Positions 1 to 64,000 of a DNA stretch of 64,000 nt are shown in pieces. The translations under genes and the position numbers were made by a program. The notes beneath the pieces are model-generated. The model searched no databases. It saw only the letters and a list, made by a program, of their open reading frames with translations, and was not told the DNA's origin. The stretch lies in the NCBI GenBank assembly GCA_024345305.1, contig BRON01000007.1, positions 744,001 to 808,000 on the forward strand. Reading direction: 5' to 3'. This stretch comes from Mrakia gelida (taxonomy: Eukaryota > Basidiomycota > Tremellomycetes > Cystofilobasidiales > Mrakiaceae). How positions within the stretch are numbered: the first letter of the stretch is position 1; each line of letters opens with the position of its first letter.

Positions 1-1158
1 AGCCTGGAGTCTACACCGCTAAGGCCGAGGGACACAGCGACGAGTTCGCTCACGAGTACAAGGGAACTCCCGTCGCTCCTACCGACGGAAAGGTCTTCAT
101 CGACTCGATCAAGCAGGCTCTCAAGGACGTTATCGCTGCCGAGCCTCTGATCACTCGATACGATACCATCGCTGGAGACGGAGACTGTGGAACTTGCCTC
201 GAGAACGGAGCTATTGGTGAGTCGCCTCGTTCAAAATCCGTTGCGTCTCTATCTTTATCTCGAGTATTGACGCTCTTTCTTGAATTCCTTGTTCTTCCCA
301 GGTATCCTCAAAGCTATCGATGACGGACTCATTTCCGACACCGATGTTATCGCTGCTGTTCTTTCTCTCGCCGAGCAGGTTCGTTCTGTGCCCCGCTCGC
401 TGTCCCTCTCGCTCGCCTTGCCGAGCTCGTTCTGACTCTCTCTTGTCCATCGTCTTCAGATCGAGATTCACATGGATGGTACCTCCGGTGCTCTCTACTC
501 CATCTTCTTCAACGGTCTCGCCTCTGGTCTCCGAGCCGCTTCCGAATCCCTCTCCTCCACCGTCGCCACCTCCGCCGTTTGGTCGGAAGCTCTCACCCAA
601 GCCAAGGCTACCCTCTACCAGGTTCGTCTCCATTTCCAGTCTTTTTGGCCACTCTTCTCTTACGCGAAGCTGACCTCTCGGACCTTCTTCTCGCCCTGCA
701 GTACACTCGAGGTTCGTTCAGCTTTCAACGCGTCGATTATTCCGTTGGACTCCCAAGCTGACCTCTTTTCTCGTTCTTTCTCTCTTCTCCTCAGCTCGAA
801 CTCCCTCCCGAACTCTCGTCGACCCTCTGGAATCTTTCGTCACCGCCTTCGCTTCCAACACCGACGACTTCGCCGCTTCGGTGAAGGCTGGAGTCGACGC
901 CGCTGCCGACACCGCCAACTTCGAGGCCAAGGCCGGTCGAGCTGCTTATGGTGAGTCTCACAGTTCACTCTTCCCCGTCTTGAGTTTCGAGGTGGAGCCC
1001 GGAGCAGGAGAACGAACGAACGAAGAGCTGACCCGACGCGTCCTTTTTTCCGTTCCTCAGTCGGTCGTGAACAGCTCGCTCTTGCTGCCATCCCCGATCC
1101 TGGAGCTCACGGAGTCTCGGTCATCTTGGAGGGTATCCTGAAGGTGGTTGGAAAGTAG
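1..1158 (+). CDS. DAK1: Dihydroxyacetone kinase, C-terminal part (5' end outside window)
   Basis: Phosphorylates dihydroxyacetone with ATP, feeding glycerol or methanol-derived triose into glycolysis and detoxifying dihydroxyacetone in the cytosol. Exons read 1-216, 302-378, 460-621, 702-711, 795-950 and 1061-1158, giving 238 codons plus stop from frame 3. The visible part is the ATP-binding DhaL-like domain: GDGDCGTCLENGA near 175-213, MDGTSGALY near 471-497, and ARTPSRTLVDPL, which is only formed when the 10-nt microexon 702-711 is joined to 795. These motifs are diagnostic of single-chain eukaryotic DAKs. The DhaK substrate domain lies upstream of the window. Three of the five introns start with GTTCGT rather than GTGAGT. 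Identification is secure; only the missing 5' end is open. Confidence 0.95.
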
Positions 1159-1921
1159 AGGAGGGTATCGGTGGTCTGGGCCTCCTGGTTTTAGAAGGGA
1201 CTCTTTCGCGTTTTCTTTGGTTTCGTTCATCTTTTTGGTTCTTCTCGTGTGATGCATCTATTCTCTTTCTCTGGAGACAAAAAGAAAGTAACCCTACCTC
1301 ACTCTCCTGCAGGCACAGCCCTTGCGAACGGGAGAAGATGCAGGTGGAAGGCATCCTAGTTCGTTCTCAGTGCGACGCGTCGCTATCGAGATCATTCCTC
1401 GTTCGTTCCTTTCCTCCCGTTCGTCGACGGAGCCTCGACCTTCTTGTGCGACCTCTTTCCGAGCAAGAGCCCGAGATGCGAAGCCGAACAAAGTCTTCGT
1501 AAAGAAAGAGCGCGATCTAAACGAGACCCCCCCCCGCACCGACCCTCGTCGCCTTCGACACCCTCTCCCTTCCCTTGGGCCGCGCTCTGAAGAGAGGAGA
1601 GCAGCGTCACAGCTCCCCTCGGGTGGATGCCTCTGGTCTTGATCGTCTTGAAGTAGGAGTAGGAAGAAGCGAGTGGTTGCTGGACTGGTGATGAGGAAAG
1701 GCGAACGTTTACGTCGGTGGCCGTTTGAGGGAGAGGGGTGGTCGAGGCTCTACTGCAAGAAAAACTGCGATAAACGAAGCATGGTCAGCCGAGGATGCTT
1801 AATAGGTGTACGACGAAGATGCGTAGAGTACGAGGCTGGGACCCAAAGAGCGAGGGAACTCACGACGCGTCCCATTCCTTTCGTTCACTCGTCCTCTCCG
1901 ACTTGAACATCCCTGGCATCC
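1159..1921. other. Spacer between convergent genes
   Basis: 3' flank of the dihydroxyacetone kinase and of the small hypothetical gene on the other strand. It holds two GACGCGTC palindromes (about 1374 and 1864). Open frames here lack splice context or family features. I see no further gene. Confidence 0.5.
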
Positions 1922-2344
1922 CTACATCACTCCCTTACCACCTCCAAACACGATGCTAACACCCCACCCCAGAGCTCCCAAGAACCCCAAAAGACCGAGC
2001 CCGTAAAGAGCCCATCTCCCAGCTCTCTTCTTGTGCTTCTCGTTTTTCTCGTCATCGTCCGTCGGTACAATCACCTCAACTGGCAGCAGCTTCCCATCCT
2101 CTCCTTCCTCTTCCCACTCCTCCGTCGTGAGAACAGCTGCGAAGGGTGATTGGAGGAGAGGACGATCGGGTTTGGGGTTGGAGGCGAACGAGTGAGGGGT
2201 TCGAGGAGTGAGGAGTTGCTGGGACGCGGCGTGTAGAGGGACGTAGGACGCTTGAGCTTTGGAGATGAGGAGGGGTTTGGGAGGAATGTTGGAAGAGGGA
2301 GGCTGCTGTGGTTGGAGGTGAAGAGAAGGAAGGGCAGAGACCAA
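1922..2344 (-). CDS. Hypothetical protein with C-terminal membrane anchor (5' end unresolved)
   Basis: Not recognised. An open frame of about 140 codons ends at 1922. The C-terminal third has an acidic stretch (EEWEEEGEDGK), a basic stretch (KNEKHKKRAGR) and then one hydrophobic Gly/Leu-rich segment (WALYGLGLLGFLGALGWG) followed by a few residues, the layout of a tail-anchored or type II small membrane protein. The frame stays open upstream to about 2480 but I find no in-frame ATG; the codon at 2344 is TTG, so either an upstream exon supplies the start or the gene is not real. The charge and hydrophobicity pattern is the main support for coding. Confidence 0.4.
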   Translation of the reverse strand: MVSALPSLHLQPQQPPSSNIPPKPLLISKAQASYVPLHAASQQLLTPRTPHSFASNPKPDRPLLQSPFAAVLTTEEWEEEGEDGKLLPVEVIVPTDDDEKNEKHKKRAGRWALYGLGLLGFLGALGWGVSIVFGGGKGVM

Positions 2345-3342
2345 GGAGTTGCGAGAAAGAGAGGGGAGGGGAGCGAGAGCGTCGAGACGAGTCCGGGGTT
2401 GGTTGTCGTTGTTCGTTGCTCTGTTGTTGTATATGTGGCGAGAGGGGAGTGCGCAGCCTGTTTTTGAGCCGGGTAGTTATTCTGAATCTGTCTGGGGATC
2501 AGTGGATAACAATGGGGAGGAAAGGACTTTCTCGACGCGTCGACTTCCTCCGTCGAGTCACTCGCGGCCTTCGCCCTTCATTGAGGCCCGATCTTCCTTG
2601 ATCATCTCTCTTGCCATCAGAGGAGATGGAAGAAATAGAGAACAATCTGTCCGAGGCCCGTTCAGATTGTCTGGAAGTCGCGGGAGAGCTTTTCGAGCAA
2701 GAGGGGGGAGGGACGGTGAACGGGACGCGTCTCGACGACAGTTTCGATCTCTCTCTCAGTTCTCAGACTGCTCACCCACGATCCCGTCGCGTACGATATC
2801 GTAGATGGTCGTTCCGAGTCCTCTCGGAGATACTGCTACTCTGGGCCAGGACGCGACGAAGGGCAAAGCGGAGCTCGCTGGAAAAGAGTTCTACAAAGAA
2901 GACACGCTCGGCGACGCTGGGTTTCTCGCCTTTTCTTCGCAGATTTTCCTTCGCCCTTCGAGCGTGTACGTCAGCAGCCTCGCCCAGAGTCCTCAGGCCA
3001 TCGAAACATCGACTTTTCGATGGCTCGCGGTGACAACCTGATCGGAGAGTCGCAAGAGAAGACAAATCGGAGGCGGCTCTCGAGTCTCTCGCTCCTCCTC
3101 CTCTCCTCTTGTCCTTGATGAGCTGCCTTTCCTCACTCAACCGAAAAAAGACGGCCTCGCCCAGATGGCATGACTTCAACTCCGGATGCCCAAGCCCTTA
3201 TCTATAGATGTTGCTCCTTCTTTTCTGCCCCCCTTCGGCTTGGGAGGGTCTGTTTTTCTTTGAGCCCCTCGAATCCAGACTCGCCCTTTTTGGTCCTCCT
3301 CCCCTTCGCTCGTGCTGGGTCGTTCAACTCCCAACCACCATC
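2345..3342. other. Upstream region of the epimerase gene
   Basis: Contains the likely promoter of the + strand epimerase and perhaps the missing first exon of the minus-strand hypothetical gene. Two GACGCGTC palindromes lie near 2534 and 2724. Nothing else could be supported. Confidence 0.4.
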
Positions 3343-6197
3343 ATGCCAGCCTCAAATCAAGAACGAAAGGTGAGCAGACCTTCCTCTCTACCCTCTTCGA
3401 AAGCTGAAGCTGAACTTGTCTGTCTCTCTAGCGTGTCATCGTCACTGGAGGAGCTGGATATATCGGTGAGCGGCGACCTTCTCTCTCTCGACAGCTCTCC
3501 TCCTTCTCCCACCTCGGTCCCTCCCCTCTGGAGCTAGCTACAGCTCCAGATCTTCGACTCAGGTGAAGAGGAGGTGCTGAGGACTCGTTGCTGACTTTTT
3601 CTCGCTTCGATCTTTGCTCGTTGTTCGATTCTTTGCTCAGGTTCTCATGTCGTTCTCGAGCTCATGCTCACTGGACGCTACCTCCCCGTCGTTATCGATA
3701 ACGGACACAACTCAAAAGCTAGGGCCGTAGCCAAGGTCCAGGAGGTCGCAGAGGACGTTCTCGGGTGAGTCTGAACTTCCTATATCGACCTCTACGGACG
3801 TGTTGGGGAGAAAGAGGAGGGGCCAGCGGAGGGAAGGAAGAGCATGGGCTGAAGGCGAGCGACAGAAGCGTCGCACGACAGCTCCGCATGCGACCTTATC
3901 TGCCAGAGACTACGTCGGCGACGAGTCTCTGGTAGTGTAGAAGCTAGCTCAGCTGTCACGAAGCTCGCGCCGGAGCTAGGGAGGGACAGAGGAGCGTTCG
4001 AACGAGGTGACGGTTCACCTCTCTTCCCTCCTTCCTCGGAGCAGGATCGAGTCCAGAGCCCTCTTTCCTGAGCTCGCAGGATTCACTCTTGCAGCTACAA
4101 CCACACCATCGAAGGCCCTATACCTCTCCTACACGTCTCTACCCCTAGGAATCGTTTCCGAACCCTTCGCTAAACTTCCAACTCTGTTGCTTTGCTTCCC
4201 CTTCGCTCCCCTTCCAGAGACTCCAACCTCCCCCGGATAGACCTTCACAACGTCGACCTCACCTCAGCAACTCAAGTAGAGGACGTCTTCAAGTCCTACG
4301 AGGGCAAGGGTGGGGTCTGGGGTGTCATTCACATCGCTGTAAGTCTCTACCTAGCTCGCTCTCTCGACTCGTCGAGCTTCCCTTTCGGTTCGAGTCCGAC
4401 GAAAGCTCAGCTCACACGCCCTCCCCTTCCTCTCTTCTTGCGAATCTAATCAACAGGCTTGGAAGGCTGTCGGAGAGTCAGGAGAGCTGCCGCTGCAGTA
4501 CTACCAGAACAACGTCTCTGCTACCATCAGCTTGCTCGATGTACGTCCCTTTCTTCTCGCGCTCTCCTCCCTCCTTTGCTCTTCAAATCCACTCCCTCCT
4601 CACAGCTCGGGCCCTCGAAACCTCCCCTCCTTCCACGACGATCTTTCGAAGCTCCCACTGTCATGCTTTCGAAGCCCTCTCTCCCCAGGATCGACCCACC
4701 CATCACCTTCGCACGCTAGCTTCGTTTACCTTTTCGCGAAGCTGACCTTTGCCTTCCTTCCTCTCGCGTTCGCTCGTGTTTGTTCTCGACGGCAGATCAT
4801 GTCCCGCTACAATACTAAGCACTTCGTCTACTCCTCCTCGGCCACCGTCTACGGAGTCCCATCAGTGATCCCTATTCCCGAGTCGATGCCTTTGGCTCCC
4901 GAGAGTTGTTACGGAAGGACGAAGGCTATGTGCGAGATGTTGTTGAAGGATCTGGCGAAGGGTGAGCTTTCGTCCCTCTCTTATCGGCTCATGCTTACCT
5001 GGAGGTGGTCTGGGAGTGGTGGAGTGGGGTATCAGCCGCTTTGGCGTGCGTAGGCAGGGAAGCAAGGCGCGAAGAGCTGACCTTGCTTCGTTCGTACTTT
5101 CGCTTTGAAACAGCCGACCCTGAGCTCAAGACCTGCTCCCTTCGATACTTCAAGTGAGTCTAGCTCTTCTCTACCCCCCAAGACAGGTATCCGTGAGCTG
5201 ACAGTCCTTCGTTCGCTCTTCTTCAGCCCCGCCGGAGCTCATCCTTCAGGAAAGATCGGAGAGGATCCTCAGGGAAAGCCTGGAAACCTCGTTCCTCTGC
5301 TTGCTGCCATGGCCGTCGGTCGATACCTCGAGCCTGGATTCAAGGTCTTCGGAAACGACTTCCCTACTGTGTGAGTCTTCACCTTAATCCATTGCCCGCT
5401 CTTCGTGAGGCGGAGCCCTTTCGACGCGAGCTGTTGCCTCCTCCGAGCTCGAGCTGACCTACGTTCTGCACTCCTTCGCTTTACCTTCTCCTTTCTTTTC
5501 TGTAGCGATGGAACTTGCGTCCGAGACTACCTCCACATCGTTGACCTCGCTCAGGGTCACGTCCTCGCGCTCGACGGTATCGCCTCGGGCAAGGTCTTCA
5601 ACTTCCCTTCCTCCTCCTCCTCCTCACCCAAACAAAACGGATCGACACCTCATCCTCCTCCTCCCTTCGAAGGAAACTTCAAGGCTTACAACCTCGGACG
5701 AGGGAAGGCCTACAGTGTGCTGCAGATCGTCGCGGCGATGGAGAAGGCGACGGGTGTGAAGTACGAGTACGAGATCGTTGGAAGGAGGTGAGTCCTTCGT
5801 TCCTGCCCGATTGCTTTGGGAGGGAATGGTGGACTGAGAGCAGCCGATGGTGTCGCATGCACGACGGACTTTCAGACGTTGCAGAGAGCGATGAGAGAGG
5901 CAAACGAACTGAAACTGACGCGTTCTCCATCTCGTTTGGTTTTGTTCGTTGCAGGGACGGAGACGTGCCCGATCTGACCGCCGATCCCACACTGGCACAG
6001 GCCGAGCTCGGTTTCATCGCTTCGAGAACACTGGAGGAGGCTTGCACGGATCTCTGGCGATGGCAGACCAACAGCCCACATGGTGAGTCGCGTCGCTCTC
6101 CCTTCGTCTCTTCGCGCCGAACGTCGACTGACCTCCCTCCCCCCTTCCTTCTTTCTCTCCCTTTCCACTAGGTTACGACACCGTCCAGAAGGCTTAA
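3343..6197 (+). CDS. GAL10: UDP-glucose 4-epimerase (epimerase domain only)
   Basis: Interconverts UDP-glucose and UDP-galactose in the Leloir pathway, using bound NAD. Eleven exons: 3343-3369, 3432-3465, 3641-3764, 4218-4338, 4457-4540, 4796-4961, 5114-5153, 5227-5370, 5506-5787, 5955-6082, 6172-6197 (391 aa). Motifs: the Rossmann GGAGYIGSH at residues 16-24, the catalytic serine region SSSATVYG, the catalytic YGRTK (YxxxK), and [12 protein letters not shown]. The protein stops after the epimerase fold, so it lacks the mutarotase domain fused to Saccharomyces Gal10. A Ser/Pro-rich insert ([12 protein letters not shown] followed by PHPPPP) precedes FKAYNLG. Intron 3 is unusually long at 453 nt and carries a perfect hairpin. 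Convergent with NOP9 downstream. Confidence 0.96.
3903..3932. repeat. Perfect inverted repeat inside epimerase intron 3
   Basis: CCAGAGACT at 3903-3911 and its reverse complement AGTCTCTGG at 3924-3932 flank a 12-nt loop, giving a 9-bp perfect stem. It lies in the longest intron of the gene (3765-4217). Function unknown. Confidence 0.7.
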
Positions 6198-6629
6198 TAA
6201 ATCCCAACCTCTTCTCTTCTCATCGTCTCTCTCTCTCATCGCATGTGCTCGTTTCTCGTCCTCCCCCCATATGCATCCTGCTTTGAACCGCTGCTCTTCC
6301 TCTCGCTCGCCTGTGCTTCTACTCTAGATACCTTAACTCCCCTCTCGCTCTCCTTACCTACATAATCTCTTCTTCGCTTTTGCTCCTCGCTCTCGTTCCG
6401 CCTTGCTTGCTATGTCGGACACTTCGCTTCGCTTTCGCCACTTTCCCGCCCTTTCTCTGCTTGCTGTTCAAAGGCGCTCCTTCTTTAGTTATCTCTCAAT
6501 TATCATTCGCTTCTCCTTCTATCTTAACATGCCCTGCGTTGCTTCTTGCTGGTCTCTCGAAAACGCGTGAAACCCCTCATCAAAACAATAGCAAAACGAA
6601 AGCAAAACAAAATTACGAGAAAGACTAGA
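6198..6629. other. Convergent 3' region
   Basis: T/C-rich sequence between the stop codons of the epimerase and NOP9. It presumably holds both 3' UTRs. No gene seen. Confidence 0.5.
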
Positions 6630-9600
6630 CTAAGCAGAGCTCTCCACAACCTTCTCCTTCTTATCCTTCTTCTCCTTCTTTCTCTTCTCCTTTTTCACCT
6701 CTCCAGACCCTCCCACACTAGCCTTGATCGCACCCAAGATGCTTCCCAACCCCGCGTCTGCCTCCTCGACGACCTTCGACTTCTTCCTCTTCTTGACGAC
6801 CTTCCCTTCCTCCGAGGGGACCTCAGCGACTTCCATTGGAGCGACGATGACGAGGGGTGCTGGTGCTGGTGCTGGCGTAGGAGCAGGAACGGCGGCGGCA
6901 GGGGTGGGAAGAGGGAGTCCAGCCTTCGCGGACGCGAACAGCTCGTCGATCTCGTCGACCTTGGGAACCGTCTTGTCTCTCTTCCTCTTCTTCCCAGGGA
7001 CCTCCTCGACGACAGCAGTGGCGGGGGAATCGGTGGAGGTGGAGGTGGAAGCGATGGGCTGACCGAGAGGGGCGATGGGAGCGACGACGGGAGCGGGACG
7101 AGGAGGAGGGGTTTGAAAGACTCTCCATTCGTCTGGACGACGTCGGTAGAGGTTGATGTTGACTCTTCGACCGAAGAACCGACCGTATTGGGATCCGGCG
7201 ATGGAAGATTCAGAGGGGATGAGGGATTTGGCGATCTTTTCCTGTGGACGAGGGAACGAAAGACGAAACAAAGAAGAAGGGAAGGCGCGTCAGATTTTGG
7301 TTTCGAGGTTCGGCGATCCAACGAGAACACGAAAAGAGGTAGGGCTTGACGAACCTTCAAGAACCCATCGCACCCATCCCAGAGCTTCTCTCCCACCCTC
7401 GACCCAACCTTGTCGTCAACCATCTCGAACCACTTCCCGTTGAAGGCCATGATGATCTTTCGACTGTTCTTGAACGCGACGGTGGGGGACTCGATGACGG
7501 CGTCGAAGAGGCGAGAGGAGATGGGATGGTGGGTCATGGTGAGGAGTTCTGAGACGGGGAGGGAGATGAGACTGCATCAAAACAACGAACACGAACGAAG
7601 AAAGTCAGTTTCTCAAGTCGCGTCGTCCTCACCCACTGCGTCGGGTTTGGTCGAACTCACCTGTTCAACACGATCTCGTTATGCGGGCTAGGCATCCTCA
7701 AAATACTCTGGAGAAGCAAAGCTCCCTGCATGTTGGGCGTGAGAGGATCCGCGACCCGTTGTCGACCCATCATTCGTCGTTTCTGATACATCTCCGACTC
7801 GGTCATCTCAGCCTCGCCTTCGAGTCGTTCTTGCGAGTGTTGATCCTTCTCATCGAGAGTCTCCTCTACGTCGTCGTCGTCGGCATCGGGTTCTTCTCCT
7901 TCGGGAGGGGCTTCTCCGATGGCTTTTCGGTAGCGCTGAGGAGGGAGGGAGGGAGGGAAGGGAGAGGTCAGAAACGACGCGACGAAAGGAAGGACGAGCG
8001 AGATGGAGAGATGGAAGGAGGCAAGCTCACCTTCAGAGTCTTGAGAGTGAGAGCACAAGGGACGAGTCGGTTCTTGTCCTCAGGAGTCTTCAGCTCGAAG
8101 GCTTGGTAGATGGCCTGGACGAGGAGGACGAACGAGACGCGTCACAGATCAGCTCGACGAGACGAAGACGCGGAGACGGGAAGAAGGAGAGAGGTGGGCT
8201 ACTCACGTCAACGACAGCCTCTCCGTGGACCTTCAGCTCAGTAGCTCGCTCGACAACCTCCTTCAAGACACCCATTCTCGCTCGCTCTGTCGCGGAGAAC
8301 GAAAGAAACGCGGTCAGTCTTCGTTTCGTCTCGCCCGTCGTCGTCCTCCTCCCGTCCACCCCACCAACCCCTTCCCGATACTCTAACGACCCAGCGATAA
8401 CCCAAAGAGAAGGATCCTGAACACTCACTAACACCCCTAGCCCAATCTCCTCCTCCAGCCTCCACCAACACCTCCCCCAACCCCTCCTCACCCAACCTCC
8501 TCACGACCTTCGCCATCACGAAATTCGCCACAGGATGCACCGAAAGCTTCCCAATCCTACCCACGAAGTAGGTCTTCCAGAGGAGGTCGAAGATCCTCGG
8601 AGGGGAGATTCGAAGGAGGAGTTCGAAGAGGTGGGATCCGGTGGGGTCTCGGAGGAGGAGCTCGAGGTAGTCTGTTCGGGTGGGTGGTGGGGAGGTGGGA
8701 TCGACTGAGAGAGGGAAACGCATGGGATGGATGGGAGGGATGGAAGGGAGATAATGAGGGTTAGTCTGATGGAAGAGGGAGAAGAGGAGAAGAAGGGAAG
8801 CGAGAGAAGGAAAGGAAGGGCGCAACGAACGAAGTGCAGTAACGAGACCCGAAAGGATCGAATCGAGTAGAGATCCGGGAATCTCAGCTTCTCCTCCTGC
8901 AGCTTCCAACTCGATCAGCATCTGCAACAGCCCAAGACAGCGACCAAAAGCGAAACGAATCAGTTTCTCTGGCTCGTCTCCAAAAACAAACCTCTCGACG
9001 CGTCTCGTTCGCTCGCTCGCTCCCTCACTCACCTGTATAGCCGGCCCAGCGACCTGTCCAACCCCCAGCGCCCTAATCTCCTGCTCCCCAACCTTCTCCT
9101 TCACACTCCTCCAAAACTCCTTCAGCACCTCCCCAAACTGAGCCGGAACCGCTCTCGTCTCCGTCTTTCCATCCTCTCCCTCGTTCTGCACCACGCTCTT
9201 GGTCGTTCCGTGGCTCTTGGCGTACTTCGTACTTCTCTTCGAGCGAAGAGCGGAGGGTCCGTTGGAGTTGGAGTCGTTGGGTGAGGGGATGGGACGAGCG
9301 GAGAGGAGGAGGAGGAGGACTCGGATGGGGTGGGAGGAGAAAGGGGATTGGAGGAGGAGAGGGAGGGTGGGGAGGAGTTCCTGCGAAATGAGACGAGACG
9401 AGGATGAGGGGCGTCAGAGAATGTGAGAGGGTGAGGGTGAGAGTGAGGAGAGGAGAGGGGAGCTGACCTTGGTGATGAAGAGGATGAGATCGGACATGAA
9501 GGGGAGGACTCCCTCGGCGGGATCCATGGTCGCTTGTTGGGAGGGGAAGATGCCTCGCGTCTGGATAAGGCGAAGAAGCGATCAGTCAGTCAGTGGGTGT

Positions 9601-10677
9601 GTTGAAGTGGTGAGATAGTGATGCAGAGGTATACACGAACCTCTCGATCAACAGTCAAAGCTCCCAAAGTGAAGAGCGTCTGAACGACGTGACTTCCGAA
9701 TCGATGTTGGATGAGCTTCTCGTAGCTGTACGAAACGAAACAACGGCAAACCAAAGCACACAACCAGCATATCAGTGACAGCTCTCTATCTGAACCAGTT
9801 TCGAGCTCGACGAAGCTCTTCCTCGTGCGCAAATGAGCTCGAAAGCGAACGAAGGCAAGAAGAGAAAGAGACGTTCGACTCACTTCCCCGACAAACTATC
9901 CGCGAACACCCTTCGACCCCAGTCTCCCATGTTCCAGATCATCCTCTCAATAACGAGCGCGCAATCCGAATCGGTCGAAAGCTGGAGTTCCTTGTCCCTG
10001 AGCTCGGAAAGAGCAGCGGAGACGAGGAGTTGACGGTCTGGAGCGAACGACGAAAAGAAAGAGGTCAGCGAGCTGATTCGACGATCCAAGCGCGTACGCG
10101 TGTATGCGCTTGCGAAACAACGAGCTGGGGCGAGCTCTGCGGGACAAGGAAAGAGGAAGAGAAGGAAGGAAGGAAGTCGAAGGTGAAGCTGACCTTCGTT
10201 TTCCTCGTCCGCTTCCTCTCCTTGAGGCAACCCTCCCTCCTCGAAGATTTTCAGTCGATCGTCGACGGTCTTGAAGTACGCTTTGACCTATAACCACCCC
10301 GAAAATCGCCCCGAAGTCAGCGAATCTGCTCGTTGTTGAGCTCGTCTCTTCCTCCTCCCCTCCCAAATTTCAATCCACCTCTCCTCTCTCCTTCGTGAAC
10401 GTACCTCAGCGTCTACGAACCCCCAAGGGGCGTCTCCCTCTACTCTCTCCCTGATGCTTCCGTACCCTCCGTCTCCGGGAGTGATCCAGTCTGCGTCTCC
10501 TCGTTCTTGATCGTCTCCTCCTCCTCCCTGGTGAGGTTGAGCGTTGAGGTCGTGAGTCGAGGTTGAAGTTGATCCTTGGACTTGAGCTTGATAGGCTTCC
10601 TCAGTGGCTTCCTCGACGGTCGCTTCGGTCGTCTTGGCTTTACGCTTTCCTCGCTTTCGGATGATCTCCTTGGGCAT
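6630..10677 (-). CDS. NOP9: NOP9-type pumilio-repeat nucleolar protein
   Basis: Nop9 binds pre-rRNA through pumilio-like repeats in the nucleolus and is needed for 18S rRNA and 40S subunit maturation. Thirteen exons on the minus strand: 10405-10677, 10194-10287, 9884-10037, 9641-9725, 9468-9560, 9033-9380, 8831-8921, 8429-8704, 8207-8286, 8031-8114, 7661-7935, 7355-7571, 6630-7241 (893 aa). The N-terminus has a basic tract (RKRGKRKAK) then PWGFVDAEV, typical of Nop9. Helical repeat cores include CALVIERMIWNM, IQHRFGSHVVQTLF, HPVANFVMAKVVRRL and SRKIIMAFNGKW. The C-terminal exon is a low-complexity Ala/Pro and Lys-rich nuclear tail ending EKVVESSA. It shares a 151-bp intergenic region with the divergent kinase-like gene. 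Confidence 0.92.
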
Positions 10678-10828
10678 GTCGAAGAAGAAGAAGAAAGAAG
10701 GGGAGTGGGTGTTTGAGGAAGGAGGGAGGGTGAGCTGAGCTCTGTGCGAGAATCCTCGAAAGTTGAAATCGATCGAGCTCGCAAGCCTTCCCCTTCCCTT
10801 CCTTCCTTTTGTCTTCAAACGCTCAGCG
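10678..10828. promoter_or_regulatory. Bidirectional promoter region NOP9 / kinase-like gene
   Basis: Only 151 bp separate the two divergent start codons (10677 and 10829), so this short stretch must hold both core promoters or overlapping 5' leaders. I see no clear TATA element. Confidence 0.55.
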
Positions 10829-12025
10829 ATGTCTCTTCCTCAACTCTCCAAATCCATACCAACGACGCCTCAGAAGTTACCCCAAACGCTCCTCGTCCTC
10901 GTAGGACTCATCGGATCAGGAAAGGTCAGCCTTGCTCTCTCCTCCTTCTCCTTCCTTCCTTGCCGAGCTCATTTTGCTTTCTTCGAGTAGAGCTCCCTCG
11001 CCAACGCCTTAGAACAAGATCTCGGATGGATGCGCTGCAATCAAGATGAACTTCAAGGGGATCGGAGACTCGTAGAGAAGAAGGTCAGGGCTGGGTTGAG
11101 TCAGGTAAGTCGAGCTCAACTCCTCCCTTCCTTGCTCTCTCTTCGCTTCGAGCTCACCATCTTCCTTCCGTCTTTGCTGTTGTCTTTTCGTTCGCGTTGC
11201 GGGGGACCAGGGCCTCAACGTAGTAGTAGATCGAACCAACTTTGATCCTCAGTGCGTGCTTCCCACTCGTTCTGCTTGTTCAGCCTTCCGTTCGATTCGT
11301 TTCGCGCTCGAGCTCACCTCTCGTCTTCCTTCCCTCTCTCTTTCTTGCGTTCGTGGTTCAACAGACAGCGAGCCCACTGGCTGAATATTGCGTCCAACTT
11401 CCCTAAAGTCCAGAAATGGGCTTTGTTCCGTGCGTGTCGTCCCATTCTTCCTCCTCCTCCCTCCATCAACCTCTCTCGGCTCGCTCACCTCCCTCCCGCC
11501 GCTCCCTCTCTCCTTCCCACCCCCCCCGCCCCCCTTTCATCTCCTTTCTCCACTTCGTCCTTCGTTTCCTTCCTTCTAGTGGACGTCCCCCTCCCCCTCT
11601 GCCGCGAACGCCTTTCCCACCGAACCAACCACCCAACCATCACCTCCTTCGAGCAAGCCGACCAAGTCCTCACCAAGTTCTCGAACCAGCTTCGGCCCCC
11701 CACTCCCTCAGAGGGGTTCGATCGTGTACTACACTTGACGGATCTGCTGCCGCTGGAGATCCCGAGGGAGATGTTGGAAGGGTTGGTGGAGAGGGTGGAG
11801 AAGGAGGGGGAGAGGCAGACGCTTTGGAGTCGGAGTCAGTGGGGAGGAGGACCGCAAGGCCAGGGAGGGTTTGGAGGGGGTGGGAGAGGCGGTGGGTATG
11901 GAGGGCAGCAGGGTGGTGGTGGGCGGGGTGGGTATCGAGGAGGAGCAGGAGGAGGAGGAGGGCAAGGGTATGGAGGGGCGAATGGAGGAGGGGAGAGACG
12001 GTCGGATGCTGGGAGTTGGAGGTAG
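10829..12025 (+). CDS. Polynucleotide-kinase-like P-loop protein with RGG tail
   Basis: Five exons: 10829-10924, 10991-11104, 11211-11251, 11365-11429, 11580-12025 (253 aa). Residues 25-33 form a Walker A loop (GLIGSGKSS); then RCNQDELQGDRR and VVVDRTNFDPQQRAHWL follow, the pattern of the kinase half of polynucleotide kinase 3'-phosphatases and related AAA_33 kinases. DVPLPLCRERLSHRTNHPTI probably forms the lid/nucleotide-binding part. There is no phosphatase or FHA domain. The last 60 residues are glycine/arginine rich (GGGRGGGYGGQQ, GGGRGGYRGG), an RGG-box likely to bind RNA. The true substrate cannot be read from sequence. Divergent from NOP9, convergent with PEX19. Confidence 0.8.
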
Positions 12026-12594
12026 ACTAGAGGCGTGGTAGAGTAAAATGGTCTGGACGAGACGTTGCGTTGGTATGTATTATCTGTCGTTGAATCCGGA
12101 TTAGCGTGTTGTGCGGAAGCTTGGGGAAGATAGACCAAGGACAGAAGAACGAAAAGCGAGACGCGTCTCGGGAACTGAAGAACGATTGAGGCTTTCCGGC
12201 TCTCGCGCTCTCTCGCGATTCGCCGCCGGCACATTTGGCGTTCCAGGAGCAACGTCAGGGAGGGAGGGAGATTCCCCACGAATCAACGAGGATGCACGCA
12301 GGTAAAACGTAGAAAAGGAAGGCTCGAAGTCGAACGACGCGTCGAAACCAACCCCGACTCATGAAATGAACTTCTCGTTTCTCTCCTCTCTCCTTCATAC
12401 CTTCTCTCCTCTGTTCATCCTCCCTCCAAAGTCCAAGTCTTCTCTCTCTTTTCCCTCTTTTCATCTCTCCAGTTCACCCTCGCTCGAACAGCGATCGTTA
12501 AAGTCATCAAAGACGCAAAACCCAACTCAACTCAACCCAACGCGTCCCTTTCTTCCCATTGCACCACCCCGTCCTCCGAAAACGAGATACGCGT
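12026..12594. other. Convergent spacer
   Basis: 3' flanks of the kinase-like gene and PEX19. GACGCGTC occurs near 12161 and 12337. No gene supported. Confidence 0.5.
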
Positions 12595-14196
12595 CTAACA
12601 GATCACACAGGCCTCTCCATCGGCTCCTCCACCGAGCGCCCCGAGGTTGGGAAGGCCGTCGGGACCGACTTCCTGTTTTCGTTGCGACAACGACGAAGGG
12701 AGGGAGGAGGGGAGGAGGAGGGAAGGAGGGAGGGAGGGAAGAGGTTAGCTTATCGTTCGAGGAAGCAAAAGAGAAGAAGTGGGAGAGTGACAAGGATTGG
12801 GCAAGGTATGTGGGAAGACGAATGGGAGGGCGAGCGAAGGGAGAGGGAGGGAAAGAAGGTACTCGACACTCACGAATCCTTCCGGCATGTCACCCATCAC
12901 TTCCTTGGGAGGCGAACCGAGGTCTTGCATCTACGAGCCAAAATCAGGGTACGGAGACGAGGAGTCAGCCTCCATCTGCGAAGAGCAACAAGAAGGAGGA
13001 GGACGAGGCGAAACGAAACGCGAACGAACCTTGCCCATCAACTCCCGCACCTCCGCCTTCATCCCCTCGTCCTCATCCTTGAAATCCGGTCGATCAAACA
13101 GCGTCACAATATCCTTCACGAGCTGAGCCTGAAGCTTGTAGGCGTGGAGTTGGGGAGGATCGAGAGCGAGAGCTTCGGGGGAGGTGAGGTAGCTTGGGTA
13201 CTGTTTGAGGCGAGAACGCGAGGGAGGAGAGGTCAGTTTGAGCTTCGACACGAGGATCACGAGGTGAATGGGGAAATAGAGTGTGGAGTTGGGACGCACC
13301 TTGCTGTTCAACTCGTTCAGCGGCTCGTAAAGCACCTCCTTGCTCATCAACCCGTCCATCATGCTCTCGAGCACACCCTCGCCGTCTCCCGAATCTCCTC
13401 CGAGATCTCCTAGACTGGCGAGCAGAGCGGCGAGTGGGTCGTCTGGAGTTGCTGAGGGCTGATGATTCCAAACAAACGCAGCCAAGACGAAAGGAAGAAG
13501 GAAGGAGACGTGAGCTTCGACGCGAGAGGGAACGAGCGTGTCAAGCGAACAACGAGCGAAGGTTGGGACGTACCGTCGAGCTCTCGGCTGAACTCTGTTT
13601 CAACCTCTCCATCGTCTCCCTGATGGTCTTCTGGAAATCCTCTGGCTTCCCTCCCGACGTGCTGCCAGCTCGAGGCTTCGAGGAGGAAGGAGCAGCTGGA
13701 GGAGGAACTGCTCCCTCGGTCTCGGCAAGAGCGTCTGCGAAGACCTTCTCCCAAGCTTCCTTCATAGCACGAGCTTCAGCATCTTCTCCTCCTGGTACTG
13801 ATGAAGCTGAGGTTGAGGTTGCTGTTGGTGGTTGAGCTGCTCCTGCTCCTCCTGCGAGCTCGAGAAGGAGAGATTCCATTCCCTTTGCGAGCTCCGCCGC
13901 GAACGCTTCGTCCGAGAGGTCCTCGTCGTCCTCGACGGTTGCTGTAGAAGTTGGGAGAGTAGCAGCAGATGGAGCAGATGGAGCTTGGGCAGGTGGTGGT
14001 GCGGTGAAGGAAGGGATGATATCTGGAGAGGAGGAGAGGGCAAGTGGATGAAAAGTGAGGATGAGCGAGGGAAGGAAGCTCACGAGCGAGGTCGGGAAAC
14101 GAAGGAGAACAAAGACGAACCGTCCAGATCGTCGTAGTCCTCTTCAGGATCATCAGACGTAGTGGGATTCGAAGGCGGGGGGGCGGAGGAGGACAT
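12595..14196 (-). CDS. PEX19: Peroxin PEX19, import receptor for peroxisomal membrane proteins
   Basis: Cytosolic chaperone/receptor that binds peroxisomal membrane proteins and docks on PEX3. Six exons: 14121-14196, 13574-14022, 13300-13458, 13030-13200, 12874-12930, 12595-12672 (329 aa). The N-terminus is acidic (DDPEEDYDDLDD), as expected for the PEX3-binding region. The middle contains FAAELAKGMESLL and FQKTIRETMERLKQSS; the signature MMDGLMSKEVLYEPLNEL lies in the third exon. The last exon ends CVIC followed by stop, a CaaX box matching the known farnesylation of PEX19. The C-terminal exon was chosen because it alone restores frame after 12874 and yields this box. Confidence is high. Confidence 0.94.
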
Positions 14197-14828
14197 GGCG
14201 AAGGGGCGAAGAGAGAGCTGAGATCTGGAAGGAAGAGAGATGCTGGACGTTGGGAGGGAAGGAGAGCGAGGTCGTCGACGGGTACTCCTGCCGAGTGAGC
14301 TTTCGTTTCCGTTCTTTTTTGTTCTTCTTTTTTGCTCGACGCTTCAGGGTGATCTGAAGTACTATCTGAAGTTCACGCGAGGTAAAATCTGCGCGAGCAT
14401 GCGAGAAAAGAGCGGAACGCAACGAGCCCCTCTGCATCTCCTCTCCTTGGATTCGCTCCTGTGCTCTCCATCTTCCTCATCAACCGTCATCTACTCCCTC
14501 CCTACTCTTCCTAGCTCGCCTCTCTTCTCGCCTGACTCTCCTTTGATGGATCTCGTCTCATCCTGCTCGAAAGCGCTAGAAGGATCGAAACGCCTTCGCC
14601 TCACCGCCCTACACCTCGGGCTCGCGCGTCCTGAACCCCTTCCCCTTAGCCCTCCCCAGCGGTTCAAGTTCCTTCTACACCCCCAGAACCTTCCAGCACC
14701 TCCTATGGATCCCAAGCTTATAAACCTCGAGCTAACCAGCTAACCCTCTTGACCTCCAACCACCACTTTCTCTTCTCTCCAACCCACCCACCCACTCTCA
14801 ACTCTTTCAGCCCAAGCTCACCAACCTC
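14197..14828. other. Upstream spacer
   Basis: Promoter side of PEX19 and 5' side of the weak gene at 14829. An acceptor-like CTCTTTCAG just before 14813 suggests that the gene at 14829 could have an upstream exon here. Nothing firm. Confidence 0.35.
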
Positions 14829-15313
14829 ATGTCCTCCTTCTCCAACAACACTCCTTCGTCCTTCGCCTCATCATCCTCCTCCCCTCTCCAACTCTTCACC
14901 CTCGTCGAGGCATCTTACTCCTCCACACCCTCTCGAGCTACGGTTCGCAATAAGAGAGTAATACCGAGGCCTTCCTCCTCGTCAGCGAACTGCTGGCGAG
15001 GAGTCGAGCGTCGAGCTCTTCCTACCAGGTGCGTCGTCTTCCACCCCTCCTTCCTCCCCCTTTCCTCTGTTCGTCATCACCCTCGAACCTCATACTGACT
15101 TCTCTCTTCTCTCTCTTCCTATCAACCAGACTCGACCTCTACTCCTCTCCTCGCTCCTCGCCGGACATCAACATCGACCTCGCTTCGACCCTCCACGTCG
15201 ACGGTCGCACCTTCGAGGATCCTCCCCCGGGAGGACTCGTCGATGAGCCATCTTGCTCTTGGAATCACTTGGGATACGACGGGGGGACTGGGGAACGAGG
15301 AGTGAGTGGTTGA
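14829..15313 (+). CDS. Hypothetical Ser-rich protein (weak)
   Basis: Two exons, 14829-15028 and 15130-15313, would give 127 aa with consensus-like splice sites and correct phase. The start is Ser/Asn-rich; the second exon reads RLDLYSSPRSSPDINIDL and ends in an acidic/Gly-rich tail. I do not recognise it. Another frame of exon 1 (AFLLVSELLARSRASSSYQ) looks more helical, so the model, or even the frame, could be wrong. An AT-rich stretch at about 15421-15475 would suit its 3' UTR. Confidence 0.35.
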
Positions 15314-16177
15314 GTGGAATCCGTGGTGGCGGGGAGGCAGGGAATCGGAGGGAGAGCAGAGGAGAGAAGGCTGATGAGCTGGCTGATCAAGTCGAGACGA
15401 GGAAAGCGTCGCCTTTGCATACTACATATTTACGAAATTAACGACCTAATTATATATACTGTTCTTGTACTGGCTCTGAGATCAAAACTGAGTGAGGGGA
15501 CGAAGGAAGAGCGATGGTGAGTCGTTCGAGCGGAGGATGATCAATCGAGCTACGTCGTCGTTTTCGGACCTTTGCGACCATGGATCGTTCTCGCACGACT
15601 CGTTCTCTCCCCCAAGATACTTCATGGGCGTCCCAGACCATCTCGCTCAAGATCCGAATGCCTCCCCAGCTCAGCGGTCGACTTCTCCATCTCATCACTC
15701 GTCTCCGGACTCGCCGTCGACGACGCGTCCAACCCACCTTCCTATCCGATTTAGGTCCCAAAAACTCTCCTCCTTCCAAGTCAGGCTTCTCTTCCCACAC
15801 TGGGACATCTCCTCGTCGCCTCCACTAGCTTTCGGACAGAGGTAGAGGATCCGAAGTGGATCCGGGCACGACGAAGTCGGCCTTACGGCACTCGATATCT
15901 TCTTCTGCTATTTAGCCCAACTCTGCCCTCTCTCTCTCTTACCTGACACCATCACCATCCTTCAAATCTTCTCAACTCTCCCCTCTGTGAGTTCTCTTTT
16001 CTTCTCCGTTGGGATGATCCTAAGGGGCAGACTCCTCCTTCGAGTCGAGCTCGACAAGTCGGAGGGACGAACGATGGGCTGCGTTCGTCGAACTTCGAGC
16101 TCATGAACCTTCTCCTCCCTTCCCTTCCTTCTCTCGCCTCAGCTCCCACCTCCTCGCACCTCTTCAACCTCACCAAA
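15314..16177. other. Spacer before dehydrogenase 1
   Basis: AT-rich 3' UTR-like segment at 15421-15475, then GC-rich sequence with one GACGCGTC near 15722 and the C/T-rich leader of the dehydrogenase. No gene supported. Confidence 0.4.
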
Positions 16178-17770
16178 ATGGCTCCCGACAACGAATGGCG
16201 AAACATCAAGGACCAGTTCAACAAACTTCCTCGCGTTTCAGGCGTCGACTTGACCGGACGAGTCGTACTCGTAACGGGCGGCAGTGGGTGAGCTCGCTCG
16301 TTCCCTCATTGCTTTTACCGCTCTGACTCTGACGCAAACGTCAGCTGACTCATCTACTCGTTCCTTATGTCGTTTCTGCAGAGGGCTGGGCTACGAGGCC
16401 GCTTTGACGTTCGCGAAGCTCAACCCATCTCGTCTCATCCTCACCGCTCGATCCGTTGCGTCTGGAGAGAAGGCCATTCAGCAGATCCTTCATCTTACGG
16501 GCTACAAGTGCGAGGTCTGGGTCTTGGATCTCATGAACCTCAAGAGTGTCGAGTCGTTCGCTCAAAAGGCGAAGATCGAGCTCGAGAGGTTGGACATCTT
16601 GGTGAGCTCGTTTCGACTCTCTCGTCTTCTTTCTCGCGCTCCGACTGACGTGTGATTCTCTTCTTCTCTTTCTCACACAGCTTTCCAACGCTGGTGAGTC
16701 CAAGCCCTCTTCGAAGTTGCTCGTGAGCCGTCTCAACGACTGACGCGTCGCTTTTCTTCGCAGGCGTCGCTCCAATGAAGTACCAGCTTTCCGTCCACGG
16801 CTACGAGTCAGCGTTCGTCCCCGACTTCTCGTCTTCTCTCCTACTTTTAGGCTCTGACGAATCTCGTTCTCTATCAGTTGTCAGGTCAACAACATCTCCA
16901 ACTCGCTCCTTTGCCTCCTCCTCCTCCCTCTCCTCATCCAAACCTCGACCCTTCCTCCTCCCGTCGGATCCAAGTCCGCCACCTTCATTCCTCACCTTAC
17001 CATCACCTCGAGCGGACTGCAGTACAAGGTCAACGGTCTCCCAGGCCTTGGGCCCGCCGAGGAGGGGAGGACCATGGAGTTGATGAGCAAGGAGGCGAGA
17101 TTCAGCATTTACACCTACCAGGATACTAAAGGTGAGTCTTGGATAGTCTCTCCACTCTCCCTGATACTTCTGCCGTCTGACCTCCGAGCTTCGAGCTTTG
17201 AGCGTGAAGGCGAAGACTTGCATCGCTGACCTTCGACGCGTCTTCGTTTTCCAGCCATCAACATCCTCAACGCCGAATCGCTCATCTCCCTTCTCCCTCC
17301 CACCTCGAACGGGAAGCCTTCCGTCATCATCAACACTATCGACCCTGGATTCTGTGACACTGGACTCCAACGAAGCGCTACTGGGATTGTGGCCGTCGTG
17401 ATCTCGTGAGTCGCTCTTTTCGACGCGTCGACTTTCGTCCCTCCCTCTCGAGCTGACCTTCTTCCCCCTTCGTTCATCGCCAGAGTCTTCAAGTTCCTCC
17501 TCGCTCGAACTCCCGAAGTTGGTGCTAGGAACATCACCTACGGTTGCCTCGCGGAGACTTCTCAAGGGGCTTACATTGCGTCCTGCCAGGAGGAAGAGTG
17601 AGTTCTCGCACGACTCGACGTTGACCCTCGTTTAGCTCAAAACTGATCACTCGTCTTCGCTTCCCTGCAGAGCCGGCGACTTCGTGATCAGCGAGAGTGG
17701 GAAGAAGATCGGGGCTGCGATCTGGGAGGAGATGAAGGCCATTTGGATGAAGGAGGGAGTTCTCGTTTGA
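16178..17770 (+). CDS. Short-chain dehydrogenase/reductase, copy 1
   Basis: NAD(P)H-dependent oxidoreductase of the classical SDR fold; substrate unknown. Exons 16178-16287, 16382-16601, 16681-16693, 16764-16812, 16878-17131, 17255-17405, 17484-17597, 17671-17770 (336 aa). The cofactor motif TGGSGGLG spans the first intron, LILTAR ends the second strand, LSNAG is formed by the 13-nt microexon, ITSSG supplies the catalytic serine and YQDTK the YxxxK pair. The C-terminus (IWEEMKAIWMKEGVLV) resembles light-dependent-reductase or Erg27-like fungal SDRs. An in-frame ATG at 16103 exists but encodes leader-like Ser/Pro sequence, so 16178 is preferred. A paralogue with identical internal exon lengths lies at 28250-29952. 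Confidence 0.9.
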
Positions 17771-17918
17771 TTCGCGTCGTCCGTCGTCTTCGTCGTCTTT
17801 CCCATCTCCCTCGTCTCTCCACCTTCGTTTATCTTTCTGCATATCATCCAACGGACATACTATTATTCGATTCATACTAATTTTGAGTCTTCGTTTCAAG
17901 TCGTTCACTACTGCTGGA

Positions 17919-18603
17919 CTACTCCTTCTTCGCCTCTTCCTCGTCGTCATCCTCCTCCTCCTCATCGAGATCTCCGTCCTCCTCCTTCTCGTCCTTGGTC
18001 ACTCGTCCCCACTTCCCCTCGACGAGTTCCTCCACAACGAGATCTGTAAGAGCGAAACGAGGTCAGCTCTCGGTCTTGCCGAAGAGAAGGAGAAAGGGAG
18101 GGGGACAAGGGGAAAGGGAGGAGGAAGGTCGAGCTCACCACCGGGATGCTTCGAGACGTAGAACGCAACGAAACCCTTGATCTCAGCCGCCTTCTCCTTG
18201 GGTTCAGGGTAGTACCAAGCGATGTCTTTGGCGTCTTTGAAGTTGTAGTAGTGGGCGGTTCTGTTGAACGAACGAAACGAGCGAGAACGAGAACGAACGT
18301 CAGCGGACGAAACAAATCTCGATCTCTAACGAGAAGGCTGAACTGACCCTTTCCAAGGGCAAACGGTCGTGGTCTCGGACTTGGTGAACAGATCAGTCTC
18401 GACGCACTCCTCGGGGAAGTACCAATCTGAATGAACGACGGCGAAGGGGGAAGGTCAGCGAGAGGGAAGGGAGATGGAAGGTCGGGAGATCGTGGACTGT
18501 TTGAGTTTGATGGGAAGGACTGACTGCCCTCGAGCTTGACGAGCTCGTCGAAAGGACCACTGGCGATGATTTCTCCCTTGTAGAGTGCTTGGTAGATTGA
18601 CAT
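17919..18603 (-). CDS. DUF427 domain protein
   Basis: Four exons: 18525-18603, 18348-18426, 18139-18260, 17919-18043 (134 aa). The order of motifs GEIIASG, WYFPEECV, TVCPWKGTAHYY, IAWYYPEP and IKGFVAFY is characteristic of the small beta-barrel DUF427 family, found in bacteria and fungi and of unknown biochemical function. A highly acidic tail (DLDEEEEDDDEEEAKKE) follows the domain and is probably disordered. Convergent with dehydrogenase 1, with only 148 bp between stop codons. Confidence 0.88.
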
Positions 18604-19475
18604 GGTTTGGGACGGGTTTGGCTGAAGGAAGGGAGGGAGGAGGAGGGGAAAGGAGGGGAGGGAAGAGATGGTCAGCTCGAGAAAGTCAGAACGGCTCGTC
18701 ATTCCTCCCTCCTGTCCCCTCCTTCAGAGTGTACGAGAGAGCGAAGACTCACAGGTTGAGTGTGAGTTGGTGTTGGTGTTAGTTTGGATTGATGCTTTGG
18801 GGTGATGATGGGTGTTGGGAGGGAAGGAGGAAAAGGATTCGTCAGAAGACAAGGCGCAGAGGGAGAGGAGCGGCGAGGTGAGCCGAACCTGACTCCTTCC
18901 TGATCCTTCGCCTTTGATCTCGAGCTTGAGCTTAGCCCTGCTGAAGATGGAAGTTCTGGTACCAGTGCGTCATCGTCATTTCGGTTCCATTTCGGCTTAC
19001 CTGCAGAGGGGAGTCGCTCTGAAGGAGTGAGCTGGAAGTCGAAGAGCCCCAGGCGAGACGAAACCCGACGCGTCGACTTTCTCCCTCCTGCTCTCTCACG
19101 GACGAGGCCAGTTTTTGGAACGATCAATCTCCTGTCTCATTCCATTTCGATGCTTCGAAGTGAGAATCTAGTAGCACATGATCTACAAAAAAAGAAAGCC
19201 AAAAAAAAGCTACGCCAACGAAACAAAGCAACAGACGAACGAAGTCGAAGAAGCAAGCTCGCGACGAGTTGAGAATCTCCAAAGAAGCGGGAGACATAGA
19301 AAGGGGAAGAAAGTGAAGAAGAGACGTGTAAAGCGAAAGTGGAGTAGCGTGAGTTGAGAACAGAAAAGCAAGAAAGACCGAGAGAGCTATAGGAGGAGAT
19401 GAGGACAGATGCAAAGGAAGGAAACGACCGAACGACGAGAGCAAAGAAACGAGACGCGAGGGGAACGCGAGTCGT
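18604..19475. other. Spacer DUF427 promoter / fibrillarin 3' flank
   Basis: Contains one GACGCGTC near 19067 and an A-rich tract near 19185-19212 beyond the fibrillarin stop. No gene supported. Confidence 0.45.
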
Positions 19476-21263
19476 CTACTTGTGTCGAAGGTAGGACTGG
19501 GGGGAGAAAGAGGGGAAAAGAGAGGTGAGGGGTCAGTAAGAGGCAAAACGATGAAGGGACGAAAGCGACGCGACGAGACGAAGTCGAACTCACTCCAATA
19601 ACCATAGCGTGATCACGCTCGTAAGGCTCAAGGGTAAGCTGCTCGTGGGGCTTGATGTTCTCAGCCTGCATTCGCTTGACCTCAGCGGCGAAGACGGCTG
19701 TAGAAAAGGAGAAGAAAGCGTCAGCGCGAGGAAGAGGAGCAGGGAGAAGACGGGAAGACTCACCCTCAGCGGGAGCGGTCGAGTCGATACACGAAGCCTT
19801 GATGGAGACGACGATGTGTCCTCCGTTCTTGAGGAAGTGGTGAGCGTTAAGGGCAACGATACGGGCCTGATCGGGCTGAGCGACATCGGCGACTGGAGGG
19901 AGGAGCGAAGGGAAGACGAGGTGAGCTTCGAGACTTCGACTGCGAGATTAGAAGCGAGTTAAAGGTACTAACAGATGACGTCAACCATGGAGAGAAGCAT
20001 ACGGTACTTGTTGGGGTATCGGGCATCCTCAATGATGGCTGAAGGGAAGAGGAGGCGAGTCAGCGACGTTGTTTCGAAGCTCGCTCGAGACACGAAAGCT
20101 CGAACTCACGGATAACGTTGGTCCTCTTCTTGGCCATGTTGATCAGATCTCGTCCAGATCGGTGGGAGAACTCGACGGCGTAGACGGTTCCCTCAGGTCC
20201 AACGATATCGGCGACGTGAGAGACGGAGGTTCCAGAGGCGGCTCCGAGGTAGAGGACCTTCTTTCCGGGGGCGATGTAGATCTCATCGAGACCTCCGAGG
20301 ATACCAGCGGCAAGCTTGGATCTGAAAGGGTTCCAGACTCGGTACTCGGTCTTGACCTCCATACCATCCTCTCCGGGGGAGGCGATGGTGATTCGCTGCG
20401 AGGGGAGGAAGAGAGAAGAGGTGGAGGAAGGGAAGGAAGGCGAGAAAAAGGTCAGCTCGAGCAAAGTCGAGTTCTCGAGGGCTGGGGAAGTAGAGATGGG
20501 TGAACGAACCTTCTCTCCGTAGACGGAATCTCCGGGGACCAAGTTTCGGGTGACGAGGAGGTGCTCCTGAAGGAAGAGGAAAGTGGAAAAGGGAAGGAAG
20601 GAAGGATGGTCAGCTTTGACTCGTTTCTCGCGCGCCCAACCTCTTCAACCCAAAAAACCCTTCCCGCATGCCCTCAACTCCCTACAACGAAACCACCTCG
20701 ACCACGAGCAGGTGTAGGGTGTGGACTAACCTTTCCCTTGGCAACGAAGACACCCTTGTGCCTGTGAGGCTCGAGGATAACGGAAGCTCCTCCCTTCTTG
20801 GCTCCGACTCCAGCTCCTCCTCGTCCTCCTCCTCGTCCACCACGTCCTCGGTCTCCACCTCGACCCCTGTCTCCTCCTCGTCCTCCTCCACGTCCACCTC
20901 GATCTCCTCCTCCTCGAGCAGAGAAGCCACCTCGAGCTCCCCCTCGTCCTCCACGGTCTCCTCCTCCGAATCCACCTCGTCCGCCTCCTCGACCTCCACG
21001 GTCTCCTCCTCCAAAGCCTCCTCGGCCACCTCGGGGTGCGTCTGTATAGTAAGAAGGGGTGGTTGTCGAGAGTGGAGGGCGAGAGGTGGGCGTTGAGATG
21101 GAGGTTGTAGATATCGAAGGGAAGGCGAGGCGAGGGAAGGGAGGGACGGGAGAGAAAGTGAAGAAAGTGAGAGAGTTGATCAGCACTCGTTTCCTAGTCC
21201 TCCCTTCGACCTGCGCTCGATATGTTTTTCGACAATGAGAAAGTACGTACCTCCGTAAGCCAT
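19476..21263 (-). CDS. NOP1: Fibrillarin, box C/D snoRNP 2'-O-methyltransferase
   Basis: Catalytic subunit of box C/D snoRNPs that methylates rRNA in the nucleolus with S-adenosylmethionine. Eight exons: 21251-21263, 20731-21041, 20510-20566, 20110-20395, 19973-20038, 19764-19892, 19594-19697, 19476-19496 (328 aa). The start codon sits in a 13-nt first coding exon. Residues about 9-95 form the GAR domain (repeated GGRGG and GGDRGG). Then come [19 protein letters not shown], the SAM pocket [34 protein letters not shown], and [14 protein letters not shown]. The C-terminus is [19 protein letters not shown]. All family hallmarks are present. Confidence 0.97.
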
Positions 21264-22135
21264 TTTGTTGATGTAGAAAAGAGAAAAGGGGGGGAAAAGA
21301 AAGGGAGGGAGGGAGCGGTTAGAAGAGAGAAGGGAGGGAGCTCGTGAAGTTTGAAAGATTCAACCCTCGAACGCAGAGCGCAGCCCTGCTTCCTTCGTTT
21401 CAGCCCACTTCCTGGAGGAGCGAAACCTGCTCTCTCGTCGGTGGGTGCTTCTTACAGCGTCAGTACAGGAGATTCCTCGGAGTTCAGCTCGTCACATCGT
21501 TCATCCTCGAGAAAAAATGGTCAGAGGAGTCGAAGCCAACGCGGCCGTCGCTCGTCTCTTCTCCTTTGAACAGTTAAGAGCGAGCCTCTCGTCTCGCTCT
21601 CAAGTTTGAAGACCTCGGTATACAGTGGATGTAAGCCATGATTTATGAATGGCTGTTTGAGGAGTCAGAGACTCAATGGTAAAAGCAGAGGCAGGAGAAG
21701 GCGACTTGTCGTCGTCGGACGACGCGACGCGATCTACCCCTTCAGATTTGATAGCCATCAACCTGATACCGGCAACGAAGACGTGTCGTTGCTTTCTCAG
21801 GATTGTGGTGTGGGAAAGACGGTCCTCAGAGAGCGACTCGCAGAGACGTGATCGAGGATCAGACGCGTCGCGGGAGCCTCGCCCTTCGCCAGCAGGCGAG
21901 CTGCCATGTCCGAAAAAGCTCCTTCTTAGCAGCTTTTCGAGACCAACGGCCCATCTCGCTCCTCGAGGGTTCATCTCTTTTCCCGAATATACCTTTTGGC
22001 GTGCTGACCTTTCCCTCTCTCCTCTTCTGCCCCCGAAACGAAATCCTCGCTCTCCCTCAGTCGAGCTCAACGGTTCCCTTATCCTCCACCCCGCCCAACC
22101 ACCCTTTTCCCTCCCCTCCCTTCTCCCTTTCGACG
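21264..22135. other. Divergent spacer fibrillarin / deubiquitinase
   Basis: Promoter region for both genes. Contains GACGCGTC near 21863 and a C/T-rich leader before 22136. No further gene seen. Confidence 0.45.
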
Positions 22136-25100
22136 ATGTCGTTCTACGTTCAGTATCCTCCGCCGCCCAACTCTCAGGGCTCGTCCTCCTACCACCCTAC
22201 GTTCAACGGCTTCGTTCCCAGGCCACCACCTCCACCTTCCTCTGCCCCAACTTTCTACCCTCCTCCTCCTCAAGTCTTTCACCCTCATCCCTCGAAACCA
22301 CCGCCGCAGCGTGAGTGTCCATCTCCTTCTTCGTCCTATGTAGAGGATGGTGGGCTCTGAGCTTGAAGGGAGGTTGGGAGGAGCTTGAGAAGAGACGAGG
22401 GTCGAATCGGACTCGTGCGAGCTGTCGAAGGGAGCTCGTCTCCTTCCTGCTCTTTCGAGCTCAGGCAGCTTTTCAATTGTCTCCCAGGAGCAACGAGAAC
22501 CTCCTCATGATACCTAGCAGACCTTCAGCTCGCCTTACCTCCTCCCATTTTGTCTTCTGCTTGAATGCTCTTTTTTTGAGCGAGATCTTCGTTGCTGACT
22601 CCTTCTTCGCTTCACCTTTCTTTGCTTCTCTTCCTCAGCTTCCCCGCCTCCAGCTCCTATACCTCAACCTATCGCATCAACCTCAAAATCAAGTGAGTAC
22701 ATGCATCTCACTTCTCCATCCTCTTTCCGATCAGCTCGTCAGCTAGGAGGGGAGGGAAGAGCTGCTCGTTCGACCTCCTTCTCTCGAGCTCGCAAGACCT
22801 CCTCAAATCGATGACGGCTTGAGAGCTCTCGTTCCTTCCTCCTTCTGCTCGTATACTGACCGTTCTCGTCTTCTGTAACTCTTTCTTGCAGCGCTCTACC
22901 CTTCTCGACCTCATCCCACTCCGTCGTATAACTCTCCTCGCCTTCTCTCTCGCTCTCGACCTTCAAACACCTCCACGGCTCCTGGAGTCACCTTCATCTC
23001 CTCCATCGTCCTTCCTGACTCAGTCAAGCATACCTTCACGTTATGGCAAGAGGAGGAACAGGACGAGGAAGAGGCCGTGCCCGAGAAGGTGGTCGGACTG
23101 TCGAACGGAGCGGAGAAGTTGAGCTTTGGAGTCGCGGAGAGTTCGAGTGGGAAGGGGAAGGGAGCTGAGGTCGAGGGAGAGGTCTCTCAACCCCTACCCA
23201 TAGAAGAGAAGAAGGACTCGCCTGTTATCGTGGAGTCGAAACCGTCAGTGCCATCTTCGACACCAGCTGCTGCTCCTCCAGCTCCCTCGACGTCGGTACC
23301 AGCCCCTTCGCCTCCTCCTCCTCCTCCCTCGCCTCCTCCACCTCCTCCTTCTGTTTCTCTCCCTCCCAAACCCACTCCCGCTCCTCAACCATCTCCTCCC
23401 ATTCCCTCCTCAGTCCCGGCCACTTCTCCTCCTCCCATCATTCCAGCTTCGACTCCCGCTCCTTCGTCTCCCTCTACACCAAAATCGACAGTCGTCGTCC
23501 CCTCTTCCTCCACCACCGACGCCCCTTCTTCTCCTCCTCCCGCTCCCACCGTCCCAGCTCCCGCTCCTCCTCCCGTCAAAAAGGCTCCTACCTCGTGGGC
23601 CTCCCTTCTTCGACCTCCTCCCTCGGCTAACCCTCCTCCTTCCACTCAAACCACCGTCAACGGATCCGCCGCCGCGACCAAGTCGAAGGCGAACGGTGTC
23701 GGAAAGAAGGTCAAGCCTTCGTCGCTCGCCCAGCTTTTGAGCGTTGGAGCAGCTCCTGGAGAGGGAGGGCCCGCGTCGGATACTACTGCGAGAGGATTGG
23801 TGAACAGAGGAAACCTGTGTTTCGTCAACTCGGTGCGTCTCGAATCGAGCGAGAGTTGTTGAAGTTGCGAGAAACGAGAGCTGACTTGGACCGCTCGTTC
23901 ACCTCGATAACAGATCCTCCAAGTCTTGGTCTTCACTCCTGGTTTCTACACCCTCTTCAAGCTCTTGGGAGAGATGCTTCCAGCAGATCTGAAGGGAGAA
24001 TACCCTCTCGTCGACGCGATGTCAGTCTCCTCCCCGATCCTCCATCGTCGCGTTCCTCTCGAGCTCTCGCTGATCCTCGATCTCCCTTCTTCTCTTCGAC
24101 TGCGACAGGATCATCTTCCTTCGAGAGTTCCCTCCATCTTCCTCGGCCTCCTCAGCAGCCTCAGCCTCTCAGTTCCCCGCTCCTCCCACCGCCGCCGCGT
24201 CGTCGACCGCTTCCTCGTCTGCTTCGACACCAACAGGTTCGAACGGAGCTTCCAAGGCTCTCGGAGGAGGACCTGCCGACGCTTTCGTTCCCGAGGGAAT
24301 CTACACTGCTCTCACGCACATCCCTTGCTTCTCGTTCATGAGGGTTCGTTCTGTTTTCCTTCGCTTGCCCTCGACGCGTCCCTTCGACTTCGTCGTCGCT
24401 GACCTCTCCCCGTCTTTCGTGTCCCCTCGAGCAGCAAGGACATCAAGAGGACGCCGAAGAGTTCCTCGGGTTCTTCCTCAACACTCTCCACGAGGAGATC
24501 GGATCTCTGCTGAACCGAGAGGGTGGTCGAATCGGAGGAGCCGTCTCGGCTGCTGTCAACGGAGCTGGAGGAGGAGGATGGGGAGAGGAAGGCGAGGAGG
24601 GAGTCAGAGTCGTCGCTGCTGGTGGAGGAGGATCTGGGAACGGGGGAGACGACGGGTGGATGGAGGTTGGGAAGAAGAACAAGAGTAGTTTGTTGAGAAC
24701 GGTGAGTCTTTCGTCTCTCTGCTCGACCTTCTCTCTCGACGTGCGTGCTTGACCTTCCCGAAACACGATCTGACCTTTCCACCTCGGGTTTTCTCCGTTC
24801 CAGACCGAGTCCCGACCCAACTCTATCACTCACCTCTTCACGGGCCTCCTTCGATCCACCCTCCTCCTTCCTTCGCCCGCCAAACCCTCCATCACCATCG
24901 AGCCCTTCTCTCCTCTCCAACTCGACATCCAACCCCCTCACATCCACTCCATCGAGGCTGCCTTGCTTCACCTCACGTCTCCCGAGGTTATTCACGGAGT
25001 GACGCTCCCTGGAGGACGAGGTGAGGGTGAGGCGAGCAAGAGGTGCGAGTTGGAGAGGATGCCGAGGGTGTTGATGCTTCATCTGAAGAGGTTCGGGTGG

Positions 25101-25642
25101 GATATGAGTGGAAGTGGGAAGGCTAGGAAGATGGGGAAGGCTGTTGGGTTCGGAGAGGAGCTGATCATCCCGAGAGGTGAGTTCGATTTCCAGCGACGAT
25201 GCGGTTCGGTTTGAACGTTCGAGAGTTGCGAGACTGATTCGCTTCCGTCCTCTCTCCATCCTATCCTCCCTCTCCAGATGCCATCGCAGCAACTCGACGA
25301 ACTCCCGAACCCATTCGGTACAAGCTCTTTGGAGGTTCGTCCTCGTCCTCGTCTTCCTTTCGTCTCATCTTCGTTCCCTCGCTGACTCCCTCTCTTTCCT
25401 TCTCTCTCTTCTTCCTTGCAGTCGTCTACCACCACGGTCCCACCGTCTCCTCAGGCCACTACACCTCCGCCGTCCTCGCCCAAGCAACCAAGACCTGGCT
25501 TCACGTCGACGACGAAACCGTCACCACCGTCGACGCGAAGGAAGTCTGCGTCACTGAGCAGGCTGCGAAGGAAGGGAACGCTGGAGATATTGGAGGAAGG
25601 GAGAGGTGCGCGTACTTGTTGTTCTACGAGCGGGTTGAGTGA
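22136..25642 (+). CDS. UBP3: Ubiquitin-specific protease, USP10/Ubp3 type
   Basis: Cysteine protease removing ubiquitin from proteins. Nine exons: 22136-22310, 22639-22692, 22892-23832, 23914-24020, 24109-24343, 24435-24701, 24804-25176, 25278-25334, 25422-25642 (809 aa). The N-terminal 330 residues are disordered and proline-rich. The Cys box GLVNRGNLCFVNSILQVL is split by the intron after NS; GHQEDAEEFLGFFLNTLHEE, RVLMLHLKRF and the His box VVYHHGPTVSSGHYTSAV follow. The spacing and long N-terminus fit yeast Ubp3 and human USP10, which act with Bre5/G3BP. The N-terminal intron choices are less sure than the catalytic domain. Confidence 0.92.
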
Positions 25643-26787
25643 GCGACGGCAGACGAGTTGGGCGAGGGAAGGAGAGTTGTTCGAGGAGAGTTGTGTTCGA
25701 TTTATCTTAGACGCGTCGAGGGTTCGGTTGAGGTTGAGGTTGTTTCTCGTTTCTTGTAGTCGGTATCTACACAGTTGTTTGATAACGTAGGTAGGTTAAT
25801 ATGGTATTCAGTCGTTGTTTCTCTCTCTCTTTCTCGTAGTTCCCTTGCATGGCTCTTTCGTTTATTCGCTGTTGGGGAGGGGAAGACTCGAAGGACGAGC
25901 GCGAGCGGCGGCGGGTCGAGCTCCCTTTTCCTTCTCCTCTCTCTGTCTCTCTTTGCTCAAAACCACAGACGTGATCGCAAGAAAAAGGAGGAAACCCGGA
26001 AGGTTGTATGTAACTGAACGTATGAAAGTGTTGGAGCTGAAAGATTGAGAAGAGAAAGGGACGGGGAAGATCCGAAAAAGCCAGGCCGCCAACCGCAACG
26101 ACCCGGGGGTCGAAATCCAGGGTTGAAGCTCACCCCGGCAGGGAGGGAGCGAGAGCTTCGTCCCGGTGTGGGCTTCTGTCCAGGGTTTGAAGAGCGCGGG
26201 GGTTCGTCGGAATCCCCCCCGCTGTCGAGTTTCGAAGCTTGACCAGGAACGAACCGGTCGTTCGAAGTCTTGCCAGGACTCTTCCCGTCCGTTCTCTCTC
26301 TCGCTCTCCTGGATCAAACTCACGCCAGAACCCGCTGTCGAGACTTTTTTTCTTTCTCTTTTGCCCCCGCGCCCGCGCTCGGTCGTCGAAGAACCTGCGA
26401 TCCTGGTAGACTGAGGTTTCGAGACGATTTGCTTGTTCGACTCGACTTCGTTCGACTCTTCATTTTTTCTTCACACCTTCCTACTTTTCGCTTCGACGGT
26501 CTTCTTCGATGAGCGCGGGGGGAAGAGAGTGTTGAAGTCTTGGAGGGATGAAGTCCGGGAATTGCCAGATTTTATCGTCCAGGACCAGGCGCCGCCTCGA
26601 AAGCCAGTTCGACGCGTCCGGGTCCGCCAGGCTTCGTCCATCGTCCACCGCCTGGCGGCAACCTCTTTTCGACCTCGATTTTTTCTACCCCTAATTTTTT
26701 GACTCCGAATTCGCCCCATTGGTTTTCCCAAAGCTCGCTCGCTCGCTCCCTTCTTTCCCACCAACCACCACCCTCCCCCTTCTCGCT
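25643..26787. other. Long upstream region
   Basis: 1.1 kb between the deubiquitinase and the orphan gene. Includes GACGCGTC near 25709 and 26611 and a GC-rich, G-run-rich part at 26090-26230. If the orphan gene has an extra 5' exon it would be here. Nothing supported. Confidence 0.35.
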
Positions 26788-27869
26788 ATGTCGACTTCAT
26801 ACTTCCCTTCTCCCAATGATCAGTTCAAGAATGATCTTCCTGCAACCTTCGCCATCCTAAGCTCAGAGGGGATAACTCTCTATACCCTGAAGATTTTCCT
26901 CAGGGCGAGCTCGATTTCGTTCGAGAAGAAGGACAGGCAGGTGAACCCAACTGGAATCAAGACGCCCAAACTGGTCTGGACATGCACAAGTCTGAACTCC
27001 CCGCAAGGGACTGGGAAATCTTCCTCAAGTTCATCGACAGGAGGCAGAACAGACCTCAGGAGGGGTCGATGACCTTCGAGATGGCGAAAGGGTGAGCTGC
27101 GTCTGCTTTTCGATTCGACTCTCCCCGCCAGGCGCCAGCTCACGCTTTTTGCTTTCCCTCTTCCCTCCCTTTGAGCCTCTTCCTCATAAGCAACGCCTAC
27201 GAGGCTCCCATGCAAGAGGAAAGAGCCGTCGCCAGGCTCATCGCTCTGTCCGTACACACGAAATACGCCATCGAGGTCGTCAAGCTTGGACTGGAGTGCA
27301 AGCAGCACTTGGAGCTCGTTCAAACCGGGTTGGGAAAGCTCGAAGGGAAATCGATCGATTACAAGAAGTTCAAGTCAAACGAGCGACTGCTAGAGCTCTC
27401 GTACAAAGTTCTGAAGAAGGAGACGACCTGGGAAGCTCTCGCGGAGACGTTCGTGAGTTCATCTCCTTCTCTTTCTCGCCTCGCTAGGGTGAAGACTTTC
27501 ATTGACTCAGATCTACCTCCGGTAACAGACCTTCGAGTGAACCAACACCGTTGCCGCCCGTTCGTACTCTGAGCGACCCCGTCACGGTGGTGAGACTTCG
27601 CATCGACGACGGCTGCTGACTTCTTCTTTCGCTTGCCTTGATCCATTCTTTCCTTCTCGATAGATCTCGCCTCCAAATCAACAAGAACCCGTCAGGATCC
27701 GTTGGAGTGTCGACGACCCAGATATACCCGTTCGTATTCTGAGCGAACCGACCAAGAACACCGTGTCGACGCGAGCTGACTTTGCTTTCCTTTCGCTCCC
27801 CTGTCTCCTTTCCAGAGCTCGCCACCGGACAATTACGAAACCCCTCACAATTGCTCTCAGTCTGAGTGA
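26788..27869 (+). CDS. Orphan helical protein with an apparent 2-nt frameshift in exon 1
   Basis: Not recognised. Exons 26788-27091, 27191-27448, 27529-27589, 27664-27762 and 27816-27869 are in phase with each other: exon 2 is helical (EERAVARLIALSVHTKYAIE, KFKSNERLLELSYKVLKKE) and exons 3-5 are Pro/Ser-rich with two related motifs, PVRTLSDP and PVRILSEP. Exon 1 starts well (MSTSYFPSPNDQFKND) but its frame must change near the TATA at 26881-26884 to reach LYPEDFPQGELDFVREEGQ and the correct exit phase. No donor site exists in this stretch, so it is either a real 2-nt insertion (pseudogene or allele) or a sequence error, or the true start is elsewhere. Confidence 0.55.
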
Positions 27870-28249
27870 CCTACCTTAGCGATCGATGCTACCTCTGATA
27901 GTATCAACCCGCTTTCCTCGAAAGACGCGTCGCTCGCTCCGACCTCAAGCCGTTCTCGTCGCGCTTCTTCTGGTTGGATTCTCAATCAGAAAAACCGGAA
28001 GGAGGAGACCGGAGATCGCTCCGTGTACTCAGCTGAACCTTGGTCGATCGAGAAAAGAGTCAGCTTGAAGGTAGAGGCAAGAGCAGCTCGGCGACGCGTC
28101 GACGCTCGCATCTCGCTGAACGTCCTGTTTGAGGCTGGTCCGTGTGGTGAGAGGTATGTTCTCATCGTGATCAGCTAACTTACGACTCGACCTACTAGAT
28201 ACGAGGGAACGAATACGAAACGAGAACGGACGAGGCGAAAAACGACAGC
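27870..28249. other. Convergent spacer
   Basis: 3' flanks of the orphan gene and dehydrogenase 2. Two GACGCGTC palindromes (about 27925 and 28094). No gene supported. Confidence 0.5.
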
Positions 28250-29952
28250 TCAAACGAGAACTCCAGCCTTCATCCAAATCGCCTTCATCTCTTCCCAGAT
28301 CCCAGCGCCGATCTTGTGTCCCTCTTCACTGATGATAAAGTCGCTAGGCCTAAGAAAACACGAAGAAGAAGGAGAATAACGGGAGGAGTCAGCTCTCCGT
28401 CTCGAACGAACGCGTCGAGGAAATGTGGTCGGACTCACTCCGACTCCTTGCAAGACTTGATATACGCTCCCTGAGACGTCTCCGTGAGGCAGCCGTAGAC
28501 CAGGACCCTAGCTCCAACCTCGGTAGCTCGAGCAAAGACGAACTTGTAGAGACTGAAGAGGGGAGGCAAGAGAACGAAGGGGAGGAGGGTCAGCTCGAGC
28601 GAACGAGCGAGACGAACGACGCGTTCAGCTGCTCGTCGAAGCGACTCACGCGAAGAGATATACCGCGAAGCCAGTCACACTCCTCGTGAGTCCTGAGTGG
28701 CAGAACCCAGGATCGACGGTGTTGATGATGACGGGAGGCTTGCCAGTCGAGGTGGGAGGAAGAAGGGAGACGAGGGTTTGCGCGTTGAGGAGGTTGATCG
28801 CTGAGGACGGAAACGAAACGACGCGTTGAGAGTCAGTCGGGGTCTTCTCCTGCCCGCCTCGGACGAGCAAGATCCTATCCTCGAGAACAAAAGCATGCCG
28901 GATCAACTCACCTTTCGATTCGGGGTAGGTCTGCCGCGCGAACCTCTTCTCCTCGCTCAACAACTCCAGTGTTCGTCCTTCTTCCCCAGGCCCAAGACCT
29001 GGGAGACCGGCGACGTTGTACTGGAGGCCACTAGTGGTGATGGTGAGGTGGGGAGTGTAGTTGGGTGTCTTGGATCCGACGGGAGGAGGGAGATTTGAGG
29101 TTTGAACGAGGAGAGGGAGGATGAGGAGGCAGAGGAGCGAGTTCGAGATGTTGTTGACTTGGAATCTGTTATATAAGGGAGAAGGAAGTCAGCGGGTGTT
29201 GGAGGAGAAGTGAGAGGGCTAATTGAGAGATGAGACGACGAACGCTGATTCGTATCCGTAGGCCGAGAGAGAGTGCACCATCGGAGCGACGCCTTGTTTT
29301 CGCGCGAACGAGAAACGAAGAGAGAATAATGTTTCGGTCAGCGACGAGAACACTGGAATCCTGATGGCTAGAAGACTCACCTGCATTCGAAAGCTAAGCA
29401 TAAGGTCAAGAATAGACGAACAACCGGTCAGCTTCGAAGACACGGAACGGACGCGTCGCATCTGATCCGTCGGCGTCAAGTCGTCGGAACATCCGAACTC
29501 ACGAAGATATCCAACCTCTCAAGCTCCGTCTTCGCCTTCGTCGCAAAAGCCTCGACGCTCTTGAGATCCATGAGATCCAGCATCCAGACCTCAGCTTTGT
29601 AACCGGTCAGATGAAGGATCTGCTCGACAGCCGTCTGTCCAGACTCGACGGATCGAGCGGTGAGGATGAGTCGAGCAGGATTGAGTTTGGCGAAGACGAG
29701 AGCTGCCTCGTAGCCGAGGCCTCTGCGAGAAGCGAGAGAGAGTGAAGAAAACAGAAGAGAAGGATCAGTTCTCGTTCTCGTTCGAAGGGGAAGGCCGAGG
29801 AAGACGAAGAAGGACAGGTCGAGCTCGAGAGTCGAGCTCACTCACCCGAGCGTCCCTCCCGTCACGATCACGGTTCTACCAGTCAAGTCGATGGACGTTC
29901 GTGGGAGATCTCTCCACTGATCTTTGAAACCCCCCCATTTGTCTAGTTTCAT
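28250..29952 (-). CDS. Short-chain dehydrogenase/reductase, copy 2
   Basis: Paralogue of the gene at 16178. Exons 29846-29952, 29503-29722, 29381-29393, 29244-29292, 28912-29165, 28650-28800, 28439-28552, 28250-28349 (335 aa). From the second exon on, all lengths (220, 13, 49, 254, 151, 114, 100 nt) equal those of copy 1. Motifs: TGGTLGGLGYEAA for cofactor binding, LSNAG from the 13-nt microexon, ITTSG, and the catalytic pair in YPESK. The frame is intact and conserved residues are retained, so it looks functional. The acceptor before 29292 ends AAAACAAG, poorer than usual. Divergence is mostly conservative; substrate unknown. Confidence 0.9.
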
Positions 29953-30567
29953 CGATAATTGAGTGGTGACGGAGCTGAGGATGTGTTGAAGGAAGGGCTG
30001 AAGAGCTCGGAGGGAGGAAGGACGAGGTCAGCTCCAACGTTCAATCTCGAGCTTGCGACGACGACAAGGACTCGCATCCTCAGGAAGAGAAGTGAAAGAT
30101 GGGACATACGGGTTGGAGAGGATGGTGTAGTAGAAGAGGGTGGTGGTTGGTGGATCCAAACGCTTTTTAAAGCGACGGAACGGGCGAAGACCCCCGCCGG
30201 GCTCAGGGGGGGCGAGAGCAGAGCGTCGCAAGAAAAGCGTTCCTGGGCTCTGGGTTCAGAGTTGAGAGAAAGGTTTGCACAGATAGACAAGGAATGAGCG
30301 ACGCATTGCGTTGGATCCGACGAAATTTAGCTGCCCCGTCGTCGTTCCTCATGCGTCTTCCCTTTCGCGAGGTCTCTCGTCCCCTCTTCAGTCGGTATGG
30401 AAAGCCTGTCCATTACTCACTTAGTCTAACTAGCAAACCCTCTCTCACTCCCCTCACCCTTCGATCTCACTCTCCTCCGCCAGATCCTAGACCGTCCCCG
30501 AGAGCAGAGCTCGGAACTTGTCGAATCAGGAGCGAGACGCGTCCGGTTTCGTCGACCCTTCCCTCCT
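29953..30567. other. Spacer
   Basis: 5' flank of dehydrogenase 2 and 3' flank of the receptor-like gene. GACGCGTC near 30537. No gene supported. Confidence 0.45.
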
Positions 30568-32074
30568 CTACAGACTGATCAACCCAGCTCCTCCTCCAGT
30601 CTTGGCAGCTCCTCCAGCACCAGCAGAGTTAGTAGCAGCTGTTCCTTGACTCCTCCAGACTCGACTGTCTCCGTCCAGAGCTCGAGCGTCCCTGTTCGAT
30701 TCGAAGCGCACGAGGAAAGGTCAGCTCTGCTCGTTCGTCCGTTCTATCCCAGCCTCCTCCACCTCCTCAGACCGAAAGAAGTGGCGACAACTCACTCATC
30801 ATCGTCCTCGTCACTATCCAGCCCAAACCTCCCCACCAGACCTTCCTCCTCGTCGCTGTCTCCCTGCTCGTCCCTCGCCTCCGCTGGCACACGACCGTAG
30901 CCGTTCCCGCGCCGCCATGATCCCCAGGGTCGAGAGGAGGAGGAAGCGGAGGAGCGTTTGAAAGGGTTTGAGAGGGAGGGAAGGGAGATGGAGGGTGCTG
31001 AGCAGGTGAAGTGAGGAAGTTGGGCTGAGCCGCGAAGTTTGAGGATGTATCGGCTGAGAGTTGAGTGAGGAGGAGCGATGAGGTCAGGGTTCGAGCGGGG
31101 AAGTATAGAGGAGAGATTGAGAAAGTCTCATACTTACTTGTAGAGAATGGTTCCGAGGAAGTAGGCGAGGAGGATGAGGAGGGATCTGTTGAGGAGGGAA
31201 GGGAGGAAGGGAAGGGAAAATGGTGAGCTCAACGATCTTCGCTCCTTCCCTTCTTCTGTCGATCCCGCTGATCTTCCTCCATCCCTCCTTCCGCCCAAGC
31301 TCGCACTACCTTCTTCTCAAGCTCTACTCAATACTCACAATCCAATCAGAACTCCCACCGCTCCCCAATCACCCAAGATCGCATGGCTTCCAACCTGCGA
31401 AGGACAAGCCGCTGGCGTTTTCCACTCAAAGACGTACGCACACGCCTTCGCTATGTCCTCTCCTGGAGGGAGAGTTCCGAGAAGTTGAGGACCAGCTGTG
31501 CTCTCGGCTGCTGTTGAGCAGGTGAAGTGGATCAAGGTCGAGGAGAGGAGGGAGGATGATCCTGAGCAGGAGGCTCCGTTGGGGAGGAGGAGGACGGGTG
31601 AGGGAGGGGAGGAGTTGGTGAGCGTCAGGTTCGACACGATGGATCTGGAGATTCGAGAGGCGCGGTGAGAAAAAGAGTCAGCTTCGAGTTCGAGGTTGAA
31701 GTGGGAAAGGATGTGTAGTAGACGAGAAGACGGCGAGGCGCCCGTACCCTATGCTTCGATCTCCTTTGTCTCCTTGGACGAAGGCTCCCACTTGATCTGG
31801 ATCGTCGATTCCAAAGACCTCAGTCACGATGGAACGGCATACGTTGAGAACAATCTTCTCTCCCGAGAAAGAAGTCCAGGTGTAGTCCTCCCTGGAGAAA
31901 AAGAAAGGAAGGGGATGGGAGGTCGGTCAGCACCGCAAGCTCAACGTCGCTTTCTCCTTCCCTTCTTCTCTCGTCTGAGCTTTGACTGGGAGAGAGAGGG
32001 ACGTACTTGTTGTTGGCGAGAGATGAGAGATCCCAAACGGTAGATCCAGACTGAACAGAGCACGAGGACGACAT
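30568..32074 (-). CDS. Mannose-6-phosphate-receptor-like membrane protein
   Basis: Likely Golgi/endosomal sorting receptor of the MRH (Mrl1/Atg27) type. Exons 32007-32074, 31748-31891, 31339-31644, 31138-31185, 30796-31053, 30568-30691 (315 aa). The lumenal domain has paired cysteines typical of MRH folds: CSVQSGSTVWDLSSLA, IVLNVCRSI, NGASCSGS, LIHFTCS and CAYVFEWKTPAACP. A hydrophobic span formed across exons 3-4 (GAVGVLIGL then SLLILLAYFLGTILY) is the single membrane segment. The cytosolic tail is acidic (DSDEEEGLVGRFGLDSDEDDD) and ends GLISL. No signal peptide precedes CSVQSG in this model, so a 5' exon may be missing. Which of Mrl1 or Atg27 it corresponds to is not decided. Confidence 0.72.
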
Positions 32075-32517
32075 CGCAGGAAGAAGTGGAGAGGGAGGAA
32101 GGGAGGAGAGCTCGAAGCGAGGAAGCGAGGTCGACGTTGGAGGAGACGAAGACAGCTCGCAGCTTCGTCGCCTTCAGGCCGGCCGAGAAAAACTTCAAAA
32201 GACGAAATTCGGTTCGCGAGTTCAAGAGCTTGCGTGAGATCAGTCTCCTTGCCAATCTGGTTCAATTTTTTCTGTCTTCGATCTGCCTGGACGACCTTGA
32301 TTCCGCCCATCCAAAACGGACGAGCTCACCTCCGACGACCATCTTCTCCCTTCCTGCCTGTTTCCTTCAAGCACCTTCTCGTTCTCACAAAATCATACCT
32401 CGGCATCTATACTACCAGTGAGTACAACCTCGTACTTTCGTATGCTTCCAAGGAGACGCTAATCGTCTTCCCTTCTCCCTCTCTCGCTCCCCTCCCTTCC
32501 CCCCTCCCCTCCCAGCC
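32075..32517. other. Divergent spacer
   Basis: Between the receptor-like gene and the F-box array. A first exon with the receptor's signal peptide might lie here but none could be fitted. C/T-rich leader before 32518. Confidence 0.4.
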
Positions 32518-35100
32518 ATGTCTCTCCTCTCGATCCCCAACGAACTCCAGTCCGGAATCTTCGCTATCCTGCCTCGAAAAGATCTCGTCAGCCTCATCCA
32601 AGCTTCAAAGCATCTCCACGACGTCTCCATCAAGATCCTCTACCGAAAGGTCGTGCTCAACCGATGGGATCACCTCCACTCCTTCTTCATTCCTTTCAAC
32701 AACGCCTCGGACGTCAGGGAAGGCAGAAGACTCGAGCTGGAGTGCATCAAGGAGCTCTGGATATCCCTGAAGGGCACACCCTATCTCTGCGACGCTCTCT
32801 ACCCCATCCCAAAACACTTCGAGCTCGCTCCGATCTCCATCCCGATCCTGCGAGTCGCCATCACCCACAAGTACACCCTCTCTCCACTTCTCGCCGCTCT
32901 CAAATCGTCGGACTTCCAAACAACCCGTTTTGGAGGTAACTCTTGGGATTCCCCAGCATCTCCCTCCTCGCTGGCGGAGGATGTATTGAGACGAGAGCTT
33001 CGAATCAACGTCTCGGCCATTCAGCCGTTTTGTCTCTCCAAGTTCGTTGAACTCCTGACGGACTTGAGGTCGGATGAGCTCACCTACGTTCTTCTGCAAG
33101 GGCGGAGTCGTCTTCGTGAAATCATCGCTGACGAAGTCGGTGAGTGCACCACTGCTCTCGACTCCCCTTGACGACGCGCTGACCGTCTCCTTCTCTTCTT
33201 CCTCTCTTTCAAAGACTCCCTTCACCGAAGGATCTCACAGCTTGGAGTGAGATGCACCCCTTCCCTCTCCTCGATTTCTTCCGGCTAACCCTACTGTTCT
33301 TCGCCTTCACTCAGCTCGCAACGATCCACTCTCTCCCCACCGAGCTCCTCTCCCAAATCCTTTCCTATCCCACCGAATACACCCAATACACCCTTCTCTC
33401 CTGCCTCCTCGTCAACCAGAGGATCCACGATATCGCCGTACCCATCCTCTACACCACGGTCGTCTTCAAGACTTGGCCGAGCCTCGAGTCGTTCTTCTCC
33501 CCGAGCAAGATCTTCCCGCCTGGATCGGAACTCGCCGTTCGACACGCGGAGAGGAGGAGGGAGGAATGGGATGGCCTTCGAGACATCGAGATCAACTTCA
33601 GCTTCAACTTCGCCCGAGGGTATATTGGCAGCAACCCTCAGATCCCGACCTCGGGGTTCTTCCCAGTCCCTCCCTCCCTCAAGTCGGACCCTCTCGTCGT
33701 CCGAAACATCAAGGTCAGATACCCCTCGGCCTGGAAAGCGTATTCAAGATCCCTCGCCCCTCCTCACCCTTCTCTCCTACCTCCATTCGAACACTTTCGT
33801 CCTCGCGTCCGAGTCCGTTCCAACCAAGATCGTGGACGCTACAGTGGAGGAGCTGGTCGCGTCGAAGGCTCGAAAGGAGCTCGGTCACAAAATCGGCTCG
33901 AGGCATCGTTTTTGCGCGACGACCCTCATGGACTACCTGATTGAGTTGGATCCGGAAGAGCTTCTTAGATGCACGCAGACTCCTGCGCTCTTCAAAGTCA
34001 AGTTGAGAGAGGCCATCGGTTCGTCGTGTGCTCCCCTCCTCGTCTCGTCTCGTCGCCTGCCCGCAACGTCGCTGACCTTTCTTCTATCTTACATCTTTCT
34101 CTCCAGTACTCTTGCATGATAACATCTCATCGGAAGGGGTGCGAGCGTCCTCTCTCGATCTCGAATCGTCCTCTGCCTGATGCTGACCTCGACCTCTGCT
34201 CGTTCTTCTCTCCTTCAGCTCGCGACGTTCTCCTCTCTTCCTTCCGACCTCAAGAGCCGAGTCCTCTCCTACCTTCCTTTCTCCTCCCTCCGAGCAACGA
34301 TCTACATCTCGAAGGATTTCTACTCCGCTACCCTTCCCTTCCTCTACAACCTCGTCACTCTTCGAAGCTGGAAACGCGTCGAATCGTTCTTCTTTCATCC
34401 TCCCTCGAACCCCGCAACCCCTCTCGAGGTCGCCGCCAGGATCAATAACAGAAGATCGGAACTCCGTCTCGTCAGACACCTCGTCCTCGACTTCCAATCC
34501 GAATGCAACACCTCGAACGGAACCTCGATCGACCTCGCGTCAAGTCTCTCGCCCTCCTCCTACCTTACCAGCAACCCTCTCCTCCTCTCCCGACTCACCA
34601 TCATCCATTATGACCTCCTCGATCCTCTCCTCCCCATCCTCAGGTGGCTCAACCCCTCCTCCCTCGCCGTCCAGTCCCTCGGAGGATACTACACAATCGA
34701 TCCAACCTGGCGAACCCTCGTCTCCTCCCTCCCGTCCTCCACCTGGACTCGAATCACCCACGTCGAACTCGGAGTCCATCACACCCAACCCCTCTCTCCC
34801 ATCCGATCGAACCTTCTCGCTTCGTCGCCGTTCAGAGAAGCCTCGTCAGGCGCGCTCTCGCTTGCCGGAGGAGCAGGAAGGGGAGTCGATTGGAATGGAC
34901 CGAACGTCGTTTCGCTGTTCAACGCGATTTGTCCTCGATTGGAGAAGGTCAAGGTCGTGGTGCCGTCGTCGACGAAGGGGATGAAGAAGACCGTGCAGCA
35001 GATGTTGAAGGAGAAGGGGTGGGACGAGAAGTGGGAGAGCCTGGAGGTTGTGACGAGCAGTTCGTTGAAGTTGAGGAAGGCGGCGAAGGTTGCGAAGTGA
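32518..35100 (+). CDS. Three-unit F-box-like gene (or tandem array) with frameshifted middle unit
   Basis: F-box-like proteins bring substrates to SCF ubiquitin ligases. Three homologous units occur head to tail. Unit 1: exons 32518-33139 and 33215-33246, starting MSLLSIPNELQSGIFAIL. Unit 2: 33315-34018 and 34107-34138, starting LATIHSLPTELLSQILSY. Unit 3: 34219-35100, starting LATFSSLPSDLKSRVLSYL and ending AAKVAK. Units 1 and 2 both end in a 32-nt exon, and the introns leading into units 2 and 3 both join in phase 0 to CTCGC(A/G)ACG, with CTAAC or CTGAC branch sites, so one spliced transcript is the best fit. Alternatively three genes overlap by a few bases (stops 33288 and 34180, ATGs 33252 and 34180). 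Unit 2 needs a 1-nt frame change between about 33717 and 33755, so the middle unit may be a pseudo-unit. Confidence 0.65.
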
Positions 35101-35697
35101 GCTGAGCTTTGGTTGAGAGGAGGAAAGGGAGGGTGGTTGATCTCCATAAGGTTTCTTGACAGCATCTAGCCTAGTATGTGATTTCGTTTCGTGATGGCTA
35201 TGGCAGGTCGCGAAGACGAGGATGCGAGCCGCGACGCGTCGGACTCTCGCTCGCTTTCGTCCTCGAAGATGATGGGGTCGTTAAGAAGAAAGATCAAGAT
35301 CAAAAATGCTGAAAAGACTAGAGAGAGGGACTGAGAGCTAGCTATTCCACTTGCAAAGCGAAATGAACGAGACGAGCGAGAGCAAAACGAGAAAGCCGAG
35401 GGACGTTCCGGTTTGCGCAATCGAGATATTTTCCAGCAGAGAGACGAGAACGCTAATTTGAGAAGGGTATGAAGGAGAGAGAGAGAGATGGGGGCAGCCG
35501 TAAGAAAAAAGGAAAGGGCGTAAAGGAGTGACGATCGAAGAGAGGGAACGGTGACCGAGCGAGCTGAGAAACAAACGAGGGGGAGGCGAGGGTAGGCGGG
35601 TAGGATCGAGAGGGCAAGAGGGAGGGAAGAGGGGAGGCGAGAGTTTGAGAGGTAGAGGGGACTTGGTGATGGTGGTGGTGGTCAGAAAGTGACGTGT
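35101..35697. other. Convergent spacer
   Basis: 3' flanks of the F-box array and the peptide precursor. Purine-rich on the + strand, with GACGCGTC near 35234. No gene supported. Confidence 0.45.
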
Positions 35698-36615
35698 TTA
35701 GAGGGCTGTGGAAGGAGAGGAGGGGAGGGAAGAGGGTCAGCGAAAAGAGAGACGACGACACGTTTTGATGGTTTTGACTGCAATTCTGCGTACGGTTAGC
35801 TCCGTTTCGAAGTCCCTCGGTGATGGGCTCGTCCGCGTCGAGAGGGTTGGCCCCGTTCCTCAACTGGAGGAAGAAAAGGAGGGGGAAGGGTCAGAGCGGA
35901 AGGAAACGAAGACGCGTCGCGGCTCATCTGACTTTTTCGGCGAGCGAGGACTTGAACTGGAGGAAGAACAAAACTCACGCCTCGGGTCTCGACCTCCCCG
36001 TCCTCAGACAAGGGGTTGGCACCATTTCGAAGCTGAAGGCGAGAACACGAAGGAAGGAAGAGAAGAAAGAGTCAGAATTGAAGATCGCGTCGCTCGAGGA
36101 CTGGAACGGTTGATCAACGAGACTTACACCTCGGGTTTCGACATCTTCATCCTCACCGAGAGGATTAGCCCCGTTTCGAAGCTGGAGAAAGGAAATGGAA
36201 AGGGAGAGCGGAGAGGAGGAGGCAGGGAAATAGATGGAAAGGGGAAAGGTCATGATGGGAGATCGGAACGAAGACGACGAAGGTTGGAGGACACTCACCC
36301 CTCGGGTGTCGATGGGAGCATCGTCCGAAAGCGGATTCGCTCCGTTGCGCAACTGTGGAAGGGAAGAAACGACGAGAAAGAAGGGAGGGGAAGGTCAGCT
36401 TCAGTTCGTCTCCCCTGACCTCGTTTCCCCTCTCCCCCCATCTTCATTCTCCCTGCCAGTTTTCCCAAAGTTCCATCCAGGTGCGAGAAGGATAAAGGGA
36501 TGTATAGACTCACTCCTCGAGCAGCAAGCTCAGTTCCAGTAGAGCCAGGGACAGGAAGGGCAAGCGCGACGGAGGCGAGGGAGAGGAGAGCGAGGAGGGA
36601 CTTGGAGAAGAGCAT
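35698..36615 (-). CDS. Secreted repeat-peptide precursor with five GLRNGANPL copies
   Basis: Not a family I recognise. Exons 36514-36615, 36299-36352, 36128-36181, 35979-36032, 35794-35863, 35698-35705 (113 aa). Exon 1 encodes a signal peptide (MLFSKSLLALLSLASVALA), then LPVPGSTGTELAAR. Exons 2-4 are each exactly 54 nt, phase 0, and encode LRNGANPL, an acidic spacer and TRG (spacers SDDAPID, GEDEDVE, SEDGEVE). Exon 5 holds copy 4, the spacer DADEPITE and the start of copy 5, which an 8-nt last exon completes as PL-stop. Because each preceding exon ends in Gly, the invariant unit is GLRNGANPL. Copies 1-4 follow Arg (copy 1 AAR, the rest TR) except that the fifth follows TE. This is the layout of a precursor cleaved into identical peptides (pheromone, signalling or RiPP-like), but processing and role are inference. 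Confidence 0.85.
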
Positions 36616-37937
36616 GTTCTGAAGGCGAGGGACGAGACGAGGGGAGGGAGGAGATGGATTGAAAGTGTGGATGTCGAAGAGATGGAAAGAACGAAGGAAA
36701 AGATGGTGAGGGAAGGGAAGAGAAGGGACGGGGTCAGCACGGCCGCTCAAAAGAGATTGAAAGGAACGTCAACTTGACACGACCCGACCCGACCAAACGA
36801 CACGACCGGATGAGGTGACGAAAGAAGAGATGGGAAGCTCACGAGTTGTTAAGGTTGAGTAGAGGAGGGTTGGGGGTAGATGGTGGTTGGTAGGAAGGAA
36901 GGAAAGGGAGAGGGTCAGAGAGTTTCGAGGGAACACAAGGGCAAGGGGAACAGAAGGCGTCAGAAAGAAAACAGGGGCTGTCGCGGTCAAAAACAGACGC
37001 GTTTCGTCCATTCTTTCACGATTTTCAGTACTGAAAGGTAGCCAGATCTCGAGAGTTCGAACAGAGAGAAGATTTTCCTGTTTCCCAGGCTGTGAGGACC
37101 CTGGAGGAGCGTCCAAAGCACCGACGAGAGAGAGCTCGGCGTCGGTTCCGCGTCTCTAGCTCCCTTTTCCCTCTCGAGTGGACGCATGCATCCACCAAGC
37201 GCGGGCCTGTCTTCTCTCTCTCCCTCCTCTGTCTCGGATGGGCCCAAATCTTCCCTGGGAGAGGAAGGTTTGGAGATGAGCGAACGGAGAGGAAGGAAGG
37301 TGAGATTCATGCCTGATGATCATGAACCAGGAGAGGGAGAGGGGGACGCGTCGTCGCTCTTGGATGAAGATCGCTCGCCGTTCCTGTCCATCACTCGCCG
37401 GCAGTTTTGCCTGCCGATGGATGATCATGAGGTAGCTTGGCTGTCCTGAAAACGGCGGGCGACCTTAAAAAGCAATCAAGCGACGGACGACGGCCGCTTC
37501 GAGTCCTTATCTCCAGCCCTCCCCAGTCAGCTTTTATTAATACAGGCCTGAGGGCAGTAGTGCGAAAACCTTCTCTCTCCCTCGCCCTCCCTCGCTCCTC
37601 ATCTCCCTCTTCCTTCCTTTTGGTGTCGAACGTACAACGACCGAAGACCGGGCTCGAATCGGATGGAGCTCTCTCGGACAGGAGAGCTCGCTTTCCTTCC
37701 CTCCTCCTCATCGGGAAAAGCACAAGTCAAAAAAAAGCTTCCCTGTCTAAACCTTCTCTCCCTCGGTCGAGCTGCCCCATCGAGATGAGCCTCGAAGGAT
37801 ATGAGAACAAAGGAAACGAAAGAACCTTGCGGACCTGTCGACGCGTCGCGCCTTTCTGTCTTCCTCTCTCCTCATCTTGCCTTCTTACCCGAGTAAAGCC
37901 AGAGAAGAGCCAAAGCCTATATATAATACAAACCTAC
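36616..37937. promoter_or_regulatory. Long upstream region of the peptide gene / NPC1 3' flank
   Basis: 1.3 kb between the peptide precursor start and the NPC1 stop, mostly upstream of the peptide gene. It contains an 11-mer GATGATCATGA twice (37315-37325 and 37420-37430), each with the TGATCA palindrome, and GACGCGTC near 37345 and 37840. Any regulatory role is a guess. An 87-codon + strand frame at 37186 is not convincing. Confidence 0.35.
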
Positions 37938-40900
37938 CTAGATCGACTCTACCGAATCGTTGTCCTGAAACGGGGCGTAATCCATCCCAGCTCCTCCTCG
38001 TGCGACCTTGCCCATCCATTCCTCGTCGCTGTCCTCGCCAGCTTCGAACCCTTGTCCTCCGAAGTAGGAGAGGAGGACGGGGAGGAGGACCAGACCGTGG
38101 AGAGCTCCGGCGACGATGAGGGAGAGCCACATGCGGAAGAAGTAGACCTGTTCGAAGAAAGGGGAGGAGGAAGAGGTCAGGTCGACGAAAACGAAGAGAG
38201 AGCGAGAAGAGGGAAGATGAATCGAAGGGAAGGAGAAGAGAACTCACCTCGAGAAGTTTCGATCTCGTGAAAGCAAGGACTGATACTCCGATGAGCTTCG
38301 TCATGGTGATTCCAGAGAAGACCTGCGCGAGAAGAGAACGAGGAAAGAACGAGAGTCAGAATCGCGTCAAGACTCGACCTCGACCGAACGGAAGTGAACA
38401 CTCGACTCACCGACGCTCCCACATCCACCAAAGCCGACCAAGCTCTTTCGTCCCTCTCCTTAGGTCCCGAAGGATGATCGAACGGCAGTCCTCCTCCTCC
38501 AGCTCCCATGAACGCTCGAGCGACATGGGAGCAGAACTCGACGGCGATTCCGAGGGAGATGACCAAGTTGACGAGGGAGATAGCGTTGAGACTGATCCCC
38601 CAAGCTCCCATCATCCCCATGACTTCGAAGACGACGAGAGCGCAGGTGAGGGTGACGACAGCTCCTGTTCTCCACGATCCGAGGAGGAGGGAGGTGACGA
38701 GGAGGATGGAGAGGAGAGCGAGGGAGAGGACTTGGACGGTGATGGAGACGACGTGAGCGTACTGAAGATCGAAGACGAGGAAGAGAAACAAGGTCAGCGA
38801 GAGCTGAGGAACGAAAGAGGAGAATAGAAGACTCACCTGATCGAAAAACACGTAGAAAAGCGAGTAAGGATAAACCGTCGCTCCCGTCCTCCTCGAAAGA
38901 TCGTCGGCGACCCTCCTCGCAGCCGCGAGAGCATTGATGAAGTCCTCCTGAGTCTTAAGCGGGGTGTGGTACGTCCTGAAGTGGGAAGCGACGACCGACG
39001 AGTTGTCCGCCGACAGCGAGATGGCGTTCCCGTACGACGACTTCCCTCCCAACGGGCATTCCTCGTCCGTCGGACTGACCAGCCAGTGTCGAAGGTACTT
39101 CATGAACTCCTCTCCCTCCGGAAGTCCTCCCATGGTGATGTCGAACGGCGGCTCGTGGTCGAGGAAGCAAGGCTTGCATCTCCTCTCGGGGTCTCTCGGG
39201 GTGCAGAAGACGTCTGGGTCGTCGATCCGGACTCGACAGCAGGTCTCGAGGACGGGGTTGAGCCAGTTGAGGAAGTCGTCGATCCATACGGCGGGAGGGT
39301 TGGCGATGAAGGAGACGTCGGGTCGTTTCCGTTCGGCCTCGAGGGTGTTGGCGATGGAGAGGTCTTGACACGTCGTGAACCTCCCGCAGAGAGCTTGCTG
39401 GCCTGACCGAGAGGAGACGTCGACGTGGTCGGCGATAAAGTAGACGGGTGGACCGACGTCGAGGTACTTGTCGAGAGCGTCGAAGTAAGGGACGAGGTAT
39501 GAGTCCGAGGGGAGGGCGAGACGTTGATCTGAAGAAGGGAATAAGACTCGTCAGAACCGAAGTCGCGTCTCGATTCGAGATGCGAAACCGAGCGGAGCTC
39601 ACCGAGTCCGAGATCGATCCTCTGCACTCCCATGGCAGCAGCGAGGAAGAGTCCAGCGAAGGCGACGACGACTGCGCTCTTGACCTCCTTCTTGAGCAGG
39701 AAGGGAGCGTAGGACCGACGAATGAATCGCGAGATCATGCCTTCTCCGGAGTGGACTGGTGCTGGAGCGTCGTAGAGTCCGATGGGAGGTTGAAGCCTGA
39801 TGCATGGGAAGCAGTCCATCCGAGTCGCCTGTCCAAACAACGAGAAGGAAGATCAGTTCGCGGTCGACGAAGAAGAACTCAAAGAAAACGAGATCGAACT
39901 CACCTCGACCCTCTTCAGATCCAAAGTCATCGCACTGACGAAAACCGTGACTTGAAGGACAGCGTCGAGAGCCACACTCCCAGCGGCGTAGAGAGCGAAG
40001 TTTCGAACCGCAGGCATGGGTACCAAAGCTCCGAGAGCGAACGCGACCGTCTCCGTCAACGAACTGAGGAGGATCGACGGTCCCATCCTCGCCAACGATC
40101 TCGCGACTCGTTCCTCCGGCGAGAGGTACGACGGACTGGCTTCGTCGTCCACCTCGTCATCGTCGTCGTCGATTCCCAAATCGTCGGCGAAGGAGTCCTC
40201 TCCTGGGTGGGAGATCTGACCTGCTCGAGCGACCGAAGCTCTCGACGCGCCTGGACCGTGGATGGCGTTCTGCCTGTTGAGTTCGTGGACGAGGATGAAG
40301 ATGTTGTCGACTCCGACTGCGAGGACCAGGAAGGGGATGACCTCGGCGATGATGAGAGTTACTTTGACACCGAGGAAGGAGAAGAGTCCGACGGAGGTTG
40401 AGATGGCGATGAGGACGAGTGCGATTCCGAAGAGTCCGAGTGTGAATTTGGAGTTGACCGAGAGGAGGGTTGGGAGGAGAGAGAAGAGTCTAGCGAGACG
40501 TGTTCGGAATCGAAGGGTTGGAGGTGGGATGGTGGAGGAGGGACGACTTGGGTCGGCGGGAGGAGGACCGACGAGTCGAAGGAGGACGGGGATGTGAACG
40601 ATCTTGTCCCAAAGCGAAGGGAAAACGCCATCCTCTCCGAAGAAGAGAGCCCAGCTCGATCCTCCTGATCCTCCGAGGGTGAGCGAGATGTAGAGGAACA
40701 TGACGACGTAGCTCAGAACGACGGTCTTGTAGTCCGTGTTGGTGCTCTTGTTGAGTTCCTCCTCGAGACTGACTCCCGTCGAGAACGCGATCCACGCTCC
40801 TCCCTCCTCCTTCGCCGACTTGGCCAAAGCCTCGAGGTACTCCCTCAACGTCCTCTCCCACTCCTCCGCTCGTTCGAGAGCCTTGGGATCCAACGAGCCG

Positions 40901-43148
40901 TTGACGACGAAGGTAACGACCATGCTCTTCGCATCCGTCCATCCCTTCCCTTCCTCGACTCCTCCGAGGACGAACTTGGGCTCGATCGGCTGTCCGAAGT
41001 CAGGAAGACACTCGGCTGGAGCCTTGGCGCATCCTTCGACCGTCTCCTCCCACGTATCCTCGTCGAGGTAGCCTTGGAACCACGCCGAGACGGATTGGAC
41101 GACGCAGGGAGTTCCTGGTCCGGCTGGCGAGAAGCAGACGTCCTGGAAGGTATAGCCGTTGGGGTAGGATTTGAGGGAGGTGATGGCTTCCTCGTGCTCG
41201 AGCCACCAGTCGAGGCGAGCGTACGAGAGGACGGGTTCGGAGGGATTGGGGAGGGAGAGGAGGTCGTCGCGGTTCTCCTCGTCGTCGTCCGCGTCGAGGG
41301 AGGAGGGAGTTGAAGAGGAGGATTCGACTGGTTTGGTGAGGGAGGATGAGGAGGATGAGGAGGCGGTGATGAAGATTTGCTGAGGTCGGAAGAAGGGACC
41401 GAAGTTCTCGTCGAAGTGGTTCTTCTGGAGGACGGCCTCGGATCCAGGTGCGACCCAAAGACGAACGGGATCCGTTTCGATGGCGAAGGATTTCCAGCCG
41501 AGGTTGAGGAGAGTGATCACCATGGAGGCGATGATGAAGGTGGGGACTAAAGGGTAGAAGGGAGGATGACAAAGCGAAGGTCAGGAATCAGCTCGAGAGA
41601 TACGCGTCGAAGATCGGTTGAGTGGATTGCTGCTCACAAGGCCTCGTCGCACAGAACAACCCAAGATGGTAGAAGAAGCTTCGAAGAGCGACGTTGACCT
41701 TGCTCTGTCTCGGTTGAAGAGCGTCGATAGGATCCAGCAGGCTCGCTCCTCGTCCCATCCCAAAGTGGCTCGATCCACTCCTCCCGCTGTTCGGATACGA
41801 GTCTCGATCTCCCGTTCCATCCTCGTCTGCTGACCTATCCCTCCCTCTCTTGAGTCCATCGACGATTCCAATCCTCGGCTGCGACGTCGTTGGCGACAGA
41901 GGAGCTCCCTCGCCGTCTATGTCCTCCTCGAGGTGACCTCCGTCTTCCCCAGCGAGGAGGGCGAGTCGTTCGTACCTCCGTTGACGAGCTCGGAGGGTGA
42001 GGTTGAAGGAGTAGGCGAGCAGGAGGGCGAGTACCGAGATTCCGTAGATGAGGATGAGGACGAAGGAGGTGCAGGACATGGATCCGATGTGGCATCTTGG
42101 GTGGTGAGGAGGGCGAGGAGGAGGGAGGTAGGGAAGGGTCGGGCAGATCGAAGGACAGTCGACGCAGGTACATCTGGCCGAGATCATGGACGAGTCCGAG
42201 CACGAGAGAGGGTTCGGGTTTACTGGCGTGATCTCCTCCTCGTTCCCTGGTGGTATCGACGACGAGGGATCCGGAAAGTTGATCTGGAAAGGACTCCCAA
42301 GTCCTGGACGCTCCGTCCCCATGTACTTCAAGAAGCCCAACGAGGTCTTTGCTCCTCCTCCGATGAGATCCATAGCGAACGAATTGGTAGCTCCGAACTG
42401 GACGTCTTTGCAGCTGTCGTAGAAGCCATCCCTGAAGTTGTCCGAGACGAAGACGTCGAGTTCCTTGACGGCGATGGTTTTGGCTGCACCGACGGGTTGG
42501 GTTTCGACGACTCGGAGGAAGGTGGATTGATCTGGGGAGCAGGTGAAGTGGCAGTAGAAGGATCGGAAGTTGTTTCGGCAGGCTGGGCAGGAGGCGATGA
42601 TGCTATCAGTCAAAGAAGGAAGGTAAAAATGAGCTCGAGCGCAACGAGGGAGGAGGAGAGGGAGGAGGTTTGGAGGAAGGGACGAACGGTTCAGCTTGAA
42701 GGAGGTTGTCTCTGAGAGCTTCCACCTGGTCTTGAGTGCAGCAGACGGTGTCTGGGACGTCGAAGGAGGGTCCGCATACGTTGGAGAGGAGGGTGGCGAG
42801 CTCGTTGGTGGTCTGAGAGCAAAGAAGAGGGAGGTCAAGGGAGGAGGGAGGGAGGGACGAGATGGTCAGCTCTCGTTCGACTCTCGGTTCGACCTAGCGA
42901 AGTCCGACAATCGATCCCTTCTTTCTCCCAGACAGGCCTCTATACACAGTCTAGCTCTTCCTCGACAAAAAAGCTCGAACCAAAGCGGTAGGGCTGAAGA
43001 AAGAGGAGTGAAAGGATGAGACCGTTGAACTGACCTCATCTGCGTCTCCGTCGTCCGGACAAGGAAGTTCAGGTGTGAAGATCGACTTCTTGCCGCATCC
43101 TCCTCTCATGGCGCAGATCCCTGGACCATGGCGGGTTGTCGAATTCAT
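37938..43148 (-). CDS. NCR1: NPC1/NCR1 intracellular sterol transporter
   Basis: Lysosomal/vacuolar RND-family membrane protein moving sterols out of the lumen with NPC2. Nine exons: 43035-43148, 42688-42812, 41638-42602, 39904-41546, 39603-39828, 38837-39528, 38411-38761, 38248-38322, 37938-38147 (1466 aa). The N-terminal sterol-binding domain shows GGCGKKSIFTPELPCPDDG, NVCGPSF, CCTQDQV and CPACRNNFRSFYCHFTCSP. The sterol-sensing domain includes FLVLAVGVDNIFILVHELNR. The second lumenal domain (CRVRIDDPDVFC, CKPCFL) and late helices (GISLNAISLVNLVISLGIAV) follow. An acidic insert (DDDDDEVDDE) lies in the loop after the VGVDN helix. The chosen start, MNSTTRHGPGICAM, gives no signal peptide although the family needs one, so the extreme 5' end is probably incomplete. 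Confidence 0.93.
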
Positions 43149-43287
43149 AAGAGTTGGAAGGGAGTCGTAGTTGGTGGAAGGGAAGAAAGAAGGGACCAAG
43201 CGAATCGACTCAGCGTCCTCCCTCCCTCCTCCCCCTCGTCTCCCCCGCAGGAGGGCTCCCTCTCAACGACGACCCATCCTCTTATCG

Positions 43288-44312
43288 ATGAGGGTCACAC
43301 GAATCCTCAGAGCAGGCCATGGCCCAACCAACCCCTTCATCTTCAAGGAGAAGTTCCAAACTCCAAAGACTTCATATCGTGAGTAGAGAACGAAGCGAGA
43401 AGGGAGGAGAGAGAAGACATCTCGCTGACCTCCGCCTTCCTCCTCCCCTTCCCCCTCCCCTCCCCCGCAGAGAACAACATCGTTCGTCCATCTTCCCTCC
43501 CCTTATCTCTCGCCACACGTAGTAGAGATGCAGCAGCGTCCACTCTCAGGTCTCGGCTGCTCTCGCTCTCTCGACCAGAGTTCCTCGCATTCGACCGGAG
43601 ATCGACCTGACCTTCCCTTCGCTTCCTCCTCCCTCTTCCCTCCCATCCCTCCCCTTCCAGCCCGATCCAGCATGGGAGAAATGGGTCAACATGAAGAACG
43701 GTCAGTCCGTCGTCTCACTCGTGACTCGCATAGCCAGAGATGCAATCGAACGGAGAGCGAGAAAGGCGGAAGGTCAAGCTCAACACTGATCTCTCCCTCC
43801 CTCTCCTCTCCTCTCCTCCCTCCTCTTTCCTCCCATCCAAGATTACTACAAAGGATTCAAGTTCCAGAGAAAGAACGTCATCTTCCTCATCTGCCTCAAC
43901 ATCATCGCGCCCGCAGTTTGCATCAACGTTGATAAGTGGGAGGCGGTCAGTTTATTCGTTCCTCGAGCTCTCCCTCCCTCCCTCCCTCCCTCCCTGTTCT
44001 TCCATCCCTCCTCCTTCCTCAGTCTCTCTTTCCCGCCCTTTTTTGAACTCCCACTTCTGCACTAGTTCTGAAGCCAAACGAAGGACCGAAAACAAGAAAC
44101 GGCGCGCTGACCTCTTCCCTCCTCCCTCCTCGTCTTCCTCGTTCGCCTTCCACCAGACCCAAGAGATCTCCATCAACGACAACCTCCGAGGAGTCCCCAT
44201 CTGCAAAGCCGACAGGAAACCTGAGGATCTCTGGACGATTCACACCCTGAAGGAGTACAAGACCTTCGACGAACCGCCCATCAAGATCTCGACTTGGAAG
44301 ACGGCCGATTGA
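43288..44312 (+). CDS. Small single-pass protein, possibly complex I NDUFB4/B15-like
   Basis: Exons 43288-43378, 43471-43481, 43661-43700, 43842-43945, 44157-44312 (133 aa); the second is an 11-nt microexon chosen because it alone keeps phase with GTTCGT as donor. The protein has a basic N-terminus (MRVTRILRAGHGPTNPFIF), then DPAWEKWVNMKNDYYKGFKF, a hydrophobic segment NVIFLICLNIIAPAVCINV, and a soluble C-terminus. The PDPAxxxW...Y.xF.. pattern followed by one membrane span recalls the NDUFB4 accessory subunit of mitochondrial complex I, which I infer weakly. It could be another small mitochondrial membrane protein. Starts 140 bp from the NPC1 start, divergent. Confidence 0.6.
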
Positions 44313-45030
44313 GCGAGGCGCGGCCGGGTTCGCGAGCGAGGGTGGGTGGAGTGGTTGTAGTTACGAGCTTCAGTTGAGTCGATGGTTATGCTTTCTTTAT
44401 CTTTCTCTTTTTGTTGGTGGTGTGGGGACTGGAAAGAGGAGGAGAGAGTGAGGAGGGAAGAGGGGAGGGGAGGGAGCGAAGTGCGACGCGCGAGATGGGA
44501 AGATGAGTTGGACGCGTTTGGGTTCTGTGCCTTTATGGGTGAGCTGAGTCCCAAGAAGAACGTCTGGTATCCGAAGTATTGGACTCTGATCCTTGCGGAA
44601 CGGCACGAAGGCGGGAAAGGGAAGGGAGCGACGACGACGACGACGCGTCGCCGGTCTCGCAAGATCGGTTCACGTCGACGAACTGAGTCCTCCATTGACC
44701 CCGAGACGACCAGCGCTGACAAATTGAGTCTTTCTCTGGTCCCCAAGTATGCTGAAGGTCGTGATCGTCGTCGCCAACGCGAAGACAGCTCCTCTGCGAG
44801 AACGAGAGATCGCTCGTCCTCTCCGTCTTCGAGAGATCCGCTGTAGGTAGAGTTCTATCTCACGCTGAGCGCTCACTTCCAGTACGAGGTAATCTCGAGC
44901 GTATTTCCCAGAAAGTGCACTTTAAGTAGACCCCCTGCGGTTTCAGCGTCGTCAAGACGAACTCCCAAACCAAGACCAAACCGAAGAGTTTCGAAGCTCA
45001 CCCTTTCCTCCTCCTTCCCTCCTTACGGCC
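44313..45030. other. Spacer before NIF3
   Basis: GACGCGTC near 44645. Several open frames but none with splice or family support. Nothing firm. Confidence 0.45.
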
Positions 45031-46672
45031 ATGTCCTCTTCTTCCTCCGCCATGGCACCTCCCTCCATCTCCCCAGCTACTCTCATCACCAAGATCTTCA
45101 ACACCAAGATCGCTCCTCTCTCCCTCGCTGGATCGTGGGACAACGTAGGACTTCTCGTTGGTGAGCTTTCATCTCTCCTCCTTCTTTCCTCCTCGTCCTC
45201 CTCCTTTCCAGCTCTCGCTTCCCTCACTTGATCCCTCTCGATCTCGAGAAACGTTTTGAGGAGCTGACTGCTATCTATTCATCGTTGGTTCTCTACTCTC
45301 AGAGGCCCCCTTCCCTCGACCTGGAGCGAACAAGGTCCTGCTCGCCATCGATCTTTCCTCCGCCGTCTGCAAGGAAGCTGAAGCCATCTCAGGTCTCGGA
45401 GCTATCGTTTCTTACCACCCTCCCATCTTCTCGGGTCTCAAGTGAGTCCCCTCTATACACTTGCTTCTCTGGACGTGAAAGAAAAGGAGAAGGAGGAGCG
45501 AGAAAGGCGACGGTCGAAGGTGGAAGGAAGGAAACGTCGAGCTCACCTCGAGCTCATCAGCGCTGACCTCCCCTCTCTTCCTCGTTCATGCCAGATCCCT
45601 CACCCTCTCCAACCCCCTTCAAACTTCTCTCCTCCGTCTCTCAGCTCAAGGAATCTCCGTCTTCGCTCCTCACACCTCGCTCGACGCCGTTCCAGGAGGA
45701 ATGACCGATTGGCTGGCTCTCCCTTTCAGGGTTCGTCTTCTTCGTCGTCGCTGCTTTCCGCCATCTCTACTTGCTGCCACCTTTTCTCAGAGACCAAGCT
45801 GACGTTTTTTCCTCGTTTTGTTGCCAGCCCTTCACCTCAAGCCAAGCCTGTCAGCCAGAGGAGAACCCTCCTGCTGGGTTCGAAGGAGCTGGGTCGGGAC
45901 GAGTCGTTGAGCTCGAGGGAGCGGGTTTGGAGATCGAGGAGGTGGTAAGGAGGGTTAAGAAGCATTTGGGGATGGAGATGGGTGAGTATCACCGTCTTTT
46001 TTCGGCGTCTTAGGTTGGGGCAAAGAGCGAGCGAGCAATCGAGCAACGACTGATCTCGTTTTGCTCTCGTCCTCCCCTTTCAGTTCAACTCGCTCGAGGT
46101 CTCGGAGAGCCCAAGAAGATTCGCTCGATAGCTGTCTGCCCTGGATCTGGAGGATCCGTTCTTGGGAAGGTCAAGGCTGATCTTTACCTTACTGGAGAGT
46201 GAGTTCGAGCTGTCCCTTTCGTTCTTTGCTCAGTCCTTTTTCGACGCGTCGAGCTCACCTCTCTCTCTTTCGCCTCTTTCTCAGGATGTCTCACGTACGC
46301 TCTTCCCTTCCCCTCCGCCTTGTCATCTGTCAACCAAATTGTTGACCTTCGCCGCTTTCTCGGTTTTTAGCACGAAATCCTCGCCACCATCGCCAAAGGA
46401 ACGACCGTCATCCTCTGTTCGTCCTCTTCTCCGTCTCCACTCTCCCTCCCTTTTCACCTCACCTTCCCTCTTCCCCCCCTTCTAACACCCTTCCCCTCTT
46501 CATTGCCTCGTGTTACTCAGGCGGCCACACCAACACCGAACGAGGCTTCCTCTCCCACACCCTCAAAGCTCAACTCGAATCCGAGCTCGCTGCTTCGTCG
46601 GACGCGTCGACCTCGGGACCCTGGGAGGTCATCGTCTCGAAGGAGGACAGGGAGCCTTGGGTGTTTGCGTAA
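45031..46672 (+). CDS. NIF3: NIF3 family protein
   Basis: Conserved dinuclear-metal-binding protein (NIF3/DUF34; bacterial YbgI relatives) of uncertain biochemical role. Exons 45031-45160, 45303-45441, 45595-45730, 45828-45981, 46084-46198, 46285-46294, 46371-46416, 46521-46672 (293 aa). Hallmarks in order: SWDNVGLLV, AIVSYHPPIFSGLK, FAPHTSLDAVPGGM, LYLTGEMSHHEIL (its central MSH comes from a 10-nt microexon), and CGHTNTERGFL. The His and Glu in these motifs are the expected metal ligands. A second ATG (45052) in frame is possible as start. Length fits the fungal family. Confidence 0.94.
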
Positions 46673-46795
46673 ACGAATCAAGATGGCTATAAGTACGAGT
46701 ACGGAGTGGTCTCTGATGGGAGACGAGAGAACGAGCGTAAAGAAAGCGCGAAACCCAAAACGAAGCAACAAGCAAAGCAACAACGACAGCACCCT

Positions 46796-48189
46796 TCACC
46801 CCCTCTCAGGAATCAACATCTTCCTATCCTCCAACACCTCGTACACACCCCTCCCTGCTCCACCCCTCCTCGCATCTTCGAAACTGGGAGGCAGTTCTTC
46901 CCTCCCTCTCCCACCTCCTTCAACACCAGTCGCTCTCCCTTTCCCTCTCCCTCTCCCCTCCCCTCCTCTCCCTCCTCGCTCCCCTCGTTGTTGTCCCTGT
47001 CCATAATTATACTCCACCGTCCCCAACACCACCCCCTCCCCTTCATCCCACCTCCTGATCTCGTTCCCGTACCCCTGGTCCTCCTCCTTGGGCGTCGCCC
47101 ATCGGACCTCTTCTTCGAACGAGGAGGGAGAACGTCGCTCTCCAGGCGAGTCGTCGTTGGAGAGGTACTCCTTGCTCCCCGCGAGGGAAGAGGACTCTTC
47201 CTTGATGGATCCGAGGAGGAGACCTCGAGTGCTTTTGCTCTTCCCAGCTGAGTTGGGTTGGTGCGAGAGGGAGGAGTACGCCGAGTTTGAGGTGGGTTCG
47301 GGATGAGAGGACGAAGACGAGCTTGGTCGATTTCGTTGAAGACCGGAGGAAGAGGAGGGTTTGGCTTTGGAGGATTTCGATCTTCTCCAGAAGGTGAACG
47401 CTATGGCAGCGAGGACGAGGAGGGAAACGACGACGAGGATTCCGATGAGGGCGGATTGGTTGAGTTTCTTGGGGTCTGAGGAGGCTGGGGAGGAGGAGGA
47501 AGAGGCGGTTGGGAGGGAGGAGGAAGCGAGAGGAGCGGTGCCGGATTGGAGGACGGGCGGGTTAACTGAGGGGTTTGCTAGTGGTTTGAGAGTTTGAGTA
47601 GGAGGAGGGGAACCGGCGGTGTTGGTGTTCTGGTTTTGAGGGAGTCTGTTAGCAAGAAGGAAGGAGGAGGAGAGGGAAGGGAGGAGGGAAGGTCAGCTCA
47701 GGACGAACGAAGCTCAACCCGATCGCGAGAGCCGACGGAAAGGAGGGAGAGACGGGACGACTCACGGGCTCATCTTCTCTATCCTTGAGGGTTTTGAGAT
47801 CTTCTTGTCCTCGCTGCAGTCGTGAGTTCTACAAGGGAAGACGGTGAAGGAAAGGGAGGAGGGTGACTGTTCGAGGAAAGAAGGAAGCGATGCTCGGGTT
47901 CACACCTCCTCGACGAGTGCGCCTCTTTTTCTGGACCTGTGTTCTCAGGAACGGGACCGAAAGAGCAGGACGAAGAGAGAAGATCTTCCTCCGTCGAGTG
48001 GAGCGACTTCGAGAGCGGAGAAAGAGCTTTGAAGAAAAGCATGTTCGCCAAAGAGAGAGGAATCCAGAGGAGGAGAAAAGGTGACGAAAGAACGAACCGC
48101 CTCGCGTCAACTTCACCTCCTCGTCGTTTCCTTCCCTCGTTCCTCGAAGCAAGCTGGGTCATCAAGAGCATAGGCAAAGGTAGGAGCAT
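46796..48189 (-). CDS. Single-pass membrane protein, Ser/Thr/Pro-rich
   Basis: Not recognised. Exons 48098-48189, 47906-47936, 47766-47828, 46796-47629 (339 aa). A short N-terminal part (MLLPLPMLLMTQLA, weak as a signal peptide), a charged middle (LQRGQEDLKTLKDREDEP), a Pro/Ser/Thr-rich stretch, then one clear transmembrane helix (SALIGILVVVSLLVLAAIAF) followed by WRRSKSSK, placing the Ser/Gly/Glu-rich C-terminal half in the cytosol. This resembles fungal Mid2/Wsc-like surface proteins in layout only; there is no cysteine-rich head. It lies directly downstream of the kelch gene, same strand, 150 bp away, but the kelch frame stops cleanly, so I keep them separate. Confidence 0.6.
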
Positions 48190-48339
48190 GAGAAAGGAGG
48201 GTATCGAAGCGAGCGTAGGGTAAGGGAAGAAAGCGATTCCGAGGGGTGGCGTGTACGAGCGAAGCGAAGAAAGAAAAGCAAGAGCGAAGAGAGGAGACGG
48301 GACGTGAAAGGATGGGCGTGAGCGGGGTGGTCGTTGCTG

Positions 48340-51242
48340 CTAGTCGTTGAGGTGGATCATGACGGGTGGGAGGAAGGCCAGTCCAGCTGATGAGTGGGCG
48401 AGAGAGAAGAAGGGGCAGTCAGATCGAGCAAAAACGAGAGAGGGAAGAGGAAGAGGAGGAGACAACGCGTCGAAGATGCGAACTCGAAATGGACTGACCT
48501 GACGCGCCGAGATCGATGGTCCACATGTCCTGCGAGGGAAAGAGTAGGAAATGAAAGGATCGGTCAGCAAAGAGAGTACGGAGAGGCGGAAGGGTCGACA
48601 CTCACAGAGAAGAACGTCGTCTCGTCGCTTCCTCCCAAAACAAAGATCCTCCCATCCGCGAACGTCGACGAGTGATAGCCTCGACCTGGGTAGAGGTTAC
48701 CAGCGAGGTGTTTCGTCGTCCATTTCTTCCGGCCTGTGAAGAACGGTGTGGTCAGTAATTGAAGAACGAAGGCGAGAGAGAGAAGCAAGGACCCACGAAG
48801 ATCGAAGCACAGAATGTCCGAGTGATACTGCTTCGAATCGTGTCCTCCAACGACGAAGAGGAGGTTTCCGATAACCATAGCTGCGTGGTAGGCTCGTTTC
48901 CGAGAGCGAGATGGGTCGGGAGGAGGAGAGATGTTGTGCCAGACTTTCGTTTCTGCGAGGCAGGGAGAGGAAGCGAAGGAGGGTCAGCTTCAGCGACGCG
49001 ACGGCAACGGCGAAGAAGGCGAAGAGAAACTCACTGAGGTCCAGAACCTCCACCGTGTCGAACGTCTTCTGACCGTTCCCTCCACCAAAGATGACCAGCT
49101 TCCCATCGACGACGTGACCGCTGTGGTATCCTCTGCGATCCGGCACAGGACCTCGTTTCGAGACCTCTCCTCCAGTCTCTCCGTTCTCGTCTCTCGCTGG
49201 AGGCGAGAGGATTTCCCTCCACGAGAGAGTAGCCGTATCGAAAATCCAGGTATCATTGAGAGCCGTGTGGCCGTCTCCTCCTCCAAAGATGACGAGTGAA
49301 GAGGGTGCGAGGAAGGACGCGGAGTGAGCTCGACGAGGGACGGGTTGAGGGGAGGAAAGGTCGAGTTTCGGGAGGGACCAGGTGTGGGTGACTGAGGGAG
49401 GAGCAGTGAGGAGAAGTTAGAGAGGATAAAGGGACTGCTTTAGATGAAAGCTCGAAGGGGATAAAGGACTGGTCGAAGAGGACGAACGAGTGTTGAACGC
49501 GAACATGTCGGCCTGAGAAAGCGAAAGAAGACGTCTCAGCTCGAGGTATGCAACGACTCGAGATTCACTACCAAACTCACCGAGTAAGTCATCTCGTCTC
49601 CTCCTCCGAAGACCCAAATCGTGTGACCCATCGCCGTCGAAGTGTGAGCTCGTATCGGCGGAGGAGAGTCTCCTTTGACGTCCTTCAGCTGATCCCATCG
49701 CATCGTGTCTGTTCAACGTTTATGCGAGCGGGGAAATGTCAACATCAGCCTTCTGCTTTCCTCAGATTCGTCTTTCTCGGAGTAAAGAAACGGGGAAGGG
49801 ACGGAAAGGAAAGAGCTCACGAATGTTGAAGGTCGCGACTCCTCCAAAGCACCCTCCTTTCGAGCTTGACGCCCCTCCGATGACATAGATCTTGTCTCCC
49901 ACCAGAGTCGAGGTATGAGCCTTCAAGACCGGCGGAGGGAATCCATACATGGGAGTCAACGAGCAGTACAGAGCTGGGTCGAGGGAGGGAGGGACGAAGG
50001 AAAGGTCAGCTCGGCTCAGCTCGGTCGTGTGAGCTCGCTCGTTTCCCTTCCCGTCTCCGAACCAGAGACACACTCACAGCTCGTCTTCGCCACCGGCACA
50101 TCCTTACTCCCAGGATGGTTCCAAGGCACTATCGGCTCCTTGATCTGCTTGGGCATGACGGGTTTCCTAGCAGGTTTCGGAGAGGGTTGAGCTCCTCCTG
50201 CTTGGTCGAGTCGAGAGGAGCGAGATGATCTGATGGACGACGTGGGAGCTGGACCTGACCGAAGGTTGGAGGATGATGATGAAGGTGGGATGCGTGATGA
50301 TGAGTTGAGGGTTGATATGGAAGGGGAAGAGGAGTGTTGAGGTTGGGAAGAGGTGAGGGAAGGAGGGTTGGGCAAAGCGGGCATGGTTGAGCTCGAGGTT
50401 GAGGCTGAGCTCTCTGGGAGGCCTGAGGATGTGCTGAAGGTCGATTCTGACACTGAGCGGATTGAGGGGTTGGGTCGAGAGAAGGCTGAAGCGAGTTCTG
50501 GGGGAGCTGGAAACATAAATGGCTTGTCAGAAGCGTCCAGATGGGGAACGGGAGGGGAGGAGGACGAACTGGGGAGCGTTCGGCTCGTGCCCTGAAAAAC
50601 AACACCACTAACGTCAACATCGAGCTCGCAAGCTACATCAGAATAACCATCGGATTGAGGAGTACGTACTGATGCTGCTCTTGGGTGTAGAGATGTTGAT
50701 GGAGCTGGTTGAAAGGGACGAAGAAGCGAGCTAGATCAGTGTCTGAGCTCGAGAGAGAGGGGCTCTCTGACTCCTTCCCTCCTTCACACTTTCACCTTCG
50801 TTTTTGCAGATCAACCTTCTTTCCCTCCAAACCATCACCATCCCAAATCGAACTCACGCTTACTACTCCCAACCGCCATGCTCCTTACGCTCCTCCTATC
50901 GTCGTCCTCCTCCTGCTGAGCTCTCGCCAACTCTCTCTCCAGTTCTCCTGAGCTCGTCATTCTTCTCGCACGAAACCGAGGTCGCTGCTGGTACTCGCTC
51001 GCTGTTCGTCGCTCCTCAGGGATGTTGGGATGCAGGTGGTTGAAGCTAGGGAGTCGGGGAAGGGGTGGGAGAGCGTTCGTTGGCGGTGGTTGTGGAAGTT
51101 GGCGGAACGAAGGCAGGGGAGGAGCAGGAGGGAACCGTCGAGACGAGCTCACGCTCCGGGCGGAGAGAATCGAAGAGCGAGAGCTCTCCTGCTGAGCTGA
51201 AGGAGACCTGGGATCGATTTCGCGTCTTCGTGGTGAGTCCAT
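48340..51242 (-). CDS. Kelch-repeat protein (six blades)
   Basis: Eleven exons: 50858-51242, 50670-50704, 50078-50591, 49821-49973, 49581-49708, 49488-49512, 49035-49391, 48797-48952, 48606-48733, 48499-48529, 48340-48386 (652 aa). The first 320 residues are disordered, Ser/Pro-rich. The C-terminal half has six kelch motifs, each with the double glycine and a preceding RxxHT/YHS: IYVIGGASS, IWVFGGGDE, LVIFGGGDG, LVIFGGGNG, LFVVGGHDS, IFVLGGSDE, and tryptophans 20-25 residues later (MRWDQL, HTWSLP, LSWREI, KVWHNI, KKWTTK). This predicts a six-bladed propeller. Fungal relatives act in polarity or signalling (Tea1, Ral2, Kel1 types), but the exact orthologue is unclear. Confidence 0.85.
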
Positions 51243-52218
51243 GGCGGTTGGAGATGAAAAGGACTAGAGGGTTGGGAGTGGTTGCTCGACGGAGCAGCAG
51301 CGAGAGAGGGAGATCTGGAGGAGGGGGGGTTGGTTGGTTGGTCGGGAGGGGAACGAGGGTCGCTCTCCCCTCCTGGATTCATCTTTCTTCTTTCTTTGGA
51401 AAACTCCGACTCCATCCTGAGGAGAAGATGAGGCGTCTGCGAAAGTTCTGGGGGCTCAAGACAACTCAAGAGGTCAAGGAAGCTGGGGACGATCGTTCGA
51501 GGGAGGATTGAGCTTCGAAGTCGCGAGAAGCTGAGAGGGACCGAGCTCGAAGGATGCTTGGTTCTGAGCAGGGCTTGGTAGAGCTTGGAAGTCTCCGTCG
51601 GAGTTTCAGTGAGTCTGTTTGGTGCAGGAGCCTCGACGAAGAGCGTTTCGCTGACCGTTTCTTCTCTGTCCTCGACGCGTCTTGCTCGTCTCAAGTCGCG
51701 TCCTCCTCCAGCTCGTTGAACTCTTCCCTCGACCAGGACCAGCGTTCTGCGAGAACCACCATCTCTCGCCTTGCTGCCCTTCGTCCTAGAGGTGAGTGCC
51801 TTCCAACTGATTCCCTCTCAGCTAGAGAGAACGTTGGTTCTGTCGGTACAACTTCTGCTGATCTCGCTCGACCTGCAACCCCTGCCGAAGCGTCGCTCAT
51901 AATCTCGACTACGGTTTTAATCTCTCGGCAGAGCTGAACCCTTCCTTCCTTTCTCTGCATATTTGCCTCTCTTTGAAGCAGACACAGAAGAACGCAACTG
52001 GCTTCCCTCTTAGCCCTCCTCGCCGTGCATGGGAAGTCGGCGCGTCGGCTTGCGTTTCTCTCGGTCTCTTATCTCTCCCTCGTTCGATTAACACTTGGTC
52101 TTCCCCTCTTCGCCTTCTGCCGTAAACACAGGTCCTTGGGCTGACCTTCCTTCTCTTTCACCTCCCTCTCATTTCACCTTTCTTCCCTCCAAACCACCAC
52201 CCTCTCGCCTCGTCCAAA
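51243..52218. other. Divergent spacer kelch gene / small orphan
   Basis: Promoter region of the kelch gene and of the gene at 52219. GACGCGTC near 51675. A + strand frame from ATG 51554 (127 codons, Ser-rich) is open but has no supporting feature, so it is not called. Confidence 0.4.
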
Positions 52219-52855
52219 ATGCGCTCTTTCTTCTCTCGTTTCCTCCCCCCCTCTCAACCCCATCCCACTCTCACTCTTCCCTCCCCTCCCAGAGGTCAAC
52301 ATTCGTCCTCCCGTCCAACCCTCGTCGTTTCGACCTCTTCTCCCTACCCTCCTGGCTTCAAACCGACGCGCACCTTCAGCTCTGGATCAGGGATCTCGTC
52401 TTCGTCCTCCTCTCGCAGAGCAGCCGCCGCGGAGAGGAAGGATCGCATTCAGTGGTTGGAGAGAGCTATCAGGGAGGATGCAGCTGCTGAAAGGGAGGTG
52501 TTGATGGGGAGAAGGTCAGCGAGCGAGAGGTGGGGAGTGCAGCCTGACAGGAGCGGAGAAGACGACGACGCGAGGTCAGTTTCGAGCTCTTCTCTTCATT
52601 CCCTCGCTCTCGAGGAAGATCTCTCGCTGACTGATTCTCTCATCTCTTTCCGCATCTACTAGGAATCTGTCAGCTTCGCTTCCTTCCCTCTCCGGGGACC
52701 ATAGGAGGGGGAGGGACCTCGGAGAGAAGCTCGCAGTTGATGCCTCGGTTGAACTCGAAGCGGTTCAACACTCGTCGGAGCTGGGTTTCTACCAGAAACG
52801 TCCTTTGGGAGCTGCAGGGTTGATTAGAAGGAGTAGCTCGACGGGGAAGATGTGA
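52219..52855 (+). CDS. Hypothetical Ser-rich protein with short coiled coil
   Basis: Not recognised. Exons 52219-52574 and 52663-52855 (182 aa) with a GTCAGT donor, a CTGAC branch site and a CTAG acceptor. The N-terminal half is Pro/Ser-rich (MRSFFSRFLPPSQPHP), followed by a charged helix (AAAAERKDRIQWLERAIRED) likely to form a coiled coil, then Ser-rich sequence ending STGKM. The first of three small + strand genes of similar design; possible relationship to the next gene through the helix is only suggestive. Confidence 0.5.
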
Positions 52856-53583
52856 TGTCAGTCCTGCTCGTACGTTCTTCTGCAGAGCAGACGAGGGTCG
52901 CGACTCGGTCAAGGATCAGTCTCGACTTTCGAGAAAAGCGAAAGCAGGAGCTCAAGTCGGCCGATGAAGAGAACGAGAAGGATTTCCTCGAGCTTTCTAG
53001 CTGACACCGTGCCTGATTTATCTGTCAGAGAGTTATTTACTGCAGGCTAGAAGGGACGAGTGAGGTCGGATCCGACAGGACTGCGTCCGAAGAACGACGA
53101 CGCGTTCGACCTCGGACTGCTCGCAGCTCGTTCGACGCGGCTTCTTTCTCTCTCCCTCTCAAGACGCGACGTCTCAACGACAAGACCTCTCAGAGACGAT
53201 GATCCTTCGAAGAAATGATGCGGTCTCAGAAGGGAGAAGATGCTCTTGGGCCGAGTAGCGCCACGAAACTCGACTCACGAGATCGAGAGACACGTTTCGT
53301 TTCGTCTTCGGTCCGCCCTCTCTGTTGTCGACTTCAACCATCATTCCCTTCCCCTTTCCACTTGCTCAGACTTTCCCTCGCATATCAGTGAGTCTCCTCA
53401 GCTGCTCCGTCTTCTCGCTCAGCTGCAGTCCGTGTGCTTTGGCGTCGAAGGCAAGGCAGGCGTCGAATTGAACGTGCGAGCTCACACTTTCTTCCCTCCT
53501 TCCTTCTCTTCTCTTTTGCTTCCTGAAGCTCACCACCTCCTCCCACTACATCTTTCCTATCCCCGCTCCGACCCCTCAGCTTC
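52856..53583. other. Spacer
   Basis: No gene supported. Contains AT-richer 3' flank near 53020-53045 and a C/T-rich leader before 53584. Confidence 0.4.
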
Positions 53584-53932
53584 ATGTCCTCATCACCATC
53601 GCTACTCGCCATGATCTTCCTTCGTCGACGCTCGTCGGAAACCTCCTCGTCTTCCTCCTCCTCCCTCTCTGCTCGCGAAGCAAAAATCGCCCGGCTGGAG
53701 GAAGCTCTGAGAGGTGAAGCTCGCAAACAAAAGGAGCAAGAGATCGTGGAAGAGTTCTCGGAACTGCTGAGAGAGCAGGAGACTCCTCCGCCAGTCTACG
53801 ACTCGGTTGAGAACTGGAGACGAAGTGAGTCGACGGGGACACCCTTGGCCCTTTGCTCCCTTTCGCGAACGAGAACCGAAGCTGACCCGAGCCTGGCTCT
53901 TCTTCCTCTGTTCGCTCGATGCAGGTTTATGA
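53584..53932 (+). CDS. Small hypothetical coiled-coil protein
   Basis: Not recognised. Exons 53584-53824 and 53925-53932 (82 aa). Ser-rich start, then a strongly helical charged stretch (AREAKIARLEEALRGEARKQ, KEQEIVEEFSELLREQE) and PPPVYDSVENWRRSL at the end. The intron has a GTGAGT donor, GCTGACC branch region and GCAG acceptor; the terminal coding exon is only 8 nt. An internal ATG at 53611 is an alternative start. Confidence 0.5.
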
Positions 53933-54371
53933 AGGGACGGCTCGGTCGTCTGTACTAGTATAGCAAGAGGAGCGGGAGGGGGCGATGAGTGAGTAGAAGT
54001 ACGACAGATAGGTTTCGGAATTGGTCCTCGAATCATGGGTGGCTTTTCTTCTTCTCTCGCCGTGTCTTCCTTTTCGAGACAGAACTCTCTCATCTCTTCT
54101 CTCGCACTTCTTCCTTCCTTTTTCTCATCCGCTCATCTCGCGCGAGGAGCTAGAGCGGAGGAGGTAGATGAATCAACTGAGAAAGTGGTCAGGGGTCTCG
54201 ACGCAGTTTCGAGCGGACTTGGTTTCAGAACTCGTTGACTCCTTTCCCTTTTGTTGAGCTCGTTTGTTCCTTCCTTACTCCCTCCTTCCACTCAACTACA
54301 TCAACCACTAGCCCTCGCTCAACCCATTCACCTTCGACTTCACCCTCCTACCCTCTCAACCTTCACACCGA
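53933..54371. other. Spacer
   Basis: 3' flank of the small coiled-coil gene and leader of the next. Nothing else supported. Confidence 0.45.
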
Positions 54372-55299
54372 ATGCCCGACGAAGCAGTCGAAGCAGCGTA
54401 CGCGAGACGACCTCATCTCGAACCTCCCTCCAACCACCTCGCTTCCCTCCTCGGCGACAGAGCCAGCGTCACCTACGAGCCTTCTATATCCGGTCAGACT
54501 CGACGAGTCTTCGAGCGCAAGGAGCCACCCAAGACGTCGTGGTGGGGAGGAGGAGGAGGAGGAGGAGGGTCGAGTGGGTCGAAGTCGGGAGCATCGAAGG
54601 TCAAGAAGGACTGGGAGAAGGAGCAGCGTCGTCTCGCGAAGGAGTACGAGAAGGAGCAGAAGCGACTGTTGGAGGAGCAGGAGCAGGCTTGGAAGAGGTA
54701 CTATAAGCAGAAGGCGGCTTTGGATCGAGAGGAGAGGAAGAAACAAGGAGCGACGGAGAAGCAGTTGAGGGTGTTGGAGAAGGAGGATCAGAAGCGAGCC
54801 GAGGCTGCGAGGAAGCAACTGGAGAAGGAACAGAGGGAGGAGAGTCTGAGGCAGACGTTTGGGCTGAGACCTCCGGAATCTCAGACGGTCGTTGCTCCTG
54901 TGAGTCGACGCGTCGTCGTTCTCCGTTGTTCGCCATTTGTCGATTCGAAGCTGACCCCGTCTCTCAACTCCCACCCTCTCCCACTTCTACCAGACCCTGT
55001 ACTCCTTCTCACAACCCACCGCTCCCAAACAATCCTTCTTCCGCTCGTCTCTCAAGCCTCCCAAACGACCTCAACTTCTCAAACCTCCTCCCACCATCCC
55101 CGTCAAAGGCGCGTCCAAATCCACCGCGACGGCTTCCAAGTCCTCGCCATTCATCACCAGTCGAGTCGTAGACTCTCAGACCCAAGCACGAGTCTTCCCT
55201 GGGATGTCCCGAGCTGCTGCGTACGCGATCATGAGTTTGGAGGAGGAGGACGCGAAGGCGAGGGGAGTTCCAGGATGGAGAGACTCGGGGTGGAGATGA
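54372..55299 (+). CDS. Hypothetical coiled-coil protein
   Basis: Not recognised. Exons 54372-54899 and 54994-55299 (277 aa). The N-terminus (MPDEAVEAAYARRPHLEPPS) is followed by a Gly-rich linker (TSWWGGGGGGGGSS) and a long Lys/Glu/Gln-rich helix of about 90 residues (KDWEKEQRRLAKEYEKEQKR and onward), a very likely coiled coil. After the intron comes a basic Pro/Ser-rich region and a compact C-terminus (SRAAAYAIMSLEEEDAKARG) ending GWRDSGWR. Regular splice signals and codon phase support a real gene. Confidence 0.65.
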
Positions 55300-57041
55300 G
55301 CGTCCAGTGTTTAGTACTTAGAGCTATGTTCGATTCTCGTGCTCGACTGAGGGATTTGAAGGGATGAGAGCAGGGAGAGAAAACCTGAGCTTTCGACGCG
55401 ACGCGTCCATCTCTCGAGGCTCGAAGCGAGCAAGAACGGGACGAAGCGAGAGGTCCGCTGAAGAGCGTATAAACTGTAGCGAGAAAGCCGTCATCAAATT
55501 GGACGGCACCGACGCTGATACGTTCACAGACAGACAAGTAGCTCGCGAGGCAAAGATCTCCCCTCAGCCTTCTCCGTCTCGAAAGAGAGAACACGAGGAA
55601 GCTGAAACGAGAGCCGGCACGCCTGACCGAAGCCCAATCAGGATCTACGTCCCTCTCGAGCCCCACTCTGAACGTCCGACCTCCCGTCTTTCTGGCTTTA
55701 CCAAGGACGAGAAACGACAACGCCCAACGCCTCGCGTTCGCAAGCGTCGTCGCCGAAGAAGCTCGGGAGGGTGAAACTAGTAGCAGCCGGCTTTCCACCC
55801 CCATCACTCCCAAGCCCGACCGAGGATTGCTCGATCAGGGAAGTGCGATGCGATGAAGCAAAGCGCACGTACGAGGGAGGAGTAGATCCGCCATCAACCC
55901 CTCTCGAGGGAGGGGTCTTCCTCAGCAGAGCCTCTTCTTCTTCTTCTCTGCTCGACGCGAAATGGTCCATCCGGGTTGTAACACCGCGAGACGAGATTCT
56001 CGAGATAGATCAACTCCTTCCTCTGACCCTCCCTGGCTACGGGAGAGGGAGAGAGAGGGGATCCAGAGCACGAGAGATTCCCTGATGGACCGTAAGCTCC
56101 AACGGACTGCAGAACCAAGCATCCACTCCTTCCTCCCGCTAGGATTCTAGATGACGATGACGATAATGAGGACGACGGAGACGACGAGGAGACTGCGAAG
56201 GGAGAAGAAGGAGAGAGCTTGTAAGAGAGCGAGAGGGAGAGGAGAAGGAGGTTGACGTGGAAGGGAGATGGGAAGGTTGGGGCGAGGGAGGAGAGGGGAG
56301 GGAGAAGAGGGAGCGATGCAGGATGGGGTTCATCCCTGCGTGAGGACGGAGAACCCTGCTGACCGATACGATGCGACTACGACTGGGAGAGCGAGAAGAC
56401 GAGAAGCGAGACACTGATGGTCGGGAGAAGAAAGAAGGGAGGGAGCGAGGAAGACGAAGCTTCAAAGGGCGATTTCGACCTCGCTTCCCTTCCTCCCTCT
56501 CGACGACCAGCAGCCAGGTTTTCCCCTTCTCTCTTCGTCCCTAAACGGTGTACGAGCGACTGTCAGACGATTCTACAAGTGAAGTTCAGAGTGAGTCCCA
56601 AGCGAGAGTCGCTGCTCGTCGACGAAGGACCTCATCGTCGAACCGAGCTCACCATCTCCTCCCTTCCCCTCCCTCTCTCCCGTTCCCTTCACCCCAACCC
56701 TCGTCGCTCCCAGACCCCTTCGAAGATCACGATCGCAGCATCAGGCGTTCTTTCCTTAATTCCTCGTGAGTCGGCCATCTCTCTTCTTCCGGTCGAGCTC
56801 ACAGGGTCGAGCAAAGAGAGGAGGGAGGAGAGACTCGAGCTCACCGCTTCCCTCCCTCCCTCCCTTCTTCTTTTCCCTCTCCTCGCAGATCCATCTCGAG
56901 CTTTCAACCGAGTCCCTCATCATCCCCATCGAAACCGCTCCTATCACCCAGAAGTGTGAGCCCATATCCGTTTCGTTCGGAGACGGTGGAACTCACACGA
57001 GCTCACTCTTTCCCTCTCTTCTCCCTTCCAGCCCCATCGCC
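55300..57041. other. Long spacer upstream of F-box copy 4
   Basis: 1.7 kb. GACGCGTC near 55400. A 136-codon basic frame starts at ATG 55364, but nothing beyond openness supports it. Acceptor-like CTTCCAG just before 57031 suggests a 5' UTR intron of the F-box gene. Confidence 0.35.
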
Positions 57042-57888
57042 ATGCTCACCTCTTTCCCCAACGAGCTTCAATCCCACATCCTCTCCTACCTCCCTCGAAA
57101 GGACCTCACAGCCGTCGCTCGAGCCTCCCAGCATCTCCACGCCGTCGCGATCAGGATCCTCTACCTCAAGGTCGAGCTCAACTCACCAGCGAACCTCGAG
57201 TCCTTCTTCGTCCCTGGATCGATTCTTCCTCCCGGATCCGTCATCGCTACCAAGCACGCAAGCCTTAGGAGGGAGCATTGGGAGACGATCAAGGACCTCA
57301 CCATCAAATTCACCGACCATCTACCATTCCAGATCCCCAGAACTCTTCGAGACAGGCAACGAGGGCCTCTCCAGCTCGAGCGACTTCGCCTGTACGGAGA
57401 CCTCGCAGCCCTTCTTCCTCTTCTTCACTGGCTGAACCCAAAGCGCGTCGTTCTCTCCCATACACTCTCAATCTACGAGGTTGGAGGTCTCCGTTCTCTC
57501 ACCGGTCTCGGCGGATCCTGGACACGACTTCGAGAGGTCGGCGTTTCGCTCTGCATCTCGGGTGGACCACTCGGCTCCTTCTCACCTCCGACTTCCTTCC
57601 CCTTCGCAGAAGTCACCGACTTGACTGTGGAGCTTTTCTCCTATCACTACTCGTCCACTTCCGAGGAAAAGGGGGGAGACGAAGCTCTGGCTGTTGTTGT
57701 TCCAGCCTTCCCCCTTCCCAGCCCTGCGACGTCTTCGCGTCGTCGTCGAGGAAGAGAAGACGAAGAAGGCGGTGGAGTCTCTTATCAGGAACAGGAAGGG
57801 TACCGGACGCGATAGGTCGTTCTCTATTACGTTTGAGCTTGGGCAGGTGGCCAGATATGGGATCGTTGACGAGGTGGTGGGAGAGTGA
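57042..57888 (+). pseudogene. F-box-like gene, dispersed copy 4, with a frameshift
   Basis: Homologue of the array at 32518-35100, closest to unit 1 at the start (MLTSFPNELQSHILSYLPRK against SLLSIPNELQSGIFAILPRK) and sharing the VELNSPANLESFF and LLPLLHWLNPK regions with the others. The initial frame ends at 57815 with a low-quality Arg/Glu tail. Shifting by +1 near 57676-57700 restores a leucine-rich end (FPALRRLRVVVEEEKTKKAV) to a stop at 57888, matching unit 3 (CPRLEKVKVVV). An intron 57624-57713 with a poor GTGGAG donor could also repair the frame. Either it is a decayed copy, a sequence error, or it uses an atypical intron. Confidence 0.6.
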
Positions 57889-58392
57889 GTCGCCGGGAAG
57901 TTGGACGCGTCGAGGTCGTTTTGCTTTCGTTACTACTTGCCTGTCTTTGTGTACAATCCTATGGTCTGTACGCTCATACATCGCATCGGGAACTATCGGC
58001 TTGCTCTTCGTGTCTCTCGAAACTAAGGCGTCGAAGACCAGCAGAAGACGCGTCGAAAGCTCGTTCTTTTCTCTCGTCTCGACGTCGTCGAGCTCTTCAT
58101 CTCCTTCCTCCCTTCAACTTCCCTTTCCCCTCAACGAGTCATCCACAAACGCGATATCTACCTTGCTGCGTGTTCTTTCGAGTCCGAGAAAGATGATTTG
58201 TGTTTCGTTGCGACATGAATCGTAAAAGAAGAAGAGCGAAAAGCGAAAGACACAACAAAAGAACGGGCGACCTTCCAAACCTCCTGGATCCTCCAAACCC
58301 TAAGACTCTACGTTCCCTCCCAAAATAGCCAGAACGAGCGAGCCACCCCCTTTACGAACATCCAACCCGAGCGAGAGTCCTACGAGACTACT
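57889..58392. other. Spacer before H2B 3' end
   Basis: Two GACGCGTC palindromes near 57904 and 58047. No gene supported. Confidence 0.45.
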
Positions 58393-59223
58393 CTACTTGG
58401 AGGAGGAAGAGAACTTGGTGACCGACTTGGTACCCTCACTGTGAAAGACGAACGAAGGGAAAAAGAGGTCAGCGAGCTGAAACGAGTACGAGGCGAGGAA
58501 GAAGAGAAGGATGGGAAGGGAAGAGGAGGGAAGAAGAAGAGATGAGGACGAACGAGATAGCGTGCTTGGAAAGCTCTCCGGGGAGGATGAGTCGGACGGC
58601 GGTCTGGATCTCTCGCGAGGAGATGGTGGACTTCTTGTTGTAGGAAGCGAGCTTGGAAGCCTCGGAGGCGATTCGCTCGAAGATGTCGTTGACGAAGGAG
58701 TTGAGGATGGACATGGCCTTGTTGGAGATACCAGTGTCGGGGTGGACCTGAGGGAGGGAAGGGAAGGGAGTGGAAGAGGGGAGAGGTGAGAGTCAGCTTT
58801 GAGCTTCGTCGAAAACGCAAACACGGCCGCCCTTTCTGCCACCATGAACCGATACCCGTTCTACCACCACGAGAAGGTCGAGAAAGAGGAGAAGAAGAGG
58901 ATGGGAAGGACGACTAACCTGCTTGAGGACCTTGTAGATGTAGGAAGAGTAGGTCTCGACTCGCTTCTTGTTCCTCTTCTTCTTGTCACCCTCAGCCTTA
59001 GGAGCCTTGGAGGTGGTAGACTTCTTAGCGGGAGCCTTGGAAGCAGGGGCCTTGGAGGCGGCTGCAGAAGAGGAAAGAAGGCGAGAAGGGGAGGAGAAGG
59101 TCAGAACGAGTCGTCGAGAGCGCGAGAAGACGAGACGAAGAGGTGGAAAGGAGGAGGTTTGTACTCACGAGCCTTCTGGGCGGGAGCCTTGGAGGCGGTG
59201 GTGGAAGCGGGCTTAGGGGCCAT
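58393..59223 (-). CDS. HTB1: Histone H2B
   Basis: Core nucleosome histone. Exons 59169-59223, 58919-59061, 58554-58747, 58393-58438 (145 aa). The tail carries Ala/Lys repeats ([19 protein letters not shown]), then [60 protein letters not shown] and [20 protein letters not shown], all close to consensus. The C-terminus [14 protein letters not shown] contains the conserved ubiquitinated lysine context (TKFSSS). Three introns are unusual compared with ascomycete yeasts but normal for basidiomycetes. Paired divergently with H2A. Confidence 0.98.
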
Positions 59224-59926
59224 GTTGAGAGAGTGAAGTAGAGGTGAGGGGGTGAAGGAAGGGAAGAGTTTGAGAGGGAAGAGTGTGGTTGGAGGGAAGG
59301 AAGGAGGAGAGGGGGGCGAAGAGAGAAGAAGAGCTCAGCTTTCGAGAGGAGCGTTCTCGCCCTCGTGTCGTCTCGCCTCTATACCGCCGTCCCTTTTAAC
59401 TTTCATCAGCTCAAAGTTTCGAAAGAGTAGAGAGACAAAGTATAGCTGTCTAGTCGTACCCTTAAAAGTGAAATCAGAGGAGTCGTCTCTCAGCTCTCCC
59501 TCTCCCTCCCTCCAAGAACGATCTCAGATTTTCACATTTCTGACTTCACAGGCGAGTTTCTGTGTGCGTTTTGAGCACCTCTCTGCGTCGAAGAAAGTCT
59601 ATCGAACATGGAGGTTTGGTGTTGGAGTTGTGAAAGTACACGTCGCCTCCAAACAGTCGCTTTTCGCCCTCTGCCTTTTGAGCCCTTCCTCCTCTCCTCC
59701 TTCTTCTGCCCTCCAACCACATTCTCCCCTCTTTCTTCAACTAAACCACCCACTCTCTCACCCCTACACCCCCCACCCAACCCACTTTATCAACGTGAGT
59801 TCTATACTTCCTCTTTTTCTCGTCGTTTGAGCTCACCTCATCGACGAGCTCGACTTTCCTTCCCCCCTTCGTCGAACCACTCAAGCTGACTTCTCCTCTT
59901 CTCTTCTTCGTTCTCGCTCTCTCAGT
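59224..59926. promoter_or_regulatory. Shared H2B/H2A divergent promoter with H2A 5' UTR intron
   Basis: 703 bp between the two histone start codons. The H2A side has a 5' UTR intron (donor GTGAGT at 59795, acceptor CTCAG ending 59925, one base before the ATG). CTTTTAACTTTC near 59393 and CTTAAAAGTGAAA near 59461 are the two A/T-richer, mirror-like blocks. Joint regulation of the pair is known for histone genes; specific sites were not identified. Confidence 0.7.
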
Positions 59927-60649
<723 letters not shown>

Positions 60650-62028
60650 ACTAGTCTCTCGTACTCTAGTTTCTCCTTGGTCTCGCTTCTTTGGAGGTGC
60701 TCGTCTCCTTCCTTCTTAGACTGCTCGCGTGGTGGTCGACCTTCGTCTTTGATGTCTCGTTTTCTTTTATGCCATGCATGTCCTAACGTATCACCTTTCC
60801 CCTCTCCTAAGCGAGAAGGTCATCTAAGGAGAGCGAAACGAACACGCGAGAGAGACGGGTCTTTGCTCAAAAGGAAGCAGAGAAGATAGCCAGCACGCTG
60901 TCCCCTTACGTAGACCCTTCCACTCAGAACGAGCAGAAGAGTCCGCAGAGAAAAGACGTCTGACCTCCCGTCGTTCGCGCGAAAGCGAAGAGGACGAGAT
61001 GGCGGAGGAGGCACCCCTCAGGCAGGAAGGATCAGTCCTCCTTCGCCCAAAAAGAACACCAACTCAAGCCCCATTCGAACCACCCCCGATCCTCAAGTCC
61101 AGAAGGAAACCGGAGAAGGTCGCGATGCAGAGCAGAGCGCAGACCTACGAGAGGAAAGGGCAACGATGGCGAGGCACGAAGGAGTTGGCGACGTCAAGTG
61201 GAGAGAGTAGAGTAAGAGACCCGTGCATCCGGACTCGTAAGAGTAACCAGCGAGGACTTGTCTCGAGGTTGTTACGAACGAATCAACGAAGCGTACAGAG
61301 CACGAGAAGCTTGAGACACTGGTGAGAGTGCTCGTCCTCTAGATCTGAGATGGCTCAGCTTCCCTTTTCAAGGTCGCTACCAGTCAATCAGGGCGCCCTC
61401 GTATGTCTCGTCAAGACGCCAGAGGGGCGCCAAGGGTCCTCCCTCTCCTCCCCTGTAGACGATTTTGGGAAAGTGGAAGGATGCGAACATCGAAGGGGAG
61501 CGAAGAGACGAACGAGCGAACGACGAAGCTCACCTCTCCCCCTTCCACTCCCACAGAGCATCACGGTGCGAGAGAATGGGAGAGAAACGAAGCATCTCCC
61601 AGACCTGCATCTCCGGTTTTGGGTTGGGTAGCGCTACCTACTTAAGCCTTTGGAGCAAGGAGAGAGACACCCTGCTTGTCCCTGAACTTCGTTCGAGGCT
61701 GGTGGTCGAGGAGGAAAGGCAGGTTGGAGCGAGGAGGGGAGAAAGATGGAGGGGATTTGAGTCGTTGTTTTTGCAGATCTTGTTTCGTGGCTCTTTCTGG
61801 GATAGACAGCTTCATCTGGGGGGCTTCCGAGAGGGCAAAAATTCCAAGGGTGGGTTGGCACTCGAGTTCTAAACGCGACCCAAAGCTGTGAGCTCGCTCG
61901 GACTTGATCATGAGCCGACCGTTGCCTTCTCTCTCTTCTCGAGCAGCTCTCAACCACCAGCACTCCTTCTCGAAGGATCTATACCCCCTCCCACCCACTC
62001 GACCTCATCTCCTCCACGTCTTCGTAGG
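60650..62028. other. Long spacer
   Basis: H2A 3' flank and upstream region of the HID1-family gene. A 108-codon + strand frame from ATG 60999 is basic and has no recognisable feature. No gene supported. Confidence 0.4.
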
Positions 62029-64000
62029 ATGTTCTCCTCCGTTTCCAAAGCAGGAGCTTCTGCTCTCGGACTTCTTTACAACAGCGCTGAAGATGCCAAG
62101 CTGGCTTTCCGAACAAAGCAGGGAGGAGTGAAGAGGCTGCAAGGAGGAGAGGTGAGTTCACATCATCGTAGAGGTGTCGGTTGGGTGTGTCTTGCTGGTG
62201 CGAGAGAGTGAGAGCCTGAAGAGTGGAGGGGAGAGGAGAAGGAGAGCGAGGAGGAAGGTCGTCGACGCCGCGGTTGAATCGAGAGCATGAGTCTCGACGT
62301 GGAACTCTCTTCTTTTGAGCTCTCCGGGGGCCAGAGGTCGGATGTATAGAGGTGGAAGGGAGGTGGTAGAAGCGAGAAGGATGTTGGAGCTCTCAGTCTC
62401 GCAGAGGCGAGGCAGCTCGAGCTGATCTCGTAAGAACGAGCTCAACAACGAAGGGAGGAGCTCGCTGTCCTTCCTTCAACATCTTCCAGTCCTTCTCGAG
62501 CTCCCAGACTCCATTTCGTTCGACCCAAGAGCGTCTACTAACCTCTTTGTGTGATCTTGTATGTGATCCAGACCATCTCTCCCAACGACGTCGCCTACTG
62601 GTCTCAGGTGAGCTCGAGTTTCATCTCCTCCCTCCCCCCTCGTCACTCAACTCTCTCGCTCAACTCCTCCCCTTCCTCTCTCTCCAGTTCTACATGCTCT
62701 TCGACTCAGCTTCAGAGGTCTACTCACTCATCACCCTGGAAGATAGTGAGCTCAAGTTCCATCTCTCTGCGACCTTCCATCGAGCTCACGAGCTGACCTC
62801 ATCTCTCCCCCTCCTCTCCTTGTCTTCCAGTCCGTCAAACGCTTATCCTCAACCCGGTCAACCTCCAATCGCTCATCACCTTTCTCTCCAATCACCTCTT
62901 CTCCCTCCTCTCCTCCCCACTCTTCCCCTCGCCCATCTCAACCTCCACCCTCACCTCCCTCCTCCCATCGCGCTCCTCCTCCTCCTCCGCCGACCCAACA
63001 GCCGAAGCTCTCAACTGTCTACGCGTCCTAGGAAGGATCCTCCCCGTTCTCTACGAGGCGGAGGGCCTAGAGGGATCGAACTTGGGTGACGAGGAGGGTC
63101 GGCGATTCGTGCAGGAGGTGTTGTGGAGGAAAGGCGAGGAGACGCTGGAGGAGGAGGAGGAGGAGGGAGAGGGAGAGGATCAGTTCGTGATTGACGACGA
63201 CGACGAGGAGGAGGCAGAGGATGGGCTGGGAACGGCCGAGCAGCCCTCGACTCCTGGTGCGCCCAAGAAGAAGGGGAGCAGGGTCGTGGAGGTGCCTAGT
63301 TTGGCGGATAGGTTGTTCCATACCGTCGTCGACTTGATGTTCACCGAAGGCTTCACGCTTCCTCCTGGAGTCGGAGGAGCTGGAGGAGACAAGGTCAACT
63401 ACTGTATCTGGTGAGTCGCGTCTTCACCTTTTCTCTCTTACGCGTTCGCGCGATGCTGATAGTCGTTTGATTTGATGCACGCAGGGAACGAGGAGTCGGA
63501 TCAACCGTCAACGTCGGATCGACCGCTCAACTCGACGAGAACAAGGTCGAGGTTCTTCGTTCGTCCTCTTTCTTCGTCTCTCTCCCTTTTGAACCTCACT
63601 GACCCGCACCCGCTCTTCTCCTTCGCAGGCTTCTTCCTCCTCCTCCTCTCCACGCCCATCTACACCCCACCTCCCCTCCTCCCTTCGATCCCCTCCCTCC
63701 CTCTCCTCCTCCTCACCCACAAAACCGAACGTCGACTCGTCCTCTCCCTCCTCTGCTCCTTCCTCAACACAGCACTCAACCCCAACCCCGTAGCTCTCCT
63801 CGGAGTCCTCCCCTACTCGCATCTCCTCGCGCCTGGCGGGAAGGGAATCGGAGGGTTCGGAGGAGGTGCTGGTGGGCGGGAAGGCAGAGAAGGGTTGAGG
63901 AAGAAGGCTCTGCAGGGACTGCTGGCTGGGTTGGATTACTGGTGCGAGGAAGAAACGGCGGCGGGGAGGAGCTTCGGGGAGAATGGAGAGGAGGAGACGG
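62029..64000 (+). CDS. HID1: HID1-family protein, N-terminal part (3' end outside window)
   Basis: HID1 proteins act at the Golgi in secretory sorting; the fission yeast member Ftp105 anchors a deubiquitinase there. Exons 62029-62151, 62572-62607, 62688-62745, 62831-63410, 63485-63558, 63629 onward. The start MFSSVSKAGASALGLLYNSA is myristoylation-unlike, but the following VAYWSQFYMLFDSASEVYSL, LNPVNLQSLITFLSNHLF, CLRVLGRILPVLYEAEG, LPPGVGGAGG and VNYCIWERGVGST fit the HID1 domain in order. An acidic insert (EEEEEEGEGEDQFVIDDDDE) splits the region near residues 190-225. The first intron is long (420 nt). The reading frame is open to the window edge. Confidence 0.85.

Follow-up and report, generated by a model that had tools for sequence, protein, structure and literature searches.

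Basidiomycete a-type pheromones carry a C-terminal CaaX motif with Cys and have no leader, and rhodotorucine-type pheromones are farnesylated, Cys-ending and leaderless, with a repeated peptide that contains Arg-Asn-Gly. The alpha-factor-type precursors of ascomycetes are secreted and multi-copy, with acidic flanks at the cleavage sites and the last peptide near the C-terminus. To our knowledge, few peptide signals other than those of mating are known in basidiomycetes. Synthesis of the a-type pheromones is described as cytoplasmic and prenylated (PMC9769878), and Rep1 of Ustilago maydis, a basidiomycete repeat precursor, is cut by kexin (PMC8528282).

Kex2-processed repeat proteins (KEPs) have a leader, several near-identical short repeats with cleavage sites between them, and no other domain. 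The sites were defined as KR or RR, then KK, in one survey (PMC6339444) and as KR, KK, RK or RR in another (PMC7329392), and the method sections of both stay with dibasic pairs; the first of these papers allows that some species without KEP hits may use unusual sites. Later Kex2 searches were altered by wider motifs, according to a paper that cites both surveys (PMC8528282). For Kex2 itself the same paper gives Arg almost exclusively at P1, a flexible P2 and a preference for Leu or another aliphatic residue at P4, with LxxR as the extended motif. For KEPs of Coprinopsis that were expressed, products have been reported that apparently arose by cleavage at single Arg residues (PMC9769878).

The two genes described here, as predicted, appear to be an undescribed pair of secreted repeat-peptide precursors, KEP-like in organization, with monobasic sites and, for the most part, a small exon for each repeat. 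We know of no family that covers a precursor of GLRNGANPL. The strings GLRNGANP, LRNGANPL, GLRNGANPL and RNGANPM were found in none of the open-licence PMC full texts searched.

Structure of the two precursor genes

The window analyzed was a stretch of 64,000 nucleotides (C7:744001-808000), and searches were extended to the whole genome (34.86 Mb in 25 contigs). Gene A lies on the minus strand of the window, from an ATG at 36615 to a TAA ending at 35698, and its six exons, joined in frame, give a predicted product of 113 residues with five copies of GLRNGANPL (hereafter the core) and acidic spacers between them. These positions, the six exons, the five copies and the residues ahead of copies 1-4 (AAR, DTR, ETR and ETR) had been listed in the original prediction and were recovered exactly; copy 5 is preceded by Glu. 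The exon models of gene A, and of gene B described below, were predicted from DNA sequence alone (Table 1). A putative leader and pro-region, MLFSKSLLALLSLASVALALPVPGSTGTELAAR, stand ahead of core 1, and the leader cleavage point, after ALA, was placed by eye. Windowed hydropathy peaked at 2.45 and 2.76 in the putative leaders of the two genes.

Table 1. Positions of the predicted precursor genes, their parts and other genes mentioned in the text (positions without a contig name are those of the window).
Feature	Position	Strand	Content
Gene A, exon 1	36514..36615	-	start codon, putative leader, pro-region, Gly of core 1
Gene A, exon 1, putative hydrophobic leader	~36559-36615	-	MLFSKSLLALLSLASVALA
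Gene A, exon 1, short pro-region		-	LPVPGSTGTELAAR
Gene A, exon 2	36299..36352	-	54 nt; core 1 LRNGANPL, spacer SDDAPIDTR, Gly of core 2
Gene A, exon 3	36128..36181	-	54 nt; core 2 LRNGANPL, spacer GEDEDVETR, Gly of core 3
Gene A, exon 4	35979..36032	-	54 nt; core 3 LRNGANPL, spacer SEDGEVETR, Gly of core 4
Gene A, exon 5	35794..35863	-	70 nt; core 4 LRNGANPL, spacer DADEPITE (without Arg), GLRNGAN
Gene A, intron 5	35706..35793	-	88 nt; GTACGC...ACAG
Gene A, exon 6	35698..35705	-	8 nt; Pro and Leu of core 5, stop codon
Gene B (predicted)	C7:694143-695996	+	11 exons, 228 residues, 11 copies of GLRNGANPL
Two F-box-match ORFs close to gene A	32422-35097	+	one match just at the cut-off, one below it
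NPC1-like sterol transporter gene	39856-42865	-	NPC1_N, NPC1_MLD and sterol-sensing matches
STE3-type receptor gene	C16:465013-466017
STE3-type receptor gene	C16:503471-504508
Kexin gene	around C2:3001431-3001835 and adjoining ORF		Peptidase_S8 and P-domain matches

All five introns of gene A are of the GT-AG type, and the donor of exon 3 is GTAAGT. Introns 1-4 are in phase 0 and fall at the same point of the core, between G and LRNGANPL, so that exons 2-4 would each supply one 18-residue unit per 54 bases. The 3' end of exon 5 is the first base of the Pro codon of core 5. The fifth copy is complete only if the 88-base intron is removed and exon 5 is joined to the 8-base last exon, and core 5 is thus splice-dependent: the spliced form reads GANPL-stop, and the unspliced frame GLRNGANRTQ... 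Since exon 6 holds nothing else than Pro, Leu and the stop codon, the last residue of the predicted protein is also the last residue of its fifth core.

Gene B was found by a whole-genome repeat search, about 84 kb from gene A on the same contig. Its exons join across GT-AG introns. Its putative leader, MIVPTSIVLTVLSLVSVVSA, is not that of gene A, and its spacers include ATSSAIEVITAR, DATPTAIDAR and SEESVESR. The last unit keeps a nine-residue spacer tail up to the stop, and the protein ends in VSA. Each core lies in a small exon with its Gly set apart, except for core 1 of gene B, which is inside exon 1, and for the fourth and fifth cores of gene A, which share exon 5. Gene B and this layout are new beyond the original prediction. 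On this arrangement, in which a small phase-0 exon carries one repeat, the main text of PMC7329392 does not use the word "intron", nor that of PMC9769878 the word "exon".

A codon-degenerate DNA pattern for LRNGANP was matched exactly at 15 places in the 34.86 Mb, each of them in gene A or B, and the reversed control pattern gave none; an intron interrupts the sixteenth core, which therefore escapes the exact pattern. Given these counts (15 against 0), the repeats are not due to chance. With one mismatch allowed, 23 matches were obtained, against 4 for the control pattern. Of the 23, 15 were the exact ones and one was the fifth core of gene A. The remaining 7 were considered as related cores and were unrelated when seen in context. 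One of them, GDECYCDSALRNGANST, is near the core in sequence and lies in a WSC-like stretch (domain named by eye); its likeness to the core is probably due to chance.

Two features of the introns were also searched. The donor layout CGNGGNGTRAGT occurred at 181 places genome-wide, against 80 for its control, and among the 100 matches listed, which run from contig C1 into C8, clusters within 1 kb were found only in gene A (4) and gene B (10). The motif GACGCG is present in 10 of the 15 introns of both genes, and was dropped as an intron signal because, on the downstream side of the region's GTRAGT sites, it is scarcely more frequent than its complement (42 against 41).

Constancy of the core and change in copy number

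The 16 cores of genes A and B are one peptide in 14 DNA spellings. At least 21 nucleotide changes separate the cores, and all of them are synonymous; over the 14 spellings the mean pairwise pS is 0.80 and pN is 0. Random change would be expected to be synonymous in 28.7% of cases, which for 21 changes gives about 4e-12, a rough value because the copies share ancestry. Retention of the same peptide through 14 spellings indicates that selection maintains it. The spacers of the two genes differ in sequence and in length (8-12 residues), and the constancy of the core beside them marks the nonapeptide as the conserved element. The original prediction of a secreted repeat precursor whose product is the repeat is supported by this invariant core with spacers that turn over, and no Pfam family reached the cut-off in either precursor.

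Two 171-base exon-intron units of gene B, at 695260 and 695431, are identical, introns included. The unit at 695089 differs from these neighbors by 2 bases, both in the exon, and when the gene B region was compared with itself shifted by 171 the longest exact match was 355 bases. The near-identity of these units points to recent tandem amplification in gene B. The number of tandem units at C7:695089-695652 may vary among strains.

The lengths of the unit exons (exons 2-4 of gene A and 2-10 of gene B) are divisible by three, so that copy number can shift by unit duplication. Tandem duplication of exon-intron units would in this way change the number of copies and hence the dose of peptide. In wall proteins, too, copy number commonly changes by duplication of units, and on that analogy the two genes could encode an uncut structural protein of the wall or surface, in which the repeat is a module and not a product. 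Against this stand the constant context of the Arg sites, the short and hydrophilic core and the exact end of gene A at a core, and we consider a structural protein quite improbable.

Putative cleavage sites and proposed release of the peptide

Arg directly precedes 15 of the 16 cores, core 5 of gene A being the exception. Residues P4-P1 are LAAR, IDTR, VETR and VETR in gene A and VEAR, ITAR, VEAR, IDAR, IGAR, VAAR, VGSR (three times) and VESR (twice) in gene B. The form [LIV]-x-[AST]-Arg fits all 15 Arg sites of the two genes, with Ala at P2 in 7, Ser in 5 and Thr in 3. When compared with the extended Kex2 motif, an aliphatic P4 with Arg at P1 occurs at 15/15 sites and the strict Leu at P4 at 1/15; of the five best alternative P2 residues for yeast Kex2 (PMC8528282), Thr alone occurs here, and Ala and Ser are outside that set. 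Adjacent basic residues were found in neither protein. The lack of KR sites, listed in the original prediction among the features that fit no nameable family, extends to every dibasic pair, but it need not mean that Kex2-type sites are missing. A kexin gene is present in the genome (Table 1). The context of the Arg sites resembles LxxR, and cleavage by Kex2 is proposed on this motif fit together with the presence of kexin.

Release of the peptide from the precursors is likely on these grounds. Kexin in the Golgi would cut behind the single Arg and leave units that start with GLRNGANPL, and carboxypeptidases that halt at Pro-Leu would then, perhaps, remove the spacer tail from the C-terminal side. 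In gene A, cores 4 and 5 would be expected to stay joined, because Glu and not Arg precedes core 5. The absence of a protease site at the C-terminus of the core counts against a free nonapeptide, as the spacer tail may remain. The mature product could accordingly be the whole unit of 17-21 residues, with GLRNGANPL as its head and the spacer as its tail, and the spacer that the last unit of gene B carries up to the stop is in keeping with this. The tails, on the other hand, range from 8 to 12 residues and differ in sequence, the last copy of gene A has none, and identity halts sharply at the last residue of the core (Leu, or Met in the outside homologue P0001 described below); a whole-unit product is possible but on balance unlikely, and trimming to the nonapeptide is preferred.

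Genes A and B resemble KEPs in the several near-identical short repeats, the putative sites between them and the lack of another domain, and their putative leader would match that of KEPs. A KEP is required to have at least three near-identical repeats, and 5 and 11 copies were counted here. The sites of KEPs are dibasic, whereas each site of genes A and B has one lone Arg, in the context [LIV]-x-[AST]-R, and for this reason the genes are regarded as KEP-like in working and are not counted as KEP members. The proposed likeness to alpha-factor or Kex2-repeat logic holds, in that the predicted precursors would work as those of alpha-factor or KEPs do. Like alpha-factor-type precursors they are multi-copy and, as predicted, secreted, with acidic site flanks and the last peptide near the C-terminus; unlike them they have neither KR nor a run of XA or XP for STE13, and no likeness in sequence was noticed.

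Other known precursors match less well. With rhodotorucine-type pheromones the genes have in common a repeated peptide with Arg-Asn-Gly, but they lack Cys and have a putative leader; a rhodotorucine repeat had no match in the genome, a result that is uninformative by itself. The features of a-type pheromones are likewise missing, since the proteins end in NPL (gene A) and VSA (gene B), contain no Cys and start with a putative leader. Rep1 is, as here, a repeat precursor of a basidiomycete, but its peptides form amyloid-like fibrils, and GLRNGANPL is short and hydrophilic.

A further comparison was made with the CLE peptides of plants. Read from the cleavage-site Arg, RGLRNGANPLSD fits the CLE pattern at R1, G6, N8, P9 and L10. 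When a 134-kb region was translated into 261,585 residues, the pattern [SNTGK]G[PAS][ND]P[LI] was seen 15 times, each time in a core of gene A or B. Multi-domain CLE precursors are described in legumes (PMC5570945) and in the fungus Gigaspora rosea (PMC11538016), and these also combine a leader with a repeated short peptide and a G-x-N-P-L stretch. Of the six highly conserved CLE positions (1, 4, 6, 7, 9 and 11; PMC5570945), however, 4, 7 and 11 are unmatched in the core, cutting by kexin would remove R1, and the likeness was spotted after the fact. Mimicry of plant CLE peptides is thus extremely improbable.

A homologue outside the genome

A single relative was found in 5.8 billion proteins, the candidates scored being the best 7,996 by words in common, 3,382 and 899 in the respective searches. 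This protein (P0001, from ENA; 105 residues, on one 4,695-base contig) has GLRNGANPM three times, with 8 of the 9 core residues kept, and its spacers, like AVTTTAAAVDAR, differ from those of genes A and B. VDAR precedes each of the three cores, in agreement with [LIV]-x-[AST]-Arg (3/3). All three lie within one open frame, and the layout of one exon per repeat is therefore absent there. The source of P0001 could be a close relative of the present fungus. Rarity of homologues says little here, as the protein collection may be poor in intron-bearing fungal proteins.

When the P0001 units were searched against the whole genome, gene B was the sole hit, and viral contigs scanned with P0001 yielded 17 pattern matches, none of them a relative. 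The original prediction had staked its case in part on the nonapeptide being conserved in homologues; gene B keeps all nine of its residues and P0001 eight.

Genomic neighborhood and receptors

ORFs of at least 200 residues were scanned around both genes (10 of 24 around gene A and 8 of 13 around gene B). Matches near gene A were to F-box, NPC1-type sterol-sensing and Kelch families, with a weak match to ACR_tran below the cut-off; near gene B a kinase was found, together with a weak F-box-like match, also below the cut-off. The two F-box-match ORFs and the NPC1-like sterol transporter gene are placed in Table 1.

The neighborhood bears on a RiPP product, as had been suggested for gene A, in which clustered enzymes would cyclize the core or modify it in some other way, as they do in dikaritins. 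A signal peptide followed by a repeated core is also found in ustiloxin-type precursors (PMC7329392). The same source states that dikaritin- or ustiloxin-type RiPPs need Tyr in the core, and Tyr is absent from the core and from both proteins. UstYa (DUF3328), whose gene is expected nearby in such RiPPs, had no match genome-wide in a search run without a positive control, and none of the 18 ORFs scanned, of 37 long neighboring ones, was recognized as a tailoring enzyme. The suggestion has so far found no backing, and we hold a RiPP to be very improbable.

Two STE3-type receptor genes were found on one contig (C16), about 38 kb apart, and no match to STE2 was found in a genome search run without a positive control. 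This agrees with the basidiomycete context assumed in the original prediction, and the genome is probably that of a basidiomycete. The two STE3 genes may reflect homothallism, a second, non-mating receptor or the presence of both mating types in the assembly. Aromatic ammonia lyase (PF00221) had no match in the genome in a search whose controls were found in 5 of 14 cases; red yeasts such as Rhodotorula have this enzyme.

Proposed role of the peptide

The explanation that we favor, and hold with moderate confidence, is that the products of genes A and B are secreted precursors, each with several copies of a linear peptide which is cut by kexin after Arg and serves as a self-signal. The freed peptide would act extracellularly, among cells of the same fungus. 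We infer this signalling role for GLRNGANPL from the sequences; since the peptide has been kept constant, signalling within the species is the most plausible guess.

The main rival is action on other organisms, in which the same precursor is cut in the same way and the peptide targets a host plant, an animal or a competing microbe. KEP knockouts of Coprinopsis grown in pure culture were without a phenotype, and their authors suggest roles directed at the biotic environment (PMC9769878), and effectors are among KEP products (PMC7329392). An arms race would, we think, favor varied copies, and the 16 copies are invariant, those of P0001 being nearly so; moreover, no biosynthetic or effector gene was recognized in the 18 of 37 long neighboring ORFs that were scanned. 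A target in other organisms is for these reasons rather unlikely, and signalling among cells of the same fungus is retained as the preferred reading.

A broader form of it is offered only tentatively. GLRNGANPL might be a conserved non-mating signal of a basidiomycete lineage, encoded as exon cassettes in two linked genes whose kexin sites are monobasic, its dose being set by the number of unit exons through tandem duplication and possibly by frame-neutral exon skipping.

If the proposed release and signalling are correct, genes A and B would represent a class of precursors passed over by surveys that demand dibasic sites; surveys of that type, as defined in PMC6339444 and PMC7329392, would miss single-Arg precursors with LxxR-like sites. 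Together, the placing of single repeats on separate exons and the recent duplication of whole units show how such a precursor gains copies. GLRNGANPL would then be a concrete candidate ligand in basidiomycetes, and one that is cheap to synthesize.
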